Assembly: GCA_040755395.1 (NCBI GenBank)
Contig: JBFMAX010000001.1
Location: forward strand, 698,826-762,825
From: Nitrospirota bacterium
GTDB taxonomy: Bacteria; Nitrospirota; Nitrospiria; Nitrospirales; Nitrospiraceae
Reading direction: 5' to 3'
Length of the DNA: 64,000 nt
Shown here: positions 1 to 64,000 of the stretch, piece by piece
Layout: each line of letters opens with the position of its first letter
How positions within the stretch are numbered: the first letter of the stretch is position 1
Program-made: the position numbers and the translations under genes
Notes under the pieces: model-generated
Databases searched by the model: none
Seen by the model: only the letters and a program-made list of their open reading frames with translations
Told to the model about the DNA's origin: nothing

Positions 1-11
1 GAAGAAGAAAC

Positions 12-43
12 GGCGCCCACCGGACTCCGGGGGCCGCCTTTTC
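12..43 (+). terminator. Rho-independent terminator-like hairpin
   Basis: A GC-rich hairpin (outer GGCG/CGCC, CCC/GGG, inner CCGG-ACT-CCGG) is followed directly by TTTTCT. It would end a transcript entering from the left, just before the tRNA-Val promoter. The upstream gene lies outside the window. Confidence 0.55.
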
Positions 44-56
44 TGCTTTGGTTTCC

Positions 57-86
57 TTGACAGTCCAGGTCTGGCTATATTAGCAT
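57..86 (+). promoter_or_regulatory. Sigma70-type promoter for tRNA-Val (and probably thrS)
   Basis: A perfect -35 TTGACA (57-62) is followed after 18 bases by TAGCAT (81-86), about 16 bases before the mature tRNA start. The same arrangement (-35 TTGAC-, -10 TAG-AT) precedes the initiator tRNA at 10,021. The -10 hexamer is only moderate. Confidence 0.55.
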
Positions 87-102
87 GCCGCCCTTGGACG
101 AT

Positions 103-177
103 AGGCGCGTAGCTCAGGGGGAGAGCGCTACCTTGACACGGTAGAGGTCGACGGTTCAAGACCGTCCGCGCCTACCA
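103..177 (+). tRNA. tRNA-Val (anticodon GAC)
   Basis: Complete cloverleaf. The acceptor stem AGGCGCG (103-109) pairs with CGCGCCT (167-173), A174 is the discriminator, and CCA is encoded at 175-177. The anticodon stem CTACC/GGTAG encloses loop TTGACAC with anticodon GAC at 135-137, which reads GUC/GUU valine codons. The T-arm carries GTTCAAG. It lies 65 bases before thrS and probably shares its promoter. Confidence 0.95.
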
Positions 178-242
178 TCCGACGGATGGCATCCGGCCAC
201 AAGGTGCGGTCGGGGTGCCTTTCTTGTTTCTGGGGACAGGCA

Positions 243-2180
243 ATGGCTTCGCGTTCGATTTGCGTCACTCTGCGGGACGGCACCAAAAAAGAAGTCCCGG
301 CCGGCTGTACCATAGGGGAAGCCCTGGTTCGCGCCGGTGTGCCCCTGGGACCGGATATTCTGGCGGCGAAAGTCAACGGCCAACCGGTCGATTTGGATCG
401 AATTCTCGCCGAGGACGCGACGATCGAGCCTCTTACCTTTGACTCTCCCGAAGGGAGAGAGGTCTATCGTCACAGCAGCACCCATATCATGGCCCAGGCG
501 GTAAAAGAAGTCTTTCCGAGCGCGCAATTGACGATCGGTCCGGCCATCGAAGACGGCTTCTATTATGACTTCGCCTTCGAACGCCCGTTCACGCCGGAGG
601 ACTTGGAAAAGATTGAAGCCCGGGCGCTGGAGATCATCAAGGCCGATAAGCCCTTCAAGCGGATGGAAATGCCGAAGCAGCAGGCCATTCGGTTTTTCCG
701 CGAGCGGGGCGAGCAGTACAAAGCCGAAATGATCGAGGGATTCGAGGACCAAGCCGTCTCGTTGTACAGCCAGGGAGAGTTCATCGATCTGTGTCGAGGA
801 CCGCACCTGCCGTCAACCGGCCGAGTCGGGGCGCTGAAGGTGCTCTCCAGCGCCGGAGCCTACTGGCGCGGGGACGAACGGAATCCGATGCTGCAGCGCA
901 TCTACGGCACGTCCTTTCCCACTCAGGCAGAGCTGGACGCGTATTTGGCTCGACTCGAAGAGATCAAGCGCCGGGACCATCGCAAGCTCGGCAGAGAGCT
1001 CGGCCTGATCACCATCCAGGATGAAATTGGGCCGGGCCTCGTGCTCTGGCACCCCAAGGGCGCGCTGATTCGCCTGCTGATCGAGAATTTCTGGCGGGAA
1101 CAGCACCTGCGGAACGGGTACGAGTTGGTCTACTCGCCGCATGTCGCGCGGTTGGATCTTTGGCGGACGAGCGGACACGTCGACTACTACCGCGACAACA
1201 TGTTCGCACCGATGAAGGTCGAGGGCAGCGAGTATCAGCTCAAACCGATGAACTGCCCGTTCCATATCATGATCTACAAGTCTCACCTGCGCAGCTACAG
1301 GGACCTGCCGATCCGCTACGGAGAATTGGGCACGGTCTATCGGTACGAGCGGACCGGCGTGCTGCATGGACTGCTGCGCGTGCGGGGATTCACGCAGGAC
1401 GACGCGCACCTGTTCTGCCGCCCGGACCAGATCGAGGTGGAGGTCGGTCGGGTGTTGGACTTCACATTTTTCATGTTGCGGACCTTCGGGTTTTCGGCGT
1501 TCGAGGTCTATCTTTCGACCAGACCGGAGAAGGCCGTGGGATCCGAGGAAAAGTGGGCGCAGGCCACCGCCGCGCTGGAAGCGGCGCTCAAAGGGCGGGG
1601 AGTGGCTTACCGGATCGATCCGGGGGAAGGAGTGTTTTACGGGCCTAAGATCGATATCAAGATCAAGGACGCTCTCGGCCGATCTTGGCAATGCTCCACG
1701 ATCCAAGTGGACTTCAACAACCCCGAGCGATTCCAGTTGGTCTATACGGGCGAAGACGGCAAGCCTCACCAGCCGATCATGATTCATCGAGCACTGATGG
1801 GCTCCATCGAACGCTTTTTCGGCATTCTGATCGAACATTACGCCGGGGCGTTTCCGGTCTGGCTGGCTCCCGTGCAGGCGATCGTTCTGTCGATTACCGA
1901 CAAGCACCGCGAGTACGCCGTCGGCGTGCTGAACCAGTTGAGGGCCGCCGGCTATCGGGCGGAGGCGGACTTGCGGAACGAGAAGGTGGGATTCAAGATC
2001 CGCGAAGCGGAGAAGGCGAAGATTCCGTACATGCTCGTCGTGGGTGACCGGGAAATGCAGAGCGGCACGGTGTCGGTCCGCGGCCGAACCGGGTCGAACC
2101 TCGGAAGCATGAGCGTCGCCGCCGTGCTCGATCTGCTTCGAGGCGAGGCGGCTCAACCCGGGCAGATGATCACAACCTGA
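243..2180 (+). CDS. thrS: Threonine--tRNA ligase
   Basis: Class II aminoacyl-tRNA synthetase that charges tRNA-Thr in the cytoplasm. The 645-residue product has the normal bacterial length. It has an N-terminal TGS domain (about 1-65), an editing domain with HxxxH (His77/His81) and CRGPH, then the catalytic core and a C-terminal anticodon-binding domain. Zinc ligands are visible as Cys338 (MNCPFH), His389 (DDAHLF) and His515 (IHRAL); motif 2 is the YRYERTG region. I chose ATG 243, with GGACAGG just upstream, because a longer frame opening at 186 begins 8 bases after the tRNA and adds residues with no match to the TGS start. It is the first gene of thrS-infC-rpmI-rplT. Confidence 0.97.
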
Positions 2181-2196
2181 TTAAGAGAGGTGGCCT

Positions 2197-2706
2197 ATCG
2201 TACCTAAGCTTCGCGTCAATAGGGAGATCAGGGTCCGAGAAGTTCGGGTGATCGGGCCGGACGGTGAACAATTGGGCATCATGCCCACGCCGGACGCCTT
2301 CAGGCAGGCTCAAGAGATGGGATACGATCTGGTGGAGGTGGCGCCGACTTCACAGCCGCCGGTCTGCCGGATCATGGATTACGGGAAGTACAAGTATGAA
2401 TTGAGCAAGAAGGAACACCAGAGCCGCCGCCATCAGAAATCCACCCAGGTCAAAGAGATCAAGCTCAGACCGCGAACCGACAAGCACGATTTGGAGATCA
2501 AGATTCGTCAGATCAAGGGCTTCCTGGCCGAAGGCAATAAGACCAAAGTCACCCTGACGTTCCGGGGCCGCGAAATGGCGAATCAAGAGATGGGACGGGC
2601 CGTGATCAACACGGTGATCGAACGGTTGGCGGATTCGGGAACCATCGAGTACGCGCCGCGCATGGAAGGCCGCAGTCTCATCATGATCGTTGCGCCGAAG
2701 AGTTGA
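2197..2706 (+). CDS. infC: Translation initiation factor IF-3 (AUC start codon)
   Basis: IF-3 binds the 30S subunit, prevents premature 50S joining and proofreads the start codon and initiator tRNA. The frame contains the N-terminal domain with the typical NREIRVREVRVIG opening, a lysine-rich linker and the C-terminal domain (about 170 residues). The first ATG/GTG/TTG in frame is GTG 2248, which would remove the conserved N-terminus. The correct start is ATC 2197, preceded by GAGAGGTGG (2185-2193). A non-AUG start (AUU in E. coli) is a known hallmark of infC, because IF-3 discriminates against its own mRNA and so autoregulates. It follows thrS by 16 bases. Confidence 0.95.
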   Translation: MVPKLRVNREIRVREVRVIGPDGEQLGIMPTPDAFRQAQEMGYDLVEVAPTSQPPVCRIMDYGKYKYELSKKEHQSRRHQKSTQVKEIKLRPRTDKHDLEIKIRQIKGFLAEGNKTKVTLTFRGREMANQEMGRAVINTVIERLADSGTIEYAPRMEGRSLIMIVAPKS

Positions 2707-2733
2707 GACGGACGCTCGAAAGGGATAAACACC

Positions 2734-2937
2734 ATGGCCACGCAGAAACTGAAGACTCATTCGGGAGCCAGCAAGCGTTTCAGTCGCAGCGGCACCGGCA
2801 AAGTGATGAGGAGAAAATCAGGGCGGCGCCATTTGCTGACCGGCAAGGCTCGCGACCGCAAACGACGCTTGAAGAGCGTGACGACGATCGAGAATGCTGC
2901 GGCACGCACGGCGAGCCGGCTTCTCCCCTATACCTGA
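2734..2937 (+). CDS. rpmI: 50S ribosomal protein L35
   Basis: Small basic large-subunit protein of 67 residues. It starts [16 protein letters not shown] and has the [16 protein letters not shown] block typical of L35. Its position between infC and rplT is the canonical bacterial order, with 27 bases separating it from infC. It is probably part of one mRNA with infC and rplT; in E. coli L20 represses this mRNA, but I did not identify the binding structure here. Confidence 0.96.
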
Positions 2938-2987
2938 CGGAGGGCTTCACGGGATTCACCTGAAATCGACTGAAAGGAGCGTAGGCG

Positions 2988-3356
2988 ATGCCCCGCGCAA
3001 AAGGCGGACCAAAGACCAGGCAGCGACGAAAGAAGAGACTGAAGTTAGCGAAAGGCCAATACGGCGCCAAGAGCCGCTTGTTCCGCACGGCGACGGAATC
3101 GGTGGACAAGGGGCAGGTGTACGCCTATGTCGGCCGAAGAAAACGAAAGCGGGACTTCCGCAAGCTCTGGATCGCGCGCATTAGCGCCGCAACGCGCCTC
3201 CAAGGGTTGACGTACAGCCGCTTCATGAACGCGCTTCGCAAAGCCAATATCTTCCTGGATCGCAAGGTGCTTTCCGACATGGCGATCAAGGATCCGGCGG
3301 GCTTTGAGAAGTTGGTCGGGGTGGCCAAACAGCAAGCTGCGGTGGTGGGCGCCTGA
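2988..3356 (+). CDS. rplT: 50S ribosomal protein L20
   Basis: Early-assembly 23S rRNA-binding protein of 122 residues. It opens with MPRAKGG and a very basic N-terminal extension, followed by the globular domain containing LWIARISAATR and YSRFMNALRKA. In several bacteria L20 also represses its own operon by binding the leader. It is the last gene of the thrS-infC-rpmI-rplT unit. The next genes are on the opposite strand, whereas in many bacteria pheS and pheT follow here on the same strand. Confidence 0.97.
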   Translation: MPRAKGGPKTRQRRKKRLKLAKGQYGAKSRLFRTATESVDKGQVYAYVGRRKRKRDFRKLWIARISAATRLQGLTYSRFMNALRKANIFLDRKVLSDMAIKDPAGFEKLVGVAKQQAAVVGA

Positions 3357-3370
3357 ACGAGCGGTCCTTC

Positions 3371-3427
3371 CTCGCTGTCGGTTGTTCGACGGCTCGGAAA
3401 GTCCCGCCCGGGATCGCCGACGGCGAG
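3371..3427. other. Stem-loop between convergent rplT and pheT
   Basis: CTCGCTGTCGG (3371-3381) can pair with CCGACGGCGAG (3417-3427), 10 of 11 positions plus one wobble, in the 77-base gap where two convergent transcripts must end. Neither side has a clear U tract, so a terminator role is only a suggestion from position. Confidence 0.35.
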
Positions 3428-3433
3428 CGAACG

Positions 3434-5155
3434 TTACTCCTCTCTTCCTGCCAATCGATTCACTTCCAGCTCGAACGCCACCGCGGGGACGCTCACTTGC
3501 CAGCGCTCCAGCACTTCGGGATGGAGCTCCCCGACCAGCCCCAGCGCCTGTCCCCCCGATACGATCCGACCGGCCCGGCCCTCCAGGAACGACGGATGGC
3601 TCAAAGGTTCCAAGGCGTAGGGCCGGTCGAGATAGAACAGCAGCAAATCCAGGCAGGAGTGGATTTCTGAGAAGTTCGCTCCGGCATGGGCGATGAGGGC
3701 CCCAAGCGCCACCAGCGTGCGCGAGCCCGTCTCCTGCTTCTGGTCGGGCACCACGCTTTCACCGACTTCGAACAGCCGATGCGGGTAGAAGGCGCGGCTG
3801 GAAGCGGCCTCGACGCGGAGCAGCGAAGGTGTGATCCACTGCCGCAGGCAGGCAAAACTCTGCGACATCACGTTCTCCACCTCGACGACCTTGTCCCATT
3901 CGGTGCCGCTCAGGCGCATGTTCGCGCACAGTTCCTGACGGGAGGCCATGATATTCGAGATGATTTCCTGAAATCCCATTCCGATCATGAGGTCCCGCAC
4001 CCTGTCGGATGCCTGTTCCAGACGGGACAGACCTCCCACGGTAAACCGAGAGGGCATCACCGGCGCAAACACGTCATAGCCCCTGCTGATCGCCACATCT
4101 TCGACCACATCCACGGCGTGCATCAGGTCATGGCGATAGGGGGGAAGCCGCACCACGACCCTGTCCCGCGCCCTCGAGATCCTGTAGCCGTAGGCCTCCA
4201 GGACCTGGCCGATTTCCTGCGCGCCCAGCGGCTGCCCGAGCGCCGCTTCGATCGCCCTCACTTGAATTGTTCGGGCTTTACCGAAATCTCTGGGTGTCGT
4301 GATGGTCTTGCCTAGAGGTGTCTTGTACGGATACGTCACTTCGACCGGCTTGATCACGGCGCCGCGATCGGCCAGATTGACGGCGAGAATGTTCAGCGTC
4401 AGCACCACCATCAACAGGTCGGTTCCCGTCACCTCAACGAACAGCTCGCGGTCCCCGACCTGGACTTCGCCGATCTCCCTGCTGTTGATGATGGGTGGGA
4501 AGGACAGAACTTGCCCCGTGGCGTCCCGAAGCAGCGGGACCCGATCGTGGCCGGCCAGGATCGCTCCGTATTCCAATCCCTTGGGATGGACGAGCAGGAT
4601 TTCCCCGAGGGTCATCTTGGATTCCAGCCCCAACGGGGTAAAGCTCACATCCTCCGGCTTCACAAGATCATACATGACGGGAAAGACGATGCGAGGAAGT
4701 CGATAGAGGCCGATCGAGACCGTCCGTCGTTTGCGTCCGAAAATATCCGCGAGTTTTTCCTGGGTTTGGATCAACTGGGCCAAGCCTTCGTCGGTGACCT
4801 CATAGCCGCTGGCCGTACAGGCCGCGACAAAGGGACGGACTGACTCCAGGCCGGACGAGACGATAAGGCGATGCGTGGGTTGCCGGGTCGGGGAGAAGCA
4901 TGAATAGGTCGGCGCGCGGCCGAGGAGCTTGATTCTGATCTGGCGGGCAATTCCTTCGCAACACCACAGGTCAGGCCTGTTGCTGTCCTGCAACTCGATC
5001 CGTAGCTCGCCCGTCTCGGCGTTCTGGCCCTTCAACTCGCCCTTCACCAAGGGCAGCCAGGCCTCCAGTTGTTCCGTCGTGATGGGTCGGCGGGTTTTGC
5101 CCGGCCCGGCGATCAACTGTTCAAGGTCCTGACGGTCGATGGAGATCGTCGGCAT
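3434..5155 (-). CDS. pheT: Phenylalanine--tRNA ligase beta subunit, archaeal/eukaryotic type
   Basis: Beta subunit of the heterotetrameric enzyme that charges tRNA-Phe. At 573 residues it matches archaeal/eukaryotic PheT (about 550), not the common bacterial form of about 800 residues with OB-fold and ferredoxin-like anticodon-binding additions. The archaeal-style start MPTISIDRQDLEQL, the DSNRPDLWCCEGIARQIR block and the central B3/B4 and B5 regions are visible; the C-terminal part is the catalytic-like module. It lies 81 bases downstream of pheS. Function is secure. The subtype is judged from length and motifs and implies ancient transfer. Confidence 0.93.
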   Translation of the reverse strand: MPTISIDRQDLEQLIAGPGKTRRPITTEQLEAWLPLVKGELKGQNAETGELRIELQDSNRPDLWCCEGIARQIRIKLLGRAPTYSCFSPTRQPTHRLIVSSGLESVRPFVAACTASGYEVTDEGLAQLIQTQEKLADIFGRKRRTVSIGLYRLPRIVFPVMYDLVKPEDVSFTPLGLESKMTLGEILLVHPKGLEYGAILAGHDRVPLLRDATGQVLSFPPIINSREIGEVQVGDRELFVEVTGTDLLMVVLTLNILAVNLADRGAVIKPVEVTYPYKTPLGKTITTPRDFGKARTIQVRAIEAALGQPLGAQEIGQVLEAYGYRISRARDRVVVRLPPYRHDLMHAVDVVEDVAISRGYDVFAPVMPSRFTVGGLSRLEQASDRVRDLMIGMGFQEIISNIMASRQELCANMRLSGTEWDKVVEVENVMSQSFACLRQWITPSLLRVEAASSRAFYPHRLFEVGESVVPDQKQETGSRTLVALGALIAHAGANFSEIHSCLDLLLFYLDRPYALEPLSHPSFLEGRAGRIVSGGQALGLVGELHPEVLERWQVSVPAVAFELEVNRLAGREE

Positions 5156-5183
5156 ATTCTTGTGCGATAGGTCATTTGGCTTT

Positions 5184-5234
5184 TCTGGTTCGTTTGGTTG
5201 GGAACCAGATGAACCAGACCAACCAGACGAACCG
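5184..5234. repeat. Low-complexity dyad tract in the pheS-pheT spacer
   Basis: The spacer between the two co-transcribed PheRS genes is built from GGTT words on the left (CTGGTTCGTTTGGTTGGG) and AACC words on the right (GAACCAGACCAACCAGACG), so it can fold as an imperfect hairpin. It resembles other word-repeat spacers in this window but uses a different word. Confidence 0.6.
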
Positions 5235-5236
5235 TT

Positions 5237-6811
5237 TCAAAACTTTCCCCGTGTCGTCCTGATGAGCTCCAAATCGGCGGTGAATAGATCGCGGATGTCG
5301 TGGATACCCAGCGCGACCATGGCCATGCGGTCGAGGCCCAAGCCCCAGGCGATCACCGGCACCGTGACGCCCAATGGCAGGGTGACTTCCGGCCGAAGCA
5401 GGCCGGCGCCGCCCAATTCCATCCACCCCAAACGTGGGTGCCGGACATGCAGCTCGACCGACGGTTCGGTGAAGGGGAAGTACGCCGGCAGGAATTTGCT
5501 CTCTTTCGCCTGCGCGACTTCCCGGGCAAAGAGGTCGAGCAGGCCGAGCAAGGTACGGAAATTGATATCCTCACCCAACACGATTCCTTCTACTTGGAAA
5601 AAGTCGGTGGCGTGCGTCGCGTCGACCGCATCGTACCGAAAACAGCGGGCGATCGAAAAATATTTGCCCGGGACGGAGGGGTTGGAAGCCAGCGTTCTGG
5701 CGGATACGGCGGTTCCTTGGCTCCGGAGAACCAGCCGCAGCGTGCGCTCCATGTCGAATCGATATCCCCACCCGGTCGACCCGGTTTTGCCCCCGGACTC
5801 ATGGGTCGCCGCCACCCGAGCCCGAAGCCTTCGGTCCTGCGGATCGTCCGAACGGGCATGGGTCGGTTCCTTGACAAAATAGACATCATGGATGTCCCGA
5901 GCCGGATGGAACTGCGGCATGAACAGGGCGTCCATGTTCCAAAATTCAGTCTCGACCAGCGGGCCGCGCATCTCCTGGAAACCCATGCTGACGAGTTTGT
6001 TCTTGACCAAATCGAGAAACTCCCGGTACGGATGCCGCTTGCCGGCGGCGACCCGGGGGGGCCGCAGACTGATGGTATATTTTCTGAACCGCTTGGTGCG
6101 CCAAGCCCCGTCTTTCAGCAACTCGGGCGTCAATTGCGAGACCTCCTCCACCGCGCCCTGCCGCGCGATCAGTCCGGCGGCCTGCTCGCCCGCCGGGGTC
6201 AGGCGGTACGATCTGGCCACGCGCTCGTCGATCCGGAACGGCTCGCGGGCGTTGCCGCGCTTCACGGCATGCTGTTGGATGACCCGGCGCAAGGCGTCCG
6301 GAAACGCGTCGAGCTCGCGGGAGGCCCCCCGTAATTGCTGCAGTATTGTCCGCAGCGCTTCCGCGGTCGGACTGGGCCGGCCGGTGGCCTCGATGCAGCC
6401 GCCCTGGACGATCAACACGGCTCCTTCTTTTTTCAGGCAGCCGATCGCACCGCTGATCTCGCTCGGCTCCAACCCTTCCCGTGATTGAATATCCTGAATC
6501 GTCAGCCGCCTGCCGCTCTCGGCGGCGTCGCGGGCAGCCGAAAGGATGTGCTCGATGGGAGCGGAGTGCTCGAAGTAGTGCTCGCCGATTTTCGTGAGCG
6601 AGACCACCGGCGTGACCGTTTCCGACTCGACGACGATCAGGTTCTTGGTCAGCAGCCATTCGATGGCCATACTTAATTGCGACGCGTCAAGCCCGGTCGC
6701 CTGCGCGATCTGTTCGATCCGCAGGACCGACCCGCTCGGCTGCTGCCCGAACGCCGTGAGGACCCTGATTTCGAGCGGATGCAGGCTGTCGATCAGAGAG
6801 GAGATATCCAC
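5237..6811 (-). CDS. pheS: Phenylalanine--tRNA ligase alpha subunit, archaeal/eukaryotic type
   Basis: Catalytic subunit of PheRS, about 524 residues against about 340 in typical bacteria. The extra N-terminal 200 residues look like tandem winged-helix DNA/tRNA-binding domains, as in archaeal and eukaryotic PheS (AQATGLDASQL near residue 30 and a second unit near 100). The class II core follows, with motif 2 region DATHATDFFQVEG and motif 3 AWGLGLDRMAM near the C-terminus. I chose GTG 6811 (VDISSLIDSLHP), with GCGAGG just upstream; the longer open frame to 6979 would run deep into rpe. It is the promoter-proximal partner of pheT. Confidence 0.92.
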   Translation of the reverse strand: MDISSLIDSLHPLEIRVLTAFGQQPSGSVLRIEQIAQATGLDASQLSMAIEWLLTKNLIVVESETVTPVVSLTKIGEHYFEHSAPIEHILSAARDAAESGRRLTIQDIQSREGLEPSEISGAIGCLKKEGAVLIVQGGCIEATGRPSPTAEALRTILQQLRGASRELDAFPDALRRVIQQHAVKRGNAREPFRIDERVARSYRLTPAGEQAAGLIARQGAVEEVSQLTPELLKDGAWRTKRFRKYTISLRPPRVAAGKRHPYREFLDLVKNKLVSMGFQEMRGPLVETEFWNMDALFMPQFHPARDIHDVYFVKEPTHARSDDPQDRRLRARVAATHESGGKTGSTGWGYRFDMERTLRLVLRSQGTAVSARTLASNPSVPGKYFSIARCFRYDAVDATHATDFFQVEGIVLGEDINFRTLLGLLDLFAREVAQAKESKFLPAYFPFTEPSVELHVRHPRLGWMELGGAGLLRPEVTLPLGVTVPVIAWGLGLDRMAMVALGIHDIRDLFTADLELIRTTRGKF

Positions 6812-6821
6812 CAGGCCTCGC

Positions 6822-7532
6822 TTACCGGTGCACCGACACAGTCTGTGGGTTTCGCGGGAGAGACGCGGAGTGCCCGGCGGCGCGCAACGCGGCGATGACG
6901 GCCCCATAGTCGTTGGCGGTGAAGATGGCCGACCCGGACACGAGAATGTCCGCGCCGGCCTGAATGATCTGACCTGCATTGTCCGGTTTCACCCCGCCGT
7001 CGACTTCCAGCGCCGCCGGGCTCTTCACGCGATCGATGAGCTGCCGGGCTTGCGCGATCTTCTGCAGCGAGGAAGGGATGAATTGCTGCCCGCCGAAACC
7101 GGGGTTCACCGACATGATCAGGATCAGATCGGCGTCGCGAGCGATCTCTTCCAATAGACCGATCGGGGTCGCCGGATTCACGGAGACGCCGGCCTTCACA
7201 CCGCGTTCCTTGATCGACTGGACGGTGCGATGAAGATGCGGACAGGTCTCGACATGGACGGTCAGGTAATCGGCCCCTGCTTCGGCGAATTCCGCAACGA
7301 ATGCGTCCGGATTGGTCATCATGAGATGGACGTCGAGCGGGAGTTTCGTCACTTTCCGCAGCGCCTCCACAATAGGGGGGCCGACCGTCAGGTTGGGGAC
7401 GAAGTGTCCGTCCATCACGTCGATGTGGAGCAGATCGGCGCCGCCTCGCTCGACGCGCGCGATTTCATCGCCCAGCCGGGCGAAGTCTGCCGAAAGAATA
7501 GACGGTGCGATACGGATCGGATGACGACTCAT
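6822..7532 (-). CDS. rpe: Ribulose-phosphate 3-epimerase
   Basis: Interconverts ribulose 5-phosphate and xylulose 5-phosphate in the pentose phosphate and Calvin-type pathways. The 236-residue TIM barrel starts RIAPSILSADFARLGDE. It carries the metal/catalytic segments DVMDGHFVPNLTVGP and DVHLMM, and later SVNPGFGGQQFI and EVDGGV, all diagnostic for the family. ATG 7532 overlaps the rsmB stop (ATGA), implying translational coupling. The frame opens further upstream inside rsmB but without homology. The gene ends 10 bases before the pheS start. Confidence 0.96.
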   Translation of the reverse strand: MSRHPIRIAPSILSADFARLGDEIARVERGGADLLHIDVMDGHFVPNLTVGPPIVEALRKVTKLPLDVHLMMTNPDAFVAEFAEAGADYLTVHVETCPHLHRTVQSIKERGVKAGVSVNPATPIGLLEEIARDADLILIMSVNPGFGGQQFIPSSLQKIAQARQLIDRVKSPAALEVDGGVKPDNAGQIIQAGADILVSGSAIFTANDYGAVIAALRAAGHSASLPRNPQTVSVHR

Positions 7533-8983
7533 GAGGCGACTCTCCGCAGACGGGCGGCAAAGAAGACGTCCATGGAATGCTCGTTGAACATCGTGGAGAA
7601 ATCTCCCCGGCTGGTCAACAGCGGGAGGCCGGTTGGGGGCACCCATGGCCCCACGCCTTCACGTCGAAACTCGGCGCGGGCTTCGCAGAACTGCTCGACG
7701 ACCTGTTCGTTTTCTTCCGGTTCGGTCGAACACGTACTATAGACCAACACCCCGCCGGGCCGCAAGAGAGCGCTGACCGCTTCCAGGATTTCGCGTTGCA
7801 ACCTTTGGTGCCGTTGAAGCGCCGCGGTCTGCTTCCGCCATCTCCCCTCCGGATGGCGCCGCAAGACACCGAGCCCGCTGCACGGGACATCCAGCATGAT
7901 ACGGTCGAATGGCGCGTTGAACGGCAGCCTCCGAGCGTCTCCTCCATGTCCCCGCTTCCCGGCCGTCAAGGTGAGTTCTCTGGCATCGGCCACGAGCGGC
8001 CGGACGATCGACACGCCCAGGCGTCGACAATTGTCTTCCATTCTGCGGACCCGCTGCGGACTCCGGTCCACGGCCACGATTTCGCCTTGATCCCGCATCA
8101 GGGCGGCCAGATGGGTGGTTTTTCCGCCGGGCGCGGCGCAGGCGTCAAGCACGCGTTCGCCCGGTTGCGGGTCGAGCAACAACGGAATCAATTGGCCGGC
8201 CTCGTCCTCGACATAAAACGCTCCGTCGCAGAATCCTGGCAACTCCGTGACTGAGCCACACTTCTCGAGCACGATCCCGACGGGGCTGACGGCGGTCGCG
8301 CGGGCGTCGACCCCGGCTTGAGCGAGCCGCTCGATCAGCGCTTCCCGACTCGCGCGCAGGGTATTGGCGCGGATGGTGAGCGGGGGGATATCGCTCACGG
8401 CGCGGCACAGCCGTTCGGCTTGGATCGGGCCGAACCGCTCCAGCCAGCGCTGGATCAACCACTCCGGGCAGGAATACTGGACGGCCAGCGCGGCGACCGG
8501 CGCGGCCGCCGGGTCGGGCCAGGCGGGCTCCGGAGTACGGAGCAGGGTTCGCAAGACGGCGTTGACGAATCCGCTCCAATCGCGACCGAGCTTCGCGCGG
8601 AACGGCTTCACGATCTGCACGGATTCGTGGACCGCCGCGGAATCGGGGATTTTATCCAGATAGAGCAGTTGATAGGCGCCGAGGCGCAGCGCCGTCTTCA
8701 CGACGACGGGGAGCCGTTCGATCGGACGATCCATGACCTGCGCCAATCGCCAATCGATCGTACCTCGCCGGCGGAGCACGCCGTAGATGAGCTCGGTGGC
8801 CAAAGCCCGTTCGCGAGAGCCCGGGCGGACTTGCCGAAGCGCATCGCTCAGGGCTTCATCCGCCGGGGTCTCCCTCCGCTCCGTCTCGATAAGCGCGTGG
8901 AGCGCGATCGATCTGGCGCTCGGCTGGGAACGAGAGTGAGGAAGTCGCGACGATCCATAGCCGAGATCGGATTTCGCCTTCAT
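7529..8983 (-). CDS. rsmB: 16S rRNA (cytosine-967-C5)-methyltransferase
   Basis: Methylates C967 of 16S rRNA using SAM. Residues about 20-150 form a NusB-like RNA-binding domain; the rest is a Rossmann methyltransferase. SAM motif DACAAPGGKTTHLAAL, DVPCSGLGVLRRHPEGRW (Cys of motif IV) and YSTCSTEPEENE (catalytic Cys of motif VI) are all intact. Length 484 is slightly above E. coli RsmB (429). It sits between fmt (22-base gap) and rpe (overlap); fmt-rsmB is a common bacterial pair in translation-related operons. Confidence 0.95.
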   Translation of the reverse strand: MKAKSDLGYGSSRLPHSRSQPSARSIALHALIETERRETPADEALSDALRQVRPGSRERALATELIYGVLRRRGTIDWRLAQVMDRPIERLPVVVKTALRLGAYQLLYLDKIPDSAAVHESVQIVKPFRAKLGRDWSGFVNAVLRTLLRTPEPAWPDPAAAPVAALAVQYSCPEWLIQRWLERFGPIQAERLCRAVSDIPPLTIRANTLRASREALIERLAQAGVDARATAVSPVGIVLEKCGSVTELPGFCDGAFYVEDEAGQLIPLLLDPQPGERVLDACAAPGGKTTHLAALMRDQGEIVAVDRSPQRVRRMEDNCRRLGVSIVRPLVADARELTLTAGKRGHGGDARRLPFNAPFDRIMLDVPCSGLGVLRRHPEGRWRKQTAALQRHQRLQREILEAVSALLRPGGVLVYSTCSTEPEENEQVVEQFCEARAEFRREGVGPWVPPTGLPLLTSRGDFSTMFNEHSMDVFFAARLRRVAS

Positions 8984-9005
8984 GCGTTCCGTATCGACGG
9001 TCCTC

Positions 9006-9959
9006 TCAGCGTTCAGCTTTCGGACCTGCCCCTAGCACCTGCCCCGGCGAGAGTTGATGGCCGGCGAGGAATTGGGCTGCGGTCATGCGCCGGCTGCTGG
9101 CCGGCTGGATTTCCGTGATGGAGAGCAGTCCATCTCCCGTCGCGACCAGGATGGCCTCCTTCGTGAGCCCGATGATCGTACCGGGAAGGGCCTTGTCGGT
9201 CTGTCCGTCCTTGGCGGTGGCTTTCCAGATCTTCCATAGATCTTCGCCAGCGAACGTGTAGGCTCCTGGCCAGGGAGCCAGGCCGCGGATACGATTGGCA
9301 ATTTCGACGGCAGGGCGGGTCCAGTCGATCAACCCATCTTCTTTCTTCAGCAACGGAGCCAGCGTCGCTTGGGCGTGATCCTGCGGACGAGGCGCCAGCG
9401 TTCCGGCTTTCAATCGACGCAACGTCTCCACCAAAAGCCTGCCGCCGACTTGGGCCAGCTTGGCGGAGAGCGTGCCGGCCGTATCGTCAGGCTCGATAGG
9501 CACCGTCTCCTGCAAGAGGATCGCGCCGGTATCCATGCCTTCATCCATCAACATCGTCGTGATACCGGTCTCTCGCTCGCCGTTGATGATGGCCCACTGG
9601 ATCGGCCCGGCGCCGCGATACTTCGGGAGCAGCGAGGCATGAACGTTGATGCAGCCCTTCGAGGGGAGGTTCAGAATCGCCGGCGGGAGGATCCTGCCGA
9701 AGGCGGCCACGGCGATCAGATCCGGCTGCCAGTTTTTCAACGCATCGAGAAATGCCGGGTCCTTCATCTTGACGGGTTGGAGCACCGGCAGGCCTTCGCG
9801 TTGGCACACCAGTTTGACGGGCGACGGCGTGAGCGCGCGGCCCCGGCCCTTGGGTCGATCGGGCTGAGTAACGACGCCGACCACCGTGTCTTCGGATTTC
9901 AGCAGCGCCTCCAGCGATGGAACGGCAAACTCCGGCGTGCCCATGAACACGATACGCAT
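9006..9959 (-). CDS. fmt: Methionyl-tRNA formyltransferase
   Basis: Transfers a formyl group from 10-formyl-THF to Met-tRNA-fMet for initiation. The product is 317 residues. The N-terminal formyltransferase domain starts MRIVFMGTPEFAVPSLEAL and holds FGRILP and the NVHASLLPKYRGAGPIQWAI catalytic segment with the essential Asn and His; the C-terminal OB-like domain binds tRNA. It is the first gene of the minus operon fmt-rsmB-rpe-pheS-pheT and stands divergent from the initiator tRNA gene, its own substrate, only about 95 bases away. def, a frequent neighbour, is absent here. Confidence 0.97.
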   Translation of the reverse strand: MRIVFMGTPEFAVPSLEALLKSEDTVVGVVTQPDRPKGRGRALTPSPVKLVCQREGLPVLQPVKMKDPAFLDALKNWQPDLIAVAAFGRILPPAILNLPSKGCINVHASLLPKYRGAGPIQWAIINGERETGITTMLMDEGMDTGAILLQETVPIEPDDTAGTLSAKLAQVGGRLLVETLRRLKAGTLAPRPQDHAQATLAPLLKKEDGLIDWTRPAVEIANRIRGLAPWPGAYTFAGEDLWKIWKATAKDGQTDKALPGTIIGLTKEAILVATGDGLLSITEIQPASSRRMTAAQFLAGHQLSPGQVLGAGPKAER

Positions 9960-10020
9960 GGCGAGCCTTTAACACGGCATCGGAGGGAAATCAACCCGAC
10001 TTGGCCGCGCAGGCCTTGCC

Positions 10021-10049
10021 TTGACTTCACCGGGACCGCTTGTTAGTAT
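10021..10049 (+). promoter_or_regulatory. Sigma70-type promoter for the initiator tRNA
   Basis: TTGACT (10021-10026), a 17-base spacer and TAGTAT (10044-10049) lie immediately before the tRNA start at 10055. The gap from the -10 to the mature 5' end is only 5 bases, so the transcript would have almost no leader. Confidence 0.7.
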
Positions 10050-10054
10050 CCGCC

Positions 10055-10131
<77 letters not shown>

Positions 10132-10151
10132 GCTTTCCCTCCGAATTGTCT

Positions 10152-10184
10152 CGCCCTGCCGGGACCGCCGGTCGGGCCTTTTTG
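10152..10184 (+). terminator. Probable terminator after tRNA-fMet
   Basis: A GC-rich element with a short GACC-GCC-GGTC hairpin and imperfect outer pairing ends in GGGCCTTTTTG about 20 bases after the tRNA. The T run is good but the stem is imperfect. Confidence 0.45.
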
Positions 10185-10247
10185 TCAGTCCTCTCATTTT
10201 CTCACCACGCGCTCAGTTCACACCGCAAAAACAGAAAACCAGGAAAA

Positions 10248-10474
10248 CTAGCCCGCATTATTCATGACGGTTCGTCGCGTTCCACCCGTTGCGATGAAAG
10301 AGCAACGGGTACCCGGGAGTCGCGTCGCGAGACGGGCAAGCGCAGCCGCGAAGGAGGGAAGCATACTTGAAACGGTATGTTGACCGACTGAAAGGCGAGC
10401 ACGCCCGCCAACAGGCTTGTCGCAGCAGCGAATCTGCGTTTGCAGCAGAAGCGTTCGTGAATAATGCGGGCTAG
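10248..10474. mobile_element. 227-bp element with 17-bp terminal inverted repeats (MITE-like)
   Basis: CTAGCCCGCATTATTCA at 10248-10264 recurs as a perfect inverted copy at 10458-10474. The interior of about 193 bases has no convincing gene. The outermost CTAG is itself a palindrome, so it may be a 4-bp target duplication around 13-bp repeats. The pattern suits a non-autonomous insertion element or a deletion remnant of an insertion sequence. I cannot name the parent family and saw no second copy in the window. Confidence 0.55.
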
Positions 10475-10903
10475 ACATCGAAGACATGAGACGCCTGCTC
10501 TGAGGATCACACGATCCACAAGTTCTCTTGGCAGACGGCGACAGGCGAGTCCGTTGAGTACAGGAGAGAACGAGAAGAGGAGAAAGTTCTGCGGACCGTC
10601 TTCGAAACTCGAAAAAATAAAGAAACCCACAAAGGGCTGTTGACTTCGGAGGCCCAGACACGATATCTAGTGCACAGTTGCCAACCGGACACGTCGGATG
10701 TGGCACACGTCCGAAACCACTCATTGGCCCCGTTCCCATCATCGCAGAAAGGAGGTGACGACGCTTGTGGTTACAGGGCAGGGTATGTCCGCATCCGGTG
10801 CGAGACCGGACAGACCGTTCGGATTTTAAGCGGTCGTCGTGTTCAGGTCAAAGGCGCAGCGGATTCAATCGTGGTTCATTAACTTTTCTTTGGAGAGGTG
10901 ACA
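10475..10903 (+). other. Non-coding stretch with strong SD and possible leader ORF
   Basis: From 10475 to about 10750 I see nothing I can support. At 10750-10757 there is an exceptionally strong Shine-Dalgarno AAAGGAGGTG. Seven bases after its core, TTG 10765 opens a 78-codon frame that overlaps the next gene out of frame. The segment 10788-10816 (TGTCCG, CCGGT-GCGAG-ACCGG, CGGACA) can form a hairpin. A leader peptide or attenuator for the gene at 10904 is possible but unproven. Confidence 0.35.
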
Positions 10904-11281
10904 ATGGAAGACCTGGTGATCGAGGAAGAAGGCACGTCATCCGCACTCAAAATTACACTGGGCGACTTTCTGATTTTCATCAACTGGATGAACCAGACTG
11001 AGAAGGCCTTGGAGCGCGGAGAGGCGCTTCCGCCGATGCCGGAGCTGGATTCGGGAAAAGTGAAAGGCTGGATTCAACTGGTGCAGCGTCTCGAGGACCG
11101 GTTCCGGCGGAGCGAAGAGAAAAAACTGGCGCTGGAGGCCAATGTCATCGCGCAAGAAGCGCAGCTCGGGCAGTTGCTCGCGCATCTGCACGCCAACATC
11201 GCCTCGTTGTACGAGAACCTCGGGCAAGCGGAAAAAGCCCAAGAAGTCCGGAGGAGAGCGGAGGCGCTGCACTGCAGCTAA
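10904..11281 (+). CDS. Conserved-looking hypothetical protein with C-terminal helical repeat
   Basis: A 125-residue acidic cytosolic protein that I do not recognise. It has no signal peptide or membrane segment. Residues about 60-120 are strongly helical and coiled-coil-like (EDRFRRSEEKKLALEANV), and the end (SLYENLGQAEKAQEVRRRAEAL) resembles a TPR helix pair. ATG 10904 follows GGAGAGGTG at ideal spacing; a GTG two codons earlier is less likely. Codon use matches the surrounding core genes, so it is probably real. Neighbours give no clear function. Confidence 0.7.
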   Translation: MEDLVIEEEGTSSALKITLGDFLIFINWMNQTEKALERGEALPPMPELDSGKVKGWIQLVQRLEDRFRRSEEKKLALEANVIAQEAQLGQLLAHLHANIASLYENLGQAEKAQEVRRRAEALHCS

Positions 11282-11724
11282 GCCCGGGGCCGGCCAGTCC
11301 GTGCGTCTCCCGGCAGCGAGATCTGCCCGGTGTGCCTCTATTGCCCGGTCAGGTTTCAGCCGGGAGCGCGCACGCGTTCTTGATGTATTGAGAGCTCCGG
11401 GTGGATCGCCGGAGTGGGGCGTTTCTCTCTGTCATCTGATCTTGCAGGTGTAGAGAGAGGGTCGAGAACCTCCTTGCTTTCTTCTCTCCGTCTCCGCGTC
11501 ACCTCCAAAGCGGGTGCGCTTTCCAGTCGGACATCTCGATCACCCGTTCGCGCAGTCGCGCGGCGGAATCAATTTGCCAATTTGCTTGGTGGCAGAGGAG
11601 CTCGCAGTATACTGATTACCGTATCAATGAATTCTGACCGGTAGCCACCGCAGTGGAGGCTTCGGCGACCGTCGCGGGAGACAGAGCATCCGTGAGCGCG
11701 CCGGTGCCTCCGAGAGGGCCAGCT
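11282..11724. other. Intergenic region, no supported gene
   Basis: 443 bases. CTCTCT near 11426 can pair with AGAGAG near 11453 as a weak hairpin. Short open frames here have no RBS and no recognisable product. A GTG at 11653 would extend the next gene by 24 residues of low-complexity Ala/Pro sequence. Confidence 0.4.
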
Positions 11725-12672
11725 ATGGTCAGGGTGCTGCTGATCGAAGACAACCCGGTCGACGCCCAGCTTACACAGGATATTCTTGCGGAATGGGCTG
11801 CCGATCGATTTGACCTGACGCGTGTCGGGACCCTCGGTGAAGGGCTGGCACGCCTGGCGCGCGACCGATTCGACGCCGTCCTGCTCGATCTCTCCCTTCC
11901 GGATGCGCAGGGACTCAACACCGTGACCCAGGTTCTGGCGACCAGCCCCGGCATTCCGATCGTCGTGCTCACCGGCTATGACGATCAGGAACTCGCGCTT
12001 CAAGCCGTTCAACAAGGCGCCCAGGATTACCTTGTCAAGGGTCAGGCGCAGGCCGATTTGCTGTCGCGGGCGATCCGTTATGCGATTGAGCGGAAACGAA
12101 CAGAGGAGCGGCTGACCTACCTCGCGCAATACGATCAGTTGACCGGCCTGGTCAATCGCACGCTCTTCAGGGACCGGCTTCTCCTGGCTCTGGCGCGGAG
12201 CAAGCGTAAACAGCAACCGTTGGGGTTGATGTTGTTGGATCTGGATCGGTTCAAAGCCGTGAATGACACGTGTGGCCATGATGCGGGCGACCAGTTGCTC
12301 AAAGCCGTCGCAGATCGGTTCAGGGGTTGCGTGCGCGAGGTAGACACGGTCGCCCGGATGGGCGGAGACGAATTCGCCATGATTCTGGAGGGAGTCTCCG
12401 GCGAGCAGGATATCGTGACGGTCGCCCAGCGCATTGTGCAGGCCATCAGCGAGCCGTTTTTGATCGACGGGCAGCCTCAGTCCGTCGGTGTCAGCATCGG
12501 GATCACCGTCTATCCCCAGGATGACCGGAGCGTTGACGAACTGCTGAAGCACGCGGACGCCGCCATGTACCGCGCGAAGCAGCGGGGCGGCAACACCTTC
12601 CAGTTTCACCCGATCGACGAGAGCCGCCCCTTCACCGTCTCCTCTTCCCAAGGCCGGCGACCGCAAGCCTGA
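11725..12672 (+). CDS. Response regulator diguanylate cyclase (REC-GGDEF)
   Basis: Makes cyclic di-GMP from two GTP when its receiver domain is phosphorylated. Residues about 1-120 are a receiver: acidic pair LLIEDNP, phospho-acceptor Asp in AVLLDLSLPD, switch Thr in VVLTGYDD and Lys in YLVKGQ. A short linker leads to a GGDEF domain with LDLDRFKAVNDTCGHDAGD and an intact MGGDEF. RxxD (REVD) five residues before GGDEF is the classical I-site for product inhibition. I favour ATG 11725 (MVRVLLIEDN), with GAGAGGG upstream. No histidine kinase is adjacent, so the partner is elsewhere. Confidence 0.92.
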   Translation: MVRVLLIEDNPVDAQLTQDILAEWAADRFDLTRVGTLGEGLARLARDRFDAVLLDLSLPDAQGLNTVTQVLATSPGIPIVVLTGYDDQELALQAVQQGAQDYLVKGQAQADLLSRAIRYAIERKRTEERLTYLAQYDQLTGLVNRTLFRDRLLLALARSKRKQQPLGLMLLDLDRFKAVNDTCGHDAGDQLLKAVADRFRGCVREVDTVARMGGDEFAMILEGVSGEQDIVTVAQRIVQAISEPFLIDGQPQSVGVSIGITVYPQDDRSVDELLKHADAAMYRAKQRGGNTFQFHPIDESRPFTVSSSQGRRPQA

Positions 12673-12694
12673 TTACGCGGGCGCCGAAACCGAC

Positions 12695-13594
12695 CTACCG
12701 ACCGATCTCGGCCAGGGGTTTATCGGTTACGAAGAGTGCGCCACGCGGGTTGGGTTCCAGCACATTGGAAGCGAGCAGGTGGTCACCCGTCGGGGTCGGC
12801 CGACACTCCGGCGTCATCACCAACCCCCAATGCTGATTGTCTCGACAGGTGTTGTTGAGGACGAGGGCCTCGGCATGATGAAACAGGAGAATGCCGCTCA
12901 GCATGTTCTCCCGGCAGAGGTTGCGGACGAAGTCGGGACGGGTGCCGGGATCCCGAACCGCCAGGCCGAAATGGTGATTGTCGAAGCACCGGTTGTGCGC
13001 CACGCGAGGGCAGGCTCCGGCGAACACAAACACCCCGGATTCGCGGTTCCGGCACACTTCGTTGTCGAGGAAGACCGGCCGGCAGTTGGGACCGTAGATG
13101 ACCACGCCCGAGAGAATGCCCTCGGTCGCGCGGCATTGGGTGATCGTGCAGGACGAGTCGAGAATGTTCATCGCCGCATTCTGATCGCTGCCGACATAAC
13201 GGAACGTGATCCCACTGATCCGGCCTGAGGGGACGCGCTGCAGATACAGCGGGCCCCCGCGACGACTGAAAATGTGCACAAGGTCGCGCCCCGCCCCGAT
13301 CAGCCATATAGGACGGTCGGCGATGAAGAGCTTGTCTTCATAGGTGCCCGGACGGACGAAGACTTGATCCTGTGGTCCGGCCTCCTTGAGGGCCTCGCTG
13401 GGCCTCTTATAGGCGCGGGGGCCCTGGGCGTCCACGATGAGGGTTCTTCCGCCGGCGGGATTCGGAGGAGGATCGTGCAGGACAAACCCTTCTGCGCCCG
13501 ATGAAGGCTGCCCGTGCTCCTGGTGGCTCGGCTGCGTCGGTTCCAAGGCCTGAACCGTGGAGAGAAGCCTCTCGCACGCGCGATTTCGCGTCAA
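12695..13594 (-). CDS. Right-handed parallel beta-helix repeat protein
   Basis: A 299-residue protein with a run of pectate-lyase/NosD-like coils (about residues 60-270). Each has regular Asn-rich turns such as FLDNEVCRNRESGVFVF, VAHNRCFDNHHFGLAV and LVLNNTCRDNQHWGLVM. The opening TLIVDAQGPRAYKRPSEALKEAGPQDQV matches the start of carbohydrate-binding or periplasmic-copper-binding beta-helix domains, where it begins the first coil. No clear signal peptide is present, so location is uncertain, and no catalytic set could be assigned. Convergent with the diguanylate cyclase, 22 bases apart. Confidence 0.75.
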   Translation of the reverse strand: MTRNRACERLLSTVQALEPTQPSHQEHGQPSSGAEGFVLHDPPPNPAGGRTLIVDAQGPRAYKRPSEALKEAGPQDQVFVRPGTYEDKLFIADRPIWLIGAGRDLVHIFSRRGGPLYLQRVPSGRISGITFRYVGSDQNAAMNILDSSCTITQCRATEGILSGVVIYGPNCRPVFLDNEVCRNRESGVFVFAGACPRVAHNRCFDNHHFGLAVRDPGTRPDFVRNLCRENMLSGILLFHHAEALVLNNTCRDNQHWGLVMTPECRPTPTGDHLLASNVLEPNPRGALFVTDKPLAEIGR

Positions 13595-13893
13595 CGGAAC
13601 GAGCGGGCATTATTTCGGCCACCTCTGACGAAGTCAAGCGCGGGCGCATGCCGGCGTGAGTCCCCGACGGCTTCAGGAGACACAGGCGTACAATTCTGTC
13701 GAGCGGTGTCGGGAAAGGTCGGATCCTTTTTCCCGTGTCCTTCTTACCCATGGGCCGACGCCTCCTTTCCGCCCCGTTTCCGACCTGTTTTGCGCCGATG
13801 ACGACAGAGTCCGGTCAAGCCAGATGGGCATGCGGCTTGCGTCCGTGAGGCGGTGCCCGAGCGGTCGGTCAGCCGACGGGCGGGGTGGAAGCC

Positions 13894-14388
13894 ATGATGA
13901 CATCGGTCCGATGGATGATGCTGACGGTGCTCTTGTTAGCGGGGACGTCGATCGATCACCCGCTGCAGGCCGCCCCGGCACAAACGCAGGATGCATCGCG
14001 TCGCCTCTATGATCGCGTGATGGAAGAATTCCGTCGCAAAGACTACGAAGCGGCGCTGGCGGGTTTCCGGCTGTTCTTGGAACTGCATGGGCAATCGGCT
14101 CTGGCGGCCAATGCGCATTTTTGGATCGGGGAATGTCAATTCCGGTTGGGTCGATATAAAGACGCGCTCGCGTCTTTTTACAACGTGGTGTCGTACTATC
14201 CGCTGAGTGCGAAGCTGGCTTCGGCCACCTGGCGAATCGGCCTGGCCCACGCCAAGCTCGGCGATCACGAGAAGGCGAGGCTGATGTACGAACGCGTGGT
14301 GAACGACTTCCCCGACAGCGCCGAAGCGGAGTGGGCGCGCAAGGCGCTCGAGACCGTTGCGGCCAAGGACGACGCCTTGCAGGAATGA
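13894..14388 (+). CDS. YbgF/CpoB-like periplasmic TPR protein
   Basis: A secreted protein of about 164 residues. A signal peptide (WMMLTVLLLAGTSI, cleavage after the PLQA region near residue 25) precedes two to three TPR units: YDRVMEEFRRKDYEAALAGF, then FWIGECQFRLGRYKDALASF, then GLAHAKLGDHEKARLMYERV. The spacing and sequence match the C-terminal domain of YbgF (CpoB), which links the Tol-Pal complex to peptidoglycan synthesis. The coiled-coil trimerisation region of full YbgF is missing and tol-pal genes are not adjacent, so it may be a paralogue. ATG 13894 or 13897 follows GGTGGAAG. Confidence 0.75.
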   Translation: MMTSVRWMMLTVLLLAGTSIDHPLQAAPAQTQDASRRLYDRVMEEFRRKDYEAALAGFRLFLELHGQSALAANAHFWIGECQFRLGRYKDALASFYNVVSYYPLSAKLASATWRIGLAHAKLGDHEKARLMYERVVNDFPDSAEAEWARKALETVAAKDDALQE

Positions 14389-14420
14389 TCCCGCAAGCGG
14401 TGGGTCGCCATCTTCTTCCG

Positions 14421-14945
14421 CTATTCGGGCGGATCCAATCCCAGCAGATTCGACAAGACGGGCACGGCATATGCTTTCTGTGTTTTGAGCCGGATCAACG
14501 CGATGCCGGCGGCCTGCAGCACCTGCTCCACCAACCGATCCCGTTCCCGTCGTTGCGGTGACGACAACGGCTCATCGAGCTCCACGACTTTCACCACGGT
14601 CCTTGTCCCCGGGTGGACCAACACGAAATCCAGCCGCTTGAGCACAAGCTTGCCCAACACGGCGGAGCGGGCTTTTCGATCCTCGCCCTTGATCTCGACC
14701 AGAGACCACAGGGGCACCTGAGCGAAGACCAAAAACCGATCCTGGACCGCCAGGCGGATCAGGTTGTACAGGAACGCTTCCGCCTCGGTCAGCAGCGGCT
14801 GCGCCACAAACGAGACCCCCGACGGAATGGTAAACGCAGCGGTCTGGACACGGCCGGTCCGGCGGACGACCCAGGCGCGCCAGATGAGGCCGAACACAAC
14901 CACTGCGCCGACACCGATAAGGAGAGCCTCCGCGTGGGCCTTCAC
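14421..14945 (-). CDS. DUF2726 domain protein with N-terminal membrane anchor
   Basis: A 174-residue protein. Residues about 7-25 (LLIGVGAVVVFGLIWRAWVV) form one transmembrane helix. The remainder fits DUF2726: LLTEAEAFLYNLIRLAV, then LDFVLVHPGTRTVVKVVELD, then LVEQVLQAAGIALIRLK. That layout (E in the first helix, D-x-x-L, V-x-E-L-D) resembles a PD-(D/E)XK-like nuclease fold, but nuclease activity for DUF2726 is not established. It sits 4 bases downstream of anmK on the same strand and is probably co-transcribed. Confidence 0.7.
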   Translation of the reverse strand: MKAHAEALLIGVGAVVVFGLIWRAWVVRRTGRVQTAAFTIPSGVSFVAQPLLTEAEAFLYNLIRLAVQDRFLVFAQVPLWSLVEIKGEDRKARSAVLGKLVLKRLDFVLVHPGTRTVVKVVELDEPLSSPQRRERDRLVEQVLQAAGIALIRLKTQKAYAVPVLSNLLGLDPPE

Positions 14946-14949
14946 GTTG

Positions 14950-16140
14950 TTATCGCTTTCTGCGTTCTCGGCGGACGCCCGTCATCCAGTCTGGAGCCCC
15001 GGGAACGATCGCGCCGAGCAGCACCGGATGGGTCGCGCCGGTGACGGCCGGGAGGTTGGCACACTCACCGGCCATCGTCTGATAGGCCAATAGGGCGAAC
15101 GCGACCGCTTCGAACGCCTTGCTGTCCCAGCCCAGATCGTGAAACGTCTTCACCGGAATCGGATCGAACGCCGACGCAAGATAGGTCATCAACGTTCGAT
15201 TGCGCACGCCGCCGCCGCCGGCGACGACTTCGTCCACCGCGCCGCGCAGCCACCGCCGCGCGCCGCCGACGGCTTGCGCGGTCCACATGGCGCAGGTGGC
15301 GAGCAAGTCCGCAGGCGAGAGTTGCCGCGCCCGCCGGACGGTCAGGAGCCTGGCCACGACCGGTTCGCCGAACTCTTCCCGACCGGTGGACTTGGGCGGT
15401 CGTCGCTGAAGAAACGGGTGGGCCATGAGTTCGTTCAACAGTCGGGGGTCCACGCGGCCCTTGGCCGCAAGCCTCCCGCCATAGTCCATCGTCGATCGTC
15501 CCTTCGTCAGCCGCTGAATGAGACCGTCCAGCACCATATTGCCCGGGCCGGTGTCGAACGCGCGGACCGAGTTCAGAGGCCCTCCGCGCGGGAGGTAGGT
15601 GACGTTGCTAATGCCGCCGAGATTGACGATCAGGCGGGACCGGCGGGGATGCCGAAGCAGCAGATAGTGGGCGTAGGGCGTCAGCGGGGCGCCTTCGCCG
15701 CCGGCGGCGAGATCGCGCGACCGGAAGTCGGCGATGGTCGTGACGCCGGTCCGTTCCGCGATGACGGCCGGGGCCGCGATTTGCAGCGTGGACCGCACCA
15801 GGCCGATTCCCGGTTCCCGGACCCCTCTCGGCAGATGGTGAACGGTCTGGCCGTGGGATCCGATCAAGTGAATGTCGCCCGGCCTGAGGCCGGCTTGCAG
15901 GATGACGCCCAAGGCGGCCTCCGCGAACAGCTCGCCCAGCAAGGCGTTCAGGTGACAGATCTCCGCGACGGTGCCGGACGTCGAGGCCTCCATGATTCGA
16001 CGCTGCAGCGACGGCGGATAGGGATGCGGCCGAAAGGCGAGCGGCTTCACGCGAAGGGCGGTCCCCCGGCCCTGGATTCGGACCAGCGCGGCATCCACTC
16101 CGTCGCCGGATGTGCCGGACATCAAGCCGATGACGTTCAT
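14950..16140 (-). CDS. anmK: Anhydro-N-acetylmuramic acid kinase
   Basis: Phosphorylates and opens 1,6-anhydro-MurNAc to MurNAc-6-phosphate during peptidoglycan recycling. The 396-residue ASKHA-fold enzyme starts NVIGLMSGTSGDGVDAAL (phosphate loop). It continues with IGSHGQTVHH, ATIADFRSRDLA-type and GG-rich LIVNLGGISNVTYLP segments, then FDTGPGNMVLDGL and VVAGGGGVRNRTLM. All are characteristic of AnmK. Cell-wall recycling fits the L,D-transpeptidases elsewhere in the window. The upstream spacer to the divergent ABC transporter holds a dyad repeat tract. Confidence 0.95.
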   Translation of the reverse strand: MNVIGLMSGTSGDGVDAALVRIQGRGTALRVKPLAFRPHPYPPSLQRRIMEASTSGTVAEICHLNALLGELFAEAALGVILQAGLRPGDIHLIGSHGQTVHHLPRGVREPGIGLVRSTLQIAAPAVIAERTGVTTIADFRSRDLAAGGEGAPLTPYAHYLLLRHPRRSRLIVNLGGISNVTYLPRGGPLNSVRAFDTGPGNMVLDGLIQRLTKGRSTMDYGGRLAAKGRVDPRLLNELMAHPFLQRRPPKSTGREEFGEPVVARLLTVRRARQLSPADLLATCAMWTAQAVGGARRWLRGAVDEVVAGGGGVRNRTLMTYLASAFDPIPVKTFHDLGWDSKAFEAVAFALLAYQTMAGECANLPAVTGATHPVLLGAIVPGAPDWMTGVRRERRKR

Positions 16141-16153
16141 TGTCGAGCCTCGG

Positions 16154-16258
16154 CGTCACCCGTCATCGGTCATTCGTCACTCGTAGAGAGAACAAGGGAG
16201 GCGCGATCTTCCTGGATCTTGACTTCGGAAGACGGTCGGTGAATGACGAGTGACGGTT
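16154..16258. repeat. Inverted word-repeat arms between anmK and the ABC transporter
   Basis: The left arm (16154-16184) is made of GTCA/TCATTCGTCACT words. The right arm (16234-16258) carries the complement, GGTGAATGACGAGTGACGG. The arms are similar but not exact reverse complements. Same style as the other spacer tracts, different word. Confidence 0.55.
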
Positions 16259-16372
16259 CAGCGAGCACCGGGCGGTACGCTAATCGAAGTCGTCGCGCCG
16301 GTCAAGCGAAAGGTCGCTCGATCCCCCGTGATCGCGTTGACTTTCATGGACCCCGGTGCTACGGTCCGGCCC

Positions 16373-17308
16373 ATGTTTTTCCGGCCTGTGACGCTCGCGG
16401 TGTGGGTGATCGCGACGTTCGTCGCCCGCCTCTCCGGCGCGTCAGCGCTCCCGGTTGCGTCCGCCGAGGAGCCGGTCAATGTGGTCGTCACGATTCCGGT
16501 TCTCAAGGATCTGACCGAACACGTCGGCGGCCTCCATGTGCGCGTGGTGTCGTTGTTGTCGGGGTACGAAAGCGAGCACACGTACTCTCCCAAGCCCAGC
16601 GATCTCATGGCGGTGCGCAAAGCCCGGCTCCTGTTCGAGGTAGGACTCGGGCTGGAGGTCTGGGTCTCGTCGCTCGTGAAGAACGCCGGCAATCCGAACC
16701 TGTTGGTGGTGACGACGTCGCGCGGAATCGGATTGATCCGCGATCATCAGCCGCACGACGGGGCGGCGAGGACCGGACAGGAGGACTCTCCGGCCGGCAA
16801 TCCCCACGTGTGGCTGGACCCGGAAAACGCCTCGATCATGATGCGCCATGTGACCGAAGCCTTGATCAAGGTCGATCCGGAGCACGCAGCCGAGTATCGA
16901 CAGAATCAAGCCGCCTACTTGCGCCGGCTCGACGAGGTGCGGGCCGAACTGTCGGAACGCCTCCGGCGCGTTCCCGACCGCCGGGTCATCGTCCACCATC
17001 CGGCGTGGCCTTACTTTGCCAGACGGTTCGGCATCCAGGTCGAAGGCACGATCCTGAATCAGCCGGGGACCGAGCCCTCGGCCCATCATCTCCAGATTCT
17101 CATCGCACGCATCAAGAAAGAGCGCATCAAGGTCATCGTCTCGGAAGCGCAGTTGAATCAAAAAATTCCCGAGGTTCTGGCCAAGGAAACGGGGGCGCGC
17201 GTCGTCGTCCTGACGACCCTCCCCGGCGCCATAGCGGGCACGGAGACCTACCTCGACATGCTTCGTTATAATGTGCTCCAATTGGCCAGTGCGCTGGAGA
17301 GGCCGTAG
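16373..17308 (+). CDS. Zinc/manganese-type ABC transporter substrate-binding protein
   Basis: Periplasmic cluster A-I metal-binding protein (ZnuA/TroA family), about 311 residues. The likely signal peptide is MFFRPVTLAVWVIATF with cleavage after ASAEE-type sequence near residue 34. Candidate metal ligands are His in SEHTYSPKPSD, His in NPHVWLDPENA, His in VIVHHPAWPYF and an acidic residue late in the protein. The long His-rich loop of zinc-specific ZnuA is short here (DHQPHDG), so Zn versus Mn is undecided. Frames starting at 16250 or 16346 exist; 16373 best fits a signal peptide. First of a three-gene transporter with genes at 17348 and 18269. Confidence 0.88.
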   Translation: MFFRPVTLAVWVIATFVARLSGASALPVASAEEPVNVVVTIPVLKDLTEHVGGLHVRVVSLLSGYESEHTYSPKPSDLMAVRKARLLFEVGLGLEVWVSSLVKNAGNPNLLVVTTSRGIGLIRDHQPHDGAARTGQEDSPAGNPHVWLDPENASIMMRHVTEALIKVDPEHAAEYRQNQAAYLRRLDEVRAELSERLRRVPDRRVIVHHPAWPYFARRFGIQVEGTILNQPGTEPSAHHLQILIARIKKERIKVIVSEAQLNQKIPEVLAKETGARVVVLTTLPGAIAGTETYLDMLRYNVLQLASALERP

Positions 17309-17347
17309 CGTGAACGCCGGAACGTCCCCGCGTCGAACGAGACCGCA

Positions 17348-18181
17348 ATGGGCCCGGGGCGTCAGGATGTTCTGACGCACGGATCGTGTGACGTCGTGGG
17401 TATCGACCGCCCCATCATCCGCTTCGACCACGCCACGTTCGGATTCCCCGGGGTGATCGCCCTCAAAGAGATTTCACTGGACATCGCAGAGGGCGAATTC
17501 GTCGGGGTGATCGGCCCGAACGGATCAGGAAAGACCACGCTCTGTCGGGCCGTCCTGGGTCTCCTGCGTCCCCTGGAAGGCCATCTGCAAATTTTCGATT
17601 GCGCCTGCGAGGAGCTGCGCTGTCACCATCGGGCCCGTATCGGCTATCTCCCGCAGAAGGGGATGATCGACCGGAACTTTCCGGTCACGGTGCTGGAAGC
17701 GGTGATGATGGGACGATACGGCGCGTTGGGGCTCTTCAAGCGGCCTTCCCGGCGGGACCGGGACATCGCCCTGGAAGCCCTTGCGCACGTGGGGATGGAA
17801 CATCATCGCGACACGGCCCTGGGACACCTGTCGGGCGGGCAGCAGCAACGGGTCTTCATCGCGCGGGCCCTGGCCCAGCAACCGCAGGTTCTCTTGCTCG
17901 ACGAGCCGACCACCGGGCTGGACATCACGACCCAGCACAACGTCGTGGAATTGGTGCAGCAGCTCCATCGGGAACTCGGGTTGACGGTCCTGCTCATCAC
18001 GCACGATATCAACATGATCCGCTCGCGGGTGGATCGGCTCGTGCTGCTCAAGACCCGTCTGTTCGCCGCCGGCCCGCCTCAGGACGTGCTCAAACCCGAA
18101 ATCCTCCGCCAGGTGTACGGCAAGGACGTGGTCATCACCGATCGCGATATGGTGATCGTCGAAGACTACCATCATCATTAG
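17348..18181 (+). CDS. Metal ABC transporter ATP-binding protein
   Basis: ATPase of the importer (ZnuC/MntB type), 277 residues. It has Walker A GPNGSGKTTL, Q-loop YLPQKGMIDRNFP, signature LSGGQQQRVFIARAL, Walker B VLLLDEPTTGLD and the switch His in LLITHDIN, all intact. The C-terminal HHH tail could bind metal, but that is speculation. The N-terminal 17 residues before VGIDRPIIRFDH are poorly conserved, so a GTG start near 17396 is possible. Between the binding protein and the permease. Confidence 0.93.
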   Translation: MGPGRQDVLTHGSCDVVGIDRPIIRFDHATFGFPGVIALKEISLDIAEGEFVGVIGPNGSGKTTLCRAVLGLLRPLEGHLQIFDCACEELRCHHRARIGYLPQKGMIDRNFPVTVLEAVMMGRYGALGLFKRPSRRDRDIALEALAHVGMEHHRDTALGHLSGGQQQRVFIARALAQQPQVLLLDEPTTGLDITTQHNVVELVQQLHRELGLTVLLITHDINMIRSRVDRLVLLKTRLFAAGPPQDVLKPEILRQVYGKDVVITDRDMVIVEDYHHH

Positions 18182-18182
18182 C

Positions 18183-18262
18183 GATCAGCTTTCAGTAGTC
18201 AGCGGTCAGTCTTCAAAGAAAGCCGATAGCTGACGGCTGATAGCTGATAGCTGACAGCTCAC
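18183..18262. repeat. TCAG/CTGA word-repeat dyad in transporter spacer
   Basis: The left half carries TCAG words (ATCAGCTTTCAGTAGTCAGC). The right half carries their complement as near-tandem repeats (GCTGATAGCTGATAGCTGAC). The whole 80-base spacer between the ATPase and permease genes is made of this pattern. Confidence 0.7.
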
Positions 18263-18268
18263 GGTAAC

Positions 18269-19096
18269 ATGATCGAGATGCTCACATATGACTTCATGCA
18301 ACGCTCGCTGCTGGCGGCGGCATTGGTCGGGGCGTTGTGCTCGGTCATCGGCATGTTTGTCGTGTTGCGCGGGTTGGCCTTCGCCGGGGCGGGAACGGCG
18401 CACGCCGCATTCGCCGGCGTGGCGCTGGCCTACCTGATGGGTTGGCCGCCGCTGGCGCTGGCGATCCTTTTCGGGCTGGCGACGGTCTGGATCACCGGCG
18501 TCATCGAGGAACAGGGCCGGATGAAGCTGGATGTCTCGATCGGGATTCTGTACACGGCCACGATGGCCCTGGCCATTCTCTTCATCGGCCTGATGAAAGG
18601 CTATAACGCGGAGGTGTACGGCTATCTCTTCGGCAGCGTGCTCTCCGTGACGCCGGATGAGCTCCGGATGATTCTGGCGCTGAGCTTGTTGGTGCTGGGG
18701 GTGATCGTCCTGTTTTCGAAGGAACTGTACTTTATCGCGTTCGACCAGGAAATGGCGGAGGCTTCGGGGGTGCCGGCCAGGCGGATGTTCTTTTTGTTGT
18801 TGACGCTGGTCGCGCTGACGGTGGTCGTGTCGCTCAAGACAGTCGGCGCCGTCCTGGTGTTCGCGATGGTCCTCATTCCGGCATCGACCGCCTATCAGCT
18901 CACGCACAGCCTGACGCACATGACGGTGTATTCGGTGGTGATCGGCGTCCTGTGTGCGGTCGGCGGCGTCTTGCTGTCGTCCCTGTGGGATGTGCCGTCC
19001 GGACCGGCGATCGTGCTGCTGGCGACGGCGGTCTTCTTTCTGGCTGTGCTCTTTTCCCCGAAGCGGCTCCGGCGCGTCCACGCCGCGCCGTCGTAG
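18269..19096 (+). CDS. Metal ABC transporter permease
   Basis: Inner-membrane permease of the ABC-3 family (ZnuB/MntC type), 275 residues with about seven to eight hydrophobic helices, for example LLAAALVGALCSVIGMFVVL and LALAILFGLATVWITGVI. Family features include the G-rich AFAGAGTAHAAFAGVALAYL loop near residue 40 and the late VGAVLVFAMVLIPASTAY segment. With the genes at 16373 and 17348 it completes an importer for Zn2+ or Mn2+. No Zur/Fur-type regulator is adjacent and I did not find a convincing operator. Confidence 0.92.
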   Translation: MIEMLTYDFMQRSLLAAALVGALCSVIGMFVVLRGLAFAGAGTAHAAFAGVALAYLMGWPPLALAILFGLATVWITGVIEEQGRMKLDVSIGILYTATMALAILFIGLMKGYNAEVYGYLFGSVLSVTPDELRMILALSLLVLGVIVLFSKELYFIAFDQEMAEASGVPARRMFFLLLTLVALTVVVSLKTVGAVLVFAMVLIPASTAYQLTHSLTHMTVYSVVIGVLCAVGGVLLSSLWDVPSGPAIVLLATAVFFLAVLFSPKRLRRVHAAPS

Positions 19097-19199
19097 CGGA
19101 TTGTGCCCGCGCCGGCCGGGGAAGAGCATCCGACTTGATCCTCCCCGACCTCTCCGCTACAGTGTCTTCCCGATTTTCACCCGAACGAGGAGACCGTGT

Positions 19200-19844
19200 A
19201 TGTGCGCACGACGGGCGGTTCAACGGTGGTGCGGACTATTCTATCTATGCGTCCTTATCGGCGGGATCTCACCTCCCGCGACTGAAGCGCAGGACTCGTG
19301 GAAATGGACGGACGGCGGGACGGAACCTGGAAAGGTGATAGTCGGGTTTCGCGCGGGGTTTTCCGTGCTCACTCAAGAGTTGAGGGCCAACACGGACACG
19401 GATGTGGGATCGGTCGTCAACGTGCAGGGCCTGTATAGCCTGAATAAGTGGCTGGCGGCCGGCCTGACTCTCGAATGGGAGCGGCGCGCGGTTGATTTGG
19501 AGCGGCCCTCGGTCGCGTTCGGGCATCTGGATACCGTGTCGGTCTTGCCGACGGTCGAACTTCGGCCGACGAAATATGGTCCGATCGCTCCCTATCTCTC
19601 GATGGGATTCGGCATCAACGTCAACTCGTTTGGGGAGAGCACCAGCAACCGCGTGTCGCCGAGCAACACGTTCGCGTGGCGGCTTGCGTGGGGAGGGGAT
19701 TACTTCGTGACGTCCAAGGTCGCGCTCAATACCGAAATGGCCTATAAGCGGAACGACGGCCACGTCACCATCGACGGCAGGCGGTCGGACGATTGGAACG
19801 CCTCGTCCTTCAACTTCCTGTTCGGGGTCCGCGCATTCTTCTGA
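19200..19844 (+). CDS. Outer-membrane beta-barrel protein
   Basis: A 214-residue secreted protein. The N-terminal hydrophobic stretch CGLFYLCVLIGGI ends near ATEAQD as a signal peptide. The rest consists of alternating amphipathic strands (IVGFRAGFSVLT, WLAAGLTLEWERRAV, PYLSMGFGINVNSF, FAWRLAWGGDYFV) and ends in aromatic ...FGVRAFF, the usual C-terminal recognition signal for barrel insertion. It fits the OmpA/OmpW-like eight-strand barrels. ATG 19200 has GAGGAG seven bases upstream. Ligand unknown. It follows the metal transporter by about 100 bases; functional linkage is not shown. Confidence 0.8.
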   Translation: MCARRAVQRWCGLFYLCVLIGGISPPATEAQDSWKWTDGGTEPGKVIVGFRAGFSVLTQELRANTDTDVGSVVNVQGLYSLNKWLAAGLTLEWERRAVDLERPSVAFGHLDTVSVLPTVELRPTKYGPIAPYLSMGFGINVNSFGESTSNRVSPSNTFAWRLAWGGDYFVTSKVALNTEMAYKRNDGHVTIDGRRSDDWNASSFNFLFGVRAFF

Positions 19845-19875
19845 ACGTCGTGGCCGGGCGGCTCCACAGGGGCTC

Positions 19876-20289
19876 TTATTCCAGCATCGCCTCCTTGGCC
19901 CTGGCCCATACCATCCCGGTCTGCTCCTTGGAGCTGAAGCCCAGTTTTTCGTAAAACGTCTGTTTGTCCCGGGTGCACAGCCAGAAGAGCTCGACCCGCT
20001 TGAGGTCGGGATGATTCAGGATCCGTTGCATGATCTCGGTCCCGATATCCTGTCCCTGGTACTCTTTGTCCACAATGACGTCCCAGATCGAGGCGCGGTA
20101 CACGTAATCGGTCAGCACGCGTCCGAAGCCGACCAGCCGAGGACCGTCCCAGGCCGACACGGCCACGTCGGTATGCGCCAGCATGGCGCGGGCGTCGTCA
20201 GCCGTCCGCTCGTTCGCCCAGGGCGCTTGCCGGTAGAGGTTGACGAGCTGGTCTGGGTCGATATCCTTCCGGTCGGAAAAGGTGATCAT
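19876..20289 (-). CDS. GNAT-family N-acetyltransferase
   Basis: A 137-residue single-domain acetyltransferase. Motif A with the acetyl-CoA loop appears as DVIVDKEYQGQDIGTEIMQR (Q-x-x-G-x-G/A variant QGQDIG) around residues 70-90. Motif B follows as LFWLCTRDKQTFYEKLGFS. The start MITFSDRKDIDPDQLVNLYR and the LVGFGRVLTD strand also match small GNAT enzymes annotated as general acetyltransferases. The substrate cannot be told from sequence. Divergent from the small zinc-ribbon gene at 20380. Confidence 0.88.
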   Translation of the reverse strand: MITFSDRKDIDPDQLVNLYRQAPWANERTADDARAMLAHTDVAVSAWDGPRLVGFGRVLTDYVYRASIWDVIVDKEYQGQDIGTEIMQRILNHPDLKRVELFWLCTRDKQTFYEKLGFSSKEQTGMVWARAKEAMLE

Positions 20290-20379
20290 AGGCTTGAGCG
20301 CCGGGGACGGCTTGTATTACATTGTTGCCCGTTTCGCAAGAGCGATCTCAGCACCGGGTGTACGAAGGGGTGATGAGGT

Positions 20380-20559
20380 ATGGGTACGCAGGTTTGTTCT
20401 TGTCCCAAGTGCTTTCGGCTCATGTGGATCAAAGAAGAGCAGTTTGAATACCTCGATGAGAGCACCATTCGGGTGAAATGCCCCCACTGCCAGCAGATGG
20501 TCCGCTTCACAGTGGTCACGCAAGGGGCGACGGCCACAGGACCGAAGATGGGCCATTGA
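20380..20559 (+). CDS. Small zinc-ribbon protein
   Basis: A 59-residue protein. Two Cys pairs, CPKC near residue 8 and CPHC near residue 34, are about 25 residues apart, which fits a single zinc ribbon of the kind seen in MJ0042-like and zinc-finger domains. A short polar tail follows (TATGPKMGH). AAGGGGTGA lies about eight bases before ATG 20380. Function unknown; it could bind nucleic acid or protein. The ORF and RBS are clean and codon use is like its neighbours. Confidence 0.7.
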   Translation: MGTQVCSCPKCFRLMWIKEEQFEYLDESTIRVKCPHCQQMVRFTVVTQGATATGPKMGH

Positions 20560-20572
20560 CCGCCGCCACAAC

Positions 20573-20654
20573 TTAGAATTCTGAATGCTAAATTCGGAAT
20601 TCTGAATTAACGGTACTCCGGAATTCATAATTCCACATTCATAATTCATAATTT
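20573..20654. repeat. AT-rich GAATTC/ATTCATAATT word-repeat tract
   Basis: An AT-rich island in a GC-rich region. The left half repeats GAATTCTGAAT-type words; the right half repeats ATTCATAATT. The 20-mer at 20630-20649 recurs, inverted, at 27460-27479 between atpG and atpD. Confidence 0.75.
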
Positions 20655-20659
20655 TCCGG

Positions 20660-21088
20660 TTACAGTCCCCGTCCCGCTCCCTCCAGCTCCGGTTTGCTGC
20701 CCGGCAGGATCTTGTTCAACGCCGTCCGGTATTCGCCCATCCGCTTCTCGTCGACGGGACTGGCTTGAATCTCCTTGTCCCGCTGCATTTGCTCGAGATG
20801 ATCCAGCACGGCCAGCAGAGGCTGGATCGAGCCGAGCAGCTTCCCACCCTCAAATGCCTCCAGTGATTCGATAAACAGATCGTTCAGCCGCTTATAGATC
20901 GATGCCCCGCTTTGAGCGCGGAACCGATACACCGTTTTCTCAAAGGCCTCGATCGATTCCTCCTTGGGTTTGATGCCGCCGGGGACGACCGACATCGGCA
21001 CGACCGCGGGCAACTTGGCCGCATAGGCTTTGAGCTGGGAGACGAGGCTGCCGACCGTGTCGAGGACATCGCTGGTTTCCACTGGCAC
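20660..21088 (-). CDS. Hypothetical helical protein
   Basis: A 142-residue cytosolic protein that I do not recognise. It has no signal peptide or membrane segment and is predicted to be largely alpha-helical (SLVSQLKAYAAKL, SIEAFEKTVYRFRAQSGASI, LLAVLDHLEQMQRDKEIQAS). A Pro/Gly-rich loop (VPGGIKPKEES) separates the first two helices. The C-terminus is SKPELEGAGRGL. Codon use matches the core genes. It lies 43 bases downstream of the RluD-type gene on the same strand and could be co-transcribed with it. Confidence 0.6.
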   Translation of the reverse strand: MPVETSDVLDTVGSLVSQLKAYAAKLPAVVPMSVVPGGIKPKEESIEAFEKTVYRFRAQSGASIYKRLNDLFIESLEAFEGGKLLGSIQPLLAVLDHLEQMQRDKEIQASPVDEKRMGEYRTALNKILPGSKPELEGAGRGL

Positions 21089-21131
21089 TCCTTGGCAGGC
21101 AGCAGTCTGATACGCTCACGGCTACGATCTG

Positions 21132-22133
21132 TCAAGTTGCCGTTGCCGGCCGGGCATGCCGCGGCGGCCGGGTGACCTTTCGCAGCGCCTGCTGAACGGC
21201 CTCCATGTCCGACGGCCACGGAACCGTGAACTCCCGATACAAGCCGGTTCCAGGGTGGCTGAACCCCAGCGTGCGCGCGTGCAACATCACGCGCGGGATG
21301 TCCAAGTCATCCAACAACGCCCGGACTTTCCGCCCGCCGTAGGTCTGGTCGCCTAGCACCGGATGACCGATCGAGGCCAGATGCACCCGGATCTGATGCG
21401 TACGGCCGGTACGGGGGACGAGGTTGAGGTGCGCGGCGATTTGGCCGAACCGTTCGACCACGTGGTACTCCGTGGCCGACGGCTTGGGCCGCACGGTGCG
21501 GGATGAGAATTTCTTCCGCTCTTTTGTGTCCCGCCCGATCGCCAGCTCGATGAGCCCGTGGGGCTTCTTCGGGACGCCCCACACCAACGCCTCATAGCCC
21601 CGTACGATCGTGTGACGTTTGAACTGGGCCGCCAGACTTCGGTGCGCCGGGTCGGTCTTGGCGATGACCATGACGCCGGAGGTGTCCTTGTCCAGGCGGT
21701 GCACCAGCCCCGGCCGCTCCTTCCCGCCGATCGTGGAAATCGAGCCGCCCTCGGTTCCGAAATGATGGAGCAGCGCGTTGACGAGCGTGCCGCTCCAGTG
21801 GCCAGGCGCGGGGTGAACGACCAATCCCGCCGGCTTATTGAGCACCAGGAGGTCGGCGTCTTCATGGAGGATCTCAAGGGGAATGGGCTCCGGGTTCAAT
21901 TCCAACGGTTCCGGACGAGGAATCTCCAGCGCGATCGTGTCGCCGGGCTTGATTTTGTGGCTGGGTTTGACGATCCGGCCATTGATGCGGATGCGGCCGT
22001 CTTCGATCAGTCGCTGAAGGGCGGAGCGGGACAAAGCCGGTTCACGGTTGGCGAGAAAAAGATCAAGGCGCTTGGGGGTTTCTCCCGCCGTAATGAGAAG
22101 CTCTGTTGTGGTAAGCGGGGTCGCGGAAGTCAT
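21132..22133 (-). CDS. RluD-family 23S rRNA pseudouridine synthase
   Basis: Converts uridines to pseudouridine in 23S rRNA. The 333-residue product has an N-terminal S4 RNA-binding domain (RLDLFLANREPALSRSALQRL, then IRINGRIVKPSHKIKPGD). The RluA/RluD catalytic domain follows, with LVLNKPAGLVVHPAPGHW and the catalytic Asp in LVHRLDKDTSGVMVIAKT, and later GRTHQIRVHLASIGHPVLGD. S4 plus these motifs points to RluD (positions 1911/1915/1917) rather than RluA. ATG 22133 (MTSATPL) gives a normal start; the frame extends to 22250 without homology. Confidence 0.93.
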   Translation of the reverse strand: MTSATPLTTTELLITAGETPKRLDLFLANREPALSRSALQRLIEDGRIRINGRIVKPSHKIKPGDTIALEIPRPEPLELNPEPIPLEILHEDADLLVLNKPAGLVVHPAPGHWSGTLVNALLHHFGTEGGSISTIGGKERPGLVHRLDKDTSGVMVIAKTDPAHRSLAAQFKRHTIVRGYEALVWGVPKKPHGLIELAIGRDTKERKKFSSRTVRPKPSATEYHVVERFGQIAAHLNLVPRTGRTHQIRVHLASIGHPVLGDQTYGGRKVRALLDDLDIPRVMLHARTLGFSHPGTGLYREFTVPWPSDMEAVQQALRKVTRPPRHARPATAT

Positions 22134-22720
22134 GATCTTTTGTCCGGCCGAATCGATATTCCACCCTGCCATAGGGATGGTTTGAATACAAGCCAATGAG
22201 AACCGATGCCGGACACCTGCTACGGTGTCATTCCTTTTACTGGACGGCAAAGAGAAAAGCTGACGACCCGTTGCCGGCTACAAGGCGACCCACCCGCTAT
22301 GTCGGCGGAGGGATACAAGGAGACGGCTGCGAGGGAAGGACGGAACATGAGCCGGCAGTGGCGGAGCAACGCGGATTTTTGCGGGCGCCGGGAGGCCTAC
22401 CACTCTCGTTCGAATCCTCACAGCCAGCGTCTGATCAGGCCATCAAGCTCTGGCTGCAACAGGTCCCGGTTCCCCACGAAGGGACATCCAATACTCCTCT
22501 CCGGTCTCGTTCCTCCACACACGTGACACATCTCACGTGACACATTTCCCATGCGATCGGCTGAGGTCCAACTGTTCTTAAGGAGTCCCTCCAAATGACT
22601 TCCTCGACTGGACTTCCAAAGCCGAACCCGGCCTCACTCCCGGTCCGCCATGACCGGTGGAGAATACCTCATGACCTCGCTCGGACCCGGATCATGATCG
22701 GCGATCGTGCGTCGGTCAAG
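22134..22720. other. Intergenic region with a small direct repeat
   Basis: 587 bases between rluD and the downstream end of hsp20. Open frames of about 105-115 codons exist at 22196-22540 on the + strand but have no RBS, odd composition and no recognisable domain. CACGTGACACAT is repeated at 22520-22531 and 22534-22545. I see nothing else I can support. Confidence 0.45.
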
Positions 22721-23182
22721 CTATTCGACCTTGACTTCGATCGACTTGGGCTTGGCTTTTTCCGTCTTCGGCAGATGCACGGTGAGTATCCCGTTTTTGT
22801 AGCTCGCTGTTACCTTGGTTTCATCCACGGTGTCCGGCACTGAAAAGCTCCGGAGAAAGCTGCCGGACGCCCGTTCAATGCGGTGAATACGCGTTCCTTT
22901 CTCTTCCTTCACCGGCTCCCGTCGCCCGGAAATCGCCAAGACCCCGCCTTCGACGGACAGCTTCACGTCCTCTTTTTCCATGCCGGGAAGCTCAGCGATG
23001 ATCTGGAATTCCGTGTCGGTCTCCAAGACATCCACGGCGGGAGCCCAGTCGGCCCGAGCCATGGCTTCCTGGCTCCCGACCCGGGTCCCGGCACTCCCGG
23101 CCACCAGACGGTTGAGGCGGTCGGCCATATCTTCCAACTCGCGGAAGGTATCTCGGACAAGCAAGCCGCGCATCAGGTCCAT
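22721..23182 (-). CDS. Small heat shock protein, Hsp20/alpha-crystallin family
   Basis: ATP-independent holdase chaperone of 153 residues. A short N-terminal arm leads to WAPAVDVLETDTEFQIIAEL, the usual start of the alpha-crystallin domain, and then PGMEKEDVKLSVEGGVLAIS. The domain ends in the conserved SYKNGILTVHLPK; the C-terminal EVKV may serve as the I/V-x-I/V anchor. AAGGAGG precedes the ATG. A good minus-strand promoter lies about 80 bases upstream (23,261-23,289). I found no CIRCE-type operator. Confidence 0.95.
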   Translation of the reverse strand: MDLMRGLLVRDTFRELEDMADRLNRLVAGSAGTRVGSQEAMARADWAPAVDVLETDTEFQIIAELPGMEKEDVKLSVEGGVLAISGRREPVKEEKGTRIHRIERASGSFLRSFSVPDTVDETKVTASYKNGILTVHLPKTEKAKPKSIEVKVE

Positions 23183-23260
23183 AGAGTAGCCTCCTTCGTT
23201 TAGGGGTGGTTGGGGCCCTATTCAGGACGTGCCGCTGACTGAGGAAGGGATAACGCCTAG

Positions 23261-23289
23261 TAGCTAATAACCGGCAGGGGCTTCGTCAA
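23261..23289 (-). promoter_or_regulatory. Putative promoter of hsp20
   Basis: Reading the minus strand, TTGACG (23289-23284), a 17-base spacer and TAGCTA (23266-23261) lie about 80 bases before the hsp20 start. The -35 differs from consensus at one position; the -10 is moderate. It looks sigma70-like rather than sigma32-like. Confidence 0.5.
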
Positions 23290-23389
23290 GGGGGAGAGGC
23301 AAACCTGTACGATTGGCGGCGGGACGCCCCGCTCTTTCAGTGGTCACCATGCCGAGGACGGTCCAGCCAGACCGACAGGGTCGCGACCC

Positions 23390-25297
23390 TCAGTCTTTTC
23401 GACGCGGCACATAGTCCGCGAGCCCTCGGCGGATAATCCCGTCGGAGAGCCAGCCGTAGCAGCCTCGCAACGCGCGCTGGCCGATGGCCGACGATCGGTG
23501 ATCCGTATTCCAGAGGAGCTCGCGGAGATGGTGTTCGACACGGAGCTTGGCCTGGCGATAGAATTCATCCGCCAATTCCCAGGACTCCGTCTGTCCATAC
23601 TTGTGCTCCTGGTTTCTGGCGTAGAGCGCCGTTGCGGCGATCGCGAACAGGTCCTCCCCCACCGCCTCGATGCGATTCTGCCGGCCTTGATCGTCGCGGA
23701 GCCGTTCCCGATAGCGAAGCATCGCCGAGAAAATCCTCCGCGCAAGGCGCCTGCTCGCACGTTCCACATAGAGCAGTTTCGGACGGACACGAGGATGTCG
23801 CCACTCCGAGCGGGCGGGCAATGCGGCGGGCTTCCAGAGCCGCAGGTACCAGGGAACATAGAATCGCAGCAGCTTGGCGAGCTCCGCGAGGCGCCGGGCT
23901 CTCGAGCCAGACCCCTCGACGTACTGCCTGGCCCGCTCCAGATGGATGGCCAACCCTTCCCGGGCCACAAAAGGCCGCAGAATATCGGTCGCACCTTCGC
24001 CGATCCGGGACATCTCGATGTCACGGACGAGCTGTTCGATGGGGAACGCCGGCTCCCCGCGAACTCGTTTGGATGCGGCCGTTTCATACCCCATCCCGCC
24101 GAAAAGAATCTGGGCGTCCTTGAGGAAGCGGATGGTCTCTTCCGAGGTGAACATTTTCGCGATGGCGGCCTCGATGCGCACGTCATAGGATTTCTGATCC
24201 GCCAGATGCCAGGCGAGGAGGGAAAGGGCTTCCATGGCGTAGAGTTGGACGGCCATGCGGCCGATCCGCATCCGCTGGGTTTCCCGTTCACTCAGAGGTT
24301 TTCCGAAGGTCAGGCGGGAGTTCGCCCGATCGAGGGTCGGCTGCCAGACTTGCTTCGCCATCCCCAGACAGAGTGCCGGAATGCTGATCGCCCGGCCGAT
24401 ATTGAGGATCGACAGCGCGTAGCGGAGTCCCCGGCCGATCTCGCCGATGACGTTCTCGACCGGAATCGCGACGTCGGTGAAGGTCATGTGGGCGTTTTCG
24501 ATGCCGCGGCAGCCTTCAAATTGGCAGCGCTGCCGGATAACGACCCCCGGCGTGGTCATATCCAGGATAAAGGCCGTGTGAACCAGTTCCTCCGCGCCCT
24601 TCCCCTCCGGAACCGGCAGCCAACTGGACTGGCCGTCGCGGGTGATGCGTCTCGCGGGGACGCGGGCGACGAGCGTGACGTACCGGGCGATGGGCCCGTT
24701 CGTACACCAGAGCTTCTCCCCGTTGACGAGAAAGTGGTTGCCCGCCGCATTGAGCACCGCTTCGGTCTTGATATTGGCCGCATCCGAGCCGGTGATCGGT
24801 TCGGTCAAGGCGAAGGCGGAGATGGCCTCTCGGGCCACGCGGGGCAGGTAGGTGCGTTTCTGATCCTCGTTCCCGAACAGCAGAATCGGCATGGCGATGC
24901 CGATGGATTGCGGCACGGCGACGGTGAGCGCAAGAATGTTGCTCCAACTGGCCATCAGGGTGAGCACCCGCCCATAGTTCTTGTACGAGAATCCGAGGCC
25001 GCCGTACTGCGTGGGGATCTTCATCCCAAAGGCGCCCAGGGCGAAGAGCCCCCTGAGCACCGATTCCGGAATCTTGGCGGTACGCTCGATTTCATCGGGG
25101 TCGACCTGGCTGGTGAGAAAGGCTTCCATGGTCCGACAATACGCCTCTCCGGCCTCCCGCTCTTCGGCAGGCTCCTCCGGGGGGAGGAGGAGATCGAACT
25201 GCGGTCTCCCCTCGAACAGGCCCGCCATGAAGCTCGATCCTGCAAGACGTTCGCGGGCTTCTTCGATGCGCTCGAGCCCCTGAAACAGTTTCGTCAT
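23390..25297 (-). CDS. Acyl-CoA dehydrogenase, VLCAD/ACAD9-like with long C-terminal region
   Basis: FAD-dependent oxidation of acyl-CoA to trans-2-enoyl-CoA in beta-oxidation. The protein is 635 residues, far longer than short/medium-chain enzymes (about 380). Core features are GAFGMKIPTQYGGLGFSY, the substrate/FAD segment SAFALTEPITGSDAANI, FEGCRGIENAHMTF and the catalytic-base region RIGEGATDILRPF with Glu near residue 433. The last 180 residues (YVPWYLRLWKPAALP onwards) form the extra helical domain typical of very-long-chain enzymes that contact membranes. No other beta-oxidation gene is adjacent, so the natural substrate is open. Confidence 0.88.
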   Translation of the reverse strand: MTKLFQGLERIEEARERLAGSSFMAGLFEGRPQFDLLLPPEEPAEEREAGEAYCRTMEAFLTSQVDPDEIERTAKIPESVLRGLFALGAFGMKIPTQYGGLGFSYKNYGRVLTLMASWSNILALTVAVPQSIGIAMPILLFGNEDQKRTYLPRVAREAISAFALTEPITGSDAANIKTEAVLNAAGNHFLVNGEKLWCTNGPIARYVTLVARVPARRITRDGQSSWLPVPEGKGAEELVHTAFILDMTTPGVVIRQRCQFEGCRGIENAHMTFTDVAIPVENVIGEIGRGLRYALSILNIGRAISIPALCLGMAKQVWQPTLDRANSRLTFGKPLSERETQRMRIGRMAVQLYAMEALSLLAWHLADQKSYDVRIEAAIAKMFTSEETIRFLKDAQILFGGMGYETAASKRVRGEPAFPIEQLVRDIEMSRIGEGATDILRPFVAREGLAIHLERARQYVEGSGSRARRLAELAKLLRFYVPWYLRLWKPAALPARSEWRHPRVRPKLLYVERASRRLARRIFSAMLRYRERLRDDQGRQNRIEAVGEDLFAIAATALYARNQEHKYGQTESWELADEFYRQAKLRVEHHLRELLWNTDHRSSAIGQRALRGCYGWLSDGIIRRGLADYVPRRKD

Positions 25298-25476
25298 GGC
25301 CTCACCTCACGAATGATGAGATGCCGTCGCCATGCTTTCAGTGTACTGCTCAACGATGGCGAAGACCAGACTCAACGAGGTTTCTCAACCCAGTGAGCAA
25401 GAGATCAGGCAGGTTGAACGAGCGCTGGAGCACGAGGCGGGGGCTTCCCGGCGATGATGCGGCGACGCGAGAAGGC

Positions 25477-25902
25477 CTACGAAGAAAGACCTGAGCGGCG
25501 GGCTCGCTCCGCGATCTTTTTGCGCAAGCGGGCCTTTTCGAGGCTGATCTGGGCTTCCTTGAGTTCCGAGGGGAGACCGCCCATCTGGAGACGCTGCTCG
25601 GCCTTTTCGACCGCGACCTGCGCCCGCTCGACGTCGATGTCCTCGGCTTTTTCCGCAACCTCGGCGAGGATGGTGACCTTCCGGGGGGTGACCTCGGCGA
25701 AGCCCCACAGCACGGACATGTAGTTGGTCGTCTCGCCGGTTCGGTATCGCAGCTCGCCGATCTTCAACGTCGAGAGCAAATGACAGTGCCCCGGCAGGAC
25801 ACCGAATTCCCCCTCACTGCCGGGGGCAATGACTTCGTCCACCTCCTGGCTGACCAGGAGTTTCTCCGGCGTGACGACTTCCAAGAGCAGTTTGCCAGCC
25901 AT
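25477..25902 (-). CDS. atpC: ATP synthase F1 subunit epsilon
   Basis: Central-stalk subunit that couples rotation and inhibits ATPase activity; 141 residues. The N-terminal beta-sandwich starts LLLEVVTPEKLLVSQEVDEV with the typical GEFGVLPGHCHLLSTLKIGEL. The C-terminal helical hairpin (DVERAQVAVEKAEQRL, then ISLEKARLRKKIAERA) is the regulatory part. Last gene of the F1 cluster, separated from atpD by an 83-base spacer made of a dyad repeat tract. Confidence 0.96.
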   Translation of the reverse strand: MAGKLLLEVVTPEKLLVSQEVDEVIAPGSEGEFGVLPGHCHLLSTLKIGELRYRTGETTNYMSVLWGFAEVTPRKVTILAEVAEKAEDIDVERAQVAVEKAEQRLQMGGLPSELKEAQISLEKARLRKKIAERARRSGLSS

Positions 25903-25908
25903 ACTTCT

Positions 25909-27537
<1,629 letters not shown>

Positions 27538-27539
27538 AC

Positions 27540-28430
27540 TCATTTCAAGGCTTCCGCTCCGCCGACGATGTCCATCAATTCCTTCGTGATCGCGGCCTGC
27601 CGCGTCTTGTTATAGTACAGCGTAATTTTCTTGATCAACTCGCCCGCATTGCGGGTCGCGCCGTCCATGGCCGCCATCCGCGCCCCTTGTTCCGCGGCGG
27701 ACGACTCCAGCAGAATGCGATAGGCTTGAATGTGAAAATGCTTCGGGAGCAGCGCGGCCAAGAGCTCGTCTTCGTCGGGCTCATACAGGTACGCGCCCCC
27801 TGAAACCTCGGCGGGCTCGCCAGCCCCGTCCGCTTGGCCAAATTCTACGACGGCGTCGACCGGAAAGAGTTTTTCCACCACGACGCGTTGCTGGATGGCG
27901 GATTTGAATTCATTGTAGATCACGTAGAGTTCGTCGAATGCGTCCTTCTTGAAATGGTCGATCAGGTCTTGGGCGATGTCGATCCCGTGTTCATAGGTCA
28001 GGCGATCGAAGATTCCCGTCCACTCCTGGCGAACCGGCCACCCGCGGCGCCGGAAGAAATCGCGAGCCTTCCGACCGACGACGCTCAGGGTGACCCTGGC
28101 GCCTCGCGCCTCGATCTCCCGAATGAATTCCACGGCCCTTCTCACGATGTTCGCGTTGAATGCGCCGCACAACCCCCGATCGCTCGTGACGATCAGCACC
28201 TCGATGCGCGTACCGTTGCGTTTCTGAAGCAACGGATGGGAAGCCCGATTCACGCGTCGGCTCAAGTTGCCCAGCACCCCTCGCATCTTATGCGCGTAGG
28301 GGCGAGCGGCTAGGATGCGATCTTGCGCTCGCTTGAGCTTCGCCGCGGCCACCATCTTCATGGCCTTGGTGATCTTTTGCGTGTTTTTGACCGCCGCGAT
28401 CTTACGGCGAAGAGATTGTAAGCTCGGCAT
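27540..28430 (-). CDS. atpG: ATP synthase F1 subunit gamma
   Basis: Rotor shaft of F1, 296 residues. The N-terminal helix (LRRKIAAVKNTQKITKAMKMVAAAKLKRAQ) and the C-terminal helix (MDGATRNAGELIKKITLYYN, then RQAAITKELMDIVGGAEAL) form the coiled coil inside the alpha3beta3 ring. The Rossmann-like middle contains VTSDRGLCGAFNANIVR. Length and motifs are standard. The 85-base spacer to atpA is less repetitive than the other atp spacers. Confidence 0.97.
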   Translation of the reverse strand: MPSLQSLRRKIAAVKNTQKITKAMKMVAAAKLKRAQDRILAARPYAHKMRGVLGNLSRRVNRASHPLLQKRNGTRIEVLIVTSDRGLCGAFNANIVRRAVEFIREIEARGARVTLSVVGRKARDFFRRRGWPVRQEWTGIFDRLTYEHGIDIAQDLIDHFKKDAFDELYVIYNEFKSAIQQRVVVEKLFPVDAVVEFGQADGAGEPAEVSGGAYLYEPDEDELLAALLPKHFHIQAYRILLESSAAEQGARMAAMDGATRNAGELIKKITLYYNKTRQAAITKELMDIVGGAEALK

Positions 28431-28515
28431 CGTTGAAGAAAGTACGATGTGGCGAAGTACGGAGGCGCCGATATTTCAGCTTCATCACTTCAACCGATCA
28501 CTCAATCACCAGATC

Positions 28516-30033
28516 CTACTTGCCTCCGTATCCCATCTTCTGTTTGAACGCGGTGATGATCTGCTTGAGCTGCGCACCGAACGCGTCGTCGATCTTGCTC
28601 TTGGCCACGATATCCTTCTTCACTTCCGGATGGTGCTGCGCGACGTAATGCAACAGGTCCTCTTCGAATTGTCGAATCTTGTTCACCGGAACGTCGTCCA
28701 GGAAGCCGTTCACCCCCGCGAAGATCGAAATGACCTGGTCGGCGACCGACATGGGCCGATACTGTCCCTGCTTCAGCAGCTCCACCATGCGCGCGCCGCG
28801 CGCCAGCTGCGCTTGCGTGGCCTTGTCGAGCTCGCTCCCGAACTGCGCGAAGGCCGCCATCTCCCGGTATTGCGCAAGGTCCAAACGCAGGGTGCCGGCC
28901 ACCTGCTTCATGGTCTTGATCTGCGCCGAGCCTCCGACGCGGGAGACCGACAGACCGACATTGATCGCAGGCCGGATGCCGGAATAGAACAGGTCGCCGG
29001 CGAGGTAAATCTGGCCGTCGGTAATCGAAATGACGTTCGTGGGGATATACGCCGACACGTCGCCGGCCTGGGTTTCGATAATCGGCAGCGCCGTCAGACT
29101 TCCGCCGCCCAGCTTATCGCTCAGTTTGGCGGCGCGTTCCAACAGGCGGGAGTGAAGATAAAACACGTCGCCGGGATACGCTTCGCGACCGGGAGGACGA
29201 CGGAGAAGCAACGACAGTTGGCGGTACGCGACGGCGTGCTTTGAAAGGTCGTCGTAAATGATGAGCGCGTGCTTGCCGTTATCCCTGAAATACTCCCCCA
29301 TCGCGACGCCTGCGTAAGGAGCCAAGAATTGGAGCGAGGCCGATTCGCTGGCGGTCGCCGAGACCACCATGCTGTATTCCATCGCGTGATGCTCTTCCAG
29401 GGTTTTGACGACCCGCGCCACTGTCGAGCGTTTCTGCCCGACGGCGACGTAGATACAGAAGACGCCCTGCCCTTTTTGATTGATGATGGTATCGACGGCG
29501 ATGGCGGTCTTGCCGGTCTGCCGGTCGCCGATGATGAGCTCGCGTTGCCCGCGGCCGATCGGGATCATGGCGTCGATGGCCTTGAGGCCGGTCTGCAACG
29601 GTTCGCGGACCGACTGGCGCGTGACGACTCCGGGAGCGACCACTTCGATGCGTCGGGTCGCAGTCGCCTTGATGGGCCCTTTCCCGTCCAAGGGCTGGCC
29701 GATGGCGTTGACCACCCGGCCGATCAGCGCCTCGCCGACGGGGACTTCGGCGATGCGGCCCGTGCGTTTGACAAGGTCGCCTTCTTTGATTCCGGTATCG
29801 TCGCCCATCAACACGACGCCGACGTTGTCTTCTTCGAGGTTCAAGGCGATGCCGTACAATCCGCCCGGGAACTCCAACATCTCACCGGCCATGGCGCCGT
29901 CAAGGCCGTAGACTTTGGCGATGCCGTCGCCCACCTGGATGACGGAACCCGTCTCATTCACATCGACGTGCTTGTCGAAGCCCTTAATCTTTTCTTTGAG
30001 GATCGTGGTGATCTCTTCGGCCTTGATCTGCAT
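28516..30033 (-). CDS. atpA: ATP synthase F1 subunit alpha
   Basis: Non-catalytic nucleotide-binding subunit of F1, 505 residues. It starts [19 protein letters not shown], with the beta-barrel containing [20 protein letters not shown]. The P-loop is [15 protein letters not shown] near residue 170; later come [20 protein letters not shown] and [11 protein letters not shown] with the arginine-finger region. Two bases separate atpH from atpA, so they are tightly coupled. Confidence 0.98.
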
Positions 30034-30035
30034 GG

Positions 30036-30575
30036 CTACTCCTTCGTCAAAAGACTCTGCATCGCAGTCAGCCGTCCGCGGAGAGTACCGTCGATGACCG
30101 TACTGCCGATCCGAATATGAAGACCGGCGAGTTGGGCGGGGTTTGACGCAAACGTGATGTCCACATCACGTTTGAGGATGTCGCGCAAGCGCGTGCGGAG
30201 ACGGTCCTGCTCTGCGGCGTCCATGGGCGAAGCGGACCACACGGAAACCTGCTGCTTCCCCTTCCGCTCATCGGCTAGGCGGGCAAACGCTTCCGCGATA
30301 TCCGGTAGAAGCCCGACGCGGTTCTGTTTGACCAGTTGGGCGAGAAATTGTTCGCCGGTCGGCGGAGACCCAAATCGACGACCGAGTTCCGACAAAACGG
30401 ACACTTTGTCGTCGCGCCCGAAAGCCGGGGTGGCCATCGCGTGACGGAGAGGCTGAGAAGTGCTCACCGCCTGCCCGAGTCCGGCAAGCGCGGCTCGTGT
30501 CAGTTCGACGTCGGCTTCGTCGAGAAGTTCAAACAGCGCCTTGGCGTAACGGCGCGCGACCGCAGTCTTAATCAC
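30036..30575 (-). CDS. atpH: ATP synthase F1 subunit delta
   Basis: Peripheral-stalk subunit linking F1 to the b subunits; 179 residues. It starts [20 protein letters not shown], the conserved OSCP/delta opening, and ends with the beta-sheet region [21 protein letters not shown]. It is the first gene of the F1 cluster. In many bacteria atpF, atpE and atpB precede it; here the upstream gene is mnmA, so the Fo genes must be elsewhere. A strong promoter lies 75 bases upstream. Confidence 0.96.
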
Positions 30576-30650
30576 CGTCCGATCCCGTTGAAGGTAACCT
30601 ATGGATGCGCAAGGGAATTGTTCGTGCGGGTGGGCACGAAAAAACGCAGC

Positions 30651-30680
30651 AGACTAGCACTCGCCGGGTTGATGTGTCAA
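30651..30680 (-). promoter_or_regulatory. Promoter of the atpHAGDC operon
   Basis: On the minus strand, perfect TTGACA (30680-30675), an 18-base spacer and TAGTCT (30656-30651) precede atpH by 75 bases. The leader contains CGTGC-CCACCC-GCACG, a small hairpin. The -10 is moderate. Confidence 0.6.
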
Positions 30681-30704
30681 GGCGGGAACGCGCGGTGAAT
30701 GTAA

Positions 30705-31796
30705 TCAGCGGCCTTGCTCCGGCTGAATGATGCCGCCGCCGATGACACGATCTTCTCGGTAAAACACGGCGGACTGTCCCGGGCTCAATGCGCGCTGCGG
30801 AGCATGAAACCGAATGCGCAACCTGCCTTCGCCGCACGGCTCAATGGTGGCCCGTGTCGGCGGTGTCGCATACCTGACCTTCACTTCGGCGTTCGTCTCC
30901 TCGTTCAGCAAAGAGGAATCGAACAGATTGAGATCGGCCACCAAGCAATCCGACTGGAGCAAACTGTCCTCCGATCCAAGAATGACGGCGCCGGTGGCTG
31001 CTTCGACCCGCTGGACATAGAGGCGCTGCCCGGCGGCAATCCCTAACCCGCGACGCTGGCCCGGCGTGTAAAAGGCGATGCCGTCGTGCTGTCCAAGGAC
31101 CCGTCCGTCAAGATCGAGGAAGGGACCCGGGCGTCGGGCTTGCGGCGCTTCTTTTTCGATAAAGGCCCGGTAGTCTCCTTGGCTGACAAAACAGATTTCC
31201 TGGCTTTCCTTCATCTCGTCTGCCGGGAGCCCCAAAGACTCCGCCGCCGCCCAGACCTCCGACTTGTGCATCGCCCCGAGCGGGAAGAGCAACCTGGGCA
31301 ACCAGGATGGCTGGATCCGATAAAGGAAATAGCTCTGATCCTTGCGGGCGTCCGCCGCTTGCTGGAGGTAGAGGCGTCCCCTCTCACGGACGAGGCGGGC
31401 GTAATGGCCGGTAGCAATACAGTCGGCCCGTCGTTCCTCGGCGAGTCGATGGAGCGATCGCAATTTCACCCGCTCGTTGCATCGAACACAGGGGTTGGGG
31501 GTCGTTCCGGAGAGGTACCCCGACAGGAAGTCATCGATCACGCCGGCGCGGAAGGCGGCCCGGGTATCGATCACTTCGTGAGGGATGCCGAGTTTCTTGG
31601 CAACATACCTGGCGATGCCTACCTTGCAGCATCCGCGTTCCTGCCATCGCCTGGAAACGGCGACCGTTTCATCCTCCGGTTCCCAGACCTGCAGGGTGAT
31701 GCCGACGACGTCGAACCCCTGCTCGACGAGCAACGAAGCCGCGACGGAGCTGTCCACTCCGCCGCTCATGCCGAGAAGCACCCGCGGGCGCGCCAT
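30705..31796 (-). CDS. mnmA: tRNA-specific 2-thiouridylase
   Basis: Thiolates U34 of tRNA-Lys, -Glu and -Gln (s2U), acting with the MnmEG pathway also present in this window. The 363-residue product has PP-loop GMSGGVDSSVAASLL at the N-terminus. The catalytic Cys pair is visible: Cys103 in NPCVRCNERVK and Cys202 in SQEICFVSQGDY. GHYARLV and FYTPGQRRGLGIA are family blocks. ATG 31796 follows a GTG two codons earlier; RBS evidence is weak for both. Confidence 0.96.
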   Translation of the reverse strand: MARPRVLLGMSGGVDSSVAASLLVEQGFDVVGITLQVWEPEDETVAVSRRWQERGCCKVGIARYVAKKLGIPHEVIDTRAAFRAGVIDDFLSGYLSGTTPNPCVRCNERVKLRSLHRLAEERRADCIATGHYARLVRERGRLYLQQAADARKDQSYFLYRIQPSWLPRLLFPLGAMHKSEVWAAAESLGLPADEMKESQEICFVSQGDYRAFIEKEAPQARRPGPFLDLDGRVLGQHDGIAFYTPGQRRGLGIAAGQRLYVQRVEAATGAVILGSEDSLLQSDCLVADLNLFDSSLLNEETNAEVKVRYATPPTRATIEPCGEGRLRIRFHAPQRALSPGQSAVFYREDRVIGGGIIQPEQGR

Positions 31797-31822
31797 AGTC
31801 ACACGTGAAGATGATGTCGGAT

Positions 31823-32281
31823 TTAGAGGTCCTGGGTGCGGACTTTGCCCCGGTGGGCCGCGATGTCGTGGACGTTCTTGTCGTGGACTACCGGCACCGG
31901 GGACTGGTCTTCAACCCACTTATGGGCACCCATATCACACATTCCATGAAAATGCGAGCCCTCTTCCATCGAGACCACCGGAGTGCGCACATCTCCGATG
32001 AGTATCCCCGGCTTAAGGATCTGGATTTTTTCGACCGCCGTGACGGTCCCGTTGATTTTTCCGCTGGTCACCAGGACTCCGGCCGAGACGATGCCTTTGA
32101 TCACGGCGTGCTCACCGACAATCAACGTCCCGGTCGTATGGATTTCCCCTTCCAAGCGGCCGTCGATGCGCACGGTGCCGTCGAAATTGACGACCCCCTT
32201 AAAGTCCACCCCTTTCCCCAAGAACGTGAAATTCTCGTCATCTTCAGGAGCGTGGTGCTTTCTATCGCCAAGTGCCCACAT
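31823..32281 (-). CDS. Bactofilin (first copy downstream of parB)
   Basis: A 152-residue cytoskeletal scaffold protein that polymerises without nucleotide. The beta-helical bactofilin core (about residues 20-120) shows VNFDGTVRIDGRLEGEI, LIVGEHAVIKGIVSAGVLV, TSGKINGTVTAVEKIQI and ILIGDVRTPVVSMEEGSHFHG. Flanking polar tails are typical. The C-terminal tail has several His (VVHDKNVHDIAAHRG). GAGGAGG lies five bases before ATG 32281, so I reject the longer frame. Follows a second bactofilin and parAB. Confidence 0.93.
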   Translation of the reverse strand: MWALGDRKHHAPEDDENFTFLGKGVDFKGVVNFDGTVRIDGRLEGEIHTTGTLIVGEHAVIKGIVSAGVLVTSGKINGTVTAVEKIQILKPGILIGDVRTPVVSMEEGSHFHGMCDMGAHKWVEDQSPVPVVHDKNVHDIAAHRGKVRTQDL

Positions 32282-32454
32282 GCAATCCTCCTCGGCTACA
32301 AATCCCATCCGGCATCGCGACGCCAGACCGTCAAAGTGGAGACAATCCTCCCGTTGGGCTTCAGGCCTTGTTCCGACTGCTCAGAGAATACATCGTTGTG
32401 AGCCATCCGGACATCGCATCGGGACACGAGAAGGCGGCTATCCGGTCACCCGCT

Positions 32455-32946
32455 TCATATGGCCCTGGCAGAGGACCCTATGGAATGAAGCGAGGTCTCG
32501 CGCGGGATTTCCCGAATCGCCGGTTGAGTCATTTCGAGAGTTCCGTTGAAGAGCACTCCTTCTTCCATCGACAGCAGAGGTGTTTTGACGCTGCCATTGA
32601 TGACGGCCGGCGCCCGCAACTTCACCTTTTCCTTGGCTGCGATGTCGCCGGTGATCTTGCCCTTGCAGACAACGGTACCGGCGCTCACCTTCGCGGTAAT
32701 GACGGCTTCCTCTCCGACAAGTAGGATCCCTTCGGTATGGATCTCACCCTCCAGATATCCATCGATACGAACCGTGCCGTTATAGGAAATCGTCCCCTTG
32801 AACTCGACGCCCTTCCCGACAAAGGCGATAATATCCTCCCCGCTCTCAGCGCGTGAGCCGGTGGCGGTGTTTCCGTTCTCCTCAGAAGGTTCGGACCCTT
32901 CTTCGGTCGCGGGCCGCTTCGGCTCAGACTTTTCTTGTCTCCACAT
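32455..32946 (-). CDS. Bactofilin (second copy, adjacent to parB)
   Basis: A 163-residue bactofilin with an acidic/Ser-rich N-terminal tail of about 40 residues, then the beta-helix core: ISYNGTVRIDGYLEGEIHTE, LLVGEEAVITAKVSAGTVV, CKGKITGDIAAKEKVKL and NGSVKTPLLSMEEGVLFNG. It is clearly paralogous to the gene at 31823. In Myxococcus and Caulobacter relatives, bactofilins near parAB help position the ParABS system; the same partnership is plausible here from gene order (parA-parB-bactofilin-bactofilin, same strand). Confidence 0.93.
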   Translation of the reverse strand: MWRQEKSEPKRPATEEGSEPSEENGNTATGSRAESGEDIIAFVGKGVEFKGTISYNGTVRIDGYLEGEIHTEGILLVGEEAVITAKVSAGTVVCKGKITGDIAAKEKVKLRAPAVINGSVKTPLLSMEEGVLFNGTLEMTQPAIREIPRETSLHSIGSSARAI

Positions 32947-33134
32947 GAGGTAGCCTCCTCCCTGTTGTCACTGTCGCTGCGGGATCGCAGGCCAGTGAAT
33001 GTTATATGTCGTATCGGCCGATCGAGCAAAGCAATTCTTGCTTTTCGCACGCGGCGAAACTTCAAAACGGTGCCAGAAGGTCCTCGGTGCATGCCTGGAC
33101 GCGGACGCCGAAAAGTTGATTACAGCACAAGGTG

Positions 33135-33986
33135 TCAGTTCAACAAAGTTTCCACGAGCCCGTCCAGCTCAGCAGCCGAAAAGAAGTGAATGATGATCTT
33201 GCCTCGGCGACGGCCTTGCACAATATTTACCCGAGTTCCGAGCCGTTTTTGCAGCCGCTGCTCGATGTCAGAGGTCGGCGGCTGAATCCGTGACCGTCGC
33301 GACCGCCGCCTGCTTTGAGCTTCAGACGCAAGAATCTCTTCGACTTCTCTGACAGACAGATGGTCGCCAACGATTTGGCGAGCGAGCCGAACCTGGGTGT
33401 CGGGATTCTCAAGTCCCAAAAGCACCTTGGCGTGCCCGGTTGAAAGCTGGCCCGATTCAATCAGGCTCTGGACCTCGGGCGGCAGATTCAACAGCCTCAG
33501 GACATTGGCGACAGAGGAACGTTCTCTTCCGACCCGCTGTGCAACCATGTCTTGTGTGAACCCGAACTCATTGAGCATCCGGTGATAGGCCCTGGCCGTC
33601 TCCATCGGGTTCAAATCGTTTCTCTGGAGATTTTCCACGAGGGCTAACACCATGGCTTCTTGATCGCTGCAGTTTCTGACTACCGCGGCGATCTTCTTGA
33701 GGCCGGCCAATTTGGCTGCGCGCAGGCGACGTTCCCCCGCGATCAGTTCATACACCCCATCGCCCTTGCGTCTCACTATGATCGGCTGAAGCAGGCCATT
33801 TTCTCTAATAGATTCAGCGAGTTGAGAAATTTCATCGTCGTGAAAGTTTTGTCGCGGTTGGTAACGGTTGGGGACGATTGAGTCAATGCCGAGTTCCTGG
33901 GCTTCTCCTCGGTCTACGGTCAGAGTCGCACTATCGACGGTGGGAAGCAGCGCATCCAGCCCTCTACCCAATGCCCTTTTCTCCAT
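33135..33986 (-). CDS. parB: Chromosome-partitioning protein ParB
   Basis: A CTP-dependent DNA clamp that loads at parS and spreads; 283 residues. It starts with the conserved MEKRALGRGLDALLP ParA-stimulating patch. The N-terminal ParB/Srx domain has PRQNFHDDEISQLAESI and the CTP-binding GERRLRAAK motif. A helix-turn-helix follows (TQDMVAQRVGRERSSVANVLRLL, which recognises parS), and the C-terminus dimerises. Its start overlaps the end of parA by 23 bases. Two parS sites are about 0.8-1.5 kb upstream. Confidence 0.97.
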   Translation of the reverse strand: MEKRALGRGLDALLPTVDSATLTVDRGEAQELGIDSIVPNRYQPRQNFHDDEISQLAESIRENGLLQPIIVRRKGDGVYELIAGERRLRAAKLAGLKKIAAVVRNCSDQEAMVLALVENLQRNDLNPMETARAYHRMLNEFGFTQDMVAQRVGRERSSVANVLRLLNLPPEVQSLIESGQLSTGHAKVLLGLENPDTQVRLARQIVGDHLSVREVEEILASEAQSRRRSRRSRIQPPTSDIEQRLQKRLGTRVNIVQGRRRGKIIIHFFSAAELDGLVETLLN

Positions 33987-34740
33987 GGCCGAGAAACTCC
34001 TTTGCTAGAGAGAGATAAGCCTGTGCCCCTGCCGAGGCGACGTTGTACAACATGACCGGTCGACCGTAACTGGGGGCCTCTGCGAGCGTGACGTTTCGAG
34101 GAATGACGGCTTGATACACCTTCTCCCTGAAATGACCTCTCACCTCCTCGGCGACTTGTCGAGACAAGGTATTCCTGGAGTCATACATGGTGAGGAGAAT
34201 ACCCTCAAGGTCCAAACCAGGGTTGAGGGATTGTCTGACCCGCTCCACAGTGGCCATCAATCGACCCAACCCTTCCATGGCGTAGTATTCGCACTGAACG
34301 GGGACCAGTAGCGAGGAAGCCGCGACCAGGGCATTAATAGTCAGCAAGCCAAGGGCCGGGGGACAGTCCAGGAACACCAATTCATACAGAGATTGAATCT
34401 CGATCAGGGCCCTCCTCAAAGCCTGTTCACGGTTTTGTATGGAAACAAGCTCAACCTCTGCCCCAGCCAAATCGGCATGCGCCGGTAAGATGGAAAGACC
34501 TTGAACCATAGTTTTCTCAATCACTTCAACTGATCGTTGGTGTTCAATCAGACAGTGGTAAAGACTCTTGGGGAGTTTTCGAGGATCAAGCCCGATCCCG
34601 CTGGTAGCGTTAGCCTGAGGATCGACGTCCACCAGCAAAACTGAATGGCCGGATATCGCACAGGCGGCGGCAAGATTGATAGAAGTAGTGGTCTTGCCTA
34701 CACCCCCCTTTTGGTTCGCTATGGCAATAACTTTGCTCAA
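33964..34740 (-). CDS. parA: Chromosome-partitioning ATPase ParA/Soj
   Basis: Deviant-Walker ATPase that moves ParB-parS complexes; 258 residues. The P-loop KGGVGKTTTSINLAAACA (with the signature lysine) is near residue 11, Walker A' is LLVDVDPQANATSGIGLD, and Walker B is ELVFLDCPPALGLLTINAL. No N-terminal HTH, so this is the chromosomal Soj type. The order rsmG-parA-parB is the classical origin-proximal arrangement. Confidence 0.97.
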   Translation of the reverse strand: MSKVIAIANQKGGVGKTTTSINLAAACAISGHSVLLVDVDPQANATSGIGLDPRKLPKSLYHCLIEHQRSVEVIEKTMVQGLSILPAHADLAGAEVELVSIQNREQALRRALIEIQSLYELVFLDCPPALGLLTINALVAASSLLVPVQCEYYAMEGLGRLMATVERVRQSLNPGLDLEGILLTMYDSRNTLSRQVAEEVRGHFREKVYQAVIPRNVTLAEAPSYGRPVMLYNVASAGAQAYLSLAKEFLGHGEKGIG

Positions 34741-34761
34741 TGGACGAGTACCGAAACCGGT

Positions 34762-35445
34762 TTATTGTTCCACGTGGAACAAGGAACACTGAGGCGCCAA
34801 GATACGCAAGGACCTCTCACCCATACCATATGGAAGAGAGTACGAAATTTCCTGATCGAGCATCAGGCGAGCTTGTTTGACAGAGCGATCGTCCAATGCC
34901 TGTGCCTTGCTTTGATACAAGATCAGTCGCCCTCCTGAGCTGAGCAACTTGGCAATCAGCGGAAAGTGCGGTTCCGGTCTTAATGCGCGGATTGTAATGT
35001 GGGTGAAAGCGTGATCCAGATGGACACTAAAATTCTCTAATGTATCTGAATTGACAAAGGCTTTTTCGAGACGAAGTACACCGGTCACATGCCGAAGAAA
35101 GGCTGCCTTTTTGTGATGAGGCTCTAGGAGCATCAGTTCAATGTCAGGTCTAAAAATTTTGAGCGCCGCACCGGGGAATCCAGCCCCGCTACCGATGTCC
35201 AACAGAGAAACTTTCTCGTCTGAGCGAATCGCCTCCGACCCGGCAAGCGAATCGAGAATATGCTTCACAACGATTTCACGAGGATCGGTGATCCCCGTTA
35301 GGTTCACCTTCTGGTTCCAAATCAGGATCTCTGTCAGATATTGCAGAAATTGGGAAAGGTGCCGCTCGGAAAGAACGAAACCCAATTCCTGAGCACTGGA
35401 AGAGAGTAGACTACGAAGTGACTCCGGTTGTTCCACGTGGAACAT
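34762..35445 (-). CDS. rsmG: 16S rRNA (guanine-527-N7)-methyltransferase
   Basis: Methylates G527 of 16S rRNA. About 227 residues from ATG 35445; a TTG at 35472 would add nine. The SAM-binding motif is VSLLDIGSGAGFPGAALKI, followed by LLEPHHKKAAFLRHV and the YLTEILIWNQKVNLTGI block typical of RsmG. Unusually, both ends of the reading frame encode FHVEQ because each overlaps a parS palindrome (34765-34782 and 35429-35444). The duplicate pentapeptide is therefore a DNA-level constraint, not a protein motif. Confidence 0.95.
   Translation of the reverse strand: MFHVEQPESLRSLLSSSAQELGFVLSERHLSQFLQYLTEILIWNQKVNLTGITDPREIVVKHILDSLAGSEAIRSDEKVSLLDIGSGAGFPGAALKIFRPDIELMLLEPHHKKAAFLRHVTGVLRLEKAFVNSDTLENFSVHLDHAFTHITIRALRPEPHFPLIAKLLSSGGRLILYQSKAQALDDRSVKQARLMLDQEISYSLPYGMGERSLRILAPQCSLFHVEQ
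34765..34782. other. parS site 1 (3' end of rsmG)
   Basis: TTGTTCCACGTGGAACAA is a perfect 18-bp palindrome matching the bacterial parS consensus TGTTNCACGTGNAACA. It lies in the last codons of rsmG, 24 bases before parA. Confidence 0.93.
35429..35444. other. parS site 2 (5' end of rsmG)
   Basis: TGTTCCACGTGGAACA is a perfect 16-bp palindrome, identical to the core of site 1, placed immediately after the rsmG start codon and 663 bases from site 1. Confidence 0.93.
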
Positions 35446-35538
35446 GTACGCGAAATCTTGTATTGAGGTCAAGGAGTTTCTGTTGAGTCCGGCAATAGCG
35501 GTGAACGACTTTCATCCACGTAGGGATGCGCCTTGGCT

Positions 35539-37404
35539 CTATGAACAATGTTTATATCGTTCCAAGGCAATCAGCAAAAGGGAAATGGCAGCGGGAGTGA
35601 TCCCGGAAATACGGGAGGCCTGACCGACCGTAGAAGGGCGCACGCGTTTGAATTTTTCCAAGACTTCCCGCGAAAACCCTTTCACGCTTTCATAATTGAA
35701 TGACTCTGGAATGCTGCGCTCTTCGAATTTTCTAAATTTCTCCACCTGCTGGATTTGTCGCTTAATATAACCGTCATATTTGACCTCCAATTCCACCGCC
35801 TCGGCGGTCTCATCACCCAGAGCATCTTCCTCCCCGAAAATCTCCAGGAGATCGGAATACGATATCCCCTGTCGTCGCAAGATCTGAGCCAAGGTGTGGT
35901 TTGAAGACACGTCACCGAGATGGTACTTCGTCAGTCGCTCCTGCACCTCGCTCGTCAGCTTCACACGAGTTTCCTTCAGCCGTGAGACCTCCCGATGAAT
36001 CGCTTCACGCTTGGCTTGGAGCTTAGAGTAGACACCCTCGGGAATCAGCCCAATCCGATGGCCGATATCCATCAACCGCAGATCCGCATTGTCGTGGCGG
36101 AGCAGCAGTCGGAATTCAGCTCGTGAGGTAAACATGCGATAAGGTTCGCGAGCATCTTTGGTGATCAGATCGTCGATCAACACCCCGATATAGGCCTGCG
36201 ATCGGTCCAAGATCACCGGCGGCTCGCCCCGCAGTTTGAGCACAGCGTTGATGCCGGCCATGAGGCCCTGTGCAGCCGCCTCCTCGTAACCGGATGTCCC
36301 ATTGATCTGGCCCGCATGGTACAGACCGGCAACGAGCTTGGTTTCAAGCGTCGGATAGAGTTGGCGCGGGGGGAAATAGTCATACTCGACGGCGTAACCG
36401 GGCTTGAGCATGTTCGCATGCGCGAGCCCGGGAATCGTGCGCAGCAGGGCAGCCTGAACATCGACGGGCAGGCTGGTTGAGATGCCGTTGGGGTAATATT
36501 CGCTGGTGTCCAGACCTTCGGGCTCAATGAACACCTGATGGCGCCCCTTGTCGGCGAACCGCACGACCTTGTCCTCGATCGACGGACAGTACCGCGGTCC
36601 GACCGACTCGATCACGCCGCTGTAAAGCGGCGAGCGATCCAAGTTGTCTCGGATAATCTTGTGCGTCTCCTCGTTCGTGTACGTGAGATGGCAGGGCACC
36701 TGCGGCATCGTCACCCGCTCGGTCCGATAGGAAAACGGCGGAGGTGGATCGTCGCCAGGCTGGACAGCCATTGCAGAAAAATCGATCGTGTCGCGATCCA
36801 GCCGAGGCGGCGTGCCGGTTTTCAGCCGGCCGACCTCGAATCCCAGGTCCCGCATGCAGTCCGAGAGATGTTCCGCCGAGGCTTCGCCGGCGCGGCCGGC
36901 CGGGAAATGGTTGAGGCCGATATGGATAAGACCCTTAAGGAATGTACCTGAAGTCAGGATGACCGCTCCGGCCGCGATCCGCTCGCCATCTCCCGTCAGG
37001 ACGCCGGATATCGCGCCGCCGTTGATCAGGAGACGATCGACGGTGCCCCGAGCGATTTCTAGGCCCTCCTGCCCACGGAGCGTCTCCTGCATGGCTCGCC
37101 GATAGAGCTTCTTGTCGCATTGCGCCCGCAGGGCCCGGACGGCCGGCCCCTTGCTGGTGTTGAGCCGGCGGAACTGGATACCGGCTCGGTCGGTGTTGCG
37201 AGCCATCTCTCCCCCCAGCGCGTCGATCTCCTTGACCAGATGGCCCTTGGCAATACCCCCGATCGCGGGATTGCAGGACATCTGTGCAATGCGGTCCACA
37301 TCCATGGTCAGCAGCAGCGTCCGTGCGCCCATTCTGGCCGCGGCCAGCGCGGCTTCGCAGCCGGCATGGCCCCCGCCCACCACGACGACATCATAGGTTC
37401 TCAT
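35539..37404 (-). CDS. mnmG: tRNA uridine-5-carboxymethylaminomethyl modification enzyme MnmG
   Basis: FAD subunit of the MnmEG complex that installs cmnm5U34 in tRNAs. The 621-residue product starts with the dinucleotide-binding [21 protein letters not shown]. GidA signatures follow: [43 protein letters not shown] and [18 protein letters not shown]. The C-terminal helical domain binds MnmE/tRNA ([19 protein letters not shown]). Directly downstream of mnmE (12-base gap). Confidence 0.97.
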
Positions 37405-37416
37405 AGTGACGACCCG

Positions 37417-38871
37417 TCATTTTCCTATACAAAATTCGGAGAAGATGCGCTCGAGGATCTCGTCGGTCGTCACGGCTCCGGTTATCTCGCCCAGCGCATC
37501 GGTCGCCGCCCGCAGATCCAACGCGACAAACTCCCCCGCGAGCTTGTTATTCACGGAATCAACAGCGTGGAGCAGCGCGTCCCGAGTTCGCGCCAGGGCC
37601 GACTGATGGCGCAAGTTGGCGATGACCGCGCCCTCGCTGGCCTCGAGATCGGGGCGGACCAGCAGCGCCCGGAGCCGCTCTCGCAATTCGTCCAGGCCAG
37701 CGCCGGTTTTTGCCGACACACTCACTAGGGGAGCGGTGGGCGTGCCGCCTTCCAAACCGGGTAAGGCGGCCGGATCGATGTGGCGGGGCAAATCGTTCTT
37801 ATTCACCACAACGATTGACGGCTTCCCCTTGGCCTCCTGCAACAGCGCATGATCCTCAGGGCCGAGTCGCTGGGACCCGTCTATGACGGCCAGAATCACA
37901 TCCGCCTGCTCGGTCGCGAGACGGGTTCGCCGAATGCCCTCCTGCTCGACCGGATCCAGCGTGTCCCGGAGACCTGCCGTATCGAGTAGACGAACCGGCA
38001 CTCCTTTGATGTTGAGGATTTCTTCCAGCACGTCGCGGGTAGTCCCGGGGATAGAGGTCACGATCGCCCGATCCGTCCGAAGCAGCGCATTCATCAAACT
38101 CGATTTCCCGACATTGGGACGGCCGACAATGGCCACCTTCGCGCCCTCGCGCAGGATCCGGCCTTCACGTCCCGTCTCCAGCAAACCGGAGATCCGGTCT
38201 ATGATCCGCCGCAGCGCCGTAAGGAGTTCGTCCTGGTGGACGAACACGATATCTTCTTCCGCAAAGTCGATGGCGGCTTCGACGTGGGCCAGCAGCCGGA
38301 TCAGCGACTCCCGAATCGCCTCGATCTCGGACGAAAGGCTCCCACGCAACTGGTCCTGCGCCAACTTCAGACCGGCGGCGGTCTTCGCCCTGATCGTATC
38401 TAACACCGCTTCGGCCTGCGCAAGGTCCAACCGTCCGTTCAGGAAGGCCCGCTTGGTGAATTCGCCCGGCTCCGCCAACCTGGCTCCTGCCGCCAGGAGG
38501 GCCTCGCACAGGGCCTGCAACACCAGAAGCCCGCCGTGACAGTGGAATTCCACGACATCTTCGGCCGTAAAAGACCGCGGCCGACGCATGACGACGACCA
38601 GCGCTTCATCAATGAGAGACGGGCGTGCGCCCCCGCTACCGGCGGCCGAGGGTCGGCCATCGGGGCCGGCCGAGCTTCGTTGTAGCGACTCAAGATCGGC
38701 ATGATACAGGGTGTGGCTTCTGACCGAATGAAGGGATCGGCCCGATTTCAAACGAACCAACCGGGACGCGATGGCGATGGCCTGGGCACCGCTGACACGG
38801 ACAATGCCGATGCCTCCCTCACCGACCGGCGTGGCAATCGCGCAAATGGTGTCTTCGAGCGCGCCGCCCAT
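37417..38871 (-). CDS. mnmE: tRNA modification GTPase MnmE
   Basis: GTPase partner of MnmG; 484 residues. The N-terminal THF-binding domain starts DTICAIATPVGEGGIGIVRVSG. The helical domain contains the G domain with P-loop GRPNVGKSSLMNALL, GTTRDVLEE, DTAGLRDTLDPVEQEGI and VNKNDL. The C-terminus ends in FCIGK, where the invariant Cys of the C-x-G-K motif acts in the modification chemistry. Between yidC and mnmG in the usual order. Confidence 0.97.
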   Translation of the reverse strand: MGGALEDTICAIATPVGEGGIGIVRVSGAQAIAIASRLVRLKSGRSLHSVRSHTLYHADLESLQRSSAGPDGRPSAAGSGGARPSLIDEALVVVMRRPRSFTAEDVVEFHCHGGLLVLQALCEALLAAGARLAEPGEFTKRAFLNGRLDLAQAEAVLDTIRAKTAAGLKLAQDQLRGSLSSEIEAIRESLIRLLAHVEAAIDFAEEDIVFVHQDELLTALRRIIDRISGLLETGREGRILREGAKVAIVGRPNVGKSSLMNALLRTDRAIVTSIPGTTRDVLEEILNIKGVPVRLLDTAGLRDTLDPVEQEGIRRTRLATEQADVILAVIDGSQRLGPEDHALLQEAKGKPSIVVVNKNDLPRHIDPAALPGLEGGTPTAPLVSVSAKTGAGLDELRERLRALLVRPDLEASEGAVIANLRHQSALARTRDALLHAVDSVNNKLAGEFVALDLRAATDALGEITGAVTTDEILERIFSEFCIGK

Positions 38872-38894
38872 AGACGGGTCTTTCTCGACTTCAG

Positions 38895-40664
38895 CTAGTT
38901 TTCAGCATCGGCCTGCGGGATGGCTTGTCCTTTCTTCCGCTTTCCGCGCGCCGGCGATTCGGGCTCTCCCGCTTCCTTCTCTGAAGGAGCGTCTCCGACG
39001 GCGACGACGGGCCGTCTCAAGAAATATCGCTCAGTGATGAGCTGCTGGGCGATGGTCAGCACATTGTTCGTCAGCCAATAGAGCACCAGACCGGCTGGAA
39101 ACGTGATGAAAAGAAACGTCATGAAGACCGGCAGCAACAACATGATCTTGGCCTGGGTCGGGTCCATCGTCGTCGGCGTGATCTTTTGCTGGATGACCAT
39201 GGTGACGCCCATGATCAGCGGGAGGACGTAATAAGGGTCCTGGGCCGAGAGGTCGGTGATCCAGAGGATAAAAGGCGCCTGGCGGAGATCGATCGTCATG
39301 TAGAGGATGTTGAAGAGCGCGACGAACACCGGCATCTGGAGCAGCATCGGCAGGCATCCCCCGACGGGGTTGACCTTGTGATCGCGATACAGTTTGATCA
39401 ACTCTTTGTTCAGCCGATCGCGGTCATCCTTGTATTTCGCCTGCAGGGCCGCCACCTTGGGCTGGATCACCTGCATCTGCTTCATCGATTTATAACTCTT
39501 GAATTGGAGCGGGACGAACAGCAGCTTGATCCCGACCGTCAGCAGAATGATCGTCACGCCGTAATTGTGCGTGTAGTCGTACAAGAAACGGAGCACATAG
39601 AAGAGCGGCTTGGCCACCGCCTTGACGAAACTCCAGCTTCCGTAAATGAACCAGCCGAAGTCGATCGTGTCCTCTAACCCGACATTCAACGCCTTGAGCG
39701 TATCGTATTCCTTGGGCCCGGCGTAGAGTTGCGCCGCGATGCCCGAGCCGGCAGTCGGCTGGGCGGTCCGAATACCGGCCGAGACGAGCTTGTCTCCTTC
39801 TTTTTTGATCACCGCGGCCGTGGCTTGGGCGGGTATCAGGACGCTCAGAAAATATTTGTCTTGCAGCGCCACCCACCGGACCGCGCCCTTGCGCTCTTCC
39901 TCGGCATCCGGAAGATTCTTTTGGACCTTGTCATCGACCAGCGACGCCGGACCGATGAGCCCGATGAATCCCTCTCCCCATTCGACGATGCCGAAGTTCG
40001 TGCCGAGGCCGATGTCGAGCGGGCCGGCCAGGCCTTCGGTCCTGACCGCTACATCGACCAGATAGCTCTGGTAGCGGAAGGTCAGTTGTTTCTCGACCGC
40101 GACGCCGGACCGTGCGTCGCGATACCGGAATGTGACATGTCCGACGGGATGGGCTGGGGCGAGGGTCGCCACGTCCTGCTCGACTTGGTAGAGCGATTCG
40201 TTGAGCGCCTTGCTGAGGGTTTCGTCCGGAGTCACAAGATTCAGGGGTCGTTGAAATGCGCCGTCTTCATGGACCAGTTGCACCGGTCGGTGTCCGGCTC
40301 CCGGGCCCATTGTATAGCGCTTTAACTCCCAACTCTTCAGCACTCCGCCACGGTTGGTGAGAACCGCGCGGAACAGGTCGGTTTCCACCACCACCGTCTG
40401 TTCCTCGGACGGAGGACCTGAACCCTGATCCCGGTTAAGCGCAAGGCGCTGGTCGGCGGCTGACGCATCAGCAGGAACCGATCGTTCGACCCCGACCCTG
40501 TCCGAGGCAGGGGAAGACGGAACACCCGACGAGGCGTTCTTGTCCGATTCTCGGCTTTGCTCGGTCCGGGGAGAAGGGAGAAGCCCAAACTCTTTGAGGA
40601 GGTAGTCGTAGCCGATAATGACGGCGAGAGAGATGATCAAGAAGAGAATGACTCGTTTTTCCAT
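38895..40664 (-). CDS. yidC: Membrane protein insertase YidC
   Basis: Inner-membrane insertase for Sec-dependent and independent proteins; 589 residues. An N-terminal anchor (VILFLIISLAVIIGYDYLL) is followed by a large periplasmic P1 domain (about 60-350). The conserved insertase core comes next: YGVTIILLTVGIKLLFVPLQ with the positively charged groove residue, LYRDHKVNPVGGCLPMLLQM, QMPVFVALFNILYM and FPAGLVLYWLTNNVLTIAQQ. A short basic tail follows. The P1 domain confirms a Gram-negative type. Confidence 0.97.
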   Translation of the reverse strand: MEKRVILFLIISLAVIIGYDYLLKEFGLLPSPRTEQSRESDKNASSGVPSSPASDRVGVERSVPADASAADQRLALNRDQGSGPPSEEQTVVVETDLFRAVLTNRGGVLKSWELKRYTMGPGAGHRPVQLVHEDGAFQRPLNLVTPDETLSKALNESLYQVEQDVATLAPAHPVGHVTFRYRDARSGVAVEKQLTFRYQSYLVDVAVRTEGLAGPLDIGLGTNFGIVEWGEGFIGLIGPASLVDDKVQKNLPDAEEERKGAVRWVALQDKYFLSVLIPAQATAAVIKKEGDKLVSAGIRTAQPTAGSGIAAQLYAGPKEYDTLKALNVGLEDTIDFGWFIYGSWSFVKAVAKPLFYVLRFLYDYTHNYGVTIILLTVGIKLLFVPLQFKSYKSMKQMQVIQPKVAALQAKYKDDRDRLNKELIKLYRDHKVNPVGGCLPMLLQMPVFVALFNILYMTIDLRQAPFILWITDLSAQDPYYVLPLIMGVTMVIQQKITPTTMDPTQAKIMLLLPVFMTFLFITFPAGLVLYWLTNNVLTIAQQLITERYFLRRPVVAVGDAPSEKEAGEPESPARGKRKKGQAIPQADAEN

Positions 40665-40802
40665 TGACCGACAGGATTCCCGGTCCTAACTCGGAAATCG
40701 GGCCCGAATCTGACTCAAACACCGCAATCCGGTTAGCCCGAGAATGAAGGGTTCATGATCCGTGATCGTGCCCCATCCCGCAAGGTCTCTCGCTCGGGTC
40801 AG

Positions 40803-41012
40803 TCATTTCACCGGATCGCATCCCCCTGGATGAAACGGGTGACATTTGGCCAGCCGAAGGCAGGTCAACCCGAGCCCTCGCCAGACTCCGTATCGCGAAA
40901 TGGCATCGGTCGCATATTCCGAACAAGTCGGCTCGAATCGGCAGGCAGGCCTCAAGAACGGCGACACCCACCGGCGGTATGTCCGAATCACTGTGAGGCA
41001 GAGCTGTCGCAT
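40803..41012 (-). CDS. yidD: Membrane protein insertion efficiency factor YidD
   Basis: A 69-residue protein carrying the family core [21 protein letters not shown], with the hallmark Cys-x-x-x-x-x-Cys pair, and the end [11 protein letters not shown]. It assists YidC-dependent insertion. Its start overlaps the end of rnpA by 25 bases, and it lies between rnpA and yidC as in most bacteria, implying co-translation. Confidence 0.95.
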
Positions 41013-41377
41013 CTTTCAACAGCGTCCGGCTGCAGGAGGCCTTGGCGCCGCAACATGGAAAGCCATGACGACCGCAAGGTTCGAAACGGCACCGTCAAGG
41101 CATCGCGCTTAGGAAACACCAGGCACTCGTGGCCCTCGACGACCTCGTTGTGAACGCATCGGATCAATTCCCGGAACAGACGCTTAGCCCGGTTTCGCTG
41201 GACAGCCCCGCCCAGCCGCTTTCCCGCCACCACACCGAAACGGCTGGACGCGTCCTGCGAAGGCGACACCAACACATTGAAAAACGCCGTGGAAATTCGA
41301 CGGCCGGTTCGCTTCACGCGCTCGATATCGCCGCTCCTGCGCATGAAGAGAGCCCGGGCTCCGCGCGCTCGTGTCAT
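40988..41377 (-). CDS. rnpA: Ribonuclease P protein component
   Basis: Basic protein cofactor of RNase P; about 129 residues. The family blocks are [20 protein letters not shown] and the RNR-type motif [18 protein letters not shown], which contacts the RNA subunit. ATG 41377 gives an N-terminus of usual length; a TTG at 41401 would add eight residues and an ATG at 41344 would remove eleven. The C-terminal 20 residues are longer than usual. 251 bases separate it from rpmH, with no gene in between. Confidence 0.9.
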
Positions 41378-41628
41378 CTCTGAAAACCGATCAGAAGACA
41401 ACCGGAGAAGCAGCGAGTAACCTGAGAGGAACCGCGAGGCAAGAACGCGACGGATCGTATCCCAGTCCGAAAAGCGGCCCTGACGGCCTGAAGCGGAACC
41501 CTATGACGCCCACAGAGGAGAGTTCGTCGAACGGATCGGCACTTGTGGCAGCGTCCCTCTCCTCGCTGACTTGCGCTGTCGCGATTTCCCTTCGTAACCG
41601 GGGAGTGGCGATGAGCCTCCGAGAACGC

Positions 41629-41766
41629 TCACACCGTCAGCCGTGCACGTCCCTTCGCTCGACGGCGCGCCAACACCTTGCGGCCGTTCTTGGTGCTCAT
41701 ACGCTTGCGGAAGCCGTGTTCCCTTTTCCTTTTCAAATTCGATGGTTGCCGAAACGTAAACGACAT
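41629..41766 (-). CDS. rpmH: 50S ribosomal protein L34
   Basis: A 45-residue, extremely basic protein: [20 protein letters not shown], then [20 protein letters not shown], an unmistakable L34. GAAGGAG precedes ATG 41766, so the longer upstream frame is rejected. First gene of the rpmH-rnpA-yidD-yidC-mnmE-mnmG-rsmG-parAB cluster, behind a near-consensus promoter. Confidence 0.97.
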
Positions 41767-41809
41767 GCTCGACTCCTTCACACCTTGATCGCCACAACAC
41801 AGTGGCGGC

Positions 41810-41838
41810 ATTATATGGGCGGTATCTACGAGAGTCAA
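41810..41838 (-). promoter_or_regulatory. Near-consensus promoter of rpmH
   Basis: On the minus strand, TTGACT (41838-41833), a 17-base spacer and perfect TATAAT (41815-41810) lie 44 bases before the rpmH start. This is the best sigma70-type promoter in the window, fitting a ribosomal protein gene. Confidence 0.8.
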
Positions 41839-42181
41839 TCTCCGGTTGGCTCAGGGAGAATTGGGAAACGCAGGGGAAAGTGATCCGGCTCCGAGGGTTG
41901 AACCGCTTCTACGCAAGTCAGGGATAGGGAGATTACTGGGGCGATTTTGCCGGCTTCGAGCAAACCTGCCACAAGATGAGGCGGGCCATGTGTGCTATCT
42001 CTGCAAGAAAACCCTTGCAACTCGTTCTGTCATCGGCGCTTTTACCGATTCCCGCACCGAGGCACTCAGCTTGCTTTGAACAGTTCGCTTCTCATTCATC
42101 ATCACATGATGAGACTCAGTCCTCAAGCCTAGATCACCACTCTATGTCCAGGTATCTGTCCAGAAAGGAGGTGAATCCCAT
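41839..42181 (+). other. Intergenic region upstream of 42182; no dnaA or DnaA-box cluster
   Basis: 343 bases between the divergent rpmH promoter and the next + gene. I find no TTATCCACA boxes and no dnaA. TCATCA-TCACA-TGATGA near 42098 is a small palindrome. AAAGGAGGTG at 42167-42176 is a very strong RBS for the gene at 42182. Confidence 0.5.
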
Positions 42182-42427
42182 ATGAAGCACTCCGCGACAT
42201 TGATGATCGCGCTGGCGACGGCTCTGATCTTTGCGTCTTTGAGCGTCGTCCAAGCCGATGAGCCAACTGCGACTCCTGCGCCGGCCGCCCCGACGACAGA
42301 GGCTCCGGCGGTGGCGCCCGCTCCGGCCGAAGCCGAGAAGAAAGCCGAGAGCGAACCGGAGAAGAAGGAGAAGAAGGCGAAGAAGCACGCCAAGAAGGCC
42401 AAGAAGAGAGCACAAAAGAAGAGCTGA
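42182..42427 (+). CDS. Secreted Ala/Pro/Lys-rich small protein
   Basis: An 81-residue protein of biased composition. A signal peptide (LMIALATALIFASLSVVQA, cleavage before DEPT near residue 25) precedes an Ala/Pro/Glu linker (PTATPAPAAPTTEAPAVAPA). The tail is almost pure Lys/Ala/Glu (EKKEKKAKKHAKKAKKRAQ), resembling histone-like basic tails. It could bind peptidoglycan, acidic polymers or DNA outside the cytoplasm; none is shown. The very strong SD (AAAGGAGGTG) suggests high expression. Upstream of a lipoprotein and two L,D-transpeptidases on the same strand. Confidence 0.75.
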   Translation: MKHSATLMIALATALIFASLSVVQADEPTATPAPAAPTTEAPAVAPAPAEAEKKAESEPEKKEKKAKKHAKKAKKRAQKKS

Positions 42428-42488
42428 AAGATAAAGAACTTGAGGGGGAAACGGAACGGCTACGACAGCCTGAGGGGAGGCAACATCG

Positions 42489-43112
42489 ATGAAGTTCGCG
42501 TTGACAATGATATCGGCCGCCGCAGGGCTCCTCCTCATGACCGCCTGCGCGAAACCTCCCAGCGAGCAACTGGAAGCCGCCGAGAAGGCGGTCAAGGAAG
42601 CCCAAGAGAGCGGCGCGGCAACCTATGCGGCCGAGGACTTTGCCAAACTGGAAGGGATGCTGGCCAACGCCAAGAAGGAAGTGGCGGATCAGGAGGCCAA
42701 GTTTGTGCTCATTCGGGATTACGGTAAAGCCGAGCAACTCGCGGCCAGCGCCAAGGCCGAAGCGGCGAAGGTCAAGAGCGAAGCCGAAAAGAAGAAAGAG
42801 GAAGCCAAACAGGCGGCGATCCAGATGCAGCAAGTCGCGCAAGAATCCGTGAAGGCGACGCAGGACTTGGTCGCCAAGGCGCCGGCGGGCAAGGATAGGG
42901 CGGCGCTGGAATCGATTAAAGCCGACGCGCAAGGGCTGAGCGCGTCGCTCGATGAAGTCCAAAAAGCGCTGGATGCCGGGGATTACCTCGGGGCCCAGGC
43001 GAAGGCCAAGGCGATCCAGGACCAAAGCCAGAAACTCTCGACGGAAATCCAGAACGCGTTGGCGAAGGTCGGCGGGGCGAAGGGGAAAAAGATTCGACCT
43101 GCCAAGAAATAG
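42489..43112 (+). CDS. Coiled-coil lipoprotein
   Basis: A 207-residue lipoprotein: signal sequence with lipobox LMTAC, Cys20 being the acylated residue. The mature part is long Ala/Lys/Glu-rich helix (EQLEAAEKAVKEAQESGAA; AKVKSEAEKKKEEAKQAAIQ) and fits DUF4398-like envelope proteins. A basic C-terminus (GAKGKKIRPAKK) could contact peptidoglycan or the surface. It is followed 19 bases later by the first L,D-transpeptidase, itself starting with a similar helical region, so they may act together. Confidence 0.78.
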   Translation: MKFALTMISAAAGLLLMTACAKPPSEQLEAAEKAVKEAQESGAATYAAEDFAKLEGMLANAKKEVADQEAKFVLIRDYGKAEQLAASAKAEAAKVKSEAEKKKEEAKQAAIQMQQVAQESVKATQDLVAKAPAGKDRAALESIKADAQGLSASLDEVQKALDAGDYLGAQAKAKAIQDQSQKLSTEIQNALAKVGGAKGKKIRPAKK

Positions 43113-43131
43113 GCTACAATTGGGCTGTGAC

Positions 43132-44286
43132 ATGATGTCTGCTTCATGTGTTCAGCATCTCCGAGCCTCTCTTGCAGCCTTCCTGTTGGCGTGGGCTGTG
43201 TCCGGCTGTGTCCAGACGGTTCCCGGCGACCTGGTCGAAGCGGTCGACGCCTTGGACCGTGAATTGGCGGCGACACGGGCGGCGGAGTTTGCGCCGGAAG
43301 AATACACCCGGTTCGCCCGGCATTGGGTCGCGTTCAAGGCAAAACTGGCGACGGAAGAGGATGCAATCCGTTGGCCGTGGGAACCGAATCGTCTGGAAGC
43401 GGAGCTCCGGACCATCCAGGAGGAAGGCGCCTGGGCGGTGAAGGAGGCGGAGCGGAACCGTGAAGCGTTGCGAATCAAAGCCGAAACCAGGGTCGGCCGA
43501 CTCGAACAACGGCTCCGGGACTTCCAAGTCCGGGTGAACGAGATTGAGGGGCGAGCGGTTTTGGGAGCGCGTTCCATGGAAGCGGAACTCTTGATCAGGC
43601 AGGCCCGCTCGTTCCTGGAGAACGAACAGTATGACCGGTCGCTGGAAGCAGCGATGCAGGCGTCCAAGTCCTTGGCCGCTCAGGCGGCGGTGTTAAACGT
43701 CGCGTTGGGGCGATACGCCGATGAAGAGCGGGTCGGCATCTGGCGCCGAATGGTCAGGCAGACGATCGAGTGGTCCCGGACCCATCGCGCCCCGGCTATT
43801 GTGGTGAGCAAGGCGGATCGGACCTTGATCTTGTACAAAAACGGTCGCAAGGTGCTGTCGTACCCGGTGCGATTGGGCTACAACGGCATACTCGAAAAAC
43901 GCTATCAGGGAGACGGCGCGACGCCCGAAGGACATTATCGAATCGTCAAAAAACGCGGAGAAGGCCAGACGCAGTTCTATCGCGCCCTCCAGCTCGATTA
44001 TCCGAACGCGGAAGACCGTCGCCGGTTCCGATCGGCCCGCCGATCCGGCGATCTCCCGGCCGGAAAGGGGATCGGCGGTCTCATCGAGATTCACGGCATC
44101 GACAACCCGTTCATGAATCAGACGCTAGGGTGTATCATGCTGGAGAATCCGCACATGGAAGCGTTGTACAATCGGGTCGAGACCGGCACGCCGGTGACCA
44201 TCGTGGGGGCGCTGAATGTCGAGAACTCCGTCTCTCTGGTTCTCGCTGATTTGGAAGCGTCACAGGATTCTGAAGAAGAAACCTGA
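43132..44286 (+). CDS. L,D-transpeptidase lipoprotein with helical N-terminal region
   Basis: A 384-residue envelope enzyme that would make 3-3 peptidoglycan crosslinks or attach lipoproteins. The lipobox-like AWAVSGC gives Cys about 26. Residues about 30-210 are helical (coiled coil with RVGRLEQRLRDFQVRVNEIE). The YkuD domain follows: IVVSKADRTLILYKNGRKVL, YQGDGATPEGHYRIVKKRGE, and the catalytic HGIDNPFMNQTLGCIML with the conserved His and Cys. Catalytic residues are intact. Confidence 0.88.
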   Translation: MMSASCVQHLRASLAAFLLAWAVSGCVQTVPGDLVEAVDALDRELAATRAAEFAPEEYTRFARHWVAFKAKLATEEDAIRWPWEPNRLEAELRTIQEEGAWAVKEAERNREALRIKAETRVGRLEQRLRDFQVRVNEIEGRAVLGARSMEAELLIRQARSFLENEQYDRSLEAAMQASKSLAAQAAVLNVALGRYADEERVGIWRRMVRQTIEWSRTHRAPAIVVSKADRTLILYKNGRKVLSYPVRLGYNGILEKRYQGDGATPEGHYRIVKKRGEGQTQFYRALQLDYPNAEDRRRFRSARRSGDLPAGKGIGGLIEIHGIDNPFMNQTLGCIMLENPHMEALYNRVETGTPVTIVGALNVENSVSLVLADLEASQDSEEET

Positions 44287-44316
44287 ACCTGCGTCCATCC
44301 TCGGTGACGGTGCCCC

Positions 44317-44961
44317 ATGCTAGACCTGCAACGGACATCCCTGCTTTTCCTCTCTGCCCTTATCGCGGTTGTGTTCTTGGCGCTTCCGAAAAGCAGCGGC
44401 TTGACCGAATCCGGCGCGTCGGCGATTCAGGAAAAAGAGCAAGTCGATGAACACACCCTTCAGGTCCTCCGATCTCGCCGCGTCGCGCTCGCCCGACAAT
44501 TGGCGCAGTACGGACCATCCGGGTACTACCTTGTCGTGGACACGGCGCGGAATCGGCTCTTCGTGAAACGGAAGGACGAAGTGGTGCTCGCAGCGACGGC
44601 TTCCACCGGCAGCGGCACCATCCTCGACAAGCCGGGCCAGGCCAATGCTCAATGGGTGTTCGACACGCCCAGGGGAGAGTTTACGATTCAGTCGAAGCTC
44701 ACCAACCCGGTTTGGGTGAAACCGGACTGGGCCTACTTGGAGGAAGGCCGGGAAGTCCCCTCCGATCCCGCCGAACGAGTGGAAGCCGGGGTCCTCGGTG
44801 AATATGCGTTGGGTTTCGGCAAGGGCTATTTCATTCACGGCACCCTCTATACACGCTTACTGGGCAAGAACGTCACGCATGGCTGTATCAGATTGAGCGA
44901 CGACGATCTCAAAGCGGTCTATCGGCTCGCCAAGATCGGCACTCCGATCATGATCTTCTGA
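44317..44961 (+). CDS. L,D-transpeptidase (YkuD domain)
   Basis: A 214-residue secreted enzyme. The hydrophobic N-terminus TSLLFLSALIAVVFLALP is a signal peptide or anchor. The YkuD domain starts GYYLVVDTARNRLFVKRKDE and continues through DTPRGEFTIQSKLTNPVWVK. The catalytic segment is FIHGTLYTRLLGKNVTHGCI, with both His and the nucleophilic Cys in order. It is shorter than its neighbour and lacks the helical domain, so the two may differ in substrate. 30-base gap to the upstream gene. Confidence 0.9.
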   Translation: MLDLQRTSLLFLSALIAVVFLALPKSSGLTESGASAIQEKEQVDEHTLQVLRSRRVALARQLAQYGPSGYYLVVDTARNRLFVKRKDEVVLAATASTGSGTILDKPGQANAQWVFDTPRGEFTIQSKLTNPVWVKPDWAYLEEGREVPSDPAERVEAGVLGEYALGFGKGYFIHGTLYTRLLGKNVTHGCIRLSDDDLKAVYRLAKIGTPIMIF

Positions 44962-44966
44962 CTCCG

Positions 44967-45623
44967 TTGAGCGCCCCTCTTCCTGCGCACACCTCGACAA
45001 CGCCCTTCGCCGGTTCCCTCGCCCGACTTGCCCGGCTGTGCCTGGCCGCGTGCCTTGCGGCGTCACCGGGTATAGCCGGCGCGGCCGAAGACCCTGATGC
45101 GCTGCGTGAAGCCAACCGAGTGCTGGAAGAGGAAATCAAGTTGGCGGCCAAACCCCAAATCTATCTGCTCCTGGACTTGCCCGCCAACGCGATGTCGATC
45201 AAGGGACGAGGAATCGAACTTCATCGGTTCCCGATCGTGGCCTGGCGCGCATCGACCCAGCGGCCGCTGGGAACAGTCTTTCGTCTGCAGGCGAGGCCGC
45301 CGGTCGCGCGGCCCAAAGCCGCCCTCGCTGAAAATCCTGAACAGGTCCCGATCGAGCTCAAGGACATGCCCGTCGCGTTCGAACTGCAGTTTGATCCGCC
45401 GCTTACCCTGTGGATCGCGCCTCCGCCAACCGAAGGGCCGTGGGGTTGGGTCAAGAGTCGGAGCAAGGAATGGTGGAGCCGGGTTCGATCCTGGGTTGCG
45501 TCGGACGCGTCCGCCAATGCGCCGCACCTCCGGCTCACGCTCTCGACGGACGACGCCCGCTCTCTGGCTTGGTCGGTGACGGAGGGTCTGCCTCTGCTGA
45601 TCATCCGCTCACGTCTGAACTAG
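44967..45623 (+). CDS. Secreted protein of unknown function in the L,D-transpeptidase cluster
   Basis: A 218-residue protein starting with TTG 44967. A signal peptide (LARLCLAACLAASPGIAGAA) ends near residue 40. The mature part has a short helix (LREANRVLEEEIKLA) and then strands such as QIYLLLDLPANAMSIKGRGI and FELQFDPPLTLWIAP. The phrase resembles the first strands of L,D-transpeptidase domains, but no His/Cys catalytic motif is present, so it may be a degenerate or accessory YkuD-like fold. Five bases after the preceding gene. Confidence 0.65.
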   Translation: MSAPLPAHTSTTPFAGSLARLARLCLAACLAASPGIAGAAEDPDALREANRVLEEEIKLAAKPQIYLLLDLPANAMSIKGRGIELHRFPIVAWRASTQRPLGTVFRLQARPPVARPKAALAENPEQVPIELKDMPVAFELQFDPPLTLWIAPPPTEGPWGWVKSRSKEWWSRVRSWVASDASANAPHLRLTLSTDDARSLAWSVTEGLPLLIIRSRLN

Positions 45624-45734
45624 GCCGACGGCACAATCCCGCTTTTCCGCCGTTTGCGTTTTCCGACCACGCACCCTAAGATAACCAACACCGGACGCGG
45701 AAGGACGCGTCGCCGTTTGCGCGCGGAGGCAAGC

Positions 45735-47444
45735 TTGCGGACATCGTCACGCCTGTCGGCGCGACAGCCACTTCAGACCGTGATCGGATCGGCGTTGGAA
45801 GAGCTCGCCGACGGACAGGTCGTTGAGCGGCTGTGGGCCAAAGATCATACGCTCTGGAAACCGGACCCGGCGGAGATCGACGACCGGCTTGGCTGGCTGA
45901 CCGTGGCGGAACAGATGCGCGAGCACATCGGCGCGCTCCGCACCTTCGCCCGATCGGCCAAGGACTCGGGCTATCGGGACGTGGTCCTGCTGGGCATGGG
46001 AGGGAGCAGCCTCGGTCCGGAGGTCCTCCGTGGCACGTTCGGGTCGGCGCGCGGATTCCCGCGCCTGTGGGTGCTCGACTCGACGGTCCCGCAAGCGATC
46101 CTCGAGGTGACGCGGGCGATCCAGCCAGCCCGTACCCTGTTCATCGTAGCCAGCAAGTCCGGCGGCACGATCGAAGTGATGTCGCTCTTCGCCCACTTCT
46201 GGGAGTTGGTCTCCCGGACGAAGGGGAACCGCGGAGGCGCGCAGTTCATCGCGATCACCGATCCCGGCACGAGCCTGGAAAAATTGGCGAGCGAGCGTGG
46301 ATTCTGGCAGACCTTCGCCAATCCGCCGGACATCGGAGGGCGGTACTCCGTCCTGTCCTACTTCGGCTTGGTGCCTGCGGCGCTCATGGGACTGGATCTC
46401 GCCGGGTTGGTGGATCGGGAGATCGCGATGGCCGAGGCCTGCCGATGCCATGCCCCCCTGGACCGAAATCCGGGCGCCTACCTTGGCGCGATCATGGGAG
46501 CGCTGGGCCGGCAGGGTCTGGACAAGGTCACGATCGTCGCTTCTCCCAGGATCAGCACCTTCGGGTTGTGGGCCGAACAACTGCTCGCCGAAAGCACCGG
46601 CAAGGAAGGCAAGGGCCTGGTGCCGGTGGCGGAGGAACCGTTGAGCCGCCCGTCGGTGTATGGAATGGATCGAATCTTCGTCTATCTTCGGCTCAAGGGC
46701 GACAAGAATGGACGCCTCGATGGTCACGCGACGGCCCTCGAACGGGTCGGACACCCGGTCGTTCGACTCGAACTCCGCGACCGCTACGATCTCGCCGCGG
46801 AGTTCTTTCGGTGGGAGTTTGCCACAGCGGTCGCCGGCTATTTCCTCGGCATCCATCCCTTCGATCAGCCGAACGTGCAGGAGAGCAAGGACAACACGCA
46901 CCGCGTGCTCAAGGAAGTGGAAGCCGCGGGCCGGCTGCCACGGCAGCGTGAAACGACCGTCAAGGCAGCGGCGGACACGATCGTCCGCCAGGCGGTTCCG
47001 GGACGGTACGTGGCCATCCTCACGTATGCCCCGCCTTCGGCCCAAGTCGGGGCGGCGATTCGGTCGCTCCGCAAGGCCATTCTCACGACGTCGCCGGTGG
47101 CCACCACCGCAGGCTATGGTCCGCGTTATCTCCATTCCACCGGTCAACTGCATAAAGGCGGGCCGAACACCGGTCTGTTTCTGCAATTGGTCGATGAGAT
47201 GAAGCCGGATCTGGCGATACCGGATAAACCTTACACGTTCGGTACGCTGGCGCGGGCGCAGGCGATCGGCGACCTGCAATCGTTGCACGCCCACGGGCGG
47301 ACCGCCGTCAGCGTGCAACTTGGACGGCGGCCGCTCGCCACGATCAAGGTCTTGGCTCGAGCCTTCGCAGCACCTTCGTCGACCGGTCGCCGCCCGACCG
47401 CACAGGGCCGGAAGTCACGAGGCGCGAAGACATCACACCGATAA
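45735..47444 (+). CDS. pgi: Glucose-6-phosphate isomerase
   Basis: Interconverts glucose-6-P and fructose-6-P. It has SIS-type tandem domains: VVLLGMGGSSLGPEVLRGTF, FIVASKSGGTIEVMSLFAHF and the PGI signature DIGGRYSVLSYFGL. The sequence is closest in style to the C-terminal isomerase half of transaldolase-PGI fusions; no transaldolase part is present here. I chose TTG 45735, five bases after GGAGG; longer frames begin with a non-conserved basic stretch. The last 30 residues (Ser/Arg/Lys-rich) look like an unstructured extension. First gene of pgi-pgl-glk-rpiA. Confidence 0.9.
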   Translation: MRTSSRLSARQPLQTVIGSALEELADGQVVERLWAKDHTLWKPDPAEIDDRLGWLTVAEQMREHIGALRTFARSAKDSGYRDVVLLGMGGSSLGPEVLRGTFGSARGFPRLWVLDSTVPQAILEVTRAIQPARTLFIVASKSGGTIEVMSLFAHFWELVSRTKGNRGGAQFIAITDPGTSLEKLASERGFWQTFANPPDIGGRYSVLSYFGLVPAALMGLDLAGLVDREIAMAEACRCHAPLDRNPGAYLGAIMGALGRQGLDKVTIVASPRISTFGLWAEQLLAESTGKEGKGLVPVAEEPLSRPSVYGMDRIFVYLRLKGDKNGRLDGHATALERVGHPVVRLELRDRYDLAAEFFRWEFATAVAGYFLGIHPFDQPNVQESKDNTHRVLKEVEAAGRLPRQRETTVKAAADTIVRQAVPGRYVAILTYAPPSAQVGAAIRSLRKAILTTSPVATTAGYGPRYLHSTGQLHKGGPNTGLFLQLVDEMKPDLAIPDKPYTFGTLARAQAIGDLQSLHAHGRTAVSVQLGRRPLATIKVLARAFAAPSSTGRRPTAQGRKSRGAKTSHR

Positions 47445-47445
47445 C

Positions 47446-48228
47446 ATGAGCGTCGCGCCTGAAATTCGGATCATGAGCGATGCGGAAGAGGTGGCGCAAG
47501 AGGCCGCCGAACTCTTCGTGTGGCTGGGCGAACAGGCGATCAAAAGAAGCGGGCGGTTCCTGGTGGCCCTTTCCGGCGGCTCGACCCCGAAGGCGCTGTA
47601 CACAAAGCTGGCCGGTCCGGAGTTCTCAGCCCGATTGGAGTGGAGTCGTGTGAGGTTTGTTTTCGGAGATGAGCGCTGCGTCCCGCCGGACCATCCGGAG
47701 AGTAATTACGGCATGGCCGACGCGATCCTGTTCCAGCCGTTGAAAATTCAGCCCGGCCAAGTGTTACGGATGAAGGGCGAAGACAGCGACCCAGACCGGG
47801 CGGCTCGGCTCTATGAGGCGCTCTTGAGGCAAGAATGCGGAACGGTCGACGGCGCGTGGCCTATGTTCGATGCGGTGCTGCTCGGACTGGGCGAAGACGG
47901 CCATGTCGCCTCGCTGTTTCCCGGTACGGACGCCGTGAACGAACAGACACGATGGGTGGTCGCGACGAAGTCGCCCCGCGGAGTCGCGTCCCGGTTGACT
48001 CTGACCCTGGGCGTCATCAATCACGCCGGCGTCGTGATCTTCCTCGTGACCGGCCCCCATAAGGCTTCCGTGGTCCGGACGGTGCTGGAAGGGCGGGAGC
48101 CGCAGACCGCCCCTCTGCCGGCCGCGCTGGTGCGTCCCGAACGAGGACGCCTCATCTGGTTTCTCGACCAGGCGGCCGCATCGGAACTCACTGTCACCAG
48201 ACAAGGCATAACGTCTCGCGAGGAATAA
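47446..48228 (+). CDS. pgl: 6-phosphogluconolactonase
   Basis: Hydrolyses 6-phosphogluconolactone in the oxidative pentose phosphate pathway. The 260-residue DevB/Pgl-type protein has FLVALSGGSTPKALYTKLAG, VRFVFGDERCVPPDHPESNY, DAVLLGLGEDGHVASLFPGT and the terminal RLIWFLDQAAASEL. ATG 47446 follows the pgi stop by one base. Zwf (G6P dehydrogenase), the enzyme that makes its substrate, is not in the window. Confidence 0.95.
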   Translation: MSVAPEIRIMSDAEEVAQEAAELFVWLGEQAIKRSGRFLVALSGGSTPKALYTKLAGPEFSARLEWSRVRFVFGDERCVPPDHPESNYGMADAILFQPLKIQPGQVLRMKGEDSDPDRAARLYEALLRQECGTVDGAWPMFDAVLLGLGEDGHVASLFPGTDAVNEQTRWVVATKSPRGVASRLTLTLGVINHAGVVIFLVTGPHKASVVRTVLEGREPQTAPLPAALVRPERGRLIWFLDQAAASELTVTRQGITSREE

Positions 48229-49311
48229 ATGATACTGGCGGGCGACATCGGGGGCACGAAGACCAACCTGGCGTTGTTTGACTGGAAGACCGAGCGGGTG
48301 GAACCGGTCCGCGAGGAAACCTTTCACAGCGGCGACTACAAGGCGCTCGAGGAGATCCTGGCGGAGTTTCTGACGCCGCCGGCCAAGCCCGCGATCTCGG
48401 AAGACGAAGAGAACTCCCAAGACGCGGAGGCGTCGTCCGAGACGCGGCCGCAGGAGCCAAAGACCCCGGAATCCCTCATCATCGACGCCGCCTGCTTCGG
48501 CGTGGCGGGACCCGTCATCGACAACCGTTGCCAGACGACCAACCTCCCATGGATCGTCGATGGGGCGGCGCTGGGGAAGCAATTCGGCATTCCACAGGTC
48601 CGTCTCCTCAACGACCTGGAGGCCACCGCCCACGGGGTCCTGTGGTTAAGACCGGATGAAGTGGACGTGCTCAACAAGGGAACCCCGCCCAAAACCAAAC
48701 AGGCCCTGGCGCTGATTGCGGCGGGAACGGGGTTGGGCGAAGCGATCCTGTTCTGGGACGGCGGCCAATACCGGCCGATGCCGTCGGAAGGCGGACATGC
48801 GGACTTCGCGCCCAACAGCGACAGCGAGATCGACCTCTTGCGGCATCTGCGCGGCAGCTATCTCCACGTGAGTTACGAACGCGTCCTCTCCGGCGCAGGG
48901 CTGTACGCGATCTATGAGTTTCTCCGCGACACAAAGAGGAACGAGCCGACCTGGCTGGCGGAGAAGATCAAAGTCGGCGATCCCGCCGCGGTCATCGCCG
49001 AGGCGGGATTGAAGGGTCAGGCGGAGATCGCCAAACAGGCGCTGGATCTCTTCGCCTCGATTTACGGCGCGGAGGCCGGCAACCTGGCGCTGAAAGCGCT
49101 GGCGCTCGACGGCGTCTATGTCGGCGGCGGCATCGCCCCCAAACTGATCGCCAAGCTGAAAGACGGCACGTTCATGAAGGCCTTTACCAATAAGGGCCGG
49201 TACAAGCGGCTGATGAGCGGGATCCCGGTCAAGGTGGTGATGAACGAGAAAACCGCCTTGCTCGGCGCGGCGGCGTGTGCGGCGAAGCTTGTTCACGGTG
49301 GTCCGTCATGA
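48229..49311 (+). CDS. glk: Glucokinase (bacterial Glk family) with acidic insert
   Basis: ATP-dependent glucose phosphorylation. The 360-residue product has phosphate-1 motif LAGDIGGTKTNLALFD, IDAACFGVAGPVID, sugar-site LLNDLEATAHGV, and ALIAAGTGLGEAILFWDGG. A later SEGGHADFAPNSDSEIDLL matches E. coli-type Glk. An insert of about 25 acidic residues (near 56-82, SEDEENSQDAEASSETRPQE) is unusual and probably a surface loop. The start codon directly follows the pgl stop and the 3' end overlaps rpiA (ATGA). Confidence 0.93.
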   Translation: MILAGDIGGTKTNLALFDWKTERVEPVREETFHSGDYKALEEILAEFLTPPAKPAISEDEENSQDAEASSETRPQEPKTPESLIIDAACFGVAGPVIDNRCQTTNLPWIVDGAALGKQFGIPQVRLLNDLEATAHGVLWLRPDEVDVLNKGTPPKTKQALALIAAGTGLGEAILFWDGGQYRPMPSEGGHADFAPNSDSEIDLLRHLRGSYLHVSYERVLSGAGLYAIYEFLRDTKRNEPTWLAEKIKVGDPAAVIAEAGLKGQAEIAKQALDLFASIYGAEAGNLALKALALDGVYVGGGIAPKLIAKLKDGTFMKAFTNKGRYKRLMSGIPVKVVMNEKTALLGAAACAAKLVHGGPS

Positions 49312-50006
49312 CGAATGTTCGCGATCTCGACGCGCTCAAGCGCGCAGCCGCGCTCAAGGCCCTCGAATACGTCCGCGACGGCATGGTCGTCGGATTGGGA
49401 ACCGGCTCGACCGCCAAGCATGCGGTGCTCGGTCTGGCAGAGCGGGTGAAGGCGGGCCTGAAGATCCGAGGCGTGCCGACATCGCACGAGACCGCCGAAC
49501 TGGCCAGGCGTCATGGCATCGACCTGATCGAAACGGATGACGCATGGTCGATCGATGTCGCGATCGACGGCGCCGATCAGGTCGATCCGCACCTGAACCT
49601 GATCAAAGGCGGCGGCGGGGCGCTGCTCAAAGAGAAGATCGTGGCGGCCGCCGCGCGTCGACTGATCATCGTGGTGGACTATACCAAAATGGTTCCTGCC
49701 CTCGGCAATTCGTTTCCTCTCCCGATCGAGGTGGTCCCCTTCGGCTGGGGCAGTACCGCACGCCAACTCGAAACATTGGGCGGAAAGGCGGTGCTCCGCC
49801 GGCGGAACGGGCGGATCTTCACGACCGAAGCCGGGCATTACATTCTGGATCTGCAACTCGGCCGGATCGACCGACCGGCGGAACTCGAGACACAACTCAA
49901 TCTGATCCCCGGCGTGGTCGAAACCGGCCTGTTCGTCGGACGCACCAGTCTGTTGATCGTCGGCACTCCGGATGGCGTCGAGATCCATCACCCGCCGGAG
50001 CCGTGA
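49308..50006 (+). CDS. rpiA: Ribose-5-phosphate isomerase A
   Basis: Interconverts ribose-5-P and ribulose-5-P. The 232-residue protein has GMVVGLGTGSTAKHAVLGL (phosphate loop), VAIDGADQVDPHLNLIKGGG (catalytic Asp) and KEKIVAAAARRLIIVVDYTK, all RpiA blocks. ATG 49308 overlaps the glk stop, so translation is coupled. With rpe at 6822 it supplies the non-oxidative pentose branch. Confidence 0.96.
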   Translation: MTNVRDLDALKRAAALKALEYVRDGMVVGLGTGSTAKHAVLGLAERVKAGLKIRGVPTSHETAELARRHGIDLIETDDAWSIDVAIDGADQVDPHLNLIKGGGGALLKEKIVAAAARRLIIVVDYTKMVPALGNSFPLPIEVVPFGWGSTARQLETLGGKAVLRRRNGRIFTTEAGHYILDLQLGRIDRPAELETQLNLIPGVVETGLFVGRTSLLIVGTPDGVEIHHPPEP

Positions 50007-50009
50007 ACG

Positions 50010-52886
50010 GTGCCGATGCGGAGTCATGGCTGGACCCGCTCGAGCTTGCCGGACGACCCGGAAGCGCCCCTGTCGCGCGATGTGACGCGGCGTGGCGTCC
50101 TTCAGCTTACTTCGCGCTGCACGGGGCGACTGATCGTCTTGGCCGGCGGCGTGTGGCTCGCCTGGCTGTGTGGTAACCCTCGCGCAGGCGCCGGCGGCGG
50201 GCGGGAGCCGACACGGCCGCCGCGTGAAGCGCCCGAAGAGTCTTCGACAGGGAGGAGATCCGTGGATCCATATCGGTTGCCGAGACACGTCATCCCGAGC
50301 CGGTATGAGCTGCGGCTCGAGCCGGACCTCGCCTCGTTCACGTTCACCGGGCAGGAAACCGTCGAGTTGACCGTCCACCAGGTGACCTCGGAACTGGTGC
50401 TCAATGCCGCCGACCTCGCGGTGACGTCCGCGCGCATCGAGAACGATCGCGGGGCGTCGTACGAGGGAACGGTCGAATTGGAGGAAGCGGTGGAGCGATG
50501 TCGCATCCGATTTCCCGCCGCCCTCCAACCCGGCGGCTGGCGACTGACGCTCACCTTCAGCGGCGTGCTGAACGAGAAGCTGCGGGGCTTCTACCGCAGC
50601 ACCTACAAGGACCAGGCCGGCGCCACGCACCGGCTTGCCGCGACGCAATTCGAAGCAACCGACGCGCGACGCGCGTTTCCTTGCTGGGACGAGCCGGACT
50701 TCAAAGCGGTCTTTGCCGCGACGCTGGCGATCGACCCGGCGCTGACAGCCGTCTCCAACACCCGGATCCTGTCGGAGCGGCGGGAAGGCGGCAAGAAAGT
50801 GGTGCGGTTCGCGGATACGATCCGCATGTCCACCTACCTCGTCGCCTTCGTGGTCGGAGAGCTGGAAGCAACGGACCCGGTCACCGTCGGCCAGACGCCG
50901 TTGCGGGTCTGGGCCGTCCCCGGCAAACGACACCTCGCCAGGTTTGGGCAGGAGATCGGAGCCTTCTCCCTGCGGTTCTTCGAGGAGTACTACGGTATTT
51001 CCTACCCCGGCGACAAGCTGGATCTGATCGCGATTCCGGACTTCGCCTCCGGCGCGATGGAAAACCTCGGCGCGATCACGTTCCGGGAAACCGCGCTGCT
51101 GGTGGATCAGCGCGCCGCCACCCACGCCGAACTCGAACGGGTGGCCGACGTCGTCGCGCACGAGAACGCCCACATGTGGTTCGGCGACCTCGTGACCATG
51201 TCCTGGTGGAACGGCCTGTGGCTGAACGAAGCCTTTGCGACCTTCATGGAGATGTTGGCCGTGGACGCGTGGAAACCGGAGTGGCAACGCTGGGTGACCT
51301 TCGGCGCCTCCCGCGCGGCCGCATTGTCGGTGGACGGCTTGCACAGTACCAGACCGATCGAATACCCGGTCCGCGCGCCGAAGGACGCCGATGCCATGTT
51401 CGATGTCTTGACCTATGAAAAGGGCGCGGCGGTCCTGCGGATGCTGGAGCAGCATCTCGGCCCGGCCGTGTTTCGCGACGGCGTCCGGGATTATCTCCGT
51501 ACCCATGCCTACGCTAATGCCGACACCGGCGATCTCTGGGCGTCGCTGGGAAAAGCGGCCAAGCAGCCGGTCCCCGAACTGATGGATGCCTGGATCTTCA
51601 AACCCGGTTATCCGCTCCTCACCGCCGAGATCAAGGGCGATTCCGAACTGGTGCTGACTCAACAGCGCTTCACCTATCTCAGTTCACCCCCTGATCCTTT
51701 TCCGTCGTCTCCTGGCAGTCGTCAATCGTCCTCCCCCCTCGCCCCTGACCCCTCGCCGACCACCTGGCAGGTGCCCATCCAACTGCGGATCGTCGCCGGC
51801 GGCAAGACGGAGACGAGGCGATTGCTCCTCAACGACAAGGAAACCACCCTGGCTCTGCCGCCGGGCTTCGAGTCGGTGTTGCTCAACGAGGGGGGCCACG
51901 GCTTTTACCGCGTTCGCTATGCGCCGGAGCTGTTGGAGCGCCTGATCCCGCTCCTGCCGGACCGGCTGGCGGCGACCGAACGGTTCAACCTGGTCAACGA
52001 CGTGTGGGCTGCCGCCGTCGCGGGCTTGATGCCGCTCGACGCCTACCTCGACCTGACCGGCCGGTTCACAGCCGAACGGGACAAGAATGTCTGGGCGCTC
52101 CTGCTCGACTCGTTCCAGCAACTCAACCGGATTATCGACTCACACGATCGCCCCCTGCTCGAGGCCTTGGTCCGCGATCGAGTGGCGCCGGCGGTCAAGG
52201 ATCTCGGTTGGGCACCGCAGCGAACGGAGGACGAGCTGACCCGCCAACTGCGCGGCGAACTGATCCGCGCCCTGGGCACTATCGGGAACGACGCGGCCGT
52301 GCAAACGCGCGCGGCCGAGCTGTACCAGGCCTATCTGCAAGATGCGGACGCGGTGGACCCGAACATCGTGTCGGCGCTCGTGGCGATCCTCGCCCACACC
52401 GGCGACGAGTCACGGTATCAAGAGTTCTCCGAACGGTTTGCCAAGGCTGCAACGCCGCAGGAAGAGCGGCGCTATCTTTTCGCCCTGGCTGCGTTCCGGC
52501 GGCACGAGCTGTTGGAACGGACGCTGGCACGGACCCTCAACGGCGAGATCCGAACGCAGGACGGTCCGTTCCTCGTCGGCGCGATCCTGGGAAGCGTCTA
52601 CGGCCGCGAGCTGGCGTGGAACTTCGTGAAGATCAACTGGGACACGATGGATCGGCTGTTCCCCAAGAACGGCCTGCGCCGCATGTGCGGCGGCATCGTC
52701 GGCCTCGCCACGCCCGAACTCGAGCGGGACGTGCGCGAGTTTTTCACGTCGCGCAAGATCGACCTCGGCGGCAAAACGCTGGACCAGTATCTGGAGCAAC
52801 TACGCGTGGTGGTGAGGTTCCGCGAGCGCAGCGGCACGGAACTCCGCGGCTATCTCCAACGATTCAGCGCCGTCGCGCTTCGATAA
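50010..52886 (+). CDS. M1-family zinc aminopeptidase, exported, with Ser/Pro insert
   Basis: Removes N-terminal residues from peptides. It is 958 residues with a hydrophobic N-terminal segment (LIVLAGGVWLAWLCGNPRAG) suggesting export or a lipoprotein-like anchor. The M1 domain shows the GAMENLGAITFRE exopeptidase motif and zinc site HENAHMWFGD (HExxH form) with the downstream Glu in NEAFATFMEML. A long ERAP1-like helical C-terminal domain follows. Between the catalytic and C-terminal domains (residues about 559-583) lies a Ser/Pro-rich segment (SSPPDPFPSSPGSRQSSSPL) whose DNA resembles the spacer repeats. GTG 50010 or ATG 50016 is the start. Confidence 0.92.
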   Translation: MPMRSHGWTRSSLPDDPEAPLSRDVTRRGVLQLTSRCTGRLIVLAGGVWLAWLCGNPRAGAGGGREPTRPPREAPEESSTGRRSVDPYRLPRHVIPSRYELRLEPDLASFTFTGQETVELTVHQVTSELVLNAADLAVTSARIENDRGASYEGTVELEEAVERCRIRFPAALQPGGWRLTLTFSGVLNEKLRGFYRSTYKDQAGATHRLAATQFEATDARRAFPCWDEPDFKAVFAATLAIDPALTAVSNTRILSERREGGKKVVRFADTIRMSTYLVAFVVGELEATDPVTVGQTPLRVWAVPGKRHLARFGQEIGAFSLRFFEEYYGISYPGDKLDLIAIPDFASGAMENLGAITFRETALLVDQRAATHAELERVADVVAHENAHMWFGDLVTMSWWNGLWLNEAFATFMEMLAVDAWKPEWQRWVTFGASRAAALSVDGLHSTRPIEYPVRAPKDADAMFDVLTYEKGAAVLRMLEQHLGPAVFRDGVRDYLRTHAYANADTGDLWASLGKAAKQPVPELMDAWIFKPGYPLLTAEIKGDSELVLTQQRFTYLSSPPDPFPSSPGSRQSSSPLAPDPSPTTWQVPIQLRIVAGGKTETRRLLLNDKETTLALPPGFESVLLNEGGHGFYRVRYAPELLERLIPLLPDRLAATERFNLVNDVWAAAVAGLMPLDAYLDLTGRFTAERDKNVWALLLDSFQQLNRIIDSHDRPLLEALVRDRVAPAVKDLGWAPQRTEDELTRQLRGELIRALGTIGNDAAVQTRAAELYQAYLQDADAVDPNIVSALVAILAHTGDESRYQEFSERFAKAATPQEERRYLFALAAFRRHELLERTLARTLNGEIRTQDGPFLVGAILGSVYGRELAWNFVKINWDTMDRLFPKNGLRRMCGGIVGLATPELERDVREFFTSRKIDLGGKTLDQYLEQLRVVVRFRERSGTELRGYLQRFSAVALR
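51685..51758 (+). repeat. CCCCTCGCC-word tract inside the aminopeptidase gene
   Basis: CACCCCCTGATCC on the left and CCCCTCGCCCCTGACCCCTC on the right are built from CCCCT-words like the spacer tracts. The run keeps frame and encodes Ser/Pro-rich linker between two folded domains. Confidence 0.6.
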
Positions 52887-52887
52887 T

Positions 52888-52934
52888 CGTGAAACGTTGC
52901 TCGTTACTCGCAGGGAGCTCCACTACGTTTCACG
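52888..52934. repeat. CGTGAAACGT inverted repeat after the aminopeptidase
   Basis: CGTGAAACGT (52888-52897) and ACGTTTCACG (52925-52934) form a perfect 10-bp inverted repeat two bases after the stop codon. The same word recurs as a direct array at 61961-61992. It could act as a terminator stem but has no T run. Confidence 0.65.
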
Positions 52935-53019
52935 TTGAACGAACCGCCTGCTAGGCGCGGCGTTCGTGAAGACCTCCGACTTCTGGGCTACCGCTCCCCG
53001 GGTGGTCTCGAAAGCCAAC

Positions 53020-53040
53020 AAAGACTCCCGGTACCTTTTC
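53020..53040. repeat. Short repeat containing GACTCCCGGTACC, copy 1
   Basis: AAAGACTCCCGGTACCTTTT shares the 13-mer GACTCCCGGTACC with 54706-54718. It lies just upstream of the surviving higB fragment, where the rest of the toxin gene should be. Confidence 0.6.
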
Positions 53041-53054
53041 TTCGGCTTTTCTTC

Positions 53055-53123
53055 GTCTGGCGGATCATCTTCCGGTTTGAGAACGGCGCGGCGTATGATG
53101 TGGACTTGATTGATTACCATTAG
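53055..53123 (+). pseudogene. C-terminal remnant of a HigB/RelE-type toxin
   Basis: The last 22 codons before the stop read WRIIFRFENGAAYDVDLIDYH after a Val, matching the extreme C-terminus of HigB mRNA interferases (the W-R-I-x-F-x-F ... V-x-x-x-D-Y-H ending). The preceding 70 or so residues expected of HigB are not found in any frame; instead there is a short repeat at 53020-53040. The toxin is therefore truncated and presumably inactive, while its antitoxin gene 10 bases downstream is intact. Confidence 0.65.
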
Positions 53124-53133
53124 GAGAACTGCC

Positions 53134-53439
53134 ATGCGTATGAAGAACCCTCCCCATCCTGGACTGTCGGTGCGGCATGACTGCCTTGAGCCGCTGGGAC
53201 TGTCCGTGGCAGAAGGTGCGAAGGTGCTGGGGATCACGCGACAGGCGATGCATAACCTGGTGACCGGCAAGGCGGGGATTTCGGCAGAAATGGCAATCCG
53301 GCTGGACAAGGCGTTCGGCGGCGGTGCGGAGACGTGGCTGCGGATGCGGGCGGCCTACGACCTGGCGCAGATGGAAAAGAAGGCTGGAAAGATCAAGGTC
53401 AAGCGTGTGGCAGAAGCACCCAGACCTGTGCATGCATGA
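53134..53439 (+). CDS. higA: HigA-family antitoxin
   Basis: A 101-residue XRE/HigA-type DNA-binding antitoxin. It opens MRMKNPPHPGLSVRHDCLEP, the standard HigA start, followed by the helix-turn-helix VAEGAKVLGITRQAMHNLVT and AGISAEMAIRLDKAFGGGAE; a basic tail follows. AGGAG is correctly spaced before ATG 53134. It follows the higB remnant in the usual toxin-first order. An orphan antitoxin could still autoregulate or neutralise related toxins. Confidence 0.92.
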   Translation: MRMKNPPHPGLSVRHDCLEPLGLSVAEGAKVLGITRQAMHNLVTGKAGISAEMAIRLDKAFGGGAETWLRMRAAYDLAQMEKKAGKIKVKRVAEAPRPVHA

Positions 53440-53477
53440 GGCGGGGCCGACGACCGGGACGAGGATCTCATGGCCGA

Positions 53478-53534
53478 CACAAATTAAGGGGTCAACACAA
53501 ATTAAGGGGTCAAAATTAAGGGGTCAGACCCCTT
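53478..53534. repeat. AATTAAGGGGTCA repeats ending in a palindrome
   Basis: CACAAATTAAGGGGTCAA occurs twice in perfect tandem (53478-53495, 53496-53513). A third partial unit then runs into the perfect palindrome AAGGGGTC-A-GACCCCTT (53518-53534). The palindrome resembles REP-type elements, which are mobilised by REP-associated tyrosine transposases. No transposase is nearby. Confidence 0.75.
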
Positions 53535-53845
53535 TGTTTCCTCCCAGGCGCTCGACCTTTTCGACTGCCTGTGCCGTTGAACACGTGGTCGCTGTCATTC
53601 GCGCGGCCTGCTTACCTTGATTGCTCGCGGCCGTGTAATCGAAAGAAAAGTCGACCTGATACCGACGTTTCGTCCTGTAGGTTATACAGTCTCCTTGAAT
53701 AGGACCTTTTTCATCAGCCGCCACTTGCCTGGTGAGCGCTCGCGCCAGAGCTTTACTTCAATTCGCGAGCCGCCCAAAGAACTCAATCGCTCTCACAATT
53801 GCACTCTGATGCCAACTGCTGCTCGACAACGGACGTTTTCCGTGT
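53535..53845. other. Unassigned stretch with a possible small minus-strand ORF
   Basis: A 66-codon minus-strand frame with GTG start (53524-53724) encodes a protein-like sequence (RRYQVDFSFDYTAASNQGKQ). A second minus frame just upstream, near 53690-53790, reads SRIEVKLWRERSPGKWRLMK before a stop. They may be pieces of one decayed gene, but I recognise neither. Confidence 0.3.
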
Positions 53846-54652
53846 TCAGTCGCGCCCGGATTCGGCCTTGCTACGAGCCCATCTAATGTAACCAGCAATA
53901 TCCTCCTTCAGCTTCTCCTCACCGAGCCGCTCTATGACATCTTCCAGCCACTCTTGCTGGCGTGACAATGAAGGCAGCTGTCTCCACTGGGGCCTCATGT
54001 GTTTCTTTAGGGTATGTTCCGTGGCATCAAAGGTTCCGAGCCCTATACCCAGGTCGCCCGCCTTGTCTACAACCCGTTTCCCAAAGTACTCAACCCAGTC
54101 ACCATCATCTCCCGCAGGCACAACAAGCCATGATTCGTGGGCAAACTCATTGTATGTTGCGGCCTGGAGCACCGACTCGACGTTCCAGCTGCCCTCACGT
54201 TTTAGTTCGTACACGGCCACGCGCAATTCCCACTGACCAACCATGGGAAAAGGTGTTATCCGAACCTCGGCTAGGTCTGGAGTTTCCCACTTTCCAGCTT
54301 TCGTCTTGTGTGTATTCAACACAAGGCTCTTGCTATTGTCGCTCTCGGCTGCTGTCCGGAGGTATTGAGCAAACGGCCGATAGTACTCCTTCTCCAAGGG
54401 AAGGGTAGATGTGTCAGTAGCACCAGGGCGTCGGCGTATAGCTTCTGGTTCACGCCCCGTGGCGCTTAATCGCAAGCCACCGGCTCGGCCCCGGTTTTTC
54501 ACCGCATCTTTCTTGTCTACGAGCTTCTCAATGACTTGCGTATAGCGCTCATCAGACAGACCAAGCGCTTCGATTATCTCACGCCTTCCGAGACTCCCGC
54601 CCGCGCTTTCCAGCAACCTCATTATCCGTTCAGCATCTGATATTCTGGCCAT
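53846..54652 (-). CDS. Winged-helix / PD-(D/E)XK-like protein (COG2958-like)
   Basis: A 268-residue protein. The N-terminal winged helix (ISDAERIMRLLESAGGSLGR, RREIIEALGLSDERYTQVIE) is followed by an acidic/Arg linker. A C-terminal domain then has YYRPFAQYLRT, TPDLAEVRI and RVAVYELKREG. The D ... (x)ELK pattern in two adjacent strands matches PD-(D/E)XK nuclease-like folds, and the whole layout recalls COG2958 proteins. QAATYNEFAHESWLVVPAGD and IGLGTFD support that group. Activity is inferred. AT content is higher than in core genes, suggesting transfer. Possibly a stand-alone defence or repair nuclease. Confidence 0.6.
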   Translation of the reverse strand: MARISDAERIMRLLESAGGSLGRREIIEALGLSDERYTQVIEKLVDKKDAVKNRGRAGGLRLSATGREPEAIRRRPGATDTSTLPLEKEYYRPFAQYLRTAAESDNSKSLVLNTHKTKAGKWETPDLAEVRITPFPMVGQWELRVAVYELKREGSWNVESVLQAATYNEFAHESWLVVPAGDDGDWVEYFGKRVVDKAGDLGIGLGTFDATEHTLKKHMRPQWRQLPSLSRQQEWLEDVIERLGEEKLKEDIAGYIRWARSKAESGRD

Positions 54653-54699
54653 TGGTTTACCTCAACGAGCCAATAGGTCGCCCAAGTTAAAGAAGCCCG

Positions 54700-54725
54700 A
54701 AAAAGGACTCCCGGTACCCTTCCCC
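54700..54725. repeat. Short repeat containing GACTCCCGGTACC, copy 2
   Basis: AAAAAGGACTCCCGGTACCC carries the same 13-mer as 53023-53035, in the same orientation, upstream of the minus-strand gene at 53846. The two copies bracket the region 53,041-54,699. Confidence 0.6.
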
Positions 54726-54930
54726 CGCATAATTAGTGATAACCCCTTGTCAGGCACCGGCACATGGCAGCCGAAATCGTACCAATCGTTCCGCTTAAGA
54801 CAAAACATTTTCACCAAAACCGCGTGGTCAGGATACGCGCAGGCAGGTTTGAACTGAGCAGCGTCCGTGTGGAGTTGTCAAACCCAACTCGACGAAAACC
54901 ACAATTTCAGAGGGACAAGTCTCACTCGCG

Positions 54931-55539
54931 CTAGGACGCGAGCACCTTGGCCAGAATGCCCGTCCGGGTCGTGGCGCCGGTCTTCCGCATGATGCGTTTG
55001 ATGTGCTCTTTGACCGTTTGCTCGGTGATGTGGAGAGCGTTGGCGATCTCTTTATTGGTGAAGCCTTTGACAAGCTCCTTCACGACGGCTAGCTCGCGGT
55101 CCGTCAACTGGTACCGCTCCTTGGCTCGATCGATCCCTCGCTGGTCTTGTCGCCCCAGCGGCTCGATCGTCACCACGATCCTCGCCCGCTGCAGGCCGCC
55201 GGCGTCGGGCAATCCGAATCCCTTCAGGAGGATGGTGCGGTCGGATGACGCGGCGATCCGCGTGACTTGAAACTGCTCCCAGTCTTTGGCCTCGGTCCTT
55301 ACCTTTAGCGTGTCGATGACCTCCCGGCACACCTCGGTGAGCGCCTCGGGCAAGACGCCGTGGGCGGCAGACGGCGATCCTTTCCCCTGCCCGGTCGCAT
55401 TGATTTGCCGGGTCAGCTCGTGGGCCGCCTGGTTCATATACAGAAGCTGCATCGCCGCCGACAGCACGACAATTCCCGGCCCGGTCCGAAGATCCGCGAG
55501 GTTGAACGCCGATTCGTCGCTCGTCCCCTGAGTCTCCAT
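54931..55539 (-). CDS. LuxR-family transcriptional regulator with N-terminal sensor-like domain
   Basis: About 202 residues. The C-terminal LuxR/GerE helix-turn-helix is complete: YQLTDRELAVVKELVKGFTN, then KEIANALHITEQTVKEHIKR and IMRKTGATTRTGILAKVL. The N-terminal 120 residues start with GPGIVVLSAAMQLLYMNQAA, the usual beginning of a PAS domain, so it probably senses a ligand. It has no receiver aspartate. ATG 55539 has GAGGAA upstream. It lies 127 bases downstream of the AAA ATPase on the same strand, with a repeat in between. Confidence 0.85.
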   Translation of the reverse strand: METQGTSDESAFNLADLRTGPGIVVLSAAMQLLYMNQAAHELTRQINATGQGKGSPSAAHGVLPEALTEVCREVIDTLKVRTEAKDWEQFQVTRIAASSDRTILLKGFGLPDAGGLQRARIVVTIEPLGRQDQRGIDRAKERYQLTDRELAVVKELVKGFTNKEIANALHITEQTVKEHIKRIMRKTGATTRTGILAKVLAS

Positions 55540-55628
55540 CGTTTCCTCACTTTTCACAACTAGCCGTTCTAGCCTCATGAGTCAGAAATCCACGACAAGA
55601 CCCACAGGCGCTGAAGACCTGTTTGCAT

Positions 55629-55663
55629 CCCTCACCCTTCCCTCTCCCACAATGGGGCGAGGG
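55629..55663. repeat. CCCTCTCCC...GGGCGAGGG spacer repeat
   Basis: CCCTCACCCTTCCCTCTCCC followed by GGGGCGAGGG can form a GC-rich hairpin (CCCTC/GAGGG) immediately after the stop of the AAA ATPase gene. This phrase style is familiar from many high-GC genomes. Possible terminator without T run. Confidence 0.5.
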
Positions 55664-55665
55664 AA

Positions 55666-57804
55666 CTATTCGCATGCGGAGAAGCCCGCAATGCGGCTCA
55701 TGGTTCCGTGTTTCGCTCGGCACTCGGCTTCGAGCGCGGCGAGCAGCTCCTCGGCATCGTAACGTTTCCCATACAATCGAGCTTGCCGCAGCACCGTGTT
55801 GAAGTCTCCCGGCGTCAACGTGTTCAATCGAGCCAGCCGCTCTTGCACGGACGTGGACACCACCACTCCGTCACCTGGTTCCCGCGTCGCAACCACGGCG
55901 AGCACGAAGAGCGTGAATGCCTGTTCCGCCGTCAGGTAGTCGAACCAAATCTTGAGGTCGAACCGCCGCAGGACGGCCGGGTCGAGGTCTTCCATCAAGT
56001 TGGTGGCGCAGAAGCAGACCCCTTCGAACGCTTCCATCTGCTTCAAGAGTTCATTGACCTGGGTCACTTCCCAGGAGCGATGCGCGCCGCGCCGATCACG
56101 GAGGAAACTGTCGGCCTCATCGAGCAGGATCACGGCGCCTTCGTCGATGGCCTCCCGGAACAGTCGGGCCAGATTCTGCTCGGTCCCGCCGAGCCAGCAA
56201 CTCAGCAAGTCCGACGCGCGGCGCTCGAGAAGCGGACGGTCAAGCCGGTCGGCCACGTAATGGGCGAACGCGGTTTTCCCGCTGCCGGGCGGACCGTAGA
56301 GACACAGCCGCCCGGCCGGGCGTGTCTTGAGTCCCTCCACCACAGCCTGCAGATCATGGCTGGCATTGAGGTGCTCGATGCTGTACCTGAGGAGCGGCTC
56401 AGACCCGGCGCGTTCGAGCGGCGCACAGCCGAGCACTTCGAGACTCTGTCGGATCGCCCGCTCGACCAGTGTTTCCACCATGGCCGGATCGTCGCCGCCG
56501 GCCAAGCTCGCGACTTTGGACGCCTGGGCGATCAGCGCCGGGGTGAGGTTCGGATGGCCGGCCATCCGGTCGATCCACTCGGGCCGAACCGGCAGATGTT
56601 GGAGGTTGCCCGCCAACACCGCGCGGCGCACGGATCGCGGCGGGGTCCGCACCTCCAGCGCATAAGCGAACCGCCGCCGAAACGCCGGATCGATCTGCCC
56701 CACTTCGTTGCAGATCCAGAAGGCCGGGCGCGGATTGGTCTCCAAGGCGGCATTGGTCCACGCCTTCTGGAGCCCGGATCTCCGGTTCCAGCCGAACAGT
56801 GGGAACTCCCGGTCGGAAAAGACATCCTCCACTTCATCGAAGAGGACGAGGCTTCGGTCGTTGCGCGCCAACAATTTCTGCGTGAAGAGATACGACCGGA
56901 ACCGGAACTGTTCGAGTTCTCTGTGTTCGCACTCGTACCCGACCAGAAAGAGCGTGGCGCCCAGGGACGCCGCCAGCGCCTTGACGAGTTCCGTTTTGCC
57001 CGTACCGCTCTCGCCGTACACCAGGATATTGATCCCCGTGGTCGGATGCTCGAGGACATGGCCCAGCAAGCGGCGCAGCACCTGGATGTGGTCGCGGAGA
57101 TGAGGAAATTCATCCAGCCGATGGCGCGGTGCCGGCGTCACCTCGCAATAGCGACGAAACGGCGCCGCTCCGCCCTCCGGATCTTCCAGCAGGCCGGTAT
57201 CCAATCCGTCCAACAGATCCAGCATCTCCGCGACGTCGGGTTCCGTCCGATCCACGCGCAGAAGACCAGCCGAGCACAGTGCGCTGTCCCTGCGCAGCAT
57301 CCGGTCAATTTCCTTGCGCTCCCGTCCGAGCACAATCGCCAGCACCTCGTCCAACGACCACACGCTCTGCTCCCGCGTCGCTTCCATAAAGTCGCTGAGC
57401 ACCGGACAGGCTCGCGCCAAAACCGTGAAGGCAAGCAGTTCCTGCTCGGCTTCAGACAGTCCGACCACTTCAGCGAGCTGATGAAGCTGCCGCGCCAGAG
57501 GCGTCTCCCGCGACATCGAATGCCGTTCCACCCTTGCAAGTCGACGCTGAATCGCCTGCCTCGCTTCAGCGCCGGACGGGTTCCTCAGATAGGCCGGCGG
57601 CAGACCAGTGAGCTTTTGTAGTGCGGATTCCAGCTCGCACTCGATCTCCATGCGACGACCCGCGGCCAGCAGACGCAGAATCCATCGGGTAACCAGATCC
57701 CGGTACTCCTTTGGGACCGGCGGAGCAGATGTGCTCCTCGATCGGCGGAGTCGTTTGAGCAGACGATGCGGCGGCGTGATGGCTCCGGATGTCCAATGGC
57801 GCAT
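55666..57804 (-). CDS. Tandem AAA+ ATPase
   Basis: A 712-residue protein with two AAA+ modules. The N-terminal helical region (about 1-230) is unrecognised. Module 1: Walker A GESGTGKTELV near residue 268, Walker B LVLFDEVEDVF near 321 and a FRRRFAYALEV arginine region. Module 2: Walker A GPPGSGKTAFAHYVADRL near 505, Walker B VILLDEADSFLRD near 558, and sensor/Arg finger FCATNLMEDLDPAVLRRFD. Both modules look active, so it is probably a hexameric remodeller. It is divergent from a WYL regulator, 133 bases apart, which suggests a regulated stress or defence function. The partner is unknown. Confidence 0.85.
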   Translation of the reverse strand: MRHWTSGAITPPHRLLKRLRRSRSTSAPPVPKEYRDLVTRWILRLLAAGRRMEIECELESALQKLTGLPPAYLRNPSGAEARQAIQRRLARVERHSMSRETPLARQLHQLAEVVGLSEAEQELLAFTVLARACPVLSDFMEATREQSVWSLDEVLAIVLGRERKEIDRMLRRDSALCSAGLLRVDRTEPDVAEMLDLLDGLDTGLLEDPEGGAAPFRRYCEVTPAPRHRLDEFPHLRDHIQVLRRLLGHVLEHPTTGINILVYGESGTGKTELVKALAASLGATLFLVGYECEHRELEQFRFRSYLFTQKLLARNDRSLVLFDEVEDVFSDREFPLFGWNRRSGLQKAWTNAALETNPRPAFWICNEVGQIDPAFRRRFAYALEVRTPPRSVRRAVLAGNLQHLPVRPEWIDRMAGHPNLTPALIAQASKVASLAGGDDPAMVETLVERAIRQSLEVLGCAPLERAGSEPLLRYSIEHLNASHDLQAVVEGLKTRPAGRLCLYGPPGSGKTAFAHYVADRLDRPLLERRASDLLSCWLGGTEQNLARLFREAIDEGAVILLDEADSFLRDRRGAHRSWEVTQVNELLKQMEAFEGVCFCATNLMEDLDPAVLRRFDLKIWFDYLTAEQAFTLFVLAVVATREPGDGVVVSTSVQERLARLNTLTPGDFNTVLRQARLYGKRYDAEELLAALEAECRAKHGTMSRIAGFSACE

Positions 57805-57937
57805 GCGACGACCTCCTCGTGATGATCCCCCTGCGCGAAAACGTGTTCGTGCTTGTCAAACTAGCCGATTCACGCGACAACATAGGTCGTTGAGCAGCCA
57901 TTTTCCCCGCCGGAATGGATTGCGCCATGAGGATGCG

Positions 57938-58987
57938 ATGAGGCGTGCCACCGAGACGGTGTTTCGGCAGTGGGTCATGCTCCGCCTGATTCCGCGATCG
58001 CCTCGGTCGATCGGAACACGGGAGATCAAGGATCGTTTGGAGGAGGAGGGCTTTGCGGTTGAGTTACGGACCATCCAGCGCGATTTGGCCAAACTCTCGG
58101 GAATTTTCCCGCTGACCGGCGAGGCCGACGGCAAGGCCTTACGATGGGCGTGGATGGCCGAGGCTGCTTCCTTGGACATCCCCGGTATGGACCCGCCGAC
58201 GGCTGTGGCTTTTCAGTTGGCGGCGGTTTACTTGGCTCCCCTCCTGCCGCCCACAACATTGCGCCATCTGACACCGTACTTCCAACGGGCCCGGGACGTG
58301 CTCGCGAGCACACGCGGGGGCAGCATCAGCTTATGGCCGGACAAGGTCTGCGCCATTGTGCGCGGGCCGGTCCTTCAGGCGCCAGCGATCGTCCCATCGG
58401 TCCAGGAGACCGTCTATCAAGCCCTGCTGACCGATCGGCAACTGATCGTCGCCTATCGCAACAAGGCCGCCGACCGGCCGAAGACTTACCCGGTCCATCC
58501 GCTCGGACTCGTATTCCGGGATGGAGTGGTGTATCTGGTCTGCACCGTGAAACGGTATGCAGACATCCGGCACCTGGCCTTGCACCGGATGACCTCGGCG
58601 ATGCTGCGCGATGAGCCGACCCGTCGCCCGGAGGGTTTTTCGCTGAGCCGCTACGTGAAGGACGAGCAGTTCTTTTCCTATCCCCTCCAGGGGCGGCCCA
58701 TTCACGCCGAACTCCTGTTCGAGCGGGGTGCGGCGCTGCACTTGGCCGAACGGCCCCTATCACGAGATCAGCGGCTCATACCCCAAAAAGACGGGCGGGT
58801 CCTGCTGCGGGCGACCGTGCGCGACACGTTGGAACTCCGGTGGTGGGTGCAGGGATTCGGCGATCAGGTCGAGGTCATTGCGCCGGCGTCCTGGCGAACG
58901 GAGTTCGCCGCCATGGTCCATCGACTCGCGAACCGGTACGGCAACAGCCCTCAGACCAGCAAAACGGCAAGGCGCAGGTCTGCCTGA
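57938..58987 (+). CDS. WYL-domain transcriptional regulator
   Basis: A 349-residue regulator. The N-terminal winged helix (FRQWVMLRLIPRSPRSIGTR, then RLEEEGFAVELRTIQRDLAKL) precedes the WYL domain (about 140-250) with KTYPVHPLGLVFRDGVVYLV, where the usual W-Y-L triad reads V-V-Y-L. A WCX-like C-terminal extension follows (VRDTLELRWWVQGFGDQVEV). WYL proteins bind nucleic-acid ligands and control defence or DNA-damage genes. ATG 57938 has GAGG upstream; longer frames run into the divergent ATPase gene and are rejected. Probably controls the AAA ATPase, itself, or the RM locus downstream. Confidence 0.88.
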   Translation: MRRATETVFRQWVMLRLIPRSPRSIGTREIKDRLEEEGFAVELRTIQRDLAKLSGIFPLTGEADGKALRWAWMAEAASLDIPGMDPPTAVAFQLAAVYLAPLLPPTTLRHLTPYFQRARDVLASTRGGSISLWPDKVCAIVRGPVLQAPAIVPSVQETVYQALLTDRQLIVAYRNKAADRPKTYPVHPLGLVFRDGVVYLVCTVKRYADIRHLALHRMTSAMLRDEPTRRPEGFSLSRYVKDEQFFSYPLQGRPIHAELLFERGAALHLAERPLSRDQRLIPQKDGRVLLRATVRDTLELRWWVQGFGDQVEVIAPASWRTEFAAMVHRLANRYGNSPQTSKTARRRSA

Positions 58988-59139
58988 GTCGAACTGACCA
59001 TTACCCCTGGCATCTTCTCTGCTGTTCCGGTCACCCTTTCATGCTGCCGCTTTTCCGTCCCACGTTGGGTTGATTTCTCGCAGAGAATCGCGTGTCCCTC
59101 TGCAAAACACTTCGCCTGTGATCTGCCGGGATTCACACC

Positions 59140-61174
59140 ATGAACAACTTCGGCGAGAAAGTCAGTTTCATCTGGGGTGTGGCGGATCTGATCCGTGACA
59201 CGTTCAAGCGCGGTACGTATCAGGACGTGATTCTGCCGTTCACGGTGCTCCGGCGCATTGATTGCGTGCTGGCACCGACCAAAGACAAGGTGCTGGAGGA
59301 GAATACCAACTAAAGATCAAGAAGCTGGAGAATCCGGCGCCGCTCCTCTGTAAAGTCTCCGGCTACGCCTTCTACAATACCTCCCGCTACGACATCGACA
59401 AGCTGCTGGCCGATGCGCCGAATCTCGCCGCCAATCTCCGAAACTACATCAACGGCTTCTCCCCGAACATGAAAGAGGTATTGGAGAAGTTCGATTTCGA
59501 CAACACGATCAAGAAGCTCGACGAGGCCGGGCTCCTGTTCCAGGTGACCGAGCGGTTCAAGACCATCGATCTGCATCCTGACAAGGTCTCGAACCATGAG
59601 ATGGGCTACATCTTCGAAGAGCTGATCCGGGAGTTCAACGAAGCCCTCGACGAAAATCCCGGCGAACACTTCACGCCGCGCGAAGTCATCCGGCTCATGG
59701 TGAATCTCCTCTTGGCTCAGGACAAAGAGGCCCTCGCCAAAAACCACATCGTCCGCACCATCGCCGACCCCTGCTGCGGATCGGGCGGCATGCTCACCAT
59801 CGCGAAAGAGCGGATTCTGGAGATCAACCCGCATGCCGACGTGTACCTGTTCGGCCAGGAGGTCAATCCCGAAACCTGGGCGGTGTCCAAGTCGGACATG
59901 CTCATGACCAGCCCGGACGGGCGGGATGCCGAAAACATCGCCTTCGGCAGCGTGCTATCGAATGACAAGCATGCCGACAAACGGTTCGATTATCTCTTGG
60001 CCAATCCGCCGTACGGCAAGGACTGGAAGCGGGACCAGGAGGCGGTGGAAGCGGAACACGACCGTGGCTATGCCGGCCGCTTCGGAGCCGGGCTCCCGCG
60101 CATCAGCGATGGCCAATTGCTCTTTCTCCAGCACATGCTGAGCCGCATGAAAGACCAGAAAGACGGCGGCAGCCGCGTGGCCATCATCATGAACGGCTCC
60201 CCGCTGTTCACGGCGATGCCGGCAGCGGGGAAAGCGAAATCCGCCGCTGGATTCTGGAGAACGACTGACTGGAAGCCCTCGTTGCCATGTCGGAGCAGCT
60301 CTTCTACAACACGGGCATCGCGACCTATGTATGGGTCCTCACAAACAGGAAAGAGAAGAAGCGAAGAGGGAAAGTTTAGCTCATCAACGCTTCAAGCTTC
60401 CGGGTGCCCATGCGCAGAAGCTTGGGCGACAAGCGGCGAAAAATTTCGGCGGAGCAGATTCAGCAGATCACGGACCTGTTCACCGCCTTCAAAGAAGGGG
60501 AACGCTGCAAGATCCTCGACATAACCGACTTCGGCTACCGCAAGATCACCGTCGAGCGCCCGCTGCGACTCAACGTCCAGGTCAGTCCTGAACGCATGGC
60601 GAAACTGAAGGAACAAACGGCCTTCAAGAATTTGGCGGTCAGCAAGAAGAAGCAGGCGAAGGAGAAAGCCAAGGAGGAAGAGGAAGGCCGAAAGAAGCAA
60701 GAAGCCATCGTTGACATGCTGAAGATGCTTCCGTCTACCCTCTTCAAAGACCGAGCGCTGTTCATCGAAGAACTCGACAAGGTACAGGAAAAGGCTGACC
60801 TGAAGCTCACCAAGTCGCTGCGCGAGGCGATTCTGCACGCGCTGCCCGAACGCGACAAGACGGCCGAGATCTGCCGGGATCAGGACGGCAACCCGGAGCC
60901 CGACCCGGAACTTCGCGACACAGAAAACGTGCCGCTCAAAGAAGACATTCACGTCTACTTCGATCGGGAAGTGAAGCCGCATGTGCCGGACGCCTGGATC
61001 AATCGGGCCATCGTGGACCACAAGGACGGAAAGGTCGGCAAGGTCGGCTACGAGATCAACTTCAACCGCTATTTTTACAAGTACGAGCCGCCGAGGCCGT
61101 TGGAGGCCATCGAGGCGGACATCAAAGCCATCGAGCCGGACATCGTGAAGATGTTGCGCGAGGTCACAGAATAG
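59140..61174 (+). pseudogene. hsdM: Type I restriction-modification methyltransferase HsdM, multiply disrupted
   Basis: Would be the N6-adenine methyltransferase subunit of a type I system, about 677 codons. The N-terminal part (MNNFGEKVSFIWGVADLIRD) ends at a stop at 59311 after a one-base shift. The frame then continues with LKIKKLENPAPLLCKVSGYA, SAM motif DPCCGSGGMLTIA and catalytic NPPY in LLANPPYGKDW. A second one-base shift lies near 60211, followed by in-frame TGA 60266 (replacing Trp/other) and TAG 60377, before the last 265 codons resume to 61174. Two frameshifts plus two nonsense codons mean no functional product unless the sequence has errors. Confidence 0.85.
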
Positions 61175-61247
61175 CCGTTGCGGAACAGAAGTCTGGGTGC
61201 TAGCATTATGCAAGCTAAACCCGTTGAGACGGGAAGGAGGCACACAG

Positions 61248-61487
61248 ATGGCACAGGTCCTTGTCCGAAATCTGGACGACAAAATCGTGGCGCGGCTCAA
61301 AAAGAGAGCCGCGCAGCGAGGCCGCTCGCTCCAGGCCGAAGTCAAACAGATTCTGGAAGACGCAGCAGCGGAGGCCGATCAAGCTGAAGTATGGAAGACG
61401 ATCGAGCAATTTCGCGAACGCATGAGGCGATCCGGCAGGACGTTCAGCGACAGCGCGGAGCTGATTCGTGAGGATCGCGACCAGTGA
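61248..61487 (+). CDS. vapB: VapB/FitA-type antitoxin
   Basis: A 79-residue ribbon-helix-helix antitoxin. It starts MAQVLVRNLDDKIVARLKKR (DNA-binding ribbon and helix), then RGRSLQAEVKQILEDAA. The C-terminal half would thread into the toxin active site. The strong GGAAGGAGG fixes ATG 61248. Its stop overlaps the vapC GTG. It lies between broken hsdM and hsdS, an unusual place for a toxin-antitoxin pair. Confidence 0.9.
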   Translation: MAQVLVRNLDDKIVARLKKRAAQRGRSLQAEVKQILEDAAAEADQAEVWKTIEQFRERMRRSGRTFSDSAELIREDRDQ

Positions 61488-61906
61488 ACGCGTGTGTCGT
61501 CGGTGCAAGCGTGGCGGTCAAATGGTTCCTGCCGGAGATTCATTGGGAGGCGGCCTGGCGCTTGCGGAACTCGGCAACCGCTCTCCATGCGCCGGCCTTT
61601 TTCGAGTTGGAATTCGGCAATGTCTTGTGCAAGAAGGTTCGACGAGGCGAGCTGTCACGGGAGGACGCGAACCTCATGCTGGAGCAACTCGATCGGGTGA
61701 CGATCGTCCGCCATCCTGATGCGCGGCTCGTTCGGGCGGCGTTAGCCCTCGCGCATCAATTGCGCCAGAGCCTGTACGACTGCTTGTACTTGGCGTTGGC
61801 GCTGCAACTCAAAACGCAACTGGTTACGGCCGACCAACGGTTCCACCAAGCCCTCCGAAACACCACCCTGGCATCCTGTCTGCTCTGGATCGAGCAGCTA
61901 CCGTGA
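61484..61906 (+). CDS. vapC: VapC-type PIN-domain toxin lacking the first catalytic Asp
   Basis: A 140-residue PIN-domain ribonuclease relative. Standard VapC begins V-V-D-A-S-V-A-V-K-W; here it reads VVGASVAVKWFLPE, with residue 7 Gly (codon GGT) in place of Asp (GAT would be one base away). The Glu in FFELEFGNVL and the acidic residues in YDCLYLALAL and VTADQRF are kept. Loss of this metal ligand usually abolishes activity, so the toxin is probably dead while fold and antitoxin binding may remain. GTG 61484 overlaps the vapB stop. Confidence 0.88.
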   Translation: MNACVVGASVAVKWFLPEIHWEAAWRLRNSATALHAPAFFELEFGNVLCKKVRRGELSREDANLMLEQLDRVTIVRHPDARLVRAALALAHQLRQSLYDCLYLALALQLKTQLVTADQRFHQALRNTTLASCLLWIEQLP

Positions 61907-61960
61907 AGTACCCAGCCTATCCGGCCTGCAAAGACTCCGGCGTCGAGTGGCTGGGCCGGA

Positions 61961-61992
61961 AGACGTGAGACGTGAAGCGTGAAACGTGAAGC
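61961..61992. repeat. CGTGAAGCGTGAAACGTGAAG word array in hsdS 5' region
   Basis: Near-tandem ACGTGA/GCGTGAAA words (GACGTGAGACGTGAAGCGTG, then AAACGTGAAGCG) separate two versions of the HsdS N-terminus. The word is the same as in the inverted repeat at 52888-52934. Confidence 0.7.
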
Positions 61993-62005
61993 GCGCCGAG
62001 TAGGA

Positions 62006-63309
62006 ATGGACGCATCAAGGTTCCGGACATACCCAGCCTATAAAGACTCCGGGGCGGGGTGGCTGGGGATGATTCCGGCGCATTGGGAGGTGAAGCGGCT
62101 GAAGTACGCAGCGCACATTGGAGCGGGACAGTCACCATCCTCTAAGGCTGTCACTGCAGGATTTGAGGGACTACCATTCCTACAGGGTAATGCTGAATTT
62201 GGAGCGTTCCACCCACACCTCATTTTGTTTGCGATGAGGCTCCCAAGCGAGCGATGGCCGGTGACCTCCTGCTATCGGTGCGCGCGCCCGTTGGCGCCTT
62301 AAATATCGCGGACCAGGCGTATGGAATTGGACGCGGACTCTGCGCGATCAGGCCGGGTAACGCCTTCGAGCCACAGTTCTGCTACTACGTTCTGTCGACA
62401 GTTCGGACCCGGCTCGAAGCCGTTGCAACTGGAAGCACCTACGACGCAGTGACAGCCGCAGAAGTTGGCGACTTGACAGCACTACTCCCTCCACAATTCG
62501 AACAACGCACCATTGCCGCCTTCCTCGACCGTGAGACCGCGAAGATTGATGCGCTGGTGGCGAAGAAGAAGCGGCTGATCGAGCTGCTCCGAGAAAAGCG
62601 CACCGCCCTCATCACCCACGCCGTCACGAAGGGCCTCGATCCCACCGTGCCGTTGAAAGACTCCGGCGTTGAGTGGCTGGGGAAGATTCCAGCGCATTGG
62701 GAGGTAAAACGACTGAAGCACGTGGCCAAAGAGCCGCTTCAATACGGGGCGAGCGAAGCGTCCGAATTTAATGATCCCGAGCAACCCCGCTTTATACGGA
62801 TCACCGACATCGATGAGACAGGACGACTGCGAGAAGATACTTTTCGATCTCTTCCTCAAGAGATAGCGAGGCCGTACCTGCTCAAACGTGGTGACCTACT
62901 TTTAGCCAGAAGTGGAGCAACAGTTGGCAAAACCTTTCTCTATCAAGAATCGTGGGGCAAAGCCTGTTATGCTGGGTATCTGATCCGGTTCAGGACTAAC
63001 AACGCTGTCTGCACTCCCGAGTTCGTATCCTACTTTACTCTCTCTTCTGCATATTGGAGCTGGCTTTCTGGAACCTTTATACAGGCGACCATTCAAAATG
63101 TCAGTGCTGAACGTTACGCCAACCTGACAGTTACCCTTCCGCCTATTGAGGAACAGCAAGAGATCATGTCTTTCCTCGACCGAGAAACCGCCAAGCTCGA
63201 CGCCCTCATCGCGAAGGTCCGCGAGGGGATCGAGAAGCTGAAGGAATACCGCATCGCCCTCATCTCCGCCGCCGTCACCGGTAAGATCGACGTGCGGGAG
63301 GCGGTATAG
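62006..63309 (+). pseudogene. hsdS: Type I restriction-modification specificity subunit HsdS, frameshifted and with duplicated 5' end
   Basis: Would choose the DNA target of the type I enzyme. The second half of the gene is intact: two family repeats KDSG.EWLG.IPAHWEVKRLK (62036 and 62660 areas) begin the target-recognition domains, and coiled-coil spacers FLDRETAKIDALVAKKKRLI and FLDRETAKLDALIAKVREGI end them. A one-base shift near 62225-62232 splits target-recognition domain 1; the frame resumes as MAGDLLLSVRAPVGALNIAD. An extra copy of the N-terminus (KYPAYPACKDSGVEWLGRKT, stop) begins at GTG 61903, overlapping the vapC stop. Confidence 0.75.
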
Positions 63310-63332
63310 CCCAGCATAACCCCTTTCCTTCA

Positions 63333-63382
63333 GTGGATAAAAACGTTTGCATTTATTCATAAGTGCATGCATATTTATCCAC
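63333..63382. promoter_or_regulatory. Inverted repeat at the AbiEi promoter (candidate operator)
   Basis: GTGGATAAA (63333-63341) and TTTATCCAC (63374-63382) form a perfect 9-bp inverted repeat around an AT-rich centre. TTGCAT (63347) and CATATT (63370), 17 bases apart, could be -35/-10 elements inside it. AbiEi proteins are known to bind inverted repeats at their own promoters. Confidence 0.5.
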
Positions 63383-63993
63383 CCATGGGGCTCATCCAAT
63401 CAGAACGACAAGCGGAAACCATCTTCAGACGCCATCGAGGGGTGCTTAGAACCTCTCATGCCCTGAAACTGGGGATCCATCCCCGTATCCTTTATCGGCT
63501 TCGCGATTCAGGACGGCTTGTCACTGTGACTCGTGGCGTGTACCGGCTGGCTGATCTCCCGGAGCCGAGCCAGCCTGACCTCCTCGTCGTAGCGAGCCGC
63601 ATCCCTCAAGCAGTTATTTGTCTGATCTCAGCCCTTTCGTTTCACGGCATCACCACCCAGATTCCTCATGAAGTCCACATTGCGCTGCCCCGGCGGACCC
63701 GTTATCCGCGGCTCGACCACCCACCCACTCGTGTGTTCCTCATGACCGAGGCCGCGTACTCAGAAGGGATCGAGAAGCATTCCATTGAGGGTATGCAGAT
63801 ACGGGTCTATAGCCCGGAAAAGAGCGTCGTGGATTGCTTCAAGTTTCGCAACAAGATCGGGATGGACGTGGCCGTTGAAGCGCTGCGACTCGCCCGGGAA
63901 CGTAAGCGGGTGACTCCTCAAGCGCTTCTTCACTATGCCCGGCTGTGCCGAGTCGAGCGCGTGATCCGTCCTTATCTGGAGGCCATGACATGA
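63367..63993 (+). CDS. abiEi: AbiEi-type antitoxin / transcriptional regulator
   Basis: A 208-residue protein. The N-terminal winged helix (GVLRTSHALKLGIHPRILYR, then LRDSGRLVTVTRGVYRLAD) matches the AbiEi antitoxin family. The C-terminal domain contains LISALSFHGITTQIP, VHIALPRRTRYPRL and MQIRVYSPEKSVVDCFKFRN, also typical. AbiEi represses the abiE operon and neutralises the AbiEii nucleotidyltransferase (type IV system). ATG 63367 or ATG 63385 may be the start; the second fits a promoter overlapping the inverted repeat better. The next gene starts with a 4-base overlap. Confidence 0.88.
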   Translation: MHIYPPMGLIQSERQAETIFRRHRGVLRTSHALKLGIHPRILYRLRDSGRLVTVTRGVYRLADLPEPSQPDLLVVASRIPQAVICLISALSFHGITTQIPHEVHIALPRRTRYPRLDHPPTRVFLMTEAAYSEGIEKHSIEGMQIRVYSPEKSVVDCFKFRNKIGMDVAVEALRLARERKRVTPQALLHYARLCRVERVIRPYLEAMT

Positions 63994-64000
63994 CGGCCCG
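63990..64000 (+). CDS. Start of the next gene, probably AbiEii nucleotidyltransferase toxin (cut by window end)
   Basis: ATG 63990 overlaps the abiEi stop (ATGA), the usual arrangement for abiEii. Only three full codons are visible (M-T-A), so identity rests on context alone. Confidence 0.35.

Follow-up and report, generated by a model that had tools for sequence, protein, structure and literature searches.

A divergent tandem AAA+ ATPase and WYL regulator in a Nitrospirota genome, and a palindrome resembling the DriD site upstream of ATPase homologues

The 64,000-nt window of a Nitrospirota contig analysed here contains a gene for a large AAA+ ATPase and a gene for a WYL-domain regulator that face away from each other, with 133 bp between the two ATGs (57804 on the minus strand, 57938 on the plus strand), as the first-pass annotation had described. 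Do these two genes form a functional unit, and if so, what would the regulator sense and the ATPase do? The annotation had argued that an intact pair among broken neighbours is under selection and may act as a stand-alone stress or defence device. We examined the domains of both proteins, the conservation of their linkage, and the DNA between the genes.

Domains of the ATPase and of the regulator

The 712-aa ATPase (55666..57804, minus strand; placed by the ORF list, Pfam, alignment and a structure model) matches Pfam AAA (PF00004) in two stretches with 131.1 bits, above the family cut-off of 21.2. The first AAA+ module, at approximately residues 227–456 (56437..57126, minus strand; alignment and model), contains Walker A (263–270), Walker B (319–323), the sensor-1 residue N365 and an RRF motif (376–378). 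The second, at about residues 457–700 (55705..56436, minus strand; alignment and structural matches), contains Walker A (503–510), W536 at the aromatic pore-loop position, Walker B (558–562), sensor-1 N601 and RRF (612–614). In 62 aligned homologues the Walker A Lys, the Walker B Asp-Glu pair, the sensor-1 Asn and the RRF Arg of both modules are invariant, and residue 536 is Tyr, Trp or Phe in 59. Alignment A1 comprises the window protein and 61 of the 79 usable loci and alignment A2 the window protein and 52; locus L013 was omitted from both owing to masked residues and retained in A3, for its WYL protein, and in the tree. By motif both modules are complete, in line with the earlier description of two intact modules at these coordinates.

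The top structural matches of the ATPase model (pLDDT 90) are p97, Cdc48, NVL and Rix7, and chains of p97, Cdc48, FtsH and Vps4 are among those of the second module. The ATPase shares with p97, Cdc48, NVL and Rix7 the two complete modules and the aromatic pore loop in the second ring, but identity to them is only ~18–25%, its family is bacterial, sporadic and WYL-linked, and its score against the CDC48 family TIGR01243 is 80.4 bits, where the curated cut-off is 802.65. It also differs from them at its N-terminus. Residues 25–226 (57127..57732, minus strand) are predicted to form a helical domain with a winged-helix-like end (AF2 model, pLDDT 92). Among the best 25 of 43 Pfam families matched by the ATPase none has its best stretch inside the N-terminal 236 residues, and Foldseek against solved structures (PDB) returned no convincing match (best E 0.77), in line with the initial report of an unrecognised domain. 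Its top Z-score of 5.3, to a DNA-binding domain, is too weak to name a fold.

Known defence and phage families match the ATPase incompletely. Among the best 25 of 27 hits to PADLOC 2023 models, none covers most of the protein; the best, IetA (123 bits), aligns best over residues 490–637 of 712. With 262–395 positions, IetA models cannot span two modules, and the scanned neighbours include no protease. Membership in IetA was rejected on the score for NCBIfam NF042959, 117.4 bits where the curated cut-off is 510. PHROG 10401 matches over residues 79–704 with 306 bits, but is a family of phage proteins annotated only as ATPase.

The regulator (349 aa; 57938..58987, plus strand; ORF list and Pfam) has the winged HTH-WYL-WCX architecture of DriD from Caulobacter crescentus, with the winged HTH inferred from alignment. 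All its features lie on the plus strand: the WYL domain, a putative ligand sensor (58406..58600; Pfam and alignment), scores 54.9 bits (cut-off 21.8), and the WCX domain (58697..58930; Pfam) 58.7 bits (cut-off 23.9). The motif RTIQRDL (58067..58087; alignment) is the probable recognition helix, in which R44, R48 and L50 are invariant across 19 aligned WYL proteins. The genome of the window has only two WYL matches.

DriD and PafBC are the closest characterised WYL proteins by profile, with E-values of 1.7e-17 (DriD chain 9pfq) and 2.2e-17, whereas the BrxR/CapW range is 0.0027 to 0.45 (BrxR 0.0027 for 7qfz and 0.062 for 7t8k; CapW 0.013). The match to DriD spans WYL and WCX and excludes the winged HTH; over WYL-WCX, the regulator is nearer DriD/PafBC than BrxR/CapW in sequence. 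The pocket, however, reads LALHR where DriD has RLDR: H216 and R217 are present in 19/19 aligned proteins, while position 214 is Ala in 13/19 and Arg in none. We therefore do not file the regulator as a DriD orthologue. According to the available text of PMC11804915, ssDNA binding by PafBC needs two conserved WYL arginines; together with the altered pocket, this suggests that the ligand may differ from that of DriD.

Conservation and distribution of the pair

Relatives in the Nitrospira family retain the pair although the proteins are only 47–60% identical. A related WYL gene lies divergently upstream of the ATPase gene in five family relatives (L006, L008, L012, L013 and L014); in a more distant sixth copy (L011) it is also upstream but shares the strand of the ATPase gene. 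The WYL copy of L008 may be broken, since the profile matches fall in two separate frames. More widely, of 60 loci outside a beta-proteobacterial clade, 25 carry a related WYL gene no more than 2 kb from the ATPase homologue, in four orientations, and a WYL profile match falls inside the fetched stretch at 14 of 16 plasmid loci. Adjacent genes are common and the palindrome between the window's two genes is degenerate (see below), as would be expected of two unrelated genes that are neighbours by chance; we consider this reading extremely improbable because the linkage is conserved, within the family and in other phyla. Thus, by comparison of loci, ATPase and WYL regulator are a conserved unit. 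Intactness, from which selection had been deduced, is weak evidence by itself; retention at such divergence is stronger.

The contrast first drawn with uniformly broken neighbours stands in part. hsdM is broken, its N-terminal piece with HsdM_N (59140-59310) lying in a different frame from the methylase part, and hsdS is probably interrupted, as a 107-aa piece without a Pfam match is followed by a 351-aa ORF that matches Methylase_S in two stretches. The vapC frame is not broken: the PIN profile aligns nearly full length, over residues 3–116 of 120. The residue at the usual position of its first catalytic Asp is Gly, so VapC may be inactive. higB was not confirmed; the candidate is a 62-aa ORF without a Pfam match. 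The LuxR-type gene on the ATPase strand is where it had been placed (54931-55578, minus strand; ORF list and Pfam). It is not conserved along with the pair, and a place for it as third member of the unit is not supported: there are two BLAST hits at E 1e-5 among the ORFs of loci L001-L091, L001 being the window's own region.

ATPase homologues are sporadic. At E 1e-30 they occur in 6 of 175 genomes of the family and 14 of 395 of the phylum (own genome counted in both), and in 25 of 369 gammaproteobacterial genomes (the chosen centre, G175, counted). A search in 'distant' mode with the Pantoea ATPase DNA gave no match in E. coli. Twenty plasmid records matched, of which 16 were opened, two of them without annotation. 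Plasmid copies often lie amid nucleases, helicases or ADP-ribose enzymes, once with BREX genes (no control set); one lies close to RtcB and to a Y-family polymerase that has its UmuD-type subunit, and another adjoins Sir2. Neighbour ORFs were taken as the longest open frames, a crude measure in GC-rich loci by which neighbours can be missed.

Plasmid copies, the PHROG match, 12 viral loci (on contigs that include some of 345–561 kb) and an integrase near an island in Thiomicrorhabdus could point to mobile-element maintenance or counter-defence, for example disassembly of complexes with which the host attacks plasmids or phages. We regard this as very unlikely: a scan of genome contigs found at least 557 relatives against the 12 viral ones, in collections and with patterns that differ, and among the viral loci only one has a WYL match and only one, far from the gene, the palindromic box at two or fewer mismatches.

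A palindrome upstream of ATPase genes

Upstream of ATPase genes in several phyla we found the palindrome TGCGACA-N5-TGTCGCA. With at most two mismatches it occurs in 24 of 74 loci of the discovery set (80 loci, 6 of which had <300 bp upstream) versus 0 of 740 shuffles, in 9 of 25 independent gamma loci (1 of 2500 shuffles) and in 7 of 16 independent plasmid loci (4 of 1600 shuffles). Stretches elsewhere in the loci reach this threshold in 9 of 740 cases. Of 29 gamma loci, 25 entered this test (L155 and L169 overlap, and L167 belongs to the L076 island), as did all 16 plasmid loci and 9 of 10 loci of more distant phylum homologues; none of these last nine has the box. Among 54 tested loci outside the beta-proteobacterial clade, 30 lack the box at two or fewer mismatches and 22 at three or fewer; the clade itself has no box at two or fewer.

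The driD promoter probe printed in PMC12340889 contains, as placed in this analysis, TGCGACA-N5-GGTCGTA, which is within two mismatches of the box consensus. In the window, the candidate operator CGCGACA-ACATA-GGTCGTT (57873..57891, no strand assigned) matches this driD site at 12 of 14 positions and is the only place in the 64 kb within two mismatches of it; so good a match arose in 14 of 20000 shuffles of the 133-bp intergenic region. Relative to the cross-phylum consensus the operator is degenerate, with 4 mismatches, a level reached by 19 sites in the 64 kb. The core ACGAC-N7-GTCGC of its three nearest relatives was seen in 72 of 100000 shuffles. No sigma-70-like promoter was found in 57700-58000. 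A wider regulon in the window's own genome was rejected, as no pattern was trustworthy against controls: driD-like sites number 11 versus 22 in the control, without excess, strict consensus sites 7 versus 4, and YGCGAC-N7-GTCGYW sites 11 versus 5.

Scanning for the box gave 37 sites in 13 genomes, of which 16 were inspected in newly fetched DNA; three others (G178, G180 and G187) are the boxes of loci L071, L045 and L013. In Thiomicrorhabdus all six sites with at most one mismatch cluster on one contig, inside 37 kb. The island there carries ATPase and WYL genes, two of each, and a type IIG RM gene, with the integrase nearby; a BnzA homologue lies 38 bp from one box, and three of the six precede small proteins that could not be named. 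Elsewhere, single boxes stand ahead of a Cas3e-Cas8e-Cas7e operon (type I-E) and of JetA-JetB-JetC. Five of the 16 inspected sites lack a recognised defence gene. Our search of open-access full texts, with subscription papers and preprint servers outside its scope, found no account of the ATPase-WYL pair, nor of this box ahead of defence operons; when the box sequence was combined with WYL, the matches listed look by title like chance. Being shared across phyla, the box hints at a place for the pair in a defence circuit triggered by stress.

In which direction would the regulator act? BrxR and CapW are described WYL regulators of defence islands whose ligands were not identified in the available texts (PMC9122588, PMC9122601), and like them the window's regulator has a candidate palindromic site at a locus of defence type. 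From the same texts, CapW represses by binding palindromes, 19, 21 and 24 bp long, that cover the -10 element (PMC9122588), and BrxR represses, with 48% of its homologues co-located with known defence systems (PMC9122601). A repressor of this kind would hold a costly defence gene silent and be released by a ligand of phage origin, and at L012 and L014 the box, read by eye, runs into a TATAGT hexamer. Against this, the WYL profile is far closer to DriD/PafBC, the sequence match to BrxR/CapW is weak, and the box is similar to the DriD site but not to the Acinetobacter BrxR probe. On the strength of the profile comparison and of the DriD-like box, repression is not our first choice; we judge it unlikely.

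By the available texts, DriD and PafBC regulate the DNA-damage response (PMC12340889, PMC11804915), and DriD activates the operon divergent from driD (PMC12340889). The putative target gene is likewise divergent here, but the DriD operon encodes, as far as that text describes it, a protein of unknown function and a TonB-dependent transporter and no AAA+ ATPase. The damage regulators, and the plasmid copies near RtcB with the polymerase or beside Sir2, would also suit an unfoldase for general DNA-damage or proteotoxic stress whose island location reflects the damage-response wiring of islands. The beta-proteobacterial clade (20 of 80 loci), where recurrent chromosomal neighbours flank the ATPase, adds to this. 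Consistent housekeeping surroundings had been named as an argument against a defence device; it applies in part, through the recurrent neighbours of this one clade, which has no box at two or fewer mismatches and no related WYL gene within 2 kb (0 of 20) or within 8 kb. The sporadic distribution, the plasmid and island locations, and the nucleases and helicases that recur nearby, with BREX genes once, likewise make a purely general-stress role improbable.

A proposed inducible unfoldase circuit

We favour, with a probability of roughly one half, a regulator-effector unit: a p97-like unfoldase under the control of a DriD-like switch, within a circuit induced by damage or infection. The WYL protein would bind the palindromic box between the genes, and its WYL domain, by analogy with DriD and ssDNA, a nucleic-acid ligand derived from damage or infection. 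The ligand-bound protein would then switch on, rather than repress, the divergent ATPase gene. Judging from fold and pore loop, the ATPase could assemble into a p97/Cdc48-like hexameric double ring, its N-terminal domain presumably selecting a target that the second ring would thread through its aromatic pore loop, thereby unfolding it or stripping it from a nucleic acid or complex.

Because the box elsewhere precedes nucleases and established defence operons, the pair most likely serves as an inducible module for defence or the damage response, carried on mobile and island DNA, and its outcome may be anti-phage. Of the device proposed in the first-pass annotation, the conserved unit, its sporadic homologues and the defence-type genes around many of them endure; the LuxR-type partner does not. 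More tentatively, one WYL subfamily and a DriD-type palindrome could form a cross-phylum defence regulon that joins, by island, the p97-like unfoldase, CRISPR-Cas I-E, Wadjet, Bunzi, DUF2779 nucleases, PLD-SNF2 and ADP-ribose enzymes. An ssDNA or related nucleic-acid signal would turn the island on, with the tandem AAA+ ATPase as its most recurrent effector.

The control of defence-island switching is little understood, and a box defined by sequence makes the question directly testable. Candidate regulons could be predicted from the DNA sequence, with DriD as a guide to the possible trigger (ssDNA) and sign (activation). If this model is correct, bacteria would possess an unfoldase of p97 type associated with conflict, and its substrate could be identified.

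The ATPase–WYL pair and its neighbours

The ATPase gene (55666–57804, minus strand; 712 aa) faces a WYL gene (57938–58987, plus strand; 349 aa, with WYL and WCX domains in Pfam) across 133 bp. This arrangement, with two AAA+ modules in the ATPase, was proposed in the first-pass annotation and is borne out by the coordinates, by Pfam, which places AAA in two stretches, and by a motif alignment. The Walker A lysines, Walker B D-E pairs, sensor-1 asparagines, and RRF motifs of both modules are invariant in 62 aligned homologues, and residue 536, a Trp in the pore loop of the second module here (W536), varies among Y, W, and F in 59 of them. The top solved-structure matches to the AlphaFold2 model (mean pLDDT 90) are the double-ring AAA+ machines Rix7, Cdc48, p97, NVL, and archaeal VAT; PDB sequence matches are also of this kind. 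Both modules align with p97, NVL, and Rix7 chains over 433–444 residues (VIA-align Z 17.2 to 18.2), and the second module reaches a Z of 18.6. From this fold likeness and the motifs we infer that the ATPase may act as a p97-like unfoldase. The N-terminal 202 residues are confidently predicted (pLDDT 92) to form a helical domain with a winged-helix-like part at its end. This domain has no good match among solved structures (best Foldseek E 0.77; best Z 5.3), and the strongest stretches of the best 25 of 43 Pfam families all lie outside the N-terminal region.

Phage family PHROG 10401 covers residues 79–704 (306 bits). ATPase homologues are also carried by six viral contigs of 345–561 kb (L195, L196, L198, L199, L201, and L202); five match just residues ~229–707, the AAA part, and no WYL match was found near any of the six. 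The top PADLOC models are those of IetA, with a best stretch, among the matches listed, limited to residues 490–637 of 712; identity with IetA was rejected on the NCBIfam model, which scored 117 bits against a cut-off of 510.

In the window genome the pair adjoins a decaying restriction locus. Among neighbours previously described as broken, hsdM is broken and hsdS is probably interrupted, but vapC keeps a full-length PIN frame; for higB the scan gave a 62-aa ORF with no profile hit. The VapC-like gene (61484–61906, complete frame) has Gly at the first catalytic position, where Asp is usual. The region from 53 to 64 kb carries several genes, or remnants of genes, of toxin-antitoxin and restriction type, counting AbiEi-type, HTH, FitA-like, and PIN genes; an AbiEi-type antitoxin gene occupies 63367–63993. 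The LuxR-type gene is not supported as a partner: it has two BLAST hits among the locus ORFs, those of the window's own region counted.

Linkage and distribution

A profile made from WYL proteins that adjoin the ATPase finds a related WYL within 2 kb of the ATPase in 25 of 60 loci outside a beta-proteobacterial clade, and within 8 kb in 33. Many locus contigs are short; among the 22 loci with 7 kb or more on each side, 14 have a WYL no further than 8 kb away. Placements within 2 kb number 26: 13 upstream divergent, 8 downstream on the same strand, 3 upstream on the same strand, and 2 downstream opposite. The occurrence of all four orientations argues that the linkage arose more than once or survived rearrangement. 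Five loci of the window's family (L006, L008, L012, L013, and L014) have the WYL divergent upstream; in L011, which is more distant, it lies upstream on the ATPase strand. In L008, whose ATPase is close to that of L013, the profile match is divided between two frames, and the WYL may be broken or misassembled.

The distribution of the ATPase is sporadic. Within the family it occurs in 6 of 175 genomes (E 1e-30), within the phylum in 14 of 395, and among gammaproteobacteria in 25 of 369, centre genome counted. The window genome, of 4.1 Mb, carries a single full-length ATPase and, altogether, two WYL matches. In a quick tree with SH-aLRT support only, the window ATPase groups with three copies of its family (SH-aLRT 99). 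The best 80 loci of the genome-contig scan (at least 80 exist) include one short-branched clade of 20 beta-proteobacterial loci. Here, the profile search found no related WYL within 8 kb (0/20), and many loci have clusters of neighbours in common, of two or more kinds, including genes that we take, from sequences read by eye, to be recQ, metH, and PEP carboxykinase. The clade (within L056–L091) keeps the ATPase without related WYL or candidate operator, and is perhaps domesticated.

A common candidate operator and a probable DriD-like switch

In the Nitrospira relatives, the DNA separating the divergent genes carries shared palindromes of the type ATGCGAC-N7-GTCGTAT. The refined consensus TGCGACA-N5-TGTCGCA (the box) was sought upstream of ATPases in 74 loci. 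With at most two mismatches it is present in 24; the controls gave 0 of 740 for dinucleotide shuffles and 9 of 740 for stretches of equal length from other parts of these loci. Among the 24 loci are, by tree labels, Nitrospirota, Pseudomonadota, Myxococcota, Thermodesulfobacteriota, Planctomycetota, and Tharpellota; outside the beta clade the box is present in 24 of 54 loci and absent from 30. Because the consensus was drawn from this discovery set, further sets were tested at the same threshold. The box was found in 9 of 25 gammaproteobacterial genome loci, one of which (L167) is from an island already seen, versus 1 of 2500 shuffles, and in 7 of 16 plasmid loci versus 4 of 1600. In a control of 500 bp downstream it occurs in 1 of 21 and 0 of 16, respectively, and it was found upstream of none of nine more distant phylum homologues. 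A logo of 29 hand-picked sites, both strands counted, has invariant G4 and C6. In L013, L014, L033, L048, and L053 (second WYL), the centre of the box is 52–64 bp ahead of the start of the WYL gene; the distance is 56 bp in the window and 9 to 97 bp in other loci.

The window's candidate operator, CGCGACA-ACATA-GGTCGTT (57873–57891), has four mismatches to the consensus, as do 19 sites in the 64 kb, itself included, so it is meaningless by this yardstick alone. It retains the ACGAC-N7-GTCGC core of the three nearest relatives (72 of 100,000 shuffles) and comes within two mismatches of the site in the driD promoter, as does no other place in the 64 kb (14 of 20,000 shuffles of the intergenic DNA), both patterns having been chosen after the box was seen. 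Across its own genome, the driD-like pattern is at background, with 11 sites versus 22 for the control. The WYL–box–ATPase wiring is well supported in the window's family and moderately supported in the window itself.

A profile of 19 linked WYL proteins, searched against the PDB, has 7u02 (5.6e-18) and 7tzv (5.7e-18) as top rows, with the same aligned letters as the DriD chains 9pfq (1.7e-17) and 8tp8 (1.9e-17). PafBC follows at 2.2e-17; BrxR (7qfz, 0.0027; 7t8k, 0.062) and CapW (9c5g, 0.013) are far more distant over WYL–WCX. Passages of PMC12340889 describe DriD as an ssDNA-binding activator of the operon that diverges from driD; the driD promoter probe printed there contains TGCGACAGAAACGGTCGTA, two mismatches from the box consensus. 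The didA and bapE sites, as we placed them, have four. The more distant homologues L177 and L178 have TACGTCCGAATCTGACGTA upstream in common, which resembles our didA placement in the printed probe. A DriD-like sign and box are likely for the linked WYL. Repression by the WYL, for which the excerpted literature on CapW and BrxR offers precedents, is kept alive as an alternative to DriD-like activation, with both of these repressors far from the linked WYLs in the profile search. The pocket reads LALHR in the linked WYLs versus RLDR in DriD, with His216 and Arg217 in 19 of 19, and PafBC needs two conserved WYL arginines for ssDNA binding (PMC11804915, in excerpt); together, these argue against simple transfer of the ssDNA model.

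Boxes, islands, and modules

At most one mismatch allowed, 13 genomes outside the beta clade have 37 sites versus 8 for a reversed control, and five beta-clade genomes have 6 versus 4. All six sites of Thiomicrorhabdus cannonii lie inside 37 kb of one contig. ATPase and WYL genes are each present twice in this island (L139–L141; contig C11, 8000–60000), the second ATPase being split into two frames. The island also contains a type IIG RM gene, a BnzA homologue (374 bits) whose start is at 38 bp from a box, and a DUF3584 SMC gene adjoining a weak MksE match; a phage-type integrase lies ~4 kb past the last box. Three boxes are by ATPase, WYL, or BnzA, and three precede small proteins, two of which were scanned without a hit. 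Genome G182 carries a perfect box ahead of a Cas3e-Cas8e-Cas7e operon, 145 bp from the cas3 frame. In G181, one box precedes a JetA-JetB-JetC set, ~150 bp from jetA, and a second separates ATPase and WYL, adjoining a type I RM locus; G185 has one before its ATPase and a perfect one before a gene called DUF2779-like from the likeness of its start to an L074 gene. Among 16 inspected sites, hand-picked, mostly perfect boxes and thus not usable as a rate, five had no recognised defence gene (three in G186, one each in G177 and G185).

In 16 plasmid records, two unannotated, the WYL profile matches 14 loci, and BREX PglZ and BrxD lie near the ATPase in one. Annotated neighbours, listed without a random-gene baseline, include Sir2, macro domain, ADP-ribosylglycohydrolase, HEPN, DUF2779, TM0106 RecB-like nuclease, PD-(D/E)XK with UvrD helicase, RtcB, HipA, and PLD with helicase. 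A recurrent module in which ATPase, DUF2779, and WYL are joined by a PLD-like protein, an SNF2-like helicase, and a protein of 430 aa occurs in Rhodoferax and L074, in Pantoea without DUF2779, and partially in L060, L064, and Desulfosarcina. By locus, this module, often with DUF2779, is seen in L074, L096, L097, L060, L064, and L104. Its families come from scans of cluster members in L074, L060, and L049; the 430-aa protein has no Pfam hit. ADP-ribose conflict operons with WYL regulators are a described class (PMC9503650); the excerpted description does not name an AAA+ ATPase.

We propose that a DriD-like WYL switch would drive a p97-like tandem AAA+ unfoldase, and that the pair, earlier put forward as a possible stand-alone stress or defence device, may belong to an inducible circuit that serves defence or the response to damage.
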